Source of the DNA: Clostridia bacterium
Lineage (GTDB): Bacteria > Bacillota > Peptococcia > Peptococcales > BICA1-8
Direction: 5' to 3'
Assembly: GCA_012720075.1 (NCBI GenBank)
Contig: JAAXZE010000126.1
Location: forward strand, 1 to 34,369
DNA: 34,369 nt
Part shown: piece by piece, positions 1 through 34,369 of the stretch
Position numbering within the stretch: the stretch's first letter is position 1
How the letters are laid out: each line of letters starts with the position of its first letter
Notes under the pieces: generated by a model
What the model was told of the DNA's origin: nothing
What the model saw: only the letters and a program-made list of their open reading frames with translations
The model's database searches: none
Program-made: the position numbers and the translations under genes

Positions 1-472
1 AATAAAAAATATAAAGCGGAAGAAACAGTAATAGGATATATCCCAACCACTGGGGAATAAGCCCGCTATTATTACCGATTTTATAAGTTATTGATGTTAA
101 AAACAAAATCACTATTGCCAAAATCAACATGCTTAATTTTTGCGAAGTTTCTTTGCCTGTAGGGACTTTCCCAAATAGGGCTGTAGCACCAAGGATTAAG
201 CTGGTGTTGGTAATAATTGACCCAACCGCATTACCTATGGCAAAGCCTCCGTTTCCCTGTAATGAAGCAATAACAGCTGTTGCCAGCTCTGGAAGGGTTG
301 TCCCAAGTGAAACTATTGTAGCGCCTATGATCAACTGTGATAACCCTAAAATTCTTGAAAGTTTAGCTGCCTCATCAACCAGTAAATCCGCAGCCTTTGA
401 TAATATAATTAAAGAAAATGCCAGAACAGATAATACAACAAACAACTTCAGGTTTACTAGAAAATTATACAT
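1..472 (-). CDS. Ca2+/Na+ antiporter (CaCA family), N-terminal part only
   Basis: The gene starts with ATG at 472, preceded by AAAGGAG seven bases upstream, and runs off the left edge of the window, so only about 157 residues are visible. The translation is highly hydrophobic. It contains the alpha-1 repeat signature of the calcium/cation antiporter family: GATIVSLGTTLPELATAV followed by a stretch ending NAVGSIITN, including the G(T/S)xxPE core that forms the ion-binding site. A second hydrophobic block follows (LILAIVILFLTSI, then WLGYILLFLPLYIF). In this family the protein sits in the cytoplasmic membrane and exchanges Ca2+ for Na+ or H+; YrbG-like proteins are the closest type I recognise. 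The second alpha repeat lies outside the window, so the ion specificity cannot be judged. Confidence 0.85.
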   Translation of the reverse strand, partial: MYNFLVNLKLFVVLSVLAFSLIILSKAADLLVDEAAKLSRILGLSQLIIGATIVSLGTTLPELATAVIASLQGNGGFAIGNAVGSIITNTSLILGATALFGKVPTGKETSQKLSMLILAIVILFLTSITYKIGNNSGLIPQWLGYILLLFLPLYIFY

Positions 473-560
473 GCCAAATCTCCTTTGGAATGATCAGGAA
501 TAAGCCGTTACAGACGGGGATTGACATGGAGAAGGTTGTCAAACAGGCTTGTCTTTCCCT

Positions 561-2039
561 CTAGTTTTTGGTCATTTCACGAAGCTTTTTGCTTAACTCT
601 TTTATTTCCGTAACTGCTTCATTAATAGAAGTAATCAATGTATGTTCATTTTCAACGGTTGATATAATCTCCTCAGTTGAGGCTGCATTTTGTTGCGAGA
701 TTGCAGAAACGTTTTCAATTTGGTTTTGAATCATAGTAAAATTTTCCACTGCTAACGCTATTTCCCCTATACCTTTTGATAATCCTTCATCAATATTGGA
801 ATAAGCGTTTTTAATTTCTTCAAAATATGTGGAAATTTCCTTGAGCAATCTTCTTCCCTCTGTAATAGATTCTTCCCCCTGGATTGATTTTTCTTGTGCT
901 TCTTTGGACTTATTGGATAGCTCCGTGGTCACCTTAGCAATATCCAAAGTAATACGGGCGCTCTGTTCTGCCAGTTTTCTTACTTCCTCGGCTACTACCG
1001 CAAATCCTCTCCCATGTTCCCCGGCTCGGGCAGATTCGATTGCAGCATTTAAGGCCAAAAGATTGGTCTGTTCAGCGATTTCACTGATACCGTTCAATAA
1101 TGTATTTACTCTTTCCAGGCTGGTGTGCAGATCGGAAACCGTCATCGTTGTCGTGCTAACGGTAGAACCTACTGTATCTATATAGTCGGCAACTTGATTA
1201 ATTTTATGCCAACCTTCCTGAACCTTGGCATTCATGCTTTGGGATTCCGTAACAATATTGTTGCTGATATTAATTGCCTCCCGCATTTTAGTCATAGATT
1301 GACCCATGGAATCATTTATAATATTTACGCTTTGGGCTTCTTCCTGTATGCCGGCGGCCATTTGCTCAACGGATTCCATAATACCCTTGCTGGAATGATA
1401 GATTGTATTAATATCATTCTTAAAACCGGTAATATGTTCATCAAGCAAATTTGATACTTCTTCCATGGAATTAAAAGCTGATGTTAACTTTTTAACTAAG
1501 TTTTGGGATTCCAGCTCTTTATTATGGGCTTCTTCTATTAGTTGCCGCCCCCATTTGGTCAACAGGTACAGCAGGATAATAATCCCATTTATAATAAAAA
1601 AGACTGTAAGAAATCCTCTGAGGTCTTTATTGATTCCCAATAAATTTTCAGCATATGTGAAAAACAAAAATATGTATGCCAAATCAATAATTGACCCCAG
1701 TGCTATAATCAGCTCTTTCTTAAAATAGAGGGTAACCATAGCTATAGACAAAAAAATGATATAGTGCTTATTTAAAGCATACCCATCCGCCACAAAAAGG
1801 GCGATAACAACTACACACGGCAACAAAGAAAGGCAAAATCCTTTTACATATTCTTTGATTGGCAAAAAATAAGTAATAATAGATATTACTAAAACCGACA
1901 GTCCCGCAATTACTATGGGTATGCCATCCGTAATGCCCCTTGACAATACAACCGGTATGCAAATTAAAAACACTAAAATGATGGATATTACAATATTTAC
2001 TTTATGAACCCTTTGGACGTTGTAATTATCCTGATGCAT
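561..2039 (-). CDS. Membrane methyl-accepting chemotaxis protein without HAMP domain
   Basis: This is a chemoreceptor that would signal to CheA/CheW. About six hydrophobic segments occupy the first ~175 residues. A short linker leads straight into a cytoplasmic coiled coil, with no recognisable HAMP domain. The signalling tip is unmistakable: [20 protein letters not shown] followed by [21 protein letters not shown] chose the ATG at 2039 (492 residues) because GGAGG lies ten bases upstream. An ATG six bases earlier is too close to that site, and an upstream extension to 2111 lacks a ribosome site. The multi-pass N-terminus with almost no periplasmic loop suggests it senses something in or near the membrane. 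No other chemotaxis gene is nearby, so it is an orphan receptor. Confidence 0.9.
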
Positions 2040-2150
2040 TAACATCCATCCTCCATCTTTTAACAAAAAATATTTAGACACATTATAACATTTTAGGTAG
2101 ACAGAGTGCATTAAAAAAACTTTTCTTTATAATTTGTCACAAAATATCTG

Positions 2151-2738
2151 TCATTCTTTCCAACCATACTGCCCTTTTAGTTCCACAAATCTGACCATCT
2201 CCACGGTTTCCATGTGTATACCGCCGTCAGCTGTTTTCGTAATAAGCTTAAGTTCCTGCAAATTTGGCGGGCCGATTGGAATAACCATCCTGCCGCCGGT
2301 TGCCAATTGGTTGACCAACTCATCCGGCAAAACACGGGCGGCCGCAGTTACCATAATCCTGTCATAGGGAGCATTTTCCGGCAATCCCTTGCTTCCGTCT
2401 CCAACTTTATAATAGACATTGAAAAAATTTAAAGCCTCCAACCTCTTTTTAGCCTTCTCCATTAATTCTTTGATTCTTTCCACCGTAAAAACTTCCTTTG
2501 CCAGTTTGGCTAGAATAGCCGTTTGAAAGCCCGAACCGGTTCCAATCTCCAGCACCTTGCTGTCCTTTTCCGGCGCCAGAAGCAGAGTCATCTCCAGTAC
2601 CAGACTGGGCTGTGATATTGTTTGCCCGAAGCCTATGGGCAGAGGTTGGTCTATGTTCGCATGTTTTTTCATGTCATTTTCAAGAAAAAATGAACGATCC
2701 AACGAACGAAAAAATGTTTCAAGCTCCTGTTGATCCAT
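2151..2738 (-). CDS. pcm: Protein-L-isoaspartate O-methyltransferase
   Basis: The enzyme transfers a methyl group from S-adenosylmethionine to isoaspartyl residues, starting repair of aged proteins in the cytoplasm. The 195 residues show the family's N-terminal motif QPLPIGFGQTISQP (residues 31-44), the SAM-binding motif I VLEIGTGSGFQTA (62-74) and the later block APYDRIMVTAAARVLPDEL. This is somewhat shorter than the E. coli enzyme (about 208) but complete. The start is supported by AAGGTGG upstream. A 35-codon open frame with its own ribosome site ends 15 bases before this start, so the two may be co-transcribed. Confidence 0.92.
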   Translation of the reverse strand: MDQQELETFFRSLDRSFFLENDMKKHANIDQPLPIGFGQTISQPSLVLEMTLLLAPEKDSKVLEIGTGSGFQTAILAKLAKEVFTVERIKELMEKAKKRLEALNFFNVYYKVGDGSKGLPENAPYDRIMVTAAARVLPDELVNQLATGGRMVIPIGPPNLQELKLITKTADGGIHMETVEMVRFVELKGQYGWKE

Positions 2739-2753
2739 TCTTCTTCACCACCT

Positions 2754-2861
2754 TTATGGCACATTTTTTCCTGAATTGATCCTTGAGGTTTTCTGATACT
2801 GCCGGCCCTTTACCTCATCAAGGCTTGTCATTTTATTATTTGCTTTTACCGTTTCCGCCAT
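2754..2861 (-). CDS. Putative 35-residue small protein upstream of pcm
   Basis: An ATG at 2861 is preceded by GGGAAAGGA four to five bases upstream and opens a frame of 35 codons ending in TAA at 2754. The peptide is polar and lysine-rich (begins MAETVKANNK, ends NSGKNVP), with no membrane segment or cysteine. I do not recognise it. It could be a real small protein co-transcribed with pcm, a leader peptide, or chance. The good ribosome site and the tight spacing to pcm are the only support. Confidence 0.35.
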   Translation of the reverse strand: MAETVKANNKMTSLDEVKGRQYQKTSRINSGKNVP

Positions 2862-3007
2862 AATATCCTTTCCCATTTTTTATTTGGCAAGACCGCACAC
2901 TCAATGCCCCATAACTTGATGGTTTAAAAATTCAGGGCGCATTACTCAATGGGAATAAATTGAAGCAAGCCCGGTAAGCTTGATTTAAAACTGTTTATTG
3001 TATATAC

Positions 3008-3035
3008 TTGACGTAACAATATGGGGTTTTATTCT
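3008..3035 (+). promoter_or_regulatory. Possible sigma-A promoter for the GNAT-Rnk gene
   Basis: TTGACG at 3008-3013 is followed after 16 bases by TATTCT at 3030-3035 (5/6 and 4/6 matches to consensus). It lies 90 bases upstream of the plus-strand start at 3125. The rest of the 2862-3124 gap shows no other gene or clear structure. Confidence 0.35.
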
Positions 3036-3124
3036 GAATTCCTTATATTGTTATTATAAAGAACCGTCATAGTATTTTAATCTATGAAAGGCTTTAATTT
3101 CTTACGACAGGGATGTGGTAAAAA

Positions 3125-4051
3125 ATGAAAGAGCCTTTTGTTTTTTTATGTCCGGAAATAACAAGAGAAAACGCGTTAAAGTTGATTAAATGGCTGAAAG
3201 ACAAAGAAGTGACAAAATACTTAAGCGACCCCCAGGATGTTTCAAATAGCATTGAGCAGGTGGTTCAGACGACAAACCTGCCTGTTTTAACACATCTTTT
3301 CAATCGTAACGGCCGCTTTTATATGGTTTATAACAAGCATAACATACCGGTTGGATTTGTGAGGCTTGTGAAAAGGGATAGCGACTATGAAATCGTTATT
3401 GTAATCGGGGACCGGAACAATTGGGGGAAAAAATTAGGTACGTCGGCTATTAAAGAAAGCATAAAAATCGCTTTTTTTGAATTCAGGGCACAAAAAGTTA
3501 TTGCCAATATTCAAAAAGAAAATAAAAGATCAATTAATGCATTTATCAATAACGGTTTTAAGGTTGAAAAAGAAAGCAATGCTTTTAAAACTTTTTCCAT
3601 AACCATGGATCAATATTTAACGTCAATAAAAAGAAATGCTGTTCAAGGTCCCAGAATTTATATTACTAAAACTGATATGGAAAGAATAAAGAAGTTTCTT
3701 GAATCTAATCTGCATAGGGAAAAAGTCCCTGATAAATTCATCCGGGACCTTGAAAACGAAATTAACAGAGCAACAATAGTAGAATCAAAACATATTTCCA
3801 GTGATATCGTCACTATGAATTCACGGGTACTTTTACATCTTGAAGGTGATGAAAAGGAAGTTTCTTTGGTTTACCCTCAAGACGCCGACCAAAACAAAAA
3901 TAATCTGTCGGTATTTTCTCCCATAGGCACGGCCATCCTTGGATATAGCGAAGGAAGTGTCATTGAGTGGGAAGTGCCTTCAGGGATTATGAAAATTCAT
4001 ATAAAAAAGATTCTGTATCAGCCTGAAGCTGCCGGAGACTATCACATGTGA
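3125..4051 (+). CDS. GNAT acetyltransferase fused to Rnk/GreA-C-like domain
   Basis: The 308 residues divide in two. Residues 1-165 look like a RimJ/RimL-type GNAT N-acetyltransferase: the beta-strand/turn RNNWGKKLGTSAIK (97-110) matches the acetyl-CoA pyrophosphate loop, and KENKRSINAFINNGFK (131-146) is the typical motif B region. Residues 176-308 match the Rnk family: a short coiled coil, then a GreA/GreB C-terminal-like fold with IVTMNSRVLLHLEGD, VYPQDAD, LSVFSPIGTAILGYSEGS and the hallmark ending YQPEAAGDYHM. Rnk domains bind RNA polymerase near the secondary channel. The fusion therefore suggests an acetyltransferase brought to RNA polymerase, which is inference. The ATG at 3125 has a purine-rich site (GGGATGTGG) upstream. 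It is a lone plus-strand gene among minus-strand ones. Confidence 0.85.
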   Translation: MKEPFVFLCPEITRENALKLIKWLKDKEVTKYLSDPQDVSNSIEQVVQTTNLPVLTHLFNRNGRFYMVYNKHNIPVGFVRLVKRDSDYEIVIVIGDRNNWGKKLGTSAIKESIKIAFFEFRAQKVIANIQKENKRSINAFINNGFKVEKESNAFKTFSITMDQYLTSIKRNAVQGPRIYITKTDMERIKKFLESNLHREKVPDKFIRDLENEINRATIVESKHISSDIVTMNSRVLLHLEGDEKEVSLVYPQDADQNKNNLSVFSPIGTAILGYSEGSVIEWEVPSGIMKIHIKKILYQPEAAGDYHM

Positions 4052-4057
4052 CACCCT

Positions 4058-4077
4058 CTCCTCAATGAATTGAGGAG
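4058..4077. terminator. Perfect 8-bp hairpin after the GNAT-Rnk gene
   Basis: CTCCTCAA-TGAA-TTGAGGAG forms a perfect stem with a four-base loop just after the stop codon at 4051. The following bases (CTTTCC) are only weakly U-rich, so termination is plausible but not certain. An alternative reading is that it is the end hairpin of a decayed IS200/IS605-type element lying in 4058-4300 on the minus strand. One minus frame across the hairpin ends in LSLESSSIH followed by a stop, in the style of TnpB C-termini. The rest of the 4052-4317 gap holds no intact gene. Confidence 0.4.
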
Positions 4078-4317
4078 CTTTCCAGTGAAAGTTCTGCTGT
4101 TTCTATCTCTGGTGGAGGAGATTACTCCCGGTTGTTCCCTTTCTAATCCGCCTTCTTCGATGAAACCATAGATAGTTCCACTTACCCTTCAATCTCAACA
4201 CAACTACTTTTCTGAAAGCCATCCTCCCAACAGCCCGCCTTTGAACAAGGATATTACCGTAAAAAATCCGCTATGATAATGAACAAAAAGGATACTGCTT
4301 CCCCAAATCATTGCTTT

Positions 4318-5262
4318 TTAGCTATTTAAAAACCGCCGGGCAAAATCTTTATTTAAAACATTTTTCAGACTTTCATAGGGAACTTTATATTCGGCGATTC
4401 CTCTGACATAAGGCGCAATTTCATATGGATTAAAATAAAAAACAATGCCCTCATCGGTCAGGTAAAAGTTTAAGTTGTCGGATGCTTTAAAATCCTGCAA
4501 GGTTTCCGGGAATAAATTTTCCTTTTCCTTGTACATCTCCTCTAAAATCTCATCGGTCAGGACTTTCTGATAATCGGCGGAACCGTCAAAAAGTTCTTTA
4601 AGGAGCAATTCCTTTTCATTCATCAAATCCAAATTAAGTGTTTCCTTAAAGCTGTAGCCATGGGCTCCGCCCGAATATTCATAATAGATAACCGATATGC
4701 TCATTGTTCCATTGTCATTGATCAGGGCTTCATATTCCGTATAAACACTTCCGGTTCTCAAGGGCCAGCCCTGCTTTTTGGATTCCTCAATTACTTCCTT
4801 TATGGCTTTTTCTGTTTCTTTTTTCAAATCCAGGGCTTTTTTCTCCAACTCTTCATTGAGCCGGTCCATTAACTCAAGGTTTTTCATTCCTTCGATTACA
4901 GGTATTTTGAGAGAAACATCAGTATATTCATCCTTATATTTGACGGTCTTGGTATAAATTTTTATGCCGTTTTTTTCAACAAAACCCGGATCCTTGTCGC
5001 TGATTTCCACCGTATTGGTTTGAGCATCCCATTTCACTTCTTTACCCAACGCTTCAGCCAAGGCTCTAACGGGAACAAAAGTGGTACCGTTGTATAAGAT
5101 ATTATCGCCTGGGACCATTCGGCCATCCACCACCAAATTTATGCCATTTAAGACAACCTGGATAGATTTGTTTATACCCCCGCCTGCAGCAAAAACAACG
5201 CCCACCGTCAGAAAAACAACCACCATAGTTAAAGCAATGGCAAATTTGCTTATCTTTTTCAT
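4318..5262 (-). CDS. Secreted stalk-domain protein with DUF4163/DUF3298-like C-terminus
   Basis: Starting at the ATG at 5262 (GGAGG eight bases upstream) gives 314 residues. An upstream TTG would add five residues and overlap the ribosome site. A signal peptide is evident: MKKISKFAIA, then a hydrophobic run ending VVFAAGG. Residues ~35-90 form a copper-amine-oxidase-N-like stalk (VVLNGINLVVDGRMV, TTFVPVRALAEALGKEVKW), a domain common on clostridial surface proteins and not itself an enzyme. The remainder resembles the DUF4163-DUF3298 pair found in RsiV-type proteins: YYEYSGGAHGY in the middle and LTDEGIVFYFNPYEIAPYVR near the end. It is probably an exported, possibly envelope-stress or ligand-binding protein. 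No anti-sigma helix or sigma gene is beside it. Confidence 0.8.
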   Translation of the reverse strand: MKKISKFAIALTMVVVFLTVGVVFAAGGGINKSIQVVLNGINLVVDGRMVPGDNILYNGTTFVPVRALAEALGKEVKWDAQTNTVEISDKDPGFVEKNGIKIYTKTVKYKDEYTDVSLKIPVIEGMKNLELMDRLNEELEKKALDLKKETEKAIKEVIEESKKQGWPLRTGSVYTEYEALINDNGTMSISVIYYEYSGGAHGYSFKETLNLDLMNEKELLLKELFDGSADYQKVLTDEILEEMYKEKENLFPETLQDFKASDNLNFYLTDEGIVFYFNPYEIAPYVRGIAEYKVPYESLKNVLNKDFARRFLNS

Positions 5263-5430
5263 AAAAGCATCCTCCAAGTTTAATTACATTATTAATTACA
5301 TTTTATCACACTTGATTGATTTAAAAGAGTCCATTCCTTTCCACTCCAACATTACTTGCATGTATCTATATCCCACGCTCAAGTTTTAGTGTGTTAATCT
5401 TCCCTAATACCGTGCTTTACTGAGGTCGTG

Positions 5431-5460
5431 TTGAAAGGCGGAAGAAAAATATGGTACAAT
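5431..5460 (+). promoter_or_regulatory. Sigma-A-type promoter for the RlmI-like gene
   Basis: TTGAAA at 5431-5436 and TACAAT at 5455-5460 are separated by 18 bases. The start codon at 5498 lies about 30 bases after the predicted transcription start, leaving room for the AAAGGTGA ribosome site. Confidence 0.6.
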
Positions 5461-5497
5461 CAGCGAGTAAAACAATCCATTTGGAAAGGTGACACAG

Positions 5498-6727
5498 ATG
5501 AAACAGAAACGGCAGTACCCTAAAGTCATGATATCACCCAAGGCGGAACGCAGTGTCAAGGACGGGCATCCTTGGATATACGGGGAAGAGATTCGCCAAA
5601 GGGAGGGCGAGCCCCAAAACGGAGAACTGGTGGATGTTTTTGCCGGAAATGCCTATATGGGTACGGGCTTTTTTAACAGTGCCAGCAAGATTGCCGTTCG
5701 CCTTATTTCCCGCAATGCCAACGAGGTATTTGACGCCCGTTTTTGGCGCCGCCGGGTGGAATATGCCGTCCATTACCGCAAAACCGTCATGCCCGGACCG
5801 GACTTTGCCTGCTGCCGCCTGATTCACGGCGAGGCTGACCAGATGCCGGGGCTGACAGTGGACCGCTACGGCGGCATCCTGTCGGTACAAATTGCCTGCC
5901 TCGGCATGGAACATGTCAAGGATATGGTTTACCGCGCCCTTTGGGATGTGCTCACTGAAATGGGCGAGACCGTCACCGGCATCTACGAACGCAACGACAT
6001 TGTCCTCCGCACACTGGAAGGGCTGCCGGAGTATAAGGGCTGGTACCGGTCCGAAGGCATCCCCATTCCGGAATCTGCGGTAACAGAGATATGTGAAAAC
6101 GGCGTTAAATACTTGGTAGATGTTGAAAACGGACAGAAAACCGGCTTTTTCCTGGACCAAAAATATAACCGCGCCGCCGTTGCCCGGATTGCCAAGGGCA
6201 AACGGGTACTGGACTGTTTTACCCATACCGGCTCCTTCGGCCTGAATGCGGCGTTGGGCGGGGCAGAGCATGTGACCTGCGTGGATGTCTCTCAATCCGC
6301 CCTGGACATGGCAAAAGAAAATGCCATCCGCAGCGGGCTGGACGGAAAAATGGATTTCCTGTGCGAGGACGTGTTTGACCTGCTGACCAAGCTGGCAGAA
6401 CGAAAATGCCGGGACTATGACTTTATCATCCTTGACCCACCGGCCTTTACCAAGTCCCGCAAGACGATACAGGCCGCCGCCCGCGGGTATAAAGAGATTA
6501 ACATGAAAGCCATGAAGCTATTGCCCCGGGGCGGATATTTGGCCACTTGCAGCTGCAGCCACTTCATGACCGATGAGTTATTCCGCAAAACACTGGCAAA
6601 AGCAGCGAAAGACGCCGCCGTATCCCTCAGGCAGATTGAAGCCCGCCAGCAGGCCCCGGACCACCCCATCCTGTGGAATGTCCCGGAGACCGGCTATCTT
6701 AAGTTTTATATCTTCCAGGTAGTATGA
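5498..6727 (+). CDS. RlmI-like 23S rRNA (cytosine-5) methyltransferase
   Basis: A class I SAM-dependent RNA methyltransferase of the RlmI/YwbD type (m5C in 23S rRNA). The ATG at 5498 is favoured by AAAGGTGA five bases upstream over a GTG nine bases earlier, giving 409 residues. A PUA RNA-binding domain lies at the N-terminus (YPKVMISPKAERSVKDGHPW), then the EEHUD-like region. The Rossmann core carries VLDCFTHTGSFGLNAA (SAM loop), CVDVSQSALDMAKENA, DFIILDPPAF (motif IV) and LATCSCSHFM (motif VI with the catalytic Cys pair). Length and motif order are normal for the family. The gene is visibly richer in G+C than its flanks, especially the A+T-rich HNH gene downstream, so it may have been acquired. 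Confidence 0.92.
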   Translation: MKQKRQYPKVMISPKAERSVKDGHPWIYGEEIRQREGEPQNGELVDVFAGNAYMGTGFFNSASKIAVRLISRNANEVFDARFWRRRVEYAVHYRKTVMPGPDFACCRLIHGEADQMPGLTVDRYGGILSVQIACLGMEHVKDMVYRALWDVLTEMGETVTGIYERNDIVLRTLEGLPEYKGWYRSEGIPIPESAVTEICENGVKYLVDVENGQKTGFFLDQKYNRAAVARIAKGKRVLDCFTHTGSFGLNAALGGAEHVTCVDVSQSALDMAKENAIRSGLDGKMDFLCEDVFDLLTKLAERKCRDYDFIILDPPAFTKSRKTIQAAARGYKEINMKAMKLLPRGGYLATCSCSHFMTDELFRKTLAKAAKDAAVSLRQIEARQQAPDHPILWNVPETGYLKFYIFQVV

Positions 6728-6789
6728 GCTGTATTCCCTCTCCCCCTGACAATAAAGAGGGTTTCATGACATCCTTCTTGCAGAATATA

Positions 6790-6850
6790 GACAAGGGGAC
6801 GGTTCTCTTGTCTAGCTCTTCAGCAAAAACACAAGAACCGTTCCCTTGTC
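6790..6850. repeat. REP-like long palindrome between convergent genes
   Basis: The arms are 6790-6811 (GACAAGGGGACGGTTCTCTT + GT) and 6831-6850 (ACAAGAACCGTTCCCTTGTC), pairing almost perfectly around a 19-base loop, with one bulged base and one G-T. It lies between the convergent RlmI-like and HNH genes and may also act as a two-way terminator. Diverged copies of the same unit (ACACAAGAACC...TTGTCT type) occur at 30483-30548, which marks it as a dispersed repeat family. Confidence 0.75.
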
Positions 6851-6855
6851 TTTTC

Positions 6856-7875
6856 CTATACATTTAAGCATCTAGGCCTCCATCCGGTTTCAAAGCCATT
6901 AAATTCAGCACAATTATACATTTCAATAATTTTATCAGGATGATAAACCTTATATTCCTTTTTAACTATGTAAATATTATCAGAATGGGTAATGATATAA
7001 TTATTCTGCTCAAGCAATTTATCTATATAATGCCTGTCCGATAATCTATCACTTTTACTATTATTGCATTGCCTACAACTTAATACAAAGTTCCAGAGTT
7101 TATCATCCCTCACGAACACCCAAGGTATGAAATGGTCTACTTCCATAGTTGACACTAACTTACGCCCGCAATAAAAACAATTATGTCTGCTGAATTCCTC
7201 ATATAATAGATTTCTATAAACTGCAAGATTGCTTCTTTTAGTAGCGTAGTCAAGTTTTTCTGCCAAAGAATAAGCATCCTCTTCTTTGTTTACCCTCTCA
7301 AGAAACTTAATCCATTCATAATGATTAAGTTTCAAAAGAATATATTTATACTTTTTAAAGAATTTTAAGACATCCGGATGGAGTTTCAATATTTCCCTAG
7401 TCAAGTCAAAAGTATAAAATGTTCCATCCGTATCACCATAAATTGCACCTATAACATTTCTTTTACATTTTTTCTTAACTTCTTCAACAATCTGAATTTT
7501 AATTTTTTCATCTATTGCTTCAAAGCTCATTTGGCTAGATAAAGCAGGGTATTTTTGTAGAAATGATTCGAATATAATTTCAACACTTGTCTTGTTCTCC
7601 GCATTATTTATCCCTGTATCCCCTTGCTTCAGTTTATATCTTATGGTTAAGTACCAATATATTTCCGAAAACTTCTCATAAATGTGGTCATAACTTAAAT
7701 ACCCTTCTTCATCAACATTAAAAATGTTTTCCAGAAGAGATTTAATAAAACAAAATTTATAGCTTGTCCTATTGATAGATTTAGTGGAAAATATGTAATT
7801 AAATTTTGTCCATATTTCATCTTCAGAGAGGTATTTTTTTGTGTACTCTCCCCTCTGCAATCTCCATCCTTCCAT
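6856..7875 (-). CDS. HNH endonuclease family protein
   Basis: The C-terminal third holds a zinc-type HNH nuclease core: NCFYCGRKL, MEVDHFIPW (the H-containing strand), NFVLSCRQCNNSKSDRL (the N and second Cys pair), about residues 230-290. The N-terminal ~220 residues are charged and helical (begins EGWRLQRGEYTKKYLSEDEI; NRTSYKFCFIKSLLENIF) and resemble other stand-alone HNH proteins of unknown target. The ATG at 7875 has GAGGT eight bases upstream; a GTG at 7890 is in frame but lacks a site. The gene is markedly A+T-rich compared with the G+C-rich genes on both sides, a sign of transfer. It may be a defence or restriction nuclease or a mobile-element remnant; no methylase partner is present. 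Confidence 0.8.
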   Translation of the reverse strand: MEGWRLQRGEYTKKYLSEDEIWTKFNYIFSTKSINRTSYKFCFIKSLLENIFNVDEEGYLSYDHIYEKFSEIYWYLTIRYKLKQGDTGINNAENKTSVEIIFESFLQKYPALSSQMSFEAIDEKIKIQIVEEVKKKCKRNVIGAIYGDTDGTFYTFDLTREILKLHPDVLKFFKKYKYILLKLNHYEWIKFLERVNKEEDAYSLAEKLDYATKRSNLAVYRNLLYEEFSRHNCFYCGRKLVSTMEVDHFIPWVFVRDDKLWNFVLSCRQCNNSKSDRLSDRHYIDKLLEQNNYIITHSDNIYIVKKEYKVYHPDKIIEMYNCAEFNGFETGWRPRCLNV

Positions 7876-7965
7876 CTTGCCATACCTCACTTATTCAAGC
7901 ACTTGAGTTTCAACCGAGGGTAATTGAAAAGTTTAATTCCAATTACCTTTATTTGCTATTTCTCA

Positions 7966-9753
7966 TTAGAAACCTAAATGCACCCCATCAACCTGGTAGA
8001 CGTTAATCCCCTGGGCTTTCCCTTTGACCTTGATCTCGCCCAGGCTAGTAACTGCAAGTCTATCCTTGACCTTTTCGTATACGGCCTGGGAGATCAGGAT
8101 CTGGCCCGGTTTGGCATTGCTCTCCAGGCGGGCGGCGGTATTTACGGTATCTCCGATGGCCGTATAGTCCATCCTGAAGCTGGCCCCGATATTCCCTATG
8201 ACAGCAGGTCCGGTGTTCACTCCTATTCCGAACTGGACAGTGCGGCCATATTTTTCTTCCAGCCTCTGCTGCAAGGGAACTGATCCCTCCTTCATAGCCC
8301 AGGCCGCTTGGACGGCTTTAAAGCAGTGGTCCTCTAGATCCAACGGTGCGTTAAAGATGGCCATAGCCGCATCCCCGATGAATTTGTCCAGAGTGCCTCC
8401 GTACTTGAAAATACACTGGGCCACCAAAGTCAGGTATTCGTTGAGGATTTCAACCACTTCTTCAGGGGCGGCAGCTTCCGAAAGGGGGGTAAAACCCCGT
8501 ATATCCACAAACAGGACTGTAATCTCCCGCCTGCTTCCCCCCAGCTGCAGAGCCTTTTCTTCGCCGCCCTCCAGCAGCTTGTCCACCACCTGGGGAGCCA
8601 CATAGCGGCTGAAGACACCGGTGATGCGGCGGCGTTCCAAAAGCTCACTGATGTAATTGGCCGCCAAAGCCACCAGGTAGCCCAAAGCCAAAAGGAGCAA
8701 GGGATAAAGCAAAGAAAGAAGATAACCCTTGCTGTACATCAACCGGGCGACGGACAGATAACCTGCCGCCAGCGCTGAGAGGAGCAGTACGCCCTTCAAG
8801 GGGCTGAGCCGGGTAAAGCCAAAAGCTGCCGCTATCCCAAAAAGGACGATGGCCAGCAGGGTAGCGCTGAAAGGCGCCCTCTGCAAATAATTGCCTCGAA
8901 GCAGGTTCTGCACGATATTGGCATGGATTTCTATCCCATACATAGGCACCTCAGGGGCCAGGGGAGTAAAGTAAAAATCCCCTAAACCCACGGTATAGGG
9001 ACCAATCAGGACAATCCTGCCCTGAAAATACTCGGGCGGCACCTCACCGCTTATTACCTGAGAATAACTGATATGCTCAAAATCACCGGGGATACCAGCA
9101 TAGTTTATTTCCAACCGTTTGATGGGGTCCAGGGGCAGCCGGTTCAGATCAGGAGCAGGCAGCCCCTTCTTCTGACAATACTGTTCATAAACCTGCCAGG
9201 CAAAACTGGGCACAGTTTGACCCTGGTAATCCAGATACAGGGCAGTCTTTCTGATAATCCCGTCCGGGTCGGGAAAGGTATTGATATGCCCGGTGATAAA
9301 CGGATCGGGAAACTCCGGGAAAGGCACCACCAAATTATCGGTTTTGATGGCTCCCTGCCGGGCGGAAAAACCCTCCAGATTGGCATAGACGGGCAAGACA
9401 ACATTGCCTGCCTCCCGGATAGCTTCTACCAAAGCCAGGTCTTCTTCCGGGTCAGCGGCCGCCTCGCTGAAAATCAAATCAAGGCCGATGGCTGCCGGCT
9501 GCCCTTGGGACAGGATCTTGATTAACTCCCCATGAACATAACGGGGCCAGGGGAAACGTCCCAGATCCTCCAAGCTCTGGTCATCAATAGCCACCAGGAC
9601 TATTTCCGTATCCACAGGCCCCTTTCTCTTCAAAAAACTGTCCTGCAGTTTGCTGTCCAAAGTGGCGAAAATATCCACATAGGCAAAAAAAACAAGGAAC
9701 AGGCAAAGGAAAACTATCAAAATGTATTTTTTATTAGAACTAAGGCTCTTCAT
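7966..9753 (-). CDS. CHASE2-domain class III adenylate cyclase
   Basis: The 595 residues comprise an N-terminal membrane anchor (10-30), an extracytoplasmic CHASE2 sensor (~45-290: IVLVAIDDQSLEDLGRFPWP, GLDLIFSE, NTFPDPDGIIRKTALYL), three close membrane helices (~297-368) and a cytoplasmic cyclase domain. The catalytic residues are complete: metal-binding Asp417 (LFVDIRGF) and Asp461 (KFIGDAAMAIF), adenine-contacting Lys457 and Thr531, and transition-state Asn538 and Arg542 (DTVNTAARLE). The Lys/Thr pair points to ATP as substrate and class IIIb. It would make cAMP from ATP in response to an external signal. The start at 9753 has AGGGAG upstream and lies 16 bases after the HD-GYP gene, the last gene of a five-gene operon with surface proteins that could supply the signal. 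Confidence 0.93.
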   Translation of the reverse strand: MKSLSSNKKYILIVFLCLFLVFFAYVDIFATLDSKLQDSFLKRKGPVDTEIVLVAIDDQSLEDLGRFPWPRYVHGELIKILSQGQPAAIGLDLIFSEAAADPEEDLALVEAIREAGNVVLPVYANLEGFSARQGAIKTDNLVVPFPEFPDPFITGHINTFPDPDGIIRKTALYLDYQGQTVPSFAWQVYEQYCQKKGLPAPDLNRLPLDPIKRLEINYAGIPGDFEHISYSQVISGEVPPEYFQGRIVLIGPYTVGLGDFYFTPLAPEVPMYGIEIHANIVQNLLRGNYLQRAPFSATLLAIVLFGIAAAFGFTRLSPLKGVLLLSALAAGYLSVARLMYSKGYLLSLLYPLLLLALGYLVALAANYISELLERRRITGVFSRYVAPQVVDKLLEGGEEKALQLGGSRREITVLFVDIRGFTPLSEAAAPEEVVEILNEYLTLVAQCIFKYGGTLDKFIGDAAMAIFNAPLDLEDHCFKAVQAAWAMKEGSVPLQQRLEEKYGRTVQFGIGVNTGPAVIGNIGASFRMDYTAIGDTVNTAARLESNAKPGQILISQAVYEKVKDRLAVTSLGEIKVKGKAQGINVYQVDGVHLGF

Positions 9754-9769
9754 CAGTACAACTCCCTTA

Positions 9770-11254
9770 TTACTCCCAAATCCGGCTTTCTTTAAAAGCC
9801 GCCACCAGCAGGCTGTCCAGTTTGCCCTCTTGGGCCATTTTTTCCAGAATGTTAAATGCTGCCTGGGGAGCCATGGCTTTTTTATAAGGCCTGTCTGAAG
9901 CCGTTAAGGCATCATAAACATCCAGAATGGTAAGAATCCTGGCTTCCAAGGGGATTTCCCCGTCTTTTAAGCCCTGGGGATAGCCTGTCCCGTCCAACAG
10001 CTCATGATGACTCAAGGCCCAAGCAGGCACGTCTTTATAACGGCTATTGAAGCGGAACTTCTCCAACATCCTTTGGGCAACAGTCACATGGCTTTCCATG
10101 ATCTTGCGCTCCTCATCGGTCAGGGTGCCTTTGGAGATGCTGAGGCATTTTAATTCCTCAGCCGTTAAAAGCCTCACTCCCGGCAAAGGTTCCCAGTGAG
10201 CCAGCTCGGACAACTTCCGGACTAAATCCTGATCCACAAAAGTTGCCGGGTGGTTGGCCTTTTCAATGAGCTCCCGGGCTTGGCTGATACGAGCCAATTG
10301 CTCCCGGTGCTCCTCTTCTTGCTCCCTGTCGACAGCCCCGGCCACCTTTTTCTCCAGGAAAGCCCTGATCAGGCTGTTTTCCACCAGTTCCAGCCTCTGG
10401 CGCACATACTCAATCCTCTCTCACAAGCTGCTGGGCTTGTCCATAACGCTCAAAGGGATGGCCACCTTGCCTATATCATGGAGCCAGGCCGCCATGACCA
10501 GTTGGGCTGTCCTGTTTTCGGAAAATTTCTCATTTTTGAAAGGCCCGTCGGTTTGACTGTCAAGATAGGCGGCAAATTTTTCCGCCAGCCGGGCAATATT
10601 GCGGGTATGGTTGACATTGTAAGGGGTACGGGCATCTATAGCCGTAGCCATGACCTGGACAAAAGAATGAAAAAGATTGTCAATCTCCTGAATATACTGC
10701 ATATTTGTCAAGGATACGGCCGCTTGGGAAGCCAAGAAAAAGACCATCTTCTCCAGTTCGGGGTCAAAAGGTATGGTTTGGCCCTGTTCATTTTTGGCAT
10801 TCAAAAGCTGCAGGACCCCGATGACTTCCCCTTCATAGTTCTCCAGGGGAACCACCAGCATGGAGCAGGTGCGATACCCGGTGATGGCGTCATACTTCTT
10901 GGGGCCGGAAAAATCAAAACCGCCGGCCTCATAAACATCAGGAATGTTGACGCTCTTCTTATTTATAGCCACCCAGGAAGAAACATTGGCAGGGTTAAGG
11001 GGAACGGGAGGCAAATCAACAGGCTCCCCCTGACCTCCCTGATATATGCCCAGGGTATCATTATGGATAATCTTAAAAATCAAGCGATCCTCTTCGCATA
11101 AATACAAGGTGCCTGCATCGGCATTGGTAATCCTGCGGGCCTCCCGCAAAATCCGTTCCAAAAGTTTGGTATGGTTCTTCTCCGCAGACAGGGCAATCCC
11201 GATATTCAGCAGTTCCTCCAAATGTTCAACAAGTTTGATGTTGGCAGTACTCAT
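9770..11254 (-). pseudogene. GAF-HD-GYP phosphodiesterase interrupted by one in-frame TGA
   Basis: Reading one frame across the whole interval gives a normal GAF-HD-GYP protein of about 493 residues apart from a TGA at 10421-10423 (codon 278). Upstream of it are a GAF domain (~28-190) and the HD half (His216 in NHTRN; WLHDIGKVAIP with His259-Asp260). Downstream, in the same frame, is the GYP half: HHELLDGTGYPQGLKDGEIP and ILDVYDALTASDRPYKKAM. HD-GYP proteins hydrolyse c-di-GMP or related cyclic dinucleotides. Context around the stop (MDKPSSL-stop-ERIEYVRQRLEL) suggests that glycine is the usual residue, so GGA to TGA is a one-base change. It may be a true nonsense mutation, a sequence error or readthrough. 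The start overlaps the MBL gene's stop by four bases (ATGA), so translation is coupled. All other residues look conserved, so loss would be recent. Confidence 0.85.
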
Positions 11255-12078
11255 AAACTAATCACCATGCCTTCCTTGGCCGCTCTGGCCGTTGGATATT
11301 GACCGGTTATGCCGGCTTCCAGGGCCGCTATTTCCTCATCACTGCGCTCGGGTTTATGGTGAAAGAAGATCAGCCGGCCGGCTCCCGCTGCCTCAAGGAG
11401 GGCCAAACCTTCTTCCCAGGTAGAATGCCCCCAGCCTTGGTACCGGGGATACTCGGTGGCGGTAAAATGAGCATCGTAGATAAGCAGATCCGTTCCGGCA
11501 CACAGTTCCAAAAGCCCTCGGGCCTTTTCCGAGCCATGCTCGTAATCAGTAACATAACAGCAGGATTTATTTCCGTACTGAATCCGGTAGGAAATTCCCC
11601 CGTCAGGATGATTGTTGGCGGTGGTCCTCACGGTAATGCCGTCTCCCAGATCCAGCATATCCCCCGGTTCAATCTCGGTAAAATATAGAGCTGCCCTCAG
11701 GTTTTCCAGAGGAACGGGAAAATGGGGGTGTTCCATGGTTCTCTTGATTAATTCTGCAAAGGAAACATTTTCCTTACTTTCCCCGTAAAGGCAAAAGCTG
11801 TTGCCTTTGCGGTAAGCGGGCTTAAAAAAAGGAAAACCTTGTATATGATCCCAATGGACATGGGTGATAAAAATATCCCCGCAGACAGGACCCGGCTCCT
11901 GCATCAGCTTGGAGCCCAGGTTGGCAATCCCTGTTCCCGCATCCAGGATTATTAATCTCTTGCCGATTCGGACTTCCACACAGGGCGTGTTGCCCCCGTA
12001 TATGATTGTATCGGGTCCCGGCACCGGCCGGGACCCCCTGACACCCCAGAAGGTGATAGTAAAATCACTCAACTTCAT
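11251..12078 (-). CDS. Metallo-beta-lactamase-fold hydrolase, possible cyclic nucleotide PDE
   Basis: The 275 residues begin with the strand TFWGVRGSRPVPGPDTIIYG and GGNTPCVEVR. They contain the metal-binding signature ITHVHWDHIQGFPFF (His73, His75, Asp77, His78), further ligands in NNHPDGGISYRI and CCYVTDYEHG, the YDAHFTATEYPRYQGWGHST block and a C-terminal FFHHKPERSDEEI. This is the Lactamase_B_2 subtype often named simply 'MBL fold metallo-hydrolase'; class II cAMP phosphodiesterases share the fold. Its place directly before an HD-GYP gene (four-base overlap) and one gene before an adenylate cyclase makes a cyclic-nucleotide substrate attractive but unproven. No strong Shine-Dalgarno precedes the start; GGTGA is the best candidate. 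A CGGCAG-GCAA-CTGCCG hairpin sits at 12104-12119, between the FecR gene and this start. Confidence 0.82.
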   Translation of the reverse strand: MKLSDFTITFWGVRGSRPVPGPDTIIYGGNTPCVEVRIGKRLIILDAGTGIANLGSKLMQEPGPVCGDIFITHVHWDHIQGFPFFKPAYRKGNSFCLYGESKENVSFAELIKRTMEHPHFPVPLENLRAALYFTEIEPGDMLDLGDGITVRTTANNHPDGGISYRIQYGNKSCCYVTDYEHGSEKARGLLELCAGTDLLIYDAHFTATEYPRYQGWGHSTWEEGLALLEAAGAGRLIFFHHKPERSDEEIAALEAGITGQYPTARAAKEGMVISL

Positions 12079-12136
12079 GTTATTTATTCACCAACTTTGC
12101 TGCCGGCAGGCAACTGCCGCTAAGGTTCATAATTAA

Positions 12137-15100
12137 TTAAGGTGCAGCCTGTAATATTTTACACCTGATTTTTGTCGGGTAGCTGGAATAGTCTACATAA
12201 ACCGCCAGGTAATTATTCTCCTCAGGGTTATAGACTACTTTAACATTTCTAAGTTCCTCTCCCTCAGGATCAATTGGGACAGGGGCTCCTATCCCCTCAC
12301 CCTCTGCAGTGAAATATCTGGCAAATAACCTGTCTTGGCCGTCCTGCCAGGCTACCAGAAAACCGCCATCTGCATTAAAAGCTACACTTGGTGCATATTG
12401 ATCTTGCTCTGACTGATAAACAGGGAAATCATCTTCCATAGTCCCGTCGATATTAATGAACCTGCCGAAAATATTGCCTGTTTCGTCATTGCGGTATTCC
12501 TGCCAAACCACCAGAAACCGTTCGTTTGTATCGTCTACAGCCAAAGCATGCACATACTGGTCGGCATCCCCTACAGCAATTTCTATTTCTTCAACAAGTT
12601 CTCCCTCTGAGTTAAACATTCTTCCCTTAATATCATAATCATAATAATCTGGTGTGTTTCCAAAAACCAGTAAGTACCGATTGGCGCTGTATGCAAGAAT
12701 GGGATCAGACTGGGATTCTTCCATACTTACCAGGTCCAGTCTTCCGACATCCTGGTTATTACCCTCCTTGTCAAGAAGCTGCCCGTAGATCTCGCGTTCC
12801 AGATTACCTTCGTATACCTGCTCATCCCAAGCAATCAAATAGTCACCGGTGTCAGTATTGACAGCCACTGCAGGAGAATACTGACCATTAACTGTTTCCG
12901 GGCACACGGCAAAATTTCCTTTCTCCTCGTAGGGGTTTCCCTCCTCGTCCAGGATCTGAGCAAATATCAAATATTCTTCTTCATACTGCCAGGTTACCAG
13001 GAAAGTATCATTCTCAGGATTATAGACCACCTTGGGATCAAAGCACCTTTTGTCATTGGAGATGAGAAACTCTGGGCTTAATACGCCGTCAGCGCTGATA
13101 AACCTGCCCCAAATTTCGGAATCAATATATTCTATAATGTCTCTCTCGTAGACCACTAAGTAACGGTTATTTATGGGATCATAAGCCAGATCCGGGTTAT
13201 CTCTAGATATATAAGCTTCAAAACTCTCCGTTACCCAAACGTTTATGAAAACCGGCAAGCCGTAATCGAACAAAATCCAAATCCTGTGGGGATCCTCATA
13301 TTCGTATGTGACCGGCAGCGTGTTAAGAAAGTCACTCTTCAATGTTAAGATTAATCCCTCATCACCTTCAGTAAGAATATAATCTTCACCTTGAACCAAA
13401 TAATCTATCTCTACTCCCACTTCTCTCCATACATCCCTGACACCATTACCAAAGTTGCTAATGTAGAAAGTTGCATCTTCAAATTCCTCTCTAGTTCCAG
13501 AAAGTTCACCCGGTTCAACGCTATTCATGACCCCCTGCTTGGTAGCATGCTTCACGACCCAGTAGTCACCAATCCTGGCTGTATAGGCAAAATGCGGTGC
13601 TTCCAGTTCGATGTCCCAGGCTATGGAAGTGTACAAACCTACCCCTGCACCTTGATCAATAACCTCTCTCAGCCATTCTTCCTCAGGATTAGAACGGTGG
13701 GCATACCTTAGCTCTCCGACTGAACCATCCTCGGCATAGTAACCGATATGGGGGTTCCCCTCTTTATCGAGAGCCAGGGAGGCATATTTGCCCGCGTCGC
13801 CCTCACTGTCAACGGTCTCAAAATTCAACTCACCATCGAACCACGTGGCGTACCTAAGCTCTTTATTGACTGCGTCATAATATGCCAGATGGAGTACATT
13901 TAATCCATCGTCAACGGCAAGAGAAACATACTGGCCTTCTTGGTCGTATCCCAATTGGTCATCAATTTCAATTATATCGATATCTTCTAAATTTGGATTC
14001 AGCGGGTCAGAAATTACAGCAAGCTTTAGGGAACCACCGTTACTTTCATCATAATAGGCAATATACGCCTCGACATCCTTATCCCCGAAATCATAACCGA
14101 AAGCCAGGGAAGAAGATTTTCCTGCGTCGCTGTACTCCCCGGCTACCAGGAAAGGAGCGCTCCAATCGAAACTATTATTATTCTCTGGATATGGATTGAA
14201 CCTGAAGTACAAATCACCGTTTATTTCATCGTAATAACTGACTCCAGCACCATATCTAATTTGATCCCAGGAGTAATTATAATATGGGGTAGTATTGGTG
14301 CTTGAAGCCCCCACTGACATTCCTTCATACCCAAAACTCAGGTGATGCCAATTTCTCCCGTCGAATACATCGTATCCTAACTTCCCTCCGTCATTATAAG
14401 AAAAAAGGGAGTACTCATTTCCGTAAGAATCATGAAGAATGGTTAAAGACCCCTGACTGCTGCCAAACTGGGGTTCTTCCTCTTGCCAAGAGTTGCCGTT
14501 CCAGTACCGGTACCTCACCGAGCCGGCATCATAGATTATATGAGGCATCCCCTTACTATCCAGAGCTATATCCGTATACACTCCATATTCGTCAATAATG
14601 GTCCTATCCCAGTCCCCTTCTTCATATTCTTCATAGACTATCACGGTAAAGCTTATTTCTGCGGGAAGATAGCCCTCTTTGCTGGCCGTTACCGTCACCG
14701 TAGTAATTCCCGGTTCCACGCCATAGATAATAAGGTCTTTCCCCTCAAAGTGTGCTTCGGCTATGCTCTCGTCCTCTACCTCCACTTCCAGTACCACATC
14801 AGCAGGTTCAGTCTCGATAGGATAAGACTCTTCACCGCCAACCTGCAAATAGATATTTTCCAACTGGGTAGTGATTACTATCTCCGGCAAGTCCTCATTA
14901 TCATCATCCCCCGGATCAGTAGGCGGTGGACTTACACTCCCGCTTCCCGAATCGGAACTTGAAGAGCTTTCACTCCCGGAACTGCTGTCATACTGGATGT
15001 TCTGAGCAAGTTCCTGCTGCAGCCTTTCCTGCTGTTCTTGTTGTTGCTGTTGTTCCTGTCTGGCTTGTTCAATCCTTTCCTCCAGATTCTGAAGGATTTC

Positions 15101-15835
15101 GGGATTAATCAGCTCGGGCTGCTGCATACTGATTTCCTGCAGGGTTTCTAAAACAAACAGGCTTAGTTCTACATCCTCTGTCAGGGTTTCCAGGTCATAC
15201 CTGCCTGGGTCGGTAATGTCCCCTGTCTGGACAAATATCTGATTAGCCTGAACCTCAATCTCCACATCCTGGGTAACGGTTGTTCCGTCTTCCAGGGTTA
15301 CCAGCTGAGGAACAGTGACAAAAACTCTCCCTTCCAAAGTCACCACTGCAGCCTGACCGCCGGAGGCCAGAGTAACAAAGAACTGGGTTCCTCTGACACC
15401 CATTACGGCGGTAGGAGTACGGATTTCATACTTAGCTCCGGCGCTAAGCTGACTTTTTACATTGGTATAAACCTGACCTGCTTTTAAATTCAGGGAGGTT
15501 TTATCGGCATTATTCTCCGAGGACTGCACCAATTCACTGATCATAACCCGGCTGTTTTCACCAACCTTCAGCTCTTTATCCTCGGCTAATTCCAGCGTCA
15601 CCCGCCCGTCTTTGCCGGTAATGATAGTATCCCCTTGGGTCAGTCCCATTCCTTTAAAGGCCGGGAAGGTTTTTTCTCCTCCTGCCCTTAAAACCTTAAC
15701 ATCCCCCTGGACTGCCGTTATTTTGGCAACCCGCAGGGTATCCGCAGCCATAGCCGGATTTCCCGGAAGATTAACTGCGGGCAGGACTACGGACAGGAAA
15801 AACACTACTATCAGCAGCCAGCTAATTCTTTTCAT
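12137..15835 (-). CDS. Large secreted FecR-domain protein with two beta-propeller-like arrays
   Basis: This 1232-residue exported protein has a signal peptide (1-30, ending NPAMA) and a FecR domain (~66-155, with IRTPTAVMGVRGTQFFVT). A Gln/Glu-rich coiled coil (~250-280) and a Ser/Gly/Pro/Asp linker (~283-316) follow. Next come an Ig-like domain (~318-402) and a first array of ~50-residue repeats of the type SLALDKEGNPHIGYYAEDG. An X2-like domain follows (SVEPGELSGTREEFEDATFY). A second array has about seven repeats of the type VVYNPENDTFLVTWQYEEE. It is probably displayed outside the membrane. The start lies immediately after the stop of the NHL gene (TAA then ATG), with AGGGGGTGG as ribosome site. 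FecR proteins commonly travel with CHASE2 cyclases, as here, suggesting a sensory partnership. It has no TonB box or sigma-factor partner. Confidence 0.85.
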   Translation of the reverse strand: MKRISWLLIVVFFLSVVLPAVNLPGNPAMAADTLRVAKITAVQGDVKVLRAGGEKTFPAFKGMGLTQGDTIITGKDGRVTLELAEDKELKVGENSRVMISELVQSSENNADKTSLNLKAGQVYTNVKSQLSAGAKYEIRTPTAVMGVRGTQFFVTLASGGQAAVVTLEGRVFVTVPQLVTLEDGTTVTQDVEIEVQANQIFVQTGDITDPGRYDLETLTEDVELSLFVLETLQEISMQQPELINPEILQNLEERIEQARQEQQQQQEQQERLQQELAQNIQYDSSSGSESSSSSDSGSGSVSPPPTDPGDDDNEDLPEIVITTQLENIYLQVGGEESYPIETEPADVVLEVEVEDESIAEAHFEGKDLIIYGVEPGITTVTVTASKEGYLPAEISFTVIVYEEYEEGDWDRTIIDEYGVYTDIALDSKGMPHIIYDAGSVRYRYWNGNSWQEEEPQFGSSQGSLTILHDSYGNEYSLFSYNDGGKLGYDVFDGRNWHHLSFGYEGMSVGASSTNTTPYYNYSWDQIRYGAGVSYYDEINGDLYFRFNPYPENNNSFDWSAPFLVAGEYSDAGKSSSLAFGYDFGDKDVEAYIAYYDESNGGSLKLAVISDPLNPNLEDIDIIEIDDQLGYDQEGQYVSLAVDDGLNVLHLAYYDAVNKELRYATWFDGELNFETVDSEGDAGKYASLALDKEGNPHIGYYAEDGSVGELRYAHRSNPEEEWLREVIDQGAGVGLYTSIAWDIELEAPHFAYTARIGDYWVVKHATKQGVMNSVEPGELSGTREEFEDATFYISNFGNGVRDVWREVGVEIDYLVQGEDYILTEGDEGLILTLKSDFLNTLPVTYEYEDPHRIWILFDYGLPVFINVWVTESFEAYISRDNPDLAYDPINNRYLVVYERDIIEYIDSEIWGRFISADGVLSPEFLISNDKRCFDPKVVYNPENDTFLVTWQYEEEYLIFAQILDEEGNPYEEKGNFAVCPETVNGQYSPAVAVNTDTGDYLIAWDEQVYEGNLEREIYGQLLDKEGNNQDVGRLDLVSMEESQSDPILAYSANRYLLVFGNTPDYYDYDIKGRMFNSEGELVEEIEIAVGDADQYVHALAVDDTNERFLVVWQEYRNDETGNIFGRFINIDGTMEDDFPVYQSEQDQYAPSVAFNADGGFLVAWQDGQDRLFARYFTAEGEGIGAPVPIDPEGEELRNVKVVYNPEENNYLAVYVDYSSYPTKIRCKILQAAP

Positions 15836-17326
15836 TTATTCCACCCCCTGGCTATCGGTAATGACAACGGCCCGGTACATGGGCACCCACTCTACTTTAT
15901 AACCCATACTCTCAGCCAGATAGCGCAAACCTACCATAGTATAGCCGTTATTGTTCCGCAGGTTTGGATCTCCGGCAGTAAACACTTTTTCTCGGTTTCC
16001 TTTGGTTATGGTAATTGTGCCGTCTGCCGACCATTCAACCCTGTAACCCAGCTTCTGGCAGATAGCCCTTAGCGGCAGTATGGTCCGTCCATCCTGGATA
16101 TAAGGCTTGTTATCGGCAGCCAGCTCCAATCTGACGCCATTGACCCAAATCTGAATTTCCTCCGAAGGAGGAGCAAAGTTGGGAATGGCTTTCAACTCAT
16201 CGGGATTAAGGGGCATCTGCCAAATAAGGTTGTTGTCGGCATCAGCTATGTATAATTTATTATTATAATGAGCCACACCTACAGGGCTGCCCACAACGGC
16301 CTGGTAAAGGGGACCCGGAGCCTTGCCGTTTTCACCGGTACCCACCAGGGTGATTACCTGACCGGTGTTGAGGACGGCTCTAACCCGGGAATTCCAGGTA
16401 TCGGCAATAATCAACGTCCCGTTTTCCAGAACCGTTATGCCCTTGGGGAAATTAAAAGCCGCTTCGGTCCTTGAGCCGTCCCGAAAACCGCCTTGAATGT
16501 AGTCTGTTCCCGATAACAAGGTACCTCGGGTTCCGGCCACTGTTTCCACCCGGTCTTTGGCTATCCTGCGGATCAATTGGTTACCGCTGTCAACTATATA
16601 AAGATTGCCCTCCCTGTCCAGGGCCAGGGCTGCCGGCTCGTTGAATTGAGCCTCGGCCAACGCCCCGTCCCGGTAACCCGCCTCTCCGGTATTCTTACCG
16701 GCATAGGTGGTGACTAAACCCTGAGGCGAAATTTTCCGGATCACATTATTTAAGGTATCGGCTACATAAAGATTACCGGCCTTGTCCAGGGCTAATCCGC
16801 CGGGGGCATTGAACTGGGCCTCCCTGGCCGATCCGTTTCGGAAGCCCGCCTTCCCTGTCCCGGCATAAGTGGTTACCTTTCCTTGGGAAATCTTACGAAT
16901 GACGTTGTTCCCTGTATCGGCCACGTAGATTGTGCCCTGACCGTCAACAACCACCGCCCGGGGTTTATTGAACATGGCCTTGTTCACATCTCCGTCGACC
17001 AAGCCGCCCAGGGGAAAGCCATAGGAATCGGCGTCCTTAATGCTGCCGGCCACAGTGCCTACAATACCATTAGCAATAACCCTGATGCTGTTGTTGTAGC
17101 AGTCAGCCACATAAATCCGGCCTTGACCGTCCACGGCCAAGCCATAAGGAGTGTTGAATCCCGCTTTCTCAGGCAGGCCGTCTGCCTTTTCCGGAATACC
17201 GCTGCCGGTCAGAACCCCCAAGACCGGTTCTTCGCCCCAAAGGGGCAGGGGCCAATCCAGGAGGAACAAGGCCAGAAAGCCCGCCAGCACCGTCTTGACA
17301 GTAGGTTTGAAGACTTTATCGCCCAT
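15836..17326 (-). CDS. Secreted NHL-repeat propeller with copper-amine-oxidase-N stalk
   Basis: A signal peptide (to about LPLWGEEP) is followed by six NHL blades. Typical blades are FNAPGGLALDKAGNLYVADT with NNVIRKISPQG, and FNEPAALALDREGNLYIVDS, separated by GFRDG/GYRDG insertions. The last ~110 residues are two copper-amine-oxidase-N-like units (IWVNGVRLELAADNKPYIQD, ILPLRAICQKLGYRVEWSAD, MVGLRYLAESMGYKVEWVPM). The protein probably folds as a six-bladed propeller on a wall-facing stalk and binds a ligand or partner outside the cell. It is the first gene of the sensory operon; GAGGTG lies upstream of the ATG. The 17327-17509 leader shows no convincing promoter, though a TATAAT occurs at about 17365 on this strand. 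Confidence 0.85.
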   Translation of the reverse strand: MGDKVFKPTVKTVLAGFLALFLLDWPLPLWGEEPVLGVLTGSGIPEKADGLPEKAGFNTPYGLAVDGQGRIYVADCYNNSIRVIANGIVGTVAGSIKDADSYGFPLGGLVDGDVNKAMFNKPRAVVVDGQGTIYVADTGNNVIRKISQGKVTTYAGTGKAGFRNGSAREAQFNAPGGLALDKAGNLYVADTLNNVIRKISPQGLVTTYAGKNTGEAGYRDGALAEAQFNEPAALALDREGNLYIVDSGNQLIRRIAKDRVETVAGTRGTLLSGTDYIQGGFRDGSRTEAAFNFPKGITVLENGTLIIADTWNSRVRAVLNTGQVITLVGTGENGKAPGPLYQAVVGSPVGVAHYNNKLYIADADNNLIWQMPLNPDELKAIPNFAPPSEEIQIWVNGVRLELAADNKPYIQDGRTILPLRAICQKLGYRVEWSADGTITITKGNREKVFTAGDPNLRNNNGYTMVGLRYLAESMGYKVEWVPMYRAVVITDSQGVE

Positions 17327-17509
17327 AACAAAACACCTCGATATCTAATAATAAAGTAATAAATTATATTCCCTCTTCTTATGACATTTCCTGCCAATAT
17401 ATGTCTAAATTTTCTTTAAATTTAACTTTTTGATAAAAAAATGCATCTGATGCTCCTTATACTACGGCTTGCTTTAAAGGTTCCGGAGCAGAAACCTTCA
17501 TTGCTTTTT

Positions 17510-17541
17510 AAAAAAAAAGACAGGTATTGCTTAAATACCTG
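17510..17541 (-). terminator. Rho-independent terminator of the peptide export operon
   Basis: On the minus strand CAGGTATT and AATACCTG pair in an eight-bp stem (17521-17541) with a five-base loop, followed by TCTTTTTTTTT (17510-17520). It lies about 50 bases after the stop of the precursor peptide gene and separates the export operon from the NHL/FecR/cyclase operon. Confidence 0.9.
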
Positions 17542-17594
17542 CCACCCCAAAATTTGACATAGAACCTTTTATTCTTGCCATAAATTTTTTCAAC

Positions 17595-17798
17595 TTATTT
17601 TATCGATAGGTTCTCCCCGAGAGCACTAATGCCACCTAAAACATTTGGGGCAGATTGATTAATATTCTTAGTTCCACCCCATGTTTCAGCGCAAAACTTG
17701 GTTCCACCCCATGTTTCAGCGCCCCCAAGAACCTTCTTCATCTCTTCCTTGCTAATCTTTAAATCCTTTGGAATATCGACGATTTTAATTCTGGCCAT
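17595..17798 (-). CDS. Double-glycine precursor peptide (RiPP/bacteriocin-like) with tandem core repeat
   Basis: The 67-residue product has a charged leader ending in a classical double-glycine site: KISKEEMKKVLGG (residues 14-26). The C39 peptidase of the upstream exporter would cut after Gly26. The predicted core starts with two adjacent 10-residue units, AETWGGTKFC and AETWGGTKNI (27-46), encoded by a 30-bp tandem duplication. It continues through a second VLGG (53-56) to an 11-residue tail, ISALGENLSIK. One cysteine (Cys36) and two tryptophans are present. A very strong AGGAGG site lies eight bases before ATG 17798. It is the last gene of the export operon, 119 bases after the SurA-N-like gene. 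No LanM, YcaO or radical SAM enzyme is in the window, so the peptide may be exported unmodified. I do not recognise a characterised relative. Confidence 0.8.
   Translation of the reverse strand: MARIKIVDIPKDLKISKEEMKKVLGGAETWGGTKFCAETWGGTKNINQSAPNVLGGISALGENLSIK
17671..17730 (-). repeat. 30-bp tandem duplication inside the precursor core
   Basis: GTTCCACCCCATGTTTCAGC followed by GC (plus strand) occurs identically at 17671-17692 and 17701-17722, spaced exactly 30 bases. It keeps the reading frame and duplicates AETWGGTK. The first base beyond the identity is a synonymous difference in the Thr codon, so the duplication is recent or under strong constraint. Confidence 0.9.
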
Positions 17799-17917
17799 TT
17801 TAAATTCCTCCTTTTTTTAAAATTTGTATTATTCAGAATAAATATAATTATCCTTAAGTTTATTATCCCACATATCTACCCGATTTTCTGTAACCGCCGC
17901 CACAAATTGGAAAAAAA

Positions 17918-18334
17918 TTATTTTTGCCCAACCGCCTTTGCCAGCCAATCCTCAAAAGCCATTTCACGGATTAAATCCTGAACTTCATCTGAAGCTAAAT
18001 ATTTTTCCTTGTCGCATTCATTTAACAGCTGGTTTTTCAACTCATAAATCAACAAATTGGATTCCAGAAAGTTTTCCAGGGTGTCCAGGGTGATACCGTT
18101 TTCCTTAAGCCATTCTTCTGTAGCAGCAGAAGTTGTAAGGTTATTTATGATGCGGAAAGTATCACAAGCTTTCTGCAGTTCCTCATCACTGACAGATAAC
18201 CCCCTACTTTTTGCCTCTTCTACAGCCACTTTCCTTTTCACAACCTCCTCAAGAGCCTTGGCAAAACTACCGTCCAGTTTTGCGTAATCAACAACCTCAG
18301 CAACACTTACTTCCAATTCATCATAAAAAGACAT
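17918..18334 (-). CDS. SurA-N-like chaperone domain protein lacking the parvulin domain
   Basis: The 138 residues align by eye with the N-terminal half of the next upstream gene. Shared landmarks are an AEE/EEA helix, SVSDEELQKACDTFRIINNL against IASDEELQQAFDNFRKSQGL, EEWLKENGITLDTLENFLES against ELWMAERGISLDEMEKELEI, and a final amphipathic helix. It stops where the PPIase domain would begin. It has no signal peptide or membrane segment, so it should act in the cytoplasm. AAGGAGG precedes the start. Its place between the parvulin and the precursor gene suggests a chaperone or leader-binding role for the exported peptide, which is inference. The family's chaperone function is known from SurA and trigger-factor-like folds, not from this protein. 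Confidence 0.7.
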   Translation of the reverse strand: MSFYDELEVSVAEVVDYAKLDGSFAKALEEVVKRKVAVEEAKSRGLSVSDEELQKACDTFRIINNLTTSAATEEWLKENGITLDTLENFLESNLLIYELKNQLLNECDKEKYLASDEVQDLIREMAFEDWLAKAVGQK

Positions 18335-18401
18335 ATTTCTTCCTCCTTAATTAAAATTTTTACTTATTTTCATTTCGTTTTATGACAATTGGAACGGAAA
18401 A

Positions 18402-19145
18402 TTATTCTTCTGCCCATTCCAATTTTGCCTTCTGCTCCGCATCGGCTAAAAAGCGGTTGTAAAGAATGTTTCTGATTTCCTTCTCATTATTTTCATCAAG
18501 GCCGGCGGGATATAGGGCATTAACCATAATCAGGCTGTAGCCATCATCACCTTCAAAAGGACCCGCCACATCTCCCGGCTCAGCTCCGAAAACAGCGGAT
18601 GCAATATCGGCCCTTAGCTCAGGCCTTCTAATCATTCCTATGTAACCACCCTGTTTGGCCTTTTCGTCAATGGAATATTCCCGGGCCAGAACCATGAAAT
18701 CCGCTTCCTCTTCCTTTAACTGGGCCAGCAATTCCATGGCCACTTCCTGCTCTTTTACCGTCAGAATGTATAATTCGGCAGCATCCATGTTGGATTTGTT
18801 TTCGGCAAAATATCTCTCCACGGCTTCTTTGGGAATAGAATCCCTGATCTTTTCCGCCAGTATTTTGATTTCCAACTCCTTTTCCATTTCATCGAGAGAA
18901 ATCCCTCTCTCCGCCATCCAGAGCTCAGTATCTTTAGCGGCATATAATCCCTGACTTTTTCTAAAATTGTCAAATGCCTGCTGAAGCTCTTCATCACTGG
19001 CGATGATGTTTTTTTCAGCAGCATACTCTTCTATTACAACCTGCTCTATAAGCGGCAGGAGGACAGAAAATCTGCCGTCGGTCCTGACTTTCTGAGCCAA
19101 TTGCCGTAGGGAAATATCCTTTCCGTTAATGGATAATACTTTCAT
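18402..19145 (-). CDS. Cytoplasmic SurA/PpiC-type peptidyl-prolyl isomerase
   Basis: The 247 residues have a SurA-N-like helical domain (1-~115) and a parvulin domain (~120-215). The parvulin is recognisable by AELYILTVKEQEVAMELLAQ, DFMVLAREYSIDEKAKQGGY, IGMIRRPEL, SAVFGAEPGDVAGPFEGDDG and YSLIMVNAL. There is no signal peptide or lipobox, unlike PrsA and periplasmic SurA, so it should act inside the cell. AGGAGGTG lies upstream of ATG 19145, and the HlyD-like gene ends 16 bases before it. Parvulins beside HlyD and peptidase-containing ABC genes are known from bacteriocin-type clusters in other phyla, notably cyanobacteria. It probably helps keep or fold the precursor peptide before export. 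Confidence 0.85.
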   Translation of the reverse strand: MKVLSINGKDISLRQLAQKVRTDGRFSVLLPLIEQVVIEEYAAEKNIIASDEELQQAFDNFRKSQGLYAAKDTELWMAERGISLDEMEKELEIKILAEKIRDSIPKEAVERYFAENKSNMDAAELYILTVKEQEVAMELLAQLKEEEADFMVLAREYSIDEKAKQGGYIGMIRRPELRADIASAVFGAEPGDVAGPFEGDDGYSLIMVNALYPAGLDENNEKEIRNILYNRFLADAEQKAKLEWAEE

Positions 19146-19161
19146 TACTTATTGCACCTCC

Positions 19162-19839
19162 TCAAAATAGCAATTTATTTAAAAGCCTTGTCTTCCCAAT
19201 AATGATTTCCACACTAGCGGTAAGCCCCGGACGCAAAATAATATTTTTATCATCGGTTTTTTCCAGCTCAATTAGGGCAACCACCTCCATTTCCCGCCCT
19301 GGTACGGAGGAATTCTGGGTAATTAGCTCTTTTACCGTTCCGTTAAGCATGCCGAAATTTTGGTAGGGATAAGCATCCAGTCTTATTCGTACAGGCATTT
19401 TAGGCTTTACCCTGCTTAAATCCTGCTCCTTAAGGTAGGCCTTCACGCCTATGGGGTATGACGGGTAAATCAAAGCTATCCTTTCCCCTGCCCTTAACAT
19501 ATCGCCCTTAACCAATTCCCTCTGCCATATAATGGTCCCTTCACAAGGTGCCAGGAGTTCCCGCTTTTCAGTGACGGCAGTTCCCTGAATCAACTTCTCA
19601 TAAGTCAGTATCCTTTGCCCTGCATTTACTTCACCTATGGATTTCATAGAGACGGACTCCACAACCCCATCTTCAAGGGCGCAAAGTGCCTGAGGCTCGC
19701 TTAAAAAGCTTACATAGCCCATTCCCGGCACCGTAATTTCCACAGTCATAAGATAGGACCATCCAATTCCTGTTACGACAAGGGCAAGTATAATATAATA
19801 GAGTGCCGATGTATATGAAGGTAACTGTTGTTTATTCAA
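19162..19839 (-). CDS. Short HlyD-like membrane fusion/adaptor protein
   Basis: The 225 residues have one N-terminal membrane segment (SALYYIILALVVTGIGWSYL). A biotinyl-lipoyl-like half-motif pair follows (EDGVVESVSMKSIGEVNAGQ; APCEGTIIWQRELVKGDMLR), then a beta-barrel region (VKAYLKEQDLSRVKPKMPVR; LRPGLTASVEIIIG). The long coiled-coil hairpin of Gram-negative HlyD is missing, as expected for an adaptor that need not reach an outer-membrane channel. The start is TTG at 19839, eight bases after AGGAGG; no ATG is available upstream in frame. It lies 17 bases downstream of the exporter gene and should be its accessory subunit. Confidence 0.85.
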   Translation of the reverse strand: MNKQQLPSYTSALYYIILALVVTGIGWSYLMTVEITVPGMGYVSFLSEPQALCALEDGVVESVSMKSIGEVNAGQRILTYEKLIQGTAVTEKRELLAPCEGTIIWQRELVKGDMLRAGERIALIYPSYPIGVKAYLKEQDLSRVKPKMPVRIRLDAYPYQNFGMLNGTVKELITQNSSVPGREMEVVALIELEKTDDKNIILRPGLTASVEIIIGKTRLLNKLLF

Positions 19840-19856
19840 ATTCCTTACCTCCTGCT

Positions 19857-22800
19857 TCAGCCATGGAGCTGCTGGCTGTTCAAATAAAAATATAAACCCT
19901 TTTTCTCCATAAGCTCGTAATGAGTGCCTTTTTCAACAATCAACCCCTTGTCTAAAACTACAATAAGGTCAGCGTTGCGTATGGTGCTGAGCCTGTGGGC
20001 AATGACAATGGTAGTCCGGTCACGGAGTATATTATCAAGGTTTTGTTGAATAATCTTTTCCGATTCCGTATCCAAGGCGCTGGTTGCCTCATCGAGTATG
20101 AGTATTTTAGGCTTTGTGAAAAGAGCCCTGGCAATAGCTATACGCTGCCTCTGCCCTCCCGACAGGCTCATACCTCTCTCACCAATTATTGTTTCATATC
20201 CCAGCGGGAGTTCAGAAATAAACTCGTGGGCTCCGGCCAGCATTGCTGCTGTTATAACATCCTGCATAGGGGGATCCGATACTCCGAAGGCGATATTTTC
20301 TTTAATTGTACCGCTGAAAAGAAAATTATCCTGGAGTACAACACCAATCTGTCTTCTTAAGCTGCCGGAATCAATGTTCCTTATATCAATTCCGTCGATG
20401 AGAACCGTCCCTTCTGTAGGCCGGTGCAGCCTCAGTATAAGGTTTGCCAGGGTGGTTTTGCCGGAACCGCTTCGTCCAACCAGTGCCACTGTCTGGCCGG
20501 GGGCTATTTCAAGGTTTATATTCTGAAGCACATTTCTACCTTCCTTGCTGTAGCGGAAGGTCACATTTTTAAAGGTAATCTGGCCTTTGACGGGAGGCAT
20601 GATTATATTGGCAGTCTTATTCTGTTCCGGCTCTGCTTCCAGGACGTCATTTAATCTTTCAAGAGCGATGCGGGCTTCCTGTATTTTATCCCACAGCCCT
20701 ACAGTCCTCAGGACAGGGGCAATGACGCTTCCCAGAAGTGCGGTAAATGCCATAAGCTGGCCCACGGATATCTCCCCTGCCATCACCAGCCTGGCACCAA
20801 ACCAGAGTATAAGGGTAGTGCTGAGTGTCTGAAGTATCCTGCTTATTGAATCCGCAGCCGTAGCTATCATGGATGCCTTTTGCTGCAAGCCCATCGTCCT
20901 GGACAATTTCTCTTCCCATTTCCAGCGTACGGGTTTCTCTGCCGCCAGGCCTTTGACAGTGTTTATACCGCTGATGGATTCAACAATGTAAGACTGGGTT
21001 TCCGCCGCTGCCTGGAATGTTTCCCTGCTGACTTTTTTCATGTAAGGTGTGAATACCAAGGTCATTACTGCAAAAAGAGGTAGGAACAATACGGCCAACA
21101 GTGACAGCTTCCAGTTATAATAAAACATCAGGCACAAATAAACTATTATTGTGAAAAAATCCAGGATCACCGATAAGGTCGTTCCGGTAAGCAAATCTCT
21201 TATCTTGGAATTTTCATTGAACCTGGAGATTATGTCCCCTACCTTGCGGTCTTCAAAAAACTTCATAGGCAGGCCTAAAACATGGTTATAGAACTGGATC
21301 ATAAGGGAAGTGTCAATTTGCCTGGCAGCAAAAACAAGCATGTACTGACGCAGAGCTGCCGTTGCCACCTGGAACACAGCAATGATTATCATTCCGGCCA
21401 GCATTATATTCAGCATGGTGCTGTCTTGCTGTACAAGCACCTTATCAACAATATTCTGGGTGAAAATGGGAGATGCCAGTCCAAACAACTGCAGTATGAG
21501 GGAAGCGACAAGGATTCTTATAAGCAACTTGTTCTGAGCCTTTATGTAAGGGAAGAAACGGGCAAAAGTAGATTTTGAGGGTTCTACCAGATACAAATCG
21601 GGGGTAGGTTCTAAAAGAAGCAGGATTCCATCCCAGTCCTTTATAAACTCTTCCTTAGTATACTTCTTTAGCCCTATGGCAGGGTCGGCCACAACCACAG
21701 ATTTTTCATCAACCCGGTAAACCACAATATAATGATATCCCGCCCAATGAGCTATGGCAGGTAATGGAGAGCTTTTAAGCACCTCAAAATCACATCTTAT
21801 GGCTTTTGCTCTAAAGCCCAAACTTTCCGCAGTTTCAGCAAGGCTGAGGAGAGTAGCGCCCTCTCTGTTAACGTTAGCCATTTCCCTCAGCCGGTTAATA
21901 CTGATTTTTTGATTATAGTAGGAACAAATCATAGCCATTGAGGCAACTCCACAGTCCATTTGGCTCTGCTGGAGAAGCACAGGAAAGGTGCGCTTTCTTT
22001 TAGGAATGAACTTCTCTTCTTTTGCTTCCTCTTCAACCATCTCCGGAGCAACTTCTTTATATTCAACAAAATTTCCTGAGAGCCGGTAAGCTTCCGAAGC
22101 AGCTGAAGTTTCGTCAAGACCGGAGTCTTTTTCAATTCCCGAAAGCATTTCTCTTGCGCTTTTGCTGTAGCCGGCGGCTACTCCCAAAATAGCATTTTTA
22201 ATCTGGGGAATTGTGGTGATTATTTTTTCAAAATCCTGTTTGCTCAGGCGATAGGTTTTAACTTCAGTTTTTGCAATAACGCTGGCTGCCCTGGGTGCTC
22301 CTGTAAGCAGAGCCAGTTCACCAAAAAACTGTCCTTGATACAGTACGTTTAACAATTTTCGTCCGAGGCTTTCTTTTACAACCTCCACCTCTCCTGAACG
22401 GATTAAATAAAAAGCGTCCCCTTCTTCACCTTCCCGCACAATATAATCCCCAGGATTAAAGTCAACGCTGACGAAGCAGTCTAAAAAGCCTCTCAATTCT
22501 TTTGCATCCAGAGGAGAAAATACCGAACACTGCTTTATAAAATTTCTTAAGCTAATATCTGATAAATAATCTTCAAAATAGTGCTTCAACTCCAAATGTC
22601 TTTCAAGTATTTCAAGAAACCTTTTCCGGTCCAGTTTAAGTACAACCAGGTCTCCGCTGGCTCTTACGGTAAATTCATTGTTTTCCCCTGTCATCAGGCC
22701 TTGTTCCCCGAAATGGCCGCCTTTGGTCAGAGTGCCCAGGCTGGCTTCTTTGCCTTCGCTATCCAGACCCACAATGCGGGCTTTGCCTGAATATACAATA

Positions 22801-23006
22801 TAGAAGGCATCTCCCGGTTCTCCGGCCCTGCAGATAGTATTACCCAATTTATACTTCTCTACCTGAAAACCCGTAGCCAGGTTATCCAGTTCCTCTTCAG
22901 AAAGATAATTTGAAAATAAAGTCTTTTTTAACAGTTCTTTTATTTCTTCACTATTCAAATTCAATCCACCCTTTAATGTAAAATCCGGTGCCTCATGATG
23001 TTTCAC
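19857..23006 (-). CDS. Peptidase-containing ABC exporter with two N-terminal cNMP-binding domains
   Basis: The 1049 residues form one polypeptide with five parts. The first cyclic-nucleotide-binding domain (~25-148) has a degenerate phosphate cassette: Glu101 is present but Asn110 replaces the Arg. The second (~158-275) has an intact cassette, FFGELALLTGAPRAASV, with Glu230 and Arg239, very like protein kinase A. The C39 peptidase (~340-470) has Cys352 (QSQMDCGVAS), His425 (GYHYIVVY) and Asp441 (ADPA), which cuts double-glycine leaders. The membrane domain spans ~485-790. The ATPase has Walker A GRSGSGKT (844-851), LSGGQ (948-952), Walker B ILILDEA and His1004. It would cleave and export the 67-residue precursor under nucleotide control. 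GTG 23006 overlaps the CRP-like gene's stop by four bases; TTG 22958, with GGGTGG seven bases upstream, is an alternative start. Confidence 0.95.
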   Translation of the reverse strand: MKHHEAPDFTLKGGLNLNSEEIKELLKKTLFSNYLSEEELDNLATGFQVEKYKLGNTICRAGEPGDAFYIVYSGKARIVGLDSEGKEASLGTLTKGGHFGEQGLMTGENNEFTVRASGDLVVLKLDRKRFLEILERHLELKHYFEDYLSDISLRNFIKQCSVFSPLDAKELRGFLDCFVSVDFNPGDYIVREGEEGDAFYLIRSGEVEVVKESLGRKLLNVLYQGQFFGELALLTGAPRAASVIAKTEVKTYRLSKQDFEKIITTIPQIKNAILGVAAGYSKSAREMLSGIEKDSGLDETSAASEAYRLSGNFVEYKEVAPEMVEEEAKEEKFIPKRKRTFPVLLQQSQMDCGVASMAMICSYYNQKISINRLREMANVNREGATLLSLAETAESLGFRAKAIRCDFEVLKSSPLPAIAHWAGYHYIVVYRVDEKSVVVADPAIGLKKYTKEEFIKDWDGILLLLEPTPDLYLVEPSKSTFARFFPYIKAQNKLLIRILVASLILQLFGLASPIFTQNIVDKVLVQQDSTMLNIMLAGMIIIAVFQVATAALRQYMLVFAARQIDTSLMIQFYNHVLGLPMKFFEDRKVGDIISRFNENSKIRDLLTGTTLSVILDFFTIIVYLCLMFYYNWKLSLLAVLFLPLFAVMTLVFTPYMKKVSRETFQAAAETQSYIVESISGINTVKGLAAEKPVRWKWEEKLSRTMGLQQKASMIATAADSISRILQTLSTTLILWFGARLVMAGEISVGQLMAFTALLGSVIAPVLRTVGLWDKIQEARIALERLNDVLEAEPEQNKTANIIMPPVKGQITFKNVTFRYSKEGRNVLQNINLEIAPGQTVALVGRSGSGKTTLANLILRLHRPTEGTVLIDGIDIRNIDSGSLRRQIGVVLQDNFLFSGTIKENIAFGVSDPPMQDVITAAMLAGAHEFISELPLGYETIIGERGMSLSGGQRQRIAIARALFTKPKILILDEATSALDTESEKIIQQNLDNILRDRTTIVIAHRLSTIRNADLIVVLDKGLIVEKGTHYELMEKKGLYFYLNSQQLHG

Positions 23007-23683
23007 ATGTATAAGTTTGCTTCATTTTTTAGCCTTTCAACGTCACGGATTATCAAGTGCCTTTTTTCAAAGGTGATTATTCCCCGGTCTTCCAAATCGT
23101 TATAAATCTTGGTTACCGTCTCTCGTACAACACCGGCCAGTGCTGCAATGTCGCTGTGAGTAAGCCTTGGTTTTATGAGAATTCCCTTTTTATGCTTTAT
23201 AGAATAACCCTCTGCCAGGTAAAGCAATTGGCCGATTACCCTACCACGGGAAGAGTCGCCGGCAAGTTGGGTTATTTGTTTATTGGCCCACCGCAATCTT
23301 TCAGTTACTATCTCAGTGATTTTCAGCCCAAAGGCAGGAATTGTCAGCAAAAGCTCCTCAAAAAGGTGTTGAGGGATAAAATATGCTTCCGTTGGCTCAA
23401 TAACCTTAACCGATGCAGACCTGAGGTTTTGGCCGAAAGCTGCCATTTCCCCTATAACATCCCCCGGTTTCAGTATTGCCAGAGCCCTTTCCCTCCCGTT
23501 TTCAGTATTCTGATAAACCTTCACATAGCCTTCTGTAATAAAATAAACTCCATCAGCAGGATCACCTTCATTAAAAACAACTGTTCCACGTTTGAACCGC
23601 TTGCGTATTGCATTTTTTTCAATTTGCTGCTTCTGCTCTTTACTTAGGTGGTAGAAGGCATCATTTTTCAGGAAACTATGCAT
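23003..23683 (-). CDS. CRP/FNR-family transcriptional regulator, cAMP-type
   Basis: The 226 residues contain a cyclic-nucleotide-binding domain (~20-115) and a winged helix-turn-helix (~165-215). The phosphate cassette GDVIGEMAAFGQNLRSASV keeps the Glu (79) and Arg-Ser (88-89) that bind cAMP in CRP. The recognition helix reads VVRETVTKIYNDLEDRGII, retaining the RETV of CRP. There are no cysteines, so it is not an FNR-type iron-sulphur sensor. The gene is first in the export operon and overlaps the exporter by four bases, so it probably controls that operon, perhaps including itself. The start has GGGGAG six bases upstream. Cyclic-nucleotide sensing is inferred from residues only; c-di-GMP or another ligand is possible. 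Confidence 0.9.
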   Translation of the reverse strand: MHSFLKNDAFYHLSKEQKQQIEKNAIRKRFKRGTVVFNEGDPADGVYFITEGYVKVYQNTENGRERALAILKPGDVIGEMAAFGQNLRSASVKVIEPTEAYFIPQHLFEELLLTIPAFGLKITEIVTERLRWANKQITQLAGDSSRGRVIGQLLYLAEGYSIKHKKGILIKPRLTHSDIAALAGVVRETVTKIYNDLEDRGIITFEKRHLIIRDVERLKNEANLYM

Positions 23684-23740
23684 AACTTTCTCCCCTAAGT
23701 GAAATGAAGATATTTAATAAATATGAATTCAAAAAAGGAA

Positions 23741-23769
23741 ATTGTATTATTAATAACCTATTCGCTAAA
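23741..23769 (-). promoter_or_regulatory. Candidate promoter of the peptide export operon
   Basis: On the minus strand TTTAGC (23764-23769) and TACAAT (23741-23746) are 17 bases apart, about 60 bases before the regulator's ATG. The weak -35 would suit an activator. A single CRP-like half site (TTTCACA on this strand, 23805-23811) lies near -73; the second half is not recognisable. Confidence 0.35.
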
Positions 23770-23865
23770 ATATTCTACACATTACAGTTTTTTCCTTGGT
23801 AATTTGTGAAATTTTTAAAATATTTTGGATAAAATAAGTTAAAATTACCAATAAAATTCTATTAA

Positions 23866-23904
23866 AAAATCGGGCTGTTAAACGCATTTGTTCAGCCCGA
23901 TTTT
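23866..23904. terminator. Strong bidirectional stem-loop terminator
   Basis: AAAATCGGGCTG and CAGCCCGATTTT form a perfect 12-bp stem with a 15-base loop. The minus strand continues into a TTTTTT run and the plus strand into TTTTCCCTTATTTTT. It isolates the export operon from the upstream hypothetical gene. Confidence 0.85.
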
Positions 23905-23934
23905 CCCTTATTTTTGCTCTAGACATGGGGATGA

Positions 23935-23972
23935 AACCCTCGATATGTTTCCTGCAAAATACATCGAGGGTT
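23935..23972 (-). repeat. 38-nt dispersed hairpin element, copy 1
   Basis: AACCCTCGAT (23935-23944) pairs perfectly with ATCGAGGGTT (23963-23972). Read as minus-strand RNA the inner bases extend the stem with G-U pairs and one mismatch. It sits six bases after the stop of the gene at 23978. A close relative occurs at 30422-30458, also downstream of a minus-strand gene. Confidence 0.7.
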
Positions 23973-23977
23973 GGAAT

Positions 23978-24505
23978 TCATTTTAAATTCCAATTCCATT
24001 CAGCATCTCCCCAATAGGTGACATATTCATCGGCGTTCTCAATGACAATGCAATGGTCTTTTACTGAAATATCGTAAATATTTCCTGTTTTTGCTGCGGT
24101 TTCATAATCCTGAGAATTCAGCAATACTTTCGTTGTACCGTTTTCCTGATAAAACTTGATTCCACATGAATTAAGACAAAAGGTGTTTTTATACTTAATG
24201 CCTTCATCTGTAGACGCTGTAATTACAACGGTAAATAATCCCGATGTCGGACCCATGGAAATTGTACAATTTTCAACTGTTCCGTCATTGTCAATGTCAA
24301 AGGAGGCAGTATCAATCACATAGGAATAAGATTTATAAGAATCCTCAACAATGACACCGTCAGACTTTTGGGCAGGCTTGTTGGATTCAGCATCATAAAC
24401 TCCTGTGCTGTCATTATCGTATGAACCTTCTTGAATTTGCAGAAATAAAACTGAAGCTAACACAAGGGTCATTAAAAGCGGTATAATCACGCCCTTCTTT
24501 TTCAT
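23978..24505 (-). CDS. Exported or membrane-anchored hypothetical protein
   Basis: The 175 residues begin with a Lys-rich start and hydrophobic stretch (MKKKGVIIPLLMTLVLASVL, then FLQI), a signal peptide or anchor without a lipobox cysteine. The remainder is polar, with a calcium-loop-like DIDNDGTVENCTIS and a later KFYQENGTTKVLLNSQDYE, ending WGDAEWNWNLK. Two cysteines close together (CLNSCG) could form a disulphide outside the cell. GGGGAGG lies seven bases before ATG 24505. I do not recognise the family; the DxDNDG pattern is typical of extracellular beta-rich domains but proves little. Confidence 0.7.
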   Translation of the reverse strand: MKKKGVIIPLLMTLVLASVLFLQIQEGSYDNDSTGVYDAESNKPAQKSDGVIVEDSYKSYSYVIDTASFDIDNDGTVENCTISMGPTSGLFTVVITASTDEGIKYKNTFCLNSCGIKFYQENGTTKVLLNSQDYETAAKTGNIYDISVKDHCIVIENADEYVTYWGDAEWNWNLK

Positions 24506-24626
24506 GATGCCGCCTCCCCGTCAATTTACAAAAATCTCTCTGAATAAACCTCACACCGCCGCGAAAATATTTTACAGGTAATAGGTCATTGCTAAGATAC
24601 GAGACCGTCATCTGTCTTACTTTCCT

Positions 24627-25253
24627 CTACATTACGGGAAATAATATAAAAATGCCCACCGTCCATAAAGCATGGGAGATAATCAAAGGGAAGATGTTTT
24701 TTTCATACATATAAATAAAGCCCCAAAATAACCCTGCTACCAGGGCGGCCATGGTCAGCATGAAATTTCCGGAGGAAATATGTACTCCTGCATAAATAAT
24801 ACTCCCTAATAACCAGCCTGGAAAATCTCCGAATTTTTCCATGGCCCATTTTTGCAGAAAATTCCTCCAAAAAATTTCTTCTCCCGGACTGGTAATAAAC
24901 AAAAGCACCAAGCCAATAATTAAAATATCGCCCTGGGTTCTAATATTATAAATTGATGATATTTGGGAATCGGCAAAATTAAATAAGAGTTGGGAGAAAA
25001 AATTACCCAGCCGGAAAATGAAGTACAATACTACAGCAGAGGCAACACCAATAAATAGACCTCTCCAAGTAATATCTACTTTACGGAGGGGAAACCCGCC
25101 CCAAAAAATAGCCAGAACACTTAAAGTTGTTGCGGCTATACTCATGGATAACCAGAAATTTAGTAATTGAACTGAAAAGGTAAGATACCAAAAGAAAAGA
25201 GCCAGAATTAAAGTTATAATTACCTGAAAATCTTTAATCTTTTTATAAGACAT
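24627..25253 (-). CDS. CPBP family intramembrane metalloprotease
   Basis: The 208 residues form about six membrane helices. The CPBP/Rce1-type catalytic motifs are present: Glu125-Glu126 and Arg130 in SPGEEIFWRNFLQKW, His158 in IIYAGVHISSG and His194 in LIISHALWTV. Members cleave membrane-associated peptides or act in bacteriocin self-protection; the substrate here is unknown. AGGAGG lies six bases before ATG 25253 and the UbiA-family gene ends nine bases upstream, so the two form an operon. A second CPBP gene lies at 26745, too different to be a fresh duplicate. Confidence 0.88.
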   Translation of the reverse strand: MSYKKIKDFQVIITLILALFFWYLTFSVQLLNFWLSMSIAATTLSVLAIFWGGFPLRKVDITWRGLFIGVASAVVLYFIFRLGNFFSQLLFNFADSQISSIYNIRTQGDILIIGLVLLFITSPGEEIFWRNFLQKWAMEKFGDFPGWLLGSIIYAGVHISSGNFMLTMAALVAGLFWGFIYMYEKNIFPLIISHALWTVGIFILFPVM

Positions 25254-25262
25254 AATTTCCTC

Positions 25263-26156
25263 CTAGATTATTATGTTAAATAATAAACCGGCAATAAACA
25301 TAAACCCGAATTGAAAATGGAATTTAGCCGAGTTGGCCTCCAAACAAGTTAAGATGTTTTTATTACCCAGCTTGGAAATATGGGCATTTTTCAAATTCTC
25401 AGCCAGTTTGGGAATTAATAAAAAAGGTAAAATAGATGATACCGGCAGAATATCAAACATGATTAAAAACAAAAGAGAGGCAAATGCTGCTATGTTTAAT
25501 AAATAGTAAAAGGGAAAAGCCAAATTTTTACCTAATATTAAGGCCAGGGTTTTTATTCCTGCTTTTTGGTCAAAATCAATATCCCTTAGGTCATTGGCAT
25601 GCAGAATACCGGAAACAAGAAAACCAACCGGCAGGGATGCCCAAATAACATTTTCATTAAAGATGCCTGTTTGAACATAATGGCTTCCTAGAACCATTAA
25701 AGGACCCATTAGGAAAAAAACCAATAATGAGCCCAAACCTTGATATTTATAAGGTAATGGCCCGGCAGTATAGGTATAGCCCCCTAAAATACCGATAAGT
25801 CCTAAAAGCAATATCGGCCAGCCTCTTAAATAAACAAAATAGACTCCAAGGAGAGCCGCTGAACTAAAAGCTAAAATGCCGGCTCTTTTCATCTGTTCAG
25901 GTTTTAAAATATTTTTTACTAATTGAGGACAAGTTTGGGCGGATTCTATAGTATCAATCCCTGAAACAAAATCCCCATAGGTATTTATGAGATTAGTCCC
26001 ACAATGCAAAAGGGTTCCGCCAATTAAGGTTAAAAGAAAAAGACCCAAACTAAAAGTACCCTCAAAAGTATAGGCTAAAATAGCACCTAAAGTTACTGGA
26101 ATGGCGGATGCTGTAAAAGACCATGGTCTTAAAGCTAAAAACCATACTTTAACCAT
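25263..26156 (-). CDS. UbiA-family prenyltransferase, MenA-like
   Basis: The 297 residues form eight or nine membrane helices. The first Asp-rich motif reads NLINTYGDFVSGID (Asn58, Asp62, Asp68) and the second HANDLRDIDFDQKAGIKTLA, the pattern of 1,4-dihydroxy-2-naphthoate prenyltransferases that make demethylmenaquinone. No other menaquinone gene is in the window, so the aromatic acceptor could differ. It is the first gene of a two-gene unit with the CPBP protease downstream. The ATG at 26156 begins MVKVWFLALRPWSFTAS, the usual start of MenA-like proteins. Confidence 0.87.
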   Translation of the reverse strand: MVKVWFLALRPWSFTASAIPVTLGAILAYTFEGTFSLGLFLLTLIGGTLLHCGTNLINTYGDFVSGIDTIESAQTCPQLVKNILKPEQMKRAGILAFSSAALLGVYFVYLRGWPILLLGLIGILGGYTYTAGPLPYKYQGLGSLLVFFLMGPLMVLGSHYVQTGIFNENVIWASLPVGFLVSGILHANDLRDIDFDQKAGIKTLALILGKNLAFPFYYLLNIAAFASLLFLIMFDILPVSSILPFLLIPKLAENLKNAHISKLGNKNILTCLEANSAKFHFQFGFMFIAGLLFNIII

Positions 26157-26229
26157 CTACAGTTTGACCTCCTTGAGGAATACCAAGATTCTCCTAAAAT
26201 TATACAACTTTTTTGCTTAATGAAAATCA

Positions 26230-26706
26230 TTAAAAAATTTTTAATATTATTAAATTGCATACTGTCGACAAAGTTATTAGTAAATATGTAGCAAAAAAGG
26301 CTAAAATAGAAAAATCGTCCGTAAAATCACAAAGATATACCCAGCCTTCAAGGACATTTATACACCCCGGTACACGATTACTGAGTTTTGTTTTTTCGGT
26401 TCCGTCAGGTTTTGCTTTATACAGTTTCCAACCATCGCTTTCGCTACGATAATAGATGTAGCCGTCCTTTCCCCCGCAAACCAAGCCTCCCGCTCCTATG
26501 TTACCGCCCTCAAAACCCAGTAATTTAGAAGCAGTGAGTGAACCCAAGGTATTTTGTTCATCGGTTGGCAATACGTCTTGTGCCGTATTTATTGGTTCAA
26601 AACCGTCAATGGACGGGCTGTTTTCATTTTGGACCATATTGCAAGCAGCAAGGGAAAAAGTAAGAATTATCACCATTAACAAACGACAAGAAATTTTTTT
26701 ATACAT
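26230..26706 (-). CDS. Lipoprotein fragment with DUF5050-like repeat, probably 3'-truncated
   Basis: The 158 residues begin with a lipoprotein signal (MYKKISCRLLMVIILTFSLA-AC, lipobox Cys21). A low-complexity linker follows, then one DUF5050-like beta-propeller repeat (DGYIYYRSESDGWKLYKAKP, LSNRVPGCINVLEGWVYLCD). Where the next repeat should follow, the frame instead runs into an unrelated hydrophobic tail (ILAFFATYLLITLSTVCNLI). Full-length relatives carry several repeats, so this looks like a gene that lost its 3' part by deletion or frameshift. GAGGTT precedes the start. It may be non-functional. Confidence 0.55.
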   Translation of the reverse strand: MYKKISCRLLMVIILTFSLAACNMVQNENSPSIDGFEPINTAQDVLPTDEQNTLGSLTASKLLGFEGGNIGAGGLVCGGKDGYIYYRSESDGWKLYKAKPDGTEKTKLSNRVPGCINVLEGWVYLCDFTDDFSILAFFATYLLITLSTVCNLIILKIF

Positions 26707-26744
26707 TTAACTAACCTCGTTTATCTCATGTCTGGTAAGAACCA

Positions 26745-27545
26745 TTATAAAGTATGTAAATTAACATGCTTTACATCTCTAAAATGAGAGGAACTTAAAT
26801 AACTCCCCATTAGTATTAATGCAGCTGCAAGATACAGCACAGTAAATACCACAAAAAAATAAGTGTCATCGGGGCAGAATACCATGGACAAATTAAAACA
26901 GAAGTGAATCCAAAATGCGTTGAAAAGGTTATCTGACTTCTTCATAATAACTGCCATGATAAAGGTTAATGATGTCAGGGTTACTAAATTTTCAATGATA
27001 TAAAGAAGAAGCGACCATCCGCTGTAATCGGTCGAGACAAACCAAAGCGGCGCATGCCAAAATGCCCAAATTACACCCAAGGCAACATTCCCTCTTATAA
27101 ACCCATATCTTTTCTCTAACTCCGGACGCAAGTATCCACGCCATCCTGATTCTTCGCCGGATGCTCCCTGTAAAAGGGTGAACAAAAGGGCGCCCGGCAG
27201 TATGGACGGATCTAATAAAAGTTGCCCGGTAACAGATGTCTTTCGGATTGAGGATATTACCAACGCCGATAATATGAGAACTCCCGCCGCAATTGCAAAT
27301 ACAAGAAAAATATGACCTATTTGTAATTTATCTTTGAAAGCCCTGTGATAAAATTCTTTTACTTTCAGATCGGACTTAAGCTTTTTCAGCATAGCTAGGA
27401 GCACAATTGTCGGGGACCAGCTGCATAATACAACAACCCATTGCATCGCCTCAGGCGTACCATGCAATACCTGTGATACCAGGCCACCAAGCCCTAAGAC
27501 CATTACCCAAAACAACAAGTAAGTATTCATTACATACTTCCACAT
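26745..27545 (-). CDS. CPBP family intramembrane metalloprotease (second)
   Basis: Starting at ATG 27545 (AAAGGG nine bases upstream) gives 266 residues; a TTG 24 bases earlier is less well placed. Eight or so membrane helices surround the catalytic motifs [20 protein letters not shown] (Glu131, Glu132, Arg136), [12 protein letters not shown] (His164) and [11 protein letters not shown] (His214). This is the larger CPBP subtype often annotated as CAAX prenyl protease-like. It stands alone between a lipoprotein fragment and a long intergenic hairpin. The substrate is unknown. Confidence 0.85.
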
Positions 27546-27744
27546 TACGTTAAGCCCTTTCTCTTTCAATACTTCTCATCCCTTTCGATATGCAGTTTTG
27601 TAGTACAATATCCGGCTGCCTGTATCGTACATTAATTACTAACTATTTATTAATGCTTTACAGATTTTTGAACATAACCCTTCCAGTTATTTCTTTATCA
27701 CTGATTAGTATAACTTGTATATCCGTTCACCTCAGAATTAAAAA

Positions 27745-27802
27745 ATCAGCTATAATTCAGGTTCATTGCTATTATAGCAATCGAACCTGTAATATAGCTG
27801 AT
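27745..27802 (-). terminator. 58-nt near-perfect hairpin with U-tract
   Basis: ATCAGCTATA...CAGGTTC...ATTGCTAT on the left pairs with ATAGCAAT...GAACCTG...TATAGCTGAT on the right, nearly 28 bp with two mismatches and one bulge. On the minus strand it is followed by TTTTTT, so it can terminate minus-strand transcripts, but it is far longer than ordinary terminators and 200 bases from the nearest upstream stop codon (28003). It may be a small inverted-repeat element. The rest of 27570-28002 holds no supported gene. Confidence 0.65.
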
Positions 27803-28002
27803 ATTAGCCTTAAATTAACCTTAAATTGCTGGAGCTGTAATCCGAAAGGCGCTTCCACAAATTTTCGGCAAAGCGGGAAATTGCCTTTGTGATAATCAAA
27901 TCTATTTCACCGTTATATGCCTTTGCTGGAATTTCATTTAGTCCGGGACGGTTTTCATTTATACCTGACACTCTCATTAAAATTTATCTATGATATTCCG
28001 TT

Positions 28003-28317
28003 TTAATCGGCATCCTCATCCAAAGTTTCCAGCAGAAAGCTGACCGGACGAAAACCGTCATTGCATGAAATCATGGCAGACTTCTTGTTTTTCATCCATC
28101 CGTTATAAAAATCCTCACCACCGTGGGAAAGAGTCATGACAAACGGGGAAATGCTGTCCCATGCGCTGTCACAAAAGTCCTTCGGCTTCCGCCACCCGTT
28201 GGCTATGAATACCTGTCCGATTTTCATGTCGCAGGCATGTTCTATGGGATTTTCATACTTTTCAATAAGGTCCTGATAGCAAGCCATTTTCATAACAGTG
28301 ATTTTAACTTTTTTCAT
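28003..28317 (-). CDS. TIGR04076 family small protein
   Basis: The 104 residues begin MKKVKITVMKMACYQDLIEK. They show the family landmarks: IGQVFIANGWRKPKDFCDSA, WDSISPFVMTLSHGGEDFYN and a cysteine-bearing SCNDGFRPVSFLLE near the end. Members are small cytoplasmic proteins of unknown function found mainly in anaerobes, with conserved cysteines (here Cys13, Cys29, Cys49, Cys85 approximately). AGGAGG lies five bases before the ATG at 28317. Confidence 0.75.
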   Translation of the reverse strand: MKKVKITVMKMACYQDLIEKYENPIEHACDMKIGQVFIANGWRKPKDFCDSAWDSISPFVMTLSHGGEDFYNGWMKNKKSAMISCNDGFRPVSFLLETLDEDAD

Positions 28318-28375
28318 TTTATCCTCCTATCTTATATTATAAAAAGTCCTTCCTGTACCGCTGTTTCACTAACAT

Positions 28376-28942
28376 TCATTGGCAAAGATTTCTAAGAATT
28401 TTTTGATAGCGTTTTGTTGCCAATTCACTTGCTTGTCCCTTTTTACAAAAAGATAAACCGGCCAACTTGGGAACAACACGCTCAACCACAATCTGCCCGT
28501 CTACAAGTTTGGATTCCAATGTTTCCAAGGCTTCGAGAAACCTTTTGTCGCGCTTTGCTCGGTTGTAAAAGGATAAGACATAGACGTACATAACTTGCGG
28601 ACGCTGACACCCCTGACAGAATATTAAAAGCCGCAAAGATAATCTTTAAAATATTTCTTTTTCCTCGTCCCACCTGGCATTTTCCGCTATAGGCATAAGC
28701 CCGATGCTTCTCTGATAGGAGTTATCACTGTTAAGCTTTTGGCGGAAAAAATCCCAAAATGGATAGACATCATTAAAGAACAAGGACCTGCTCTGTAACA
28801 GGAGAAACGCCTGGTACCTAATGTTATCGTCTTTTGAGGACAACCATTCTACTAATTGCGAAATATCATTTTTATTGAGCGCTTTTGATGCCTCCTGTAA
28901 ATCGGTTTTGGGAATTGACATTATACTTTCTAAATCAACCAT
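28376..28942 (-). pseudogene. Degenerate HEAT-repeat-like gene
   Basis: The first 98 codons (28942-28646) look intact and belong to a HEAT-like helical family I have seen in Clostridia, sometimes mislabelled SufBD: MVDLESIMSIPKTDLQEASK, LVEWLSSKDDNIRYQAFLLL, NDVYPFWDFF and SDNSYQRSIGLMPIAENARW. A TAA at 28646-28648 then ends the frame. Downstream to 28376 the expected C-terminal half can only be followed by switching frames: KDYL- and KKFLEIFANEC-like pieces in one frame, ALETLESKLVD in another. I read this as a decayed gene with more than one lesion. A truncated 98-residue product is still possible. Confidence 0.6.
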
Positions 28943-29154
28943 TATTATCCTCCAATCAAATATAAGTGACGCTCATCTTTCCAACCATACCTGCCAAAAC
29001 AGGATTTTGACAAAAACATATCCTGAAATAGATGTCCTATTCTTTAAATTATAGACGCAACTTACGGTTATACGTTTCATTACTTAGCCACGCCCTATTT
29101 TTGCTTAGCTATGATAACCGTTTATTTGTCTTTCTTGATTAATTATTATACTAT

Positions 29155-29191
29155 TTAAAAAGGGTTGTTGGAATATCTTCCCAACAACCCT
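29155..29191 (-). terminator. Terminator of the ferredoxin/NapH-like/ArsR operon
   Basis: AGGGTTGTTGG (29161-29171) and CCAACAACCCT (29181-29191) form an 11-bp stem. On the minus strand the hairpin ends in CCCTTTTTAAATAG, a short U-tract. It lies about 20 bases after the regulator's stop codon. Confidence 0.88.
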
Positions 29192-29210
29192 ATTAGTCTA
29201 AAATTAACCC

Positions 29211-29498
29211 TTATTGGGTTTTACAATAGGTTTCCTTCAGTGTTTCAATAATTTTTTTAATCCTGTCATCGTTAATATGATAAACATTCTGAAGTCCATA
29301 TTTATTAGAACCTAAAATGCCGTGAGCCTTCAGCAGGGCTAAATTTTGAGACAAAGCCGATTGAGATATGGCAGGTATTTTTTCGTGTATTTCACTAACA
29401 TTCATTGGTTTTTCAATCAAGTGACACAAAATCATTAATCTATGTTGATTTGCCATTACTTTCAATAAATCGGCTATTTCTTTTGCTTGCCGTTCCAT
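29211..29498 (-). CDS. ArsR/SmtB-family repressor with BigR/SqrR-like cysteine pair
   Basis: The 95 residues form a winged helix-turn-helix: LLKVMANQHRLMILCHLIEK, recognition helix ISQSALSQNLALLKAHGIL, wing NKYGLQNVYHI. Two cysteines, Cys25 in the second helix and Cys92 near the C-terminus, are 67 residues apart. In the persulfide sensors SqrR and BigR the reactive pair sits at equivalent places, about 66 apart. There is no CxC metal site of the ArsR type. It is the last gene of a three-gene operon: the stop of the upstream iron-sulphur membrane protein is one base from this ATG. It probably represses that operon and releases on oxidised or sulfane-sulphur signals, by analogy. Confidence 0.85.
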   Translation of the reverse strand: MERQAKEIADLLKVMANQHRLMILCHLIEKPMNVSEIHEKIPAISQSALSQNLALLKAHGILGSNKYGLQNVYHINDDRIKKIIETLKETYCKTQ

Positions 29499-29499
29499 T

Positions 29500-30075
29500 T
29501 TATTTCACCTTCCCTCTATACTTCAGCATGCTTATCCCCTGAGTCATTGTACCCATGGGACAATAGACACACCATGAGCGGGGCTTGAATAAAAACATTG
29601 TTAAGAGTCCCAAAATTGTGGATGTAAGCATAACACTATAAAATCCAAAAGCAAACTGGGCAACCCAAGGTGAAACTGCGGCGGTATTTGTCCAGTTCCA
29701 GGGGAGTTGAATTGTCCATAAAAGTGTAACCACTTCTTGCAAATTATTAGTTCCGTTAAAAACTAAATAAGTAGAGAAAACCATTACCCCAAACATTGTC
29801 ATAAAAAATGTTAAAAAACCATAACGAAACCATTTGCTTCTTATAAAGGCAGGGATATTGCGATTTGCAGAAAGTTTCAGCCTGCCTCCTAAAAATTCAA
29901 ATAACTGACCTCTTCCACAATAACTGTTACAGTATATTTTACCCTTACCTACTATGGAGAGCAATAAGGGAGTAAGCATGCAAATCAGCCCTATCCAGGC
30001 GAAAAGGATATTAAAAAAGCCTAAAGTCAAATATACTGCAGAAAATATCCATAAATATTCATTCCACTTTTTCAT
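29500..30075 (-). CDS. NapH/CcoG-like membrane iron-sulphur protein
   Basis: The 191 residues form about five membrane helices with two cysteine motifs facing one side: IYCNSYCGRGQLFEFLG (Cys49, Cys53) and WCVYCPMGTMTQG (Cys169, Cys172). This is the 4Fe-4S_5-type membrane ferredoxin pattern seen in NapH, YccM and related electron-transfer subunits. The usual soluble ferredoxin tail is missing but is supplied by the separate ferredoxin gene just upstream, which overlaps this start by four bases (TTATGA). Together they look like a small membrane electron-transfer module. The electron donor and acceptor are unknown. Confidence 0.85.
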   Translation of the reverse strand: MKKWNEYLWIFSAVYLTLGFFNILFAWIGLICMLTPLLLSIVGKGKIYCNSYCGRGQLFEFLGGRLKLSANRNIPAFIRSKWFRYGFLTFFMTMFGVMVFSTYLVFNGTNNLQEVVTLLWTIQLPWNWTNTAAVSPWVAQFAFGFYSVMLTSTILGLLTMFLFKPRSWCVYCPMGTMTQGISMLKYRGKVK

Positions 30076-30269
30076 AATGCAGCCTCCTTTTGTATGACTT
30101 TAATTACCGAAGCAGGGCACACTTTCTGGCACTTTTTACATCCAATACAAAAATCTTCGTTAACATCCGCGTAGATTCCATGAAATATGGTTATAGCTTG
30201 GCGCGGACAGGCCTTTTTACAAACTCCACAAGCCACACATTCTGTTTGATTTACTTTTGCTTTTTTCAT
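30072..30269 (-). CDS. 2[4Fe-4S] ferredoxin
   Basis: The 65 residues hold two complete cluster motifs, CVACGVCKKACPRQA and CIGCKKCQKVCPASV, typical of bacterial 2[4Fe-4S] ferredoxins. It is first in the operon with the NapH-like protein and the ArsR regulator. AGGAGG lies seven bases before the ATG at 30269. Confidence 0.93.
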   Translation of the reverse strand: MKKAKVNQTECVACGVCKKACPRQAITIFHGIYADVNEDFCIGCKKCQKVCPASVIKVIQKEAAL

Positions 30270-30334
30270 GTTTGCCTCCTTTATTAGTCAACAATTTATT
30301 TTTAAAAACAGAATAATGCACAAAAGACAGTAAC

Positions 30335-30364
30335 TATATAAGTAATTTATAATATACTTATATA
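30335..30364. promoter_or_regulatory. Candidate ArsR-type operator upstream of the ferredoxin operon
   Basis: TATATAAGTA (30335-30344) and TACTTATATA (30355-30364) are a perfect 10-bp inverted repeat with a 10-base spacer. A second AT-rich dyad (TTTGAATATTCGAATA, 30375-30390) follows just upstream. They lie 66-120 bases before the ferredoxin ATG, the expected place for binding by the operon's own ArsR-family dimer. Confidence 0.55.
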
Positions 30365-30421
30365 AGATATTATATTTGAATATTCGAATATGTCAATGGA
30401 AACAGTGTATCTAACAAAAAT

Positions 30422-30458
30422 ACCCTCGACATACGTTCCATGAACATATATCGAGGGT
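30422..30458 (-). repeat. 38-nt-type dispersed hairpin element, copy 2
   Basis: ACCCTCGA (30422-30429) pairs with TCGAGGGT (30451-30458), and the pairing continues through ATA/TAT and GTTC/GAAC around a three-base loop. On the minus strand the two mismatches become U-G pairs, giving a ~17-bp RNA hairpin. It resembles the element at 23935-23972. It lies 97 bases after the stop of the zinc-ribbon gene. Confidence 0.7.
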
Positions 30459-30482
30459 TTAAGCCGATAAAGCATATTTTCC

Positions 30483-30548
30483 AGGACACAAGAACCTGCT
30501 CTGGGTCTTTTTATATCTGTTAAGACATAAGAACAGTCCCTTTGTCTA
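30483..30548. repeat. Diverged REP-like repeats
   Basis: Two tandem units, GGACACAAGAACCTGCTCTG (30484-30503) and AGACATAAGAACAGTCCCTT (30522-30541) followed by TGTCT, match one arm of the palindrome at 6790-6850 (ACACAAGAACCGTTCCCTTG). They sit between the zinc-ribbon gene and the 30422 hairpin. Confidence 0.55.
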
Positions 30549-30554
30549 TAAACT

Positions 30555-32006
30555 TTAAAACAGAGGCCGAGCAAAGTCTTTTATACATCTCAATAACCAT
30601 TTATCCCAAGGAATCCGGTAAAGGACTAATTTATCATGGTATTTGCCATTTCTTTCATAACCCCTGCCGAAAGCATATATATTATTGTTATAATAGATAT
30701 TATCGTATACATCTTTGTAAAGATCTTTACCGCCAGATTTTTCATGATGCCGAGTATTTTTTATATCAATAACATAAGCACAATTGTTGTTTCTCTCAGG
30801 GCAAACTAAATAGTTTTCTCCATAAACTTGCCACCTATCCGGTAAAAAATCAATAAAATCATATTCTTCCTCAAAACCATCAATGGGACATAGAGTTGAT
30901 TGAGATATTGCAATCATCTTACGGTATGAGCGTTGCAGGATAATAACATCTCCGGAGGCGGCAAACAAATGAAGCCCACTAACAAAATCGTTTTTAACAA
31001 TTGTTTTTGAAGGAAGAAATTCATATTTTTCAGGATTATGTACCGGAAATCTCAAAGAGTAGTCACCCGTCATTCCAAGGCCTCTAATGGAAGTATAAAT
31101 ATATCCATTATAAAATATTGGATTGTGCCACTCTTCTACGATTTCTCCGCTGCCATTTTCACTGTCTTCCCAATCTTTCTCTGCTAACATCGGCATAAAC
31201 GACCTTGTTTCCTGAGACGTTGCGAGATCAAAAGTTACCAAAACTTGTCCAAATTTTTTTTCCAAAGAATATCCACTATTTTGACCGCCAAACTTTGCTT
31301 CGAATGTCTCTATCCAATGCATTCTTGTTTCTTTATCCATAAAGTTAAGATAGTACGCCATGTTGTCACAAAAAAATACCCGTATACTCTCATAAAACTT
31401 ATCACTTGCAATTTTTACCAACTCAAGTTTATTGCTTTTGGGGCAGAATGAAAAAATACCGTATAAATGATTACCATCACTAAAAATACCTTTGTCTCCA
31501 CCAATACTTTGTGCGATAGCTGAAAAATACAACTTTCCGTTCCAAGCGTGAAGGCGGTCTACTTCCAATCTGGTTTTTTCAGATTGAATAGTTTGAAAGA
31601 AGTTAGACTTGTCAAGTATTACCTTTGCTTTTCCTCTCTTATCATCTAATGAAACACTACCTATAAAATTGTCAGTTTCTTTTATATTGAAATATTCCTT
31701 ATCAGAACCAATAAAATACAAAGTATCATCTATAATGGCCATTTTTCCTTTTATTGTGTTAACACAACAGGACGCCAATTTAACAGCTGAAGATTGACCA
31801 GGTTCATCAATGAATCCCTGGACTTGCTTTTCTGTATAAATGTTATCATCATACCTTGTACCACATTCTGTACAAAAAATTTCGTCAGCCTCCAATAAGT
31901 TATTACAATTGGAACATCTTCGCTCAACAACTACTTTTTCCCCGCACTTACCGCAAAATTTTGCACCTGGTCGCAACGGGCTTTTACAATTGACACAGAT
32001 CATCAT
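30555..32006 (-). CDS. Double zinc-ribbon protein with long beta-rich domain
   Basis: The 483 residues begin with two zinc ribbons: Cys4-Cys7-Cys18-Cys21 (ICVNCKSPLRPGAKFCGKCG) and Cys31-Cys34-Cys45-Cys48 (RCSNCNNLLEADEIFCTECG). The remaining ~420 residues contain no membrane helix and read as repeated beta strands (IDDTLYFIGSDKEYFNIKET, WNGKLYFSAIAQS, FYNGYIYTSIRGLGMTGDYS, SGGKDLYKDVYDNIYYNNNI), similar to DUF5050-like propellers. It is probably cytoplasmic. I do not know its function. AGGGG precedes the ATG at 32006. A Cys-rich 80-residue gene ends 48 bases upstream and may share its transcript. Confidence 0.75.
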   Translation of the reverse strand: MMICVNCKSPLRPGAKFCGKCGEKVVVERRCSNCNNLLEADEIFCTECGTRYDDNIYTEKQVQGFIDEPGQSSAVKLASCCVNTIKGKMAIIDDTLYFIGSDKEYFNIKETDNFIGSVSLDDKRGKAKVILDKSNFFQTIQSEKTRLEVDRLHAWNGKLYFSAIAQSIGGDKGIFSDGNHLYGIFSFCPKSNKLELVKIASDKFYESIRVFFCDNMAYYLNFMDKETRMHWIETFEAKFGGQNSGYSLEKKFGQVLVTFDLATSQETRSFMPMLAEKDWEDSENGSGEIVEEWHNPIFYNGYIYTSIRGLGMTGDYSLRFPVHNPEKYEFLPSKTIVKNDFVSGLHLFAASGDVIILQRSYRKMIAISQSTLCPIDGFEEEYDFIDFLPDRWQVYGENYLVCPERNNNCAYVIDIKNTRHHEKSGGKDLYKDVYDNIYYNNNIYAFGRGYERNGKYHDKLVLYRIPWDKWLLRCIKDFARPLF

Positions 32007-32054
32007 AAATCACCCCTGCTCAATTATTGAGAAAAACAAGTTCTAACCTCTTTC

Positions 32055-32297
32055 CTACCTATAATAAATACACCTTGACGGCGTTACTCCTTTCCAATCT
32101 CTGCCTCCAATGCAAAGCGGCCACCAACCGGTACCATTGCCATAACCGGTAACCGGATAACCACTTCCGTCTGCTCTTTTTATTGGATTGCCCTTACTTG
32201 AGTTTGGATTAGCCGGCGAAGTGCAGTAGCAATGAGTACGGGATGGTCCAGTCAAAGTAGGTTTTCCGATTTTTGCATATTTACATTGTTTTCCCAT
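32055..32297 (-). CDS. Cysteine-containing 80-residue hypothetical protein
   Basis: The product begins MGKQCKYAKIGKPTLTGPSR and has five cysteines (5, 23, 25, 62, 76). It is rich in Gly, Pro, Asn and Tyr (GYPVTGYGNGTGWWPLCIGG) and ends SRCIYYR. It has no signal peptide or membrane segment. AAGGAG lies ten bases before the ATG at 32297. The even cysteine distribution suggests a small metal- or disulphide-stabilised domain. I do not recognise it. The 32298-32541 stretch upstream holds no supported feature. Confidence 0.6.
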   Translation of the reverse strand: MGKQCKYAKIGKPTLTGPSRTHCYCTSPANPNSSKGNPIKRADGSGYPVTGYGNGTGWWPLCIGGRDWKGVTPSRCIYYR

Positions 32298-32541
32298 GTT
32301 TTTACACTCCTTATATGTATGTTTAAGTGATATCGCTAAAAATCCTACATATAGTTGTAAGCTACCAGCTATGCTAGTCCAAGGAAAAACAATTACCGAA
32401 CAAGCCGAGCCTTGTCGTCAAAGATTTTTAAATTCATTAGATTGGCACAATTGATATAGTTTGACAAAATTGTGGAAAATCCTTCAACTTTAAAGTAAAT
32501 TTTTACTATATTGATTTTTGCAAATATCTATCTCTGTATTT

Positions 32542-32771
32542 CTATTCCCAAAAGTCCAAAACCTTCTCCCAATTTGAGGGCAAAACCTGCCAGGAAACTC
32601 CGAATTGATCCTTGCAGAAAACAGCAAGCAAGGCATTATCTTTAAAGGGGGAAGGTTTTTTATGACTTTGGTATACACAAGTTATGATTGTTCAAAAAGG
32701 TTGATGTAGAACTGGGCTGCTTCTTTGGCTTCCTTATTCATACCATTTATGCAGAACTTTTTTTTGCGTAT
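32542..32771 (-). pseudogene. Relic of a VOC/PhnB-like (3-dmu-9_3-mt) gene
   Basis: After a perfect GAGGAGG site (about 32775-32781) the codon at the start position is ATA rather than ATG. The frame reads KKFCINGMNKEAKEAAQFYI with NLFEQS, the start of a PhnB-like VOC protein (usual AxFYxxIF). It then hits a stop. After a large internal deletion the typical family ending appears: LLAVFCKDQFGVSWQVLPSN followed by WEKVLDFW and TAG at 32542. The pieces total about 75 codons against a usual ~140-160. A lost start, an early stop and a deletion make this a dead gene. Confidence 0.7.
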
Positions 32772-32783
32772 GGCTCCTCCTCT

Positions 32784-33218
32784 TTAGTTATTAATAGTCA
32801 ACATGGGTTCGCCGCTTCTTTTGTATGATTTTATCAGTCCATATACCAATTTATCTTCTTCTATGCCGGCCAAATGTAGGATATCAATTACTTCAACCAC
32901 CAGATTGACACTGGCGTTATTGATTAATATCGCCGAATCTGTCAAGGTGTAGTCCAGGTTCTTAAACTTATCCACTTTATCGGAATGATTATTACCCAGG
33001 GTGTTCATGATATCCTCTTGGCTTTTACTTAATACACTCACGCCGATGATATCTCCTTGGGAGACGTTTTTTCCGGTAACACTTTGGGCACCCAAGAGCA
33101 TCACAATTTTGTCGTAATCAACTTGTGTCGCCCATGAACAAATCATGCCATATTTTTGACCGTTTTTCTGGAAACAAACAGCATTTGCACCGTAGTTAAA
33201 GGCTCTGAACCCTTCCAA
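32784..33218 (-). CDS. Flavin reductase-like FMN-binding protein
   Basis: The 144 residues resemble the flavin reductase/flavoredoxin-like split-barrel family: FRAFNYGANAVCFQKNGQKY, GMICSWATQVDYDKIVMLLG, AQSVTGKNVSQGDIIGVSVL and HLAGIEEDKLVYGLIKSYKR. It would bind FMN and reduce a small molecule or flavin in the cytoplasm. The start is TTG at 33218: an in-frame TAA lies just upstream and AAAGGAG is ten bases before it. It is preceded by the TPR-Arr gene 115 bases away. Confidence 0.78.
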   Translation of the reverse strand: MEGFRAFNYGANAVCFQKNGQKYGMICSWATQVDYDKIVMLLGAQSVTGKNVSQGDIIGVSVLSKSQEDIMNTLGNNHSDKVDKFKNLDYTLTDSAILINNASVNLVVEVIDILHLAGIEEDKLVYGLIKSYKRSGEPMLTINN

Positions 33219-33333
33219 CTCTTATCAATCTCCTTTCATAGTTTTAATGCCCGGACATCCACAATACACTTTGTATATACAAAATTCACTTTGCTTTGGT
33301 AGAGTTATTTCCTATTTTTAATATCAAATTTCT

Positions 33334-34080
33334 TCAGTTAATTATTTCACCCATGTTTTTATTCAAATTTTCGCCCCATTCCTGCCTTTCCCTGTTTGTT
33401 AGCTTCCACTCGGTTGCTTCGCCAATAATCCTTAAAGGTTCTTTTGATCGATAAGAACGCGTTAAGTTACCAGGAAATTTTTGATCAGTAACATTTGGGT
33501 CGTTTTCAAATTCACCTATTGGTTCTACTATATAAATGCGTTCTCTTCCTTCTCCTTTTGCTAACGCTGCTGCCAGTCCTGCAACATTGACATTAGCAGT
33601 GAAATAAATGTGGTTCATTTTAAGATCGGGTTTGTAATTTGAATCTCCTCCCGCTGTCAGTAAATCACCGATCTGCAAATCTGCCTTTGTCCCATGATAA
33701 AATGGTCCTTCATCAGTGGGCGCACCTTTATATGAATTTGACAGTTCATAATATTTTTGGGCATTATCAGAATCACCCAACTCCTCAAAACATTTGGCAA
33801 TGTTTAGATATAAAGTTGGGTATGCGCTCTTAACATTTTCATCATTTATATTTAGTGCACACTGCAAAGCCGTTTCCATCCATTTCAATTTGTCTGTAAT
33901 ACTCTTTTGTTGACGAGCTAAATGATAAGCCGCAATAAACCTTTCATAGTCGTCTGTTGCTTCATTCCATGCTTTATGAAACATCTTGACGGCATCTTCA
34001 ATTTTTCCGTTTTCCTCCAAACTCATCCCGCTCATGCAGAGTTTTATAACGACGTTATTCGGATCAAATATTGCTGCCAT
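33334..34080 (-). CDS. TPR-Arr fusion: rifampin ADP-ribosyltransferase-like
   Basis: Residues ~8-118 are helical TPR-like repeats (SLEENGKIEDAVKMFHKAWN, FIAAYHLARQQKS, TLYLNIAKCFEELGDSDNAQ). Residues ~123-226 match Arr closely: GPFYHGTKADLQIGDLLTAG, MNHIYFTANVNVAGLAAALA, ERIYIVEPIGEFENDPNVTD and FPGNLTRSYRSKEPLRIIGE. The three Arr residues needed for NAD+-dependent ADP-ribosylation of rifamycins (His19, Tyr49, Asp84 in the mycobacterial enzyme) are His129, Tyr159 and Asp194 here, all at a constant offset of 110. It may inactivate rifamycins, or the TPR part may direct it to a protein. GGAGG lies seven bases before ATG 34080. An IS21 end lies 150 bases upstream. Confidence 0.9.
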   Translation of the reverse strand: MAAIFDPNNVVIKLCMSGMSLEENGKIEDAVKMFHKAWNEATDDYERFIAAYHLARQQKSITDKLKWMETALQCALNINDENVKSAYPTLYLNIAKCFEELGDSDNAQKYYELSNSYKGAPTDEGPFYHGTKADLQIGDLLTAGGDSNYKPDLKMNHIYFTANVNVAGLAAALAKGEGRERIYIVEPIGEFENDPNVTDQKFPGNLTRSYRSKEPLRIIGEATEWKLTNRERQEWGENLNKNMGEIIN

Positions 34081-34230
34081 TCAATTACCTCCAAATTAAA
34101 GGTTTATTTTTCCTGCCCAATGCATACATTCGGTTTTCCGCAGACGCCTTGCTGTTATCTTCTTCCTTCCGTTTTCGGATCATACGACAAACAATAAATT
34201 TGCCGGTCATGTATATACCTATTTCAGCGA

Positions 34231-34369
34231 TGTTAATGCTACTCTAAAAATGTACCATATACCGGCAAAAAAATAGGCCACCTTAATCAAATTTCCTGTA
34301 TGATTTTGTTGAACAGACACTATCGTACAGGAGGAAAGGATATGATTAAGATGGCTCAATTAGAGGATA
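34231..34369 (+). mobile_element. Left end of an IS21-family insertion sequence
   Basis: The element appears to begin TGTTAATGCTACTCTAAAAA at 34231. It carries spaced repeats of the IS21 terminal type (AAAAATGTACC at 34246-34256, AAAAATAGGCCACC at 34270-34283). It runs past the window edge, so the other end and the target duplication cannot be seen. The istA start follows at 34342. Confidence 0.7.
34342..34369 (+). CDS. istA: IS21-family transposase IstA, first nine residues
   Basis: After GGAGGAAAGGAT, the ATG at 34342 opens MIKMAQLED and is cut by the window end. IS21 IstA proteins commonly start with this MIKM-x-x-x-D-I-R pattern, and the terminal repeats just upstream support the call. 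Too little is present to identify the subtype. Confidence 0.65.

Follow-up and report, generated by a model that had tools for sequence, protein, structure and literature searches.

A double-glycine precursor peptide with a duplicated core segment, encoded beside a C39 transporter and SurA-type proteins in a Clostridia bacterium

Cyanobacterial group I clusters combine a long-type transporter carrying a CAP_ED domain with HlyD and SurA proteins, and the table of the same study lists one group I cluster for Synechococcus elongatus PCC 7942 (PMC3140520). Synechococcus elongatus exports the EbfG biofilm proteins by means of the C39 transporter PteB (PMC4997328). In the PCAT HetC, ppGpp was bound by the N-terminal domain, whereas cAMP was not (PMC10986499). 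The C39 peptidases read the pattern L(-12)xxxE(-8)L(-7)xxxxGG with a hydrophobic residue at -4, presented on a short helix. Positions -4, -7 and -12 pack in a groove of the peptidase, and in PCAT1 affinity falls strongly when alanine replaces L(-7) or L(-12) (PMC6959990, PMC6363468).

We have analyzed a stretch of 34,369 nucleotides (the window), which is one entire contig (34 kb) of a 2.64-Mb genome of a Clostridia bacterium, 98.5% complete and assembled in 206 contigs. On its minus strand a CRP-type regulator, a transporter, an HlyD-like protein, a PpiC-like protein, a SurA_N-like protein and a precursor peptide are encoded in that order, with intergenic gaps of -4, 17, 16, 67 and 119 bp (Table 1). 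A terminator-like hairpin lies directly 3' of the precursor gene. The precursor is therefore probably the last gene of the unit, with the NHL and FecR genes beyond it being separate. With 119 bp between it and the SurA_N gene, it may have a promoter of its own. From the sequences we consider it fairly likely that a single cut after Gly26 gives a 41-residue peptide, exported by the neighboring transporter with SurA-type escorts and probably unmodified.

Table 1. Positions of features in the window and of cyclase genes in related loci
Feature	Position	Strand	Evidence or remark
CHASE2-class III nucleotide cyclase	7966..9753	-	PF05226 and PF00211; near transporter gene
Intrinsic terminator-like hairpin, directly 3' of precursor	17519..17543	-	10-bp stem, T9
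Precursor peptide gene, 67 aa	17595..17798	-	Translation; ribosome-binding site AAGGAGG; leader kept in other genomes
26-bp direct repeat, copy 2, one synonymous difference	17667..17692	-	Gene bases 107-132
26-bp direct repeat, copy 1, encodes first AETWGGTK unit	17697..17722	-	Gene bases 77-102
Stand-alone SurA_N-like all-helical protein, 138 aa, without signal peptide	17918..18334	-	Pfam SurA_N_3 E 4.5e-6 (27.0 bits, just under the cut-off of 27.2)
PpiC/SurA-like protein, TIGR04500-like, without signal peptide	18402..19145	-	Rotamase PF00639 E 8e-15; hydropathy
Short HlyD-like membrane fusion protein, one N-terminal membrane segment	19162..19839	-	PF13437 E 5e-11
Peptidase-containing ABC transporter: two cNMP-binding, C39 (C352, H425, D441), ABC membrane and ATPase domains	19857..23006	-	
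CRP/FNR-type regulator	23003..23683	-	Domain search; 4-bp overlap with transporter gene
CAAX-type membrane proteases (PF02517), possible immunity proteins	24627-25253 and 26745-27569	-	
Cyclase genes near transporter, other loci	L009 7422-9230; L038 619-3699		

The first-pass annotation had placed the precursor at the correct coordinates, and the strand is the minus strand; the plus strand there is interrupted by stops. A strong ribosome-binding site, a Shine-Dalgarno AAGGAGG, lies shortly 5' of the ATG. The leader comprises residues 1-26 (window 17798-17721), MARIKIVDIPKDLKISKEEMKKVLGG, and is followed by the core of residues 27-67, AETWGGTKFCAETWGGTKNINQSAPNVLGGISALGENLSIK. Written to display the repeat, the protein reads MARIKIVDIPKDLKISKEEMKKVLGG / AETWGGTKFC AETWGGTK NINQSAPNVLGGISALGENLSIK. 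Aligned at a lag of 30 bases, the two repeat copies share 25 of 26 nucleotides, and the sole mismatch is synonymous (ACC/ACT). They are exactly identical over a run of 22 bases, whereas no run exceeded 12 bases in 300 shuffles of the codons, and we have rejected a chance repeat. This region had been described as two 10-residue repeats made by an in-frame 30-bp duplication. The 30-bp period stands, but what can be recognized as duplicated spans 26 bp and repeats just 8 of the 10 residues. The tandem AETWGGTK unit is the product of a small in-frame duplication. The copy number is that read from a 206-contig assembly, where collapse or expansion by the assembler is possible.

No relative of the core was found by the searches, as the first-pass annotation had anticipated in knowing no characterized peptide with such a core, and by this measure the predicted exported core with its duplicated segment is new. 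A search of genome contigs with the precursor gave a single locus, matching over the leader. No relative of the precursor was found in plasmid records (tblastn, E<=1) or in viral contigs, and the PDB sequence search gave one chance match (E 0.55). The precursor belongs to no Pfam family. In NCBIfam there were three leader matches, all below cut-off. One of these families, TIGR04149, describes GG leaders modified by radical SAM enzymes; its weak likeness to residues 14-37 scores 17.3 bits against a cut-off of 25, placing the precursor outside the family, and the window lacks a radical SAM partner.

The leader has the features expected of a substrate of the neighboring C39 transporter, in which Cys, His and Asp are intact. 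Upstream of Gly26 we find I-12, E-8, M-7, V-4 and GG, so that the original assignment as a double-glycine precursor agrees with the C39 consensus. The motif VLGG does recur at residues 53-56, and it had been suggested that the peptidase could cut there too, to give a repeat peptide of about 30 residues and a tail of 11. The exact recurrence is unusual, being seen in 0.2% of core shuffles, and of the 14 cores in the leader family 5 have an extra V/I/L/Y-GG, that of the window being one of them. However, any [VIL][LMIV]GG occurs in 2.7% of the shuffles, and any hydrophobic residue followed by GG in 20%. The residues preceding the second site are N-12, S-8 and A-7, with a proline at -6, all of which oppose helix docking. 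A leader profile built from 13 other leaders of the family gives +50.7 bits for the first site and -20.6 for the second. Upstream of the second site only, the score is -30.4, and 65% of shuffled cores score as high. We have therefore rejected the idea that the second GG is a regular site for the C39 peptidase, and release of two products is very improbable. Since the first site fits the consensus and the second does not, a single cut is expected, after Gly26, and the core is probably released whole.

The transporter holds the sole C39 domain of the genome, which also has one precursor of this leader family. Its catalytic Cys, His and Asp are invariant in the three transporters compared. A complete motif resembling a phosphate-binding cassette, FGELALLTGAPRAASV, is present in the second cNMP domain; the first domain is without the PRAA part. 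Against TIGR04500 the protein at 18402-19145 scores 120.8 bits and that at 17918-18334 scores 49.7. As the curated cut-off is 180 bits we have rejected membership for both proteins, which are related only. The structure model of the SurA_N-like protein has a pLDDT of 78, and its best fold matches in the PDB are to SurA, with modest significance (probability 1.00, E 0.017, TM about 0.5). Judged from hydropathy, the N-termini of the PpiC-like and SurA_N-like proteins contain no strongly hydrophobic segment in the four genomes compared. This suggests that they are cytoplasmic and act before export, unlike SurA and PrsA. The SurA_N-like protein is probably an escort or partner of the precursor.

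These components suggest how the peptide might be exported. The 26-residue leader would dock on the C39 domain of the neighboring transporter, which would cut once, after Gly26, and the resulting 41-residue peptide would leave by way of the transporter together with HlyD. In the cytoplasm, the SurA_N-like and PpiC-like proteins would probably keep the precursor unfolded and pass it to the transporter, and nucleotide bound to the N-terminal cNMP domains would probably gate export.

Judged on gene layout, the window matches the cyanobacterial group I bacteriocin-type clusters (PMC3140520), having a long-type C39 ABC transporter with an N-terminal CAP_ED/cNMP extension, HlyD, a SurA/rotamase protein and a GG-leader precursor, with no modification gene. 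It differs in its leader, of the type ARIKIxDxPKDxxISxEEMKKVxGG, in the extra stand-alone SurA_N protein and in having two cNMP domains. The export kit is thus of a known kind; what is new is the core, this leader class in such a layout and the stand-alone SurA_N protein adjoining the precursor. The plain layout of transporter, HlyD, SurA and GG peptide, described in cyanobacteria, is seen here in other bacteria too, where the leader is of a distinct class.

The leader family is rare. None was found beyond the window's own genome in a sample of 399 genomes from its phylum. Elsewhere the leader is present in genome G035, from the same class as the window, and in G429, G816 and G884, from the phylum of a deltaproteobacterial MAG. 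There are three such peptides in G035, about 10 matches in G429, one in G816 and six matches in G884, with unrelated cores that share nothing evident. In a gap-free alignment of the leaders M1, I4, I6, E19, K21 and G26 are invariant in 12 of 12. The first-pass annotation had held that relatives lacking the GG site and the repeats would refute its reading. The site is kept, as GG in 11 of the 12 leaders and as AG in the other; the repeat is found in none. Two cores of G429 (L032 9631-9813 and L034 443-613) bear a resemblance to a fragment of Hcp (GESQDKDHKNWGDLLSFS) and to one of DUF4157 proteins (SRPSDPYEKEADGTADLVM).

The order transporter, HlyD, PpiC, SurA_N and precursor is common to the window, G816 and G035. 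The G816 locus carries these five genes and, like the window, lacks an enzyme next to the peptide. The G035 locus comprises FecR, a CHASE2-cyclase, transporter, HlyD, PpiC, SurA_N, a SPASM radical SAM protein inserted at this point, three precursors and YcaO. The transporters of G035 and G816 are 75% and 42% identical to that of the window, and the SurA_N-like proteins of G035, G429 and G816 share 43-51% identity with that of the window. As in the window, a SurA_N-like protein is encoded adjacent to a precursor in G816 and G429:C2, and in G429 and G884 SurA_N proteins are encoded near precursors, together with radical SAM and YcaO genes. SurA_N-like proteins are in this way closely tied to the precursors. 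The CRP regulator is a poor marker for locating the module in other genomes. By eye, the SPASM radical SAM protein of G035 (L009 14658-16037) ends in an apparent SurA_N-like region at its C-terminus, in which case partner and enzyme would be one fused protein. Leader-like N-termini (MARIVIKDI, MARLQIKDLPD, MPRIQIVDL and MPKIKEIPLPQD) are present on several proteins encoded near precursors, namely a B12-radical SAM protein, a YcaO protein, a methyltransferase and one unidentified protein (L033 12652-14091 and 15153-16586; L061 1575-2717 and 5047-6846).

The leader is often paired with tailoring, because the sister clusters carry enzymes: radical SAM-SPASM and YcaO in G035, YcaO in G884, and B12-radical SAM and YcaO in G429. 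In the window the first-pass annotation had noted no tailoring enzyme adjacent to the precursor. Searches with Pfam and NCBIfam extend this to the whole 34-kb contig, and no dedicated enzyme accompanies the precursor in the way that defines a RiPP. The genome-wide search was directed at YcaO and SPASM proteins. It found no YcaO and five SPASM proteins (NirJ1, NirJ2, the SCIFF maturase and two weak tungsten-maturase-like proteins), among which the SCIFF maturase alone exceeds the cut-off of a RiPP-maturase family. A literature search for SurA/PpiC proteins with YcaO and radical SAM RiPPs gave nothing.

It is possible that an enzyme of another class acts in trans from elsewhere in the genome. 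The core might then be a RiPP, for example with a graspetide-like Thr/Lys-Glu crosslink in the repeated ETWGGTK units, and the PpiC-like or SurA_N protein might be the partner of the enzyme, as MirC is for MirB. The enzymes of the sister clusters are in keeping with this, as is the recurrence of TIGR04500 proteins in graspetide loci (PMC8939145). In the rosaritide cluster MirA/MirB/MirC/MirD a TIGR04500-type SurA-like protein is also found beside a PCAT and precursor, the window's proteins scoring below the TIGR04500 cut-off. There MirC complexes the ATP-grasp enzyme MirB as an essential partner, and corallotide is a known graspetide with five repeated motifs (PMC13097080). However, such an enzyme is absent from the window contig, as YcaO is from the genome, and the SPASM proteins offer just the SCIFF maturase. 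Moreover, the PpiC protein of the window retains a strong rotamase match, whereas the C-terminal domain of MirC is reported to be unlike a PPIase domain. We consider modification from a distance unlikely, and the exported core is probably not enzymatically modified. The small system could address whether SurA-type partners escort unmodified precursors besides helping enzymes.

The peptide could be a matrix or adhesion peptide in the manner of EbfG and PteB, a bacteriocin or a signal. We lean slightly to the first by analogy, since the layout resembles that of the Synechococcus system. EbfG1-4 with PteB (PMC4997328) and the window both have small GG-motif proteins with a C39 transporter, export being a prediction for the window. 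No database match joined EbfG to the core of the window, and the likeness is one of layout.

Proteins of the PF02517 type act as bacteriocin immunity proteins in lactic acid bacteria. Two such CAAX-type membrane proteases are encoded on the strand of the regulator gene, 1-3 kb upstream of it, so the peptide might be a bacteriocin with immunity provided by one of these. This concerns the role of the peptide and leaves the export mechanism as it is. The two genes lie outside the operon, the family is common, and on reading the ORF lists we noticed no gene of this type beside the modules of G035 or G816. A bacteriocin is thus a minority possibility, and a matrix or adhesion peptide retains our slight preference.

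HetC of Nostoc PCC 7120 is likewise a PCAT with an N-terminal cNMP-type domain, which is needed for its function (PMC10986499). No GG substrate is known near HetC, in contrast to the transporter of the window. The small system could address which ligand is sensed by the cNMP domains of transporters of this kind, given that ppGpp is reported for HetC, whose substrate is not known. A class III cyclase is encoded near the cNMP transporter gene in three genomes, at a distance of about 10 kb in the window, 0.4 kb in G035 and 5 kb in G816. The window cyclase is a possible source of the ligand. The proximity may be due to chance, and we offer it as a lead only. Taken furthest, this would be a nucleotide-gated export module in which a nearby cyclase makes the ligand and SurA-type escorts deliver the precursors, with one leader class across phyla while lineages swap cores and enzymes; here the enzymes would have been lost and the core, by duplicating its repeat, would be on the way to an adhesive or matrix peptide. 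We regard this broader scheme as speculative and improbable as a whole.

Two other genes of the window have unusual features. A GAF-HD gene (9770-11254) has an in-frame TGA at 10421-10423 on the minus strand, just past the HD motif, and could reflect a pseudogene, a sequencing error or recoding. At 33334-34080 on the minus strand, a rifampin ADP-ribosyltransferase (Arr-ms) domain is fused behind a TPR-like N-terminus.

Follow-up and report, generated by a model that had tools for sequence, protein, structure and literature searches.

The minus strand of the 34,369-nucleotide stretch of Clostridia DNA analysed here (the window) carries, on reading of its ORFs, a three-gene unit encoding a ferredoxin, a NapH-like membrane protein and an ArsR-family regulator, in that order. 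The association raises the question of which signal the regulator answers to and what the electron-transfer proteins beside it do. An earlier note had taken the unit for a possible persulfide-sensing operon with a perfect operator dyad, and its naming of a ferredoxin and a NapH-like protein as the operon partners of the ArsR protein agrees with the ORFs and with the Fer4 and Fer4_5 matches given below. Within the literature searched (titles and the starts of abstracts) we found no paper on an ArsR–ferredoxin–NapH operon.

Operon layout and operator

The features of the unit are as follows, in the direction of transcription.

30422–30458, minus strand: intrinsic terminator of the gene preceding the operon (17-pair stem, 7 G-C)
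30391–30396, minus strand: -35 hexamer TTGACA of the operon promoter (consensus scan)
30369–30374, minus strand: -10 hexamer TATAAT of the operon promoter (consensus scan)
30333–30364, minus strand: predicted operator, comprising the dyad at 30335–30364 and the family motif match at 30333–30358 (conservation, PWM)
30275–30279, minus strand: putative ribosome-binding site GGAGG of the ferredoxin gene (sequence reading)
30072–30269, minus strand: ferredoxin, 65 aa (ORF; Fer4, 52.7 bits)
29500–30075, minus strand: NapH-like membrane protein, 191 aa (ORF; PF12801 Fer4_5)
29211–29498, minus strand: predicted ArsR-family repressor, 95 aa, with C25 and C92 (ORF, profile, fold)
29161–29191, minus strand: intrinsic terminator past the ArsR gene (13-pair stem, 6 G-C)

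The genes are tightly packed: the ferredoxin and NapH-like frames overlap by 4 bp, with the NapH start inside the last four bases of the ferredoxin gene, and a 1 bp gap separates the NapH stop from the ArsR start. Because strong terminators lie on both sides, the operon is an isolated unit; terminator-like sites number five, as compared to 1.0 in shuffles of the same stretch. The promoter matches the sigma-A-type (sigma-70-type) consensus at 12 of 12 positions with a 16 bp spacer (30396–30369); as a count, promoter-like sites are not above chance (8 versus 6.8 in shuffles).

The inverted repeat TATATAAGTA-N10-TACTTATATA at 30335–30364 (arms 30335–30344 and 30355–30364) is the 10 bp perfect repeat that had been noticed upstream of the genes, and the 2.64-Mb assembly contains no second exact copy of it. 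When the intergenic region (30270–30554) was shuffled 2000 times with dinucleotides preserved, a perfect 10 bp inverted repeat with a loop of up to 20 bp arose in 1.85% of the shuffles, and 30 bp symmetry as good as at the dyad (13 or more of 15 pairs) in 0.1%. The dyad lies directly after the -10 hexamer, so that a bound dimer would cover the expected transcription start, which is predicted at about 30362, inside the operator.

Relatives were collected by a scan with one genome per species, which gave at least 593 stretches (592 confirmed), and the best 80 loci were kept. An ArsR gene is linked in 25 of these 80 (directly downstream in 24 and divergently upstream in L056), and together with the window and L010 these make up the 27 ArsR-linked loci referred to throughout. 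L070, where no ferredoxin was found, was dropped from the operator counts, and L065, whose contig stops 20 bp past NapH, was counted as ArsR-minus. ArsR-linked loci have, upstream of the ferredoxin gene, a palindrome close to AGTATATTAGTAATTACTAATATACT; in most cases it lies some 17 bp past TTGACA, covering or abutting the -10. At a threshold of at least 19 of 26 letters it is present in 24 of the 27 ArsR-linked regions versus 2 of 54 others (best 80 of at least 593, plus the window and L010), counts that are not independent because the ArsR-linked loci are related; 60 shuffles of each ArsR-linked region never went beyond 18 letters. The ArsR-linked regions without a clear operator are L010, L086 and L040 (the last with an upstream region of 148 bp only), and the two matches among the 54 are L065 and L058, which has the motif and no ArsR gene nearby.

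The 26 bp consensus was chosen from these same upstream regions, a circularity that leave-one-out scoring and the ArsR-minus control reduce and do not remove. With a leave-one-out PWM the ArsR-linked and other regions still separate, L039 being intermediate at 13.9 bits. A PWM of other species' operators, built without the window and without its nearest relative L038, ranks the window site first in the whole window at 26.0 bits, with 8.4 bits for an overlapping register of the site and 1.6 bits for the best site elsewhere. Mean information is 1.48 bits within the operator, 1.26 in the promoter-distal arm and 0.27 in the downstream flank, and since conservation drops outside the operator it reflects more than shared descent. 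The centre of the family operator is offset from that of the dyad by about 4 bp: typical family members have two overlapping AGTA-N10-TACT dyads 8 bp apart, of which the window operator keeps one, with longer arms. The exact AGTA-N10-TACT pair is present in 13 of the 27 ArsR-linked regions and 1 of the 54 others (same set from the best 80), and in 0.4% of shuffles. In the window's own genome, a pattern search allowing three mismatches finds one further weak site only (contig C25, 3 mismatches). The dyad is thus very probably the operator, as had been claimed, and the operon very probably autoregulated. A chance origin of the dyad was considered and rejected on the shuffles, the conservation and the PWM.

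The ArsR regulator and its kin

The window ArsR has cysteines at residues 25 and 92 and no others. Both are invariant in all 27 linked ArsR homologues (25 from the best 80 of at least 593, the window and L010) and are the only cysteines in 25 of the 27, in an alignment with 21 invariant columns and many others that vary; in L041 and several other ArsRs a later methionine, aligned with the window start, was taken as the start. A profile of the 27 operon ArsRs searched against solved sequences has HlyU, YgaV, SqrR and BigR as its top seven matches (1e-23 to 3e-19), followed by NolR (5e-18) and by metal sensors from 5e-13. An AlphaFold model (pLDDT 90.4) places C25 in helix 18–27 and C92 at the end of helix 78–92; these are helices 2 and 5 (alpha-2/alpha-5), aligned with the cysteine pair of the reactive-sulfur (RSS) sensors, and Foldseek ranks 1 to 21 with this model are all HlyU, SqrR, BigR or YgaV. 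The earlier comparison of C25 and C92 to the dithiol switch of SqrR and BigR is therefore borne out in position, clade, fold and conservation.

The best NCBIfam model for the window ArsR is BigR, at 68.6 bits; because this is far under the 155-bit cut-off of the BigR equivalog (NF040642), we regard the protein as a member of the sensor clade and not as BigR itself. The known RSS sensors HlyU, SqrR, BigR, YgaV and PigS form one ArsR network cluster (cluster 4), defined by a cysteine pair in alpha-2 and alpha-5 (available text of PMC10509353); closeness to them was judged here by the profile search and Foldseek, not by that published network. As read from its sequence and model, the sensor is of a known kind, an RSS-sensing ArsR of the YgaV/SqrR/BigR/HlyU clade. 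Counting this ArsR, the BigR model finds five places in the genome at 1e-5 or better; the three others that were read, paralogues L131–L133, are without the cysteine pair. Among the closest ArsRs outside the operon in 299 genomes, L121 and L122 also lack the pair, and L120 is this ArsR again, with the start of the contig immediately ahead of its gene.

The ferredoxin–NapH pair and its surroundings

NapH has its own C-terminal 2[4Fe-4S] domain and sits in a nap gene cluster. The NapH-like protein here has hydrophobic segments and a Fer4_5 match (PF12801, 33.8 bits versus a cut-off of 22), with C49/C53 and C169/C172 invariant in 15 homologues, and it is without a C-terminal Fer4 or FMN-binding domain. 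The ferredoxin contains two CxxCxxCxxxC motifs (2[4Fe-4S]) and matches Fer4 at 52.7 bits. An ordinary Nap system was rejected, as the operon has no nap genes and the NapH-like protein no C-terminal Fer4. The ferredoxin gene precedes NapH in 79 of the best 80 loci (of at least 593), and in L041 the two read as a single 390-aa frame, a fusion that speaks for a physical ferredoxin–NapH unit. The AlphaFold model of the NapH-like protein is poor (pLDDT 62) and matched no solved structure in a PDB fold search, and its profile had no matches in a PDB sequence search, so that function is read from Fer4_5 and the cysteine motifs only. A role in electron transfer across the membrane is proposed for NapH-like proteins (available text of PMC8238504). 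The ferredoxin–NapH pair may work like NapH, without being classed as NapH.

Two other regions of the window are of note, both from sequence reading. A UbiA/MenA-like prenyltransferase gene (25263–26156) lies downstream of the operon, some 3 kb away; should menaquinone be produced, the NapH-like protein could have quinol as its partner. The segment 17918–23683 looks like a peptide export locus, with an ABC exporter (19857–23006) having peptidase-like and cyclic-nucleotide-binding-like N-terminal parts, a HlyD-like adaptor (19162–19839), a Crp-like gene (23003–23683) and two small adjoining parvulin-like genes (17918–19145).

In a search of sampled genomes with the NapH-like protein, 6 of 46 from the class and 42 of 398 from the phylum have a match, the weaker matches being longer or different Fer4_5 proteins. 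A Crp/Fnr-type palindrome, TGTGA...TCACA, is present about 80–145 bp before the ferredoxin gene in 21 of the 54 regions without ArsR and in none of the 27 ArsR-linked ones (best 80 of at least 593, plus the window and L010). The same machine is therefore connected to two or more kinds of sensor. Of the best 80 loci, 21 have a Crp-family gene within 3 kb, and four of these 21 are ArsR-linked. On the NapH tree, whose inner branches are mostly weak, the ArsR label requires 4 changes without L065, or 5 with L065 as ArsR-minus, versus a shuffled mean of 22, and the ArsR-linked loci span Bacillota, Spirochaetota and Synergistota. Alkalibaculum bacchi and Blautia schinkii are among the cultured, non-pathogenic bacteria that carry the ArsR form. 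We suggest that control has been exchanged among anaerobes while the ferredoxin–NapH machine was kept, with a Crp/Fnr-type regulator elsewhere. A Crp/Fnr-family gene adjoins the pair at L059:8981-9658, L078, L112 and 15 other loci, often with the TGTGA...TCACA palindrome before the ferredoxin gene, and its product might serve the module as a second sensor of thiols or redox state.

The neighbourhood was scanned for thioredoxin, thioredoxin reductase, rhodanese, CoA-disulfide-reductase-like (CoADR)/rhodanese fusion, CcdA-like and ferredoxin:thioredoxin reductase-like (FTR-like) genes. At 19 of the best 80 loci of at least 593, such thiol/persulfide genes are found no more than 3 kb from the pair (415 kb scanned); the more distant flanks of the same 80, 569 kb in all, have them at 4 loci. 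The contrast drawn earlier with the usual partners, a sulphur dioxygenase or SQR, stands for the window and for most relatives, although some of the latter adjoin rhodanese, CoADR/rhodanese fusion, thioredoxin or CcdA genes. A rhodanese or CoADR–rhodanese gene is within 3 kb in 4 of the 25 ArsR-linked loci among the best 80 (L045, L056, L072, L086), and none of the tested genes lies beside the operon in the window. The small number of ArsR-linked loci with thiol genes, and their absence from the window, is the weakest link in assigning thiol/persulfide reduction to the ferredoxin–NapH pair as its output, an assignment that we make tentatively.

In L112 (8685-9247) and L093 (8615-9172) the pair is followed by a small gene like the ferredoxin:thioredoxin reductase catalytic chain and then by thioredoxin, an arrangement suggestive of a ferredoxin-to-thioredoxin route in anaerobes; relative to the Pfam cut-off of 22 bits the FTR-like gene is below in L112 (17) and above in L093 (27.6). 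The window's own genome encodes elsewhere a CoADR/rhodanese fusion (G000:C33:20661-22304; L125/L127), a candidate persulfide reductase that at 489.7 bits is under the model cut-off of 578.8; the ArsR operator is absent from this locus (best match 15 of 26 letters).

Signal, mechanism and known systems

The ligand motifs of ArsR/SmtB metal sensors are an alpha-3 CxC and an alpha-5 D-x-H-x10-H-x2-H/E. Neither is present in any of the 27 linked ArsRs (from the best 80 of at least 593, plus the window and L010), in agreement with the earlier claim that a metal site is missing; the CxC motif is described in the available text of PMC10509353. That an ArsR/SmtB-type metal or metalloid sensor governs the electron-transfer pair could be read from the match to the NCBIfam HTH_metalloreg subfamily (66.8 versus a 55-bit cut-off), a model that spans the whole superfamily, but the two cysteines are the only ones and lie in helices 2 and 5, and metal sensors are far weaker matches to the operon-ArsR profile. 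This reading is exceedingly improbable, and we rejected it on the absent ligand motifs. It is also improbable, if somewhat less so, that the ArsR binds the dyad in response to haem or a metabolite, with the invariant cysteines as haem ligands or structural residues. YgaV and SqrR do bind haem as well, through the cysteine equivalent to C25 (available text of PMC9774250); however, both cysteines are fully conserved in an alignment where many other columns vary, which is what a two-thiol switch would lead one to expect.

A general thiol-redox or oxygen/peroxide switch, in which the pair would close to a plain disulfide and the ferredoxin–NapH proteins would guard anaerobes against air, is the strongest competitor, and still unlikely. 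The cysteine pair of BigR can form a disulfide, and BigR was at first taken for a redox sensor (available text of PMC5823870); the Crp/Fnr-type site at the ferredoxin–NapH pair in 21 of the 54 other loci (from the best 80 of at least 593) and the thioredoxin and thioredoxin reductase genes by the pair in other loci fit oxidative stress equally. HlyU, the nearest solved relative, nonetheless reacts with persulfides and not with H2O2 or GSSG, and the RSS-sensor network cluster is separate from the peroxide sensor RexT, whose cysteines are in alpha-3 (available text of PMC10509353). RSS are thus the probable signal.

From the computed layout, cysteine and operator conservation, clade, fold, ArsR link and constant ferredoxin–NapH pairing we infer an inducer, a mode of repression, an electron route and a substrate. 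Reduced ArsR would bind the palindrome at the -10/+1 region and block transcription; as persulfides or polysulfides rise, a disulfide or polysulfide would link C25 to C92, helices 2 and 5 would shift, and the protein would leave the DNA, with production of the ferredoxin, the NapH-like protein and ArsR. The first two may act together at the membrane as a single electron-transfer unit, in effect a NapH divided over two proteins, which in strict anaerobes could supply or balance low-potential electrons for thiol and persulfide reduction, a role for which aerobes would use an O2-dependent persulfide dioxygenase. We consider it fairly likely that the operon is an RSS-derepressed, self-regulated electron-transfer module under an ArsR of the YgaV/SqrR/BigR/HlyU clade. 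As a possible and rather speculative extension, it would be an O2-free answer to sulfur stress, in which a persulfide-sensing repressor admits ferredoxin–NapH electrons into thioredoxin, FTR, CcdA and CoADR/rhodanese, with Crp/Fnr wiring elsewhere. The persulfide-sensing ArsR regulons in the available text of the cited papers are proteobacterial and often tied to sulfide oxidation; here the same sensor and a conserved operator are coupled to ferredoxin/NapH across Clostridia, Spirochaetota and Synergistota. Through the ArsR link, a widespread membrane pair acquires a signal that can be put to the test, and a reductive RSS response that does not depend on oxygen is suggested for anaerobes of gut and sediment, some of them living amid much sulfide.

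BigR of Xylella and Agrobacterium resembles the window ArsR in fold, in its cysteines in helices 2 and 5 and in an operator at the -10 region (available text of PMC5823870), but it governs an O2-using sulfur dioxygenase/sulfurtransferase, and the window ArsR is under its equivalog cut-off. SqrR of Rhodobacter and HlyU of Vibrio share clade, fold and cysteine pair; their regulons differ from the operon here, HlyU is an activator, and the SqrR site is ATTC-N8-GAAT (available text of PMC9774250) as compared to AGTA-N10-TACT. NapH and NapH-like Fer4_5 proteins have in common with the window protein the Fer4_5 domain, hydrophobic segments and two cysteine pairs, whereas here a gene of its own, immediately ahead of the NapH-like one, encodes the ferredoxin. 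A further parallel in the regulator is YgaV of the autoregulated Escherichia coli ygaVP operon (PDB 3cuo), at 99 aa versus 95 aa: the cysteine spacing is 67 in both (C31/C98 and C25/C92), and the ILC and YC contexts are shared (ILCML and KNVYCP in YgaV, MILCHL and KETYCK here; available text of PMC9774250). The partner of YgaV is the rhodanese YgaP rather than a ferredoxin and a NapH-like protein, and the regulator gene is first in ygaVP and last here. What is new is thus the partners of the sensor, the operator family and the exchange of regulators, and the sensor itself is of a kind already known.
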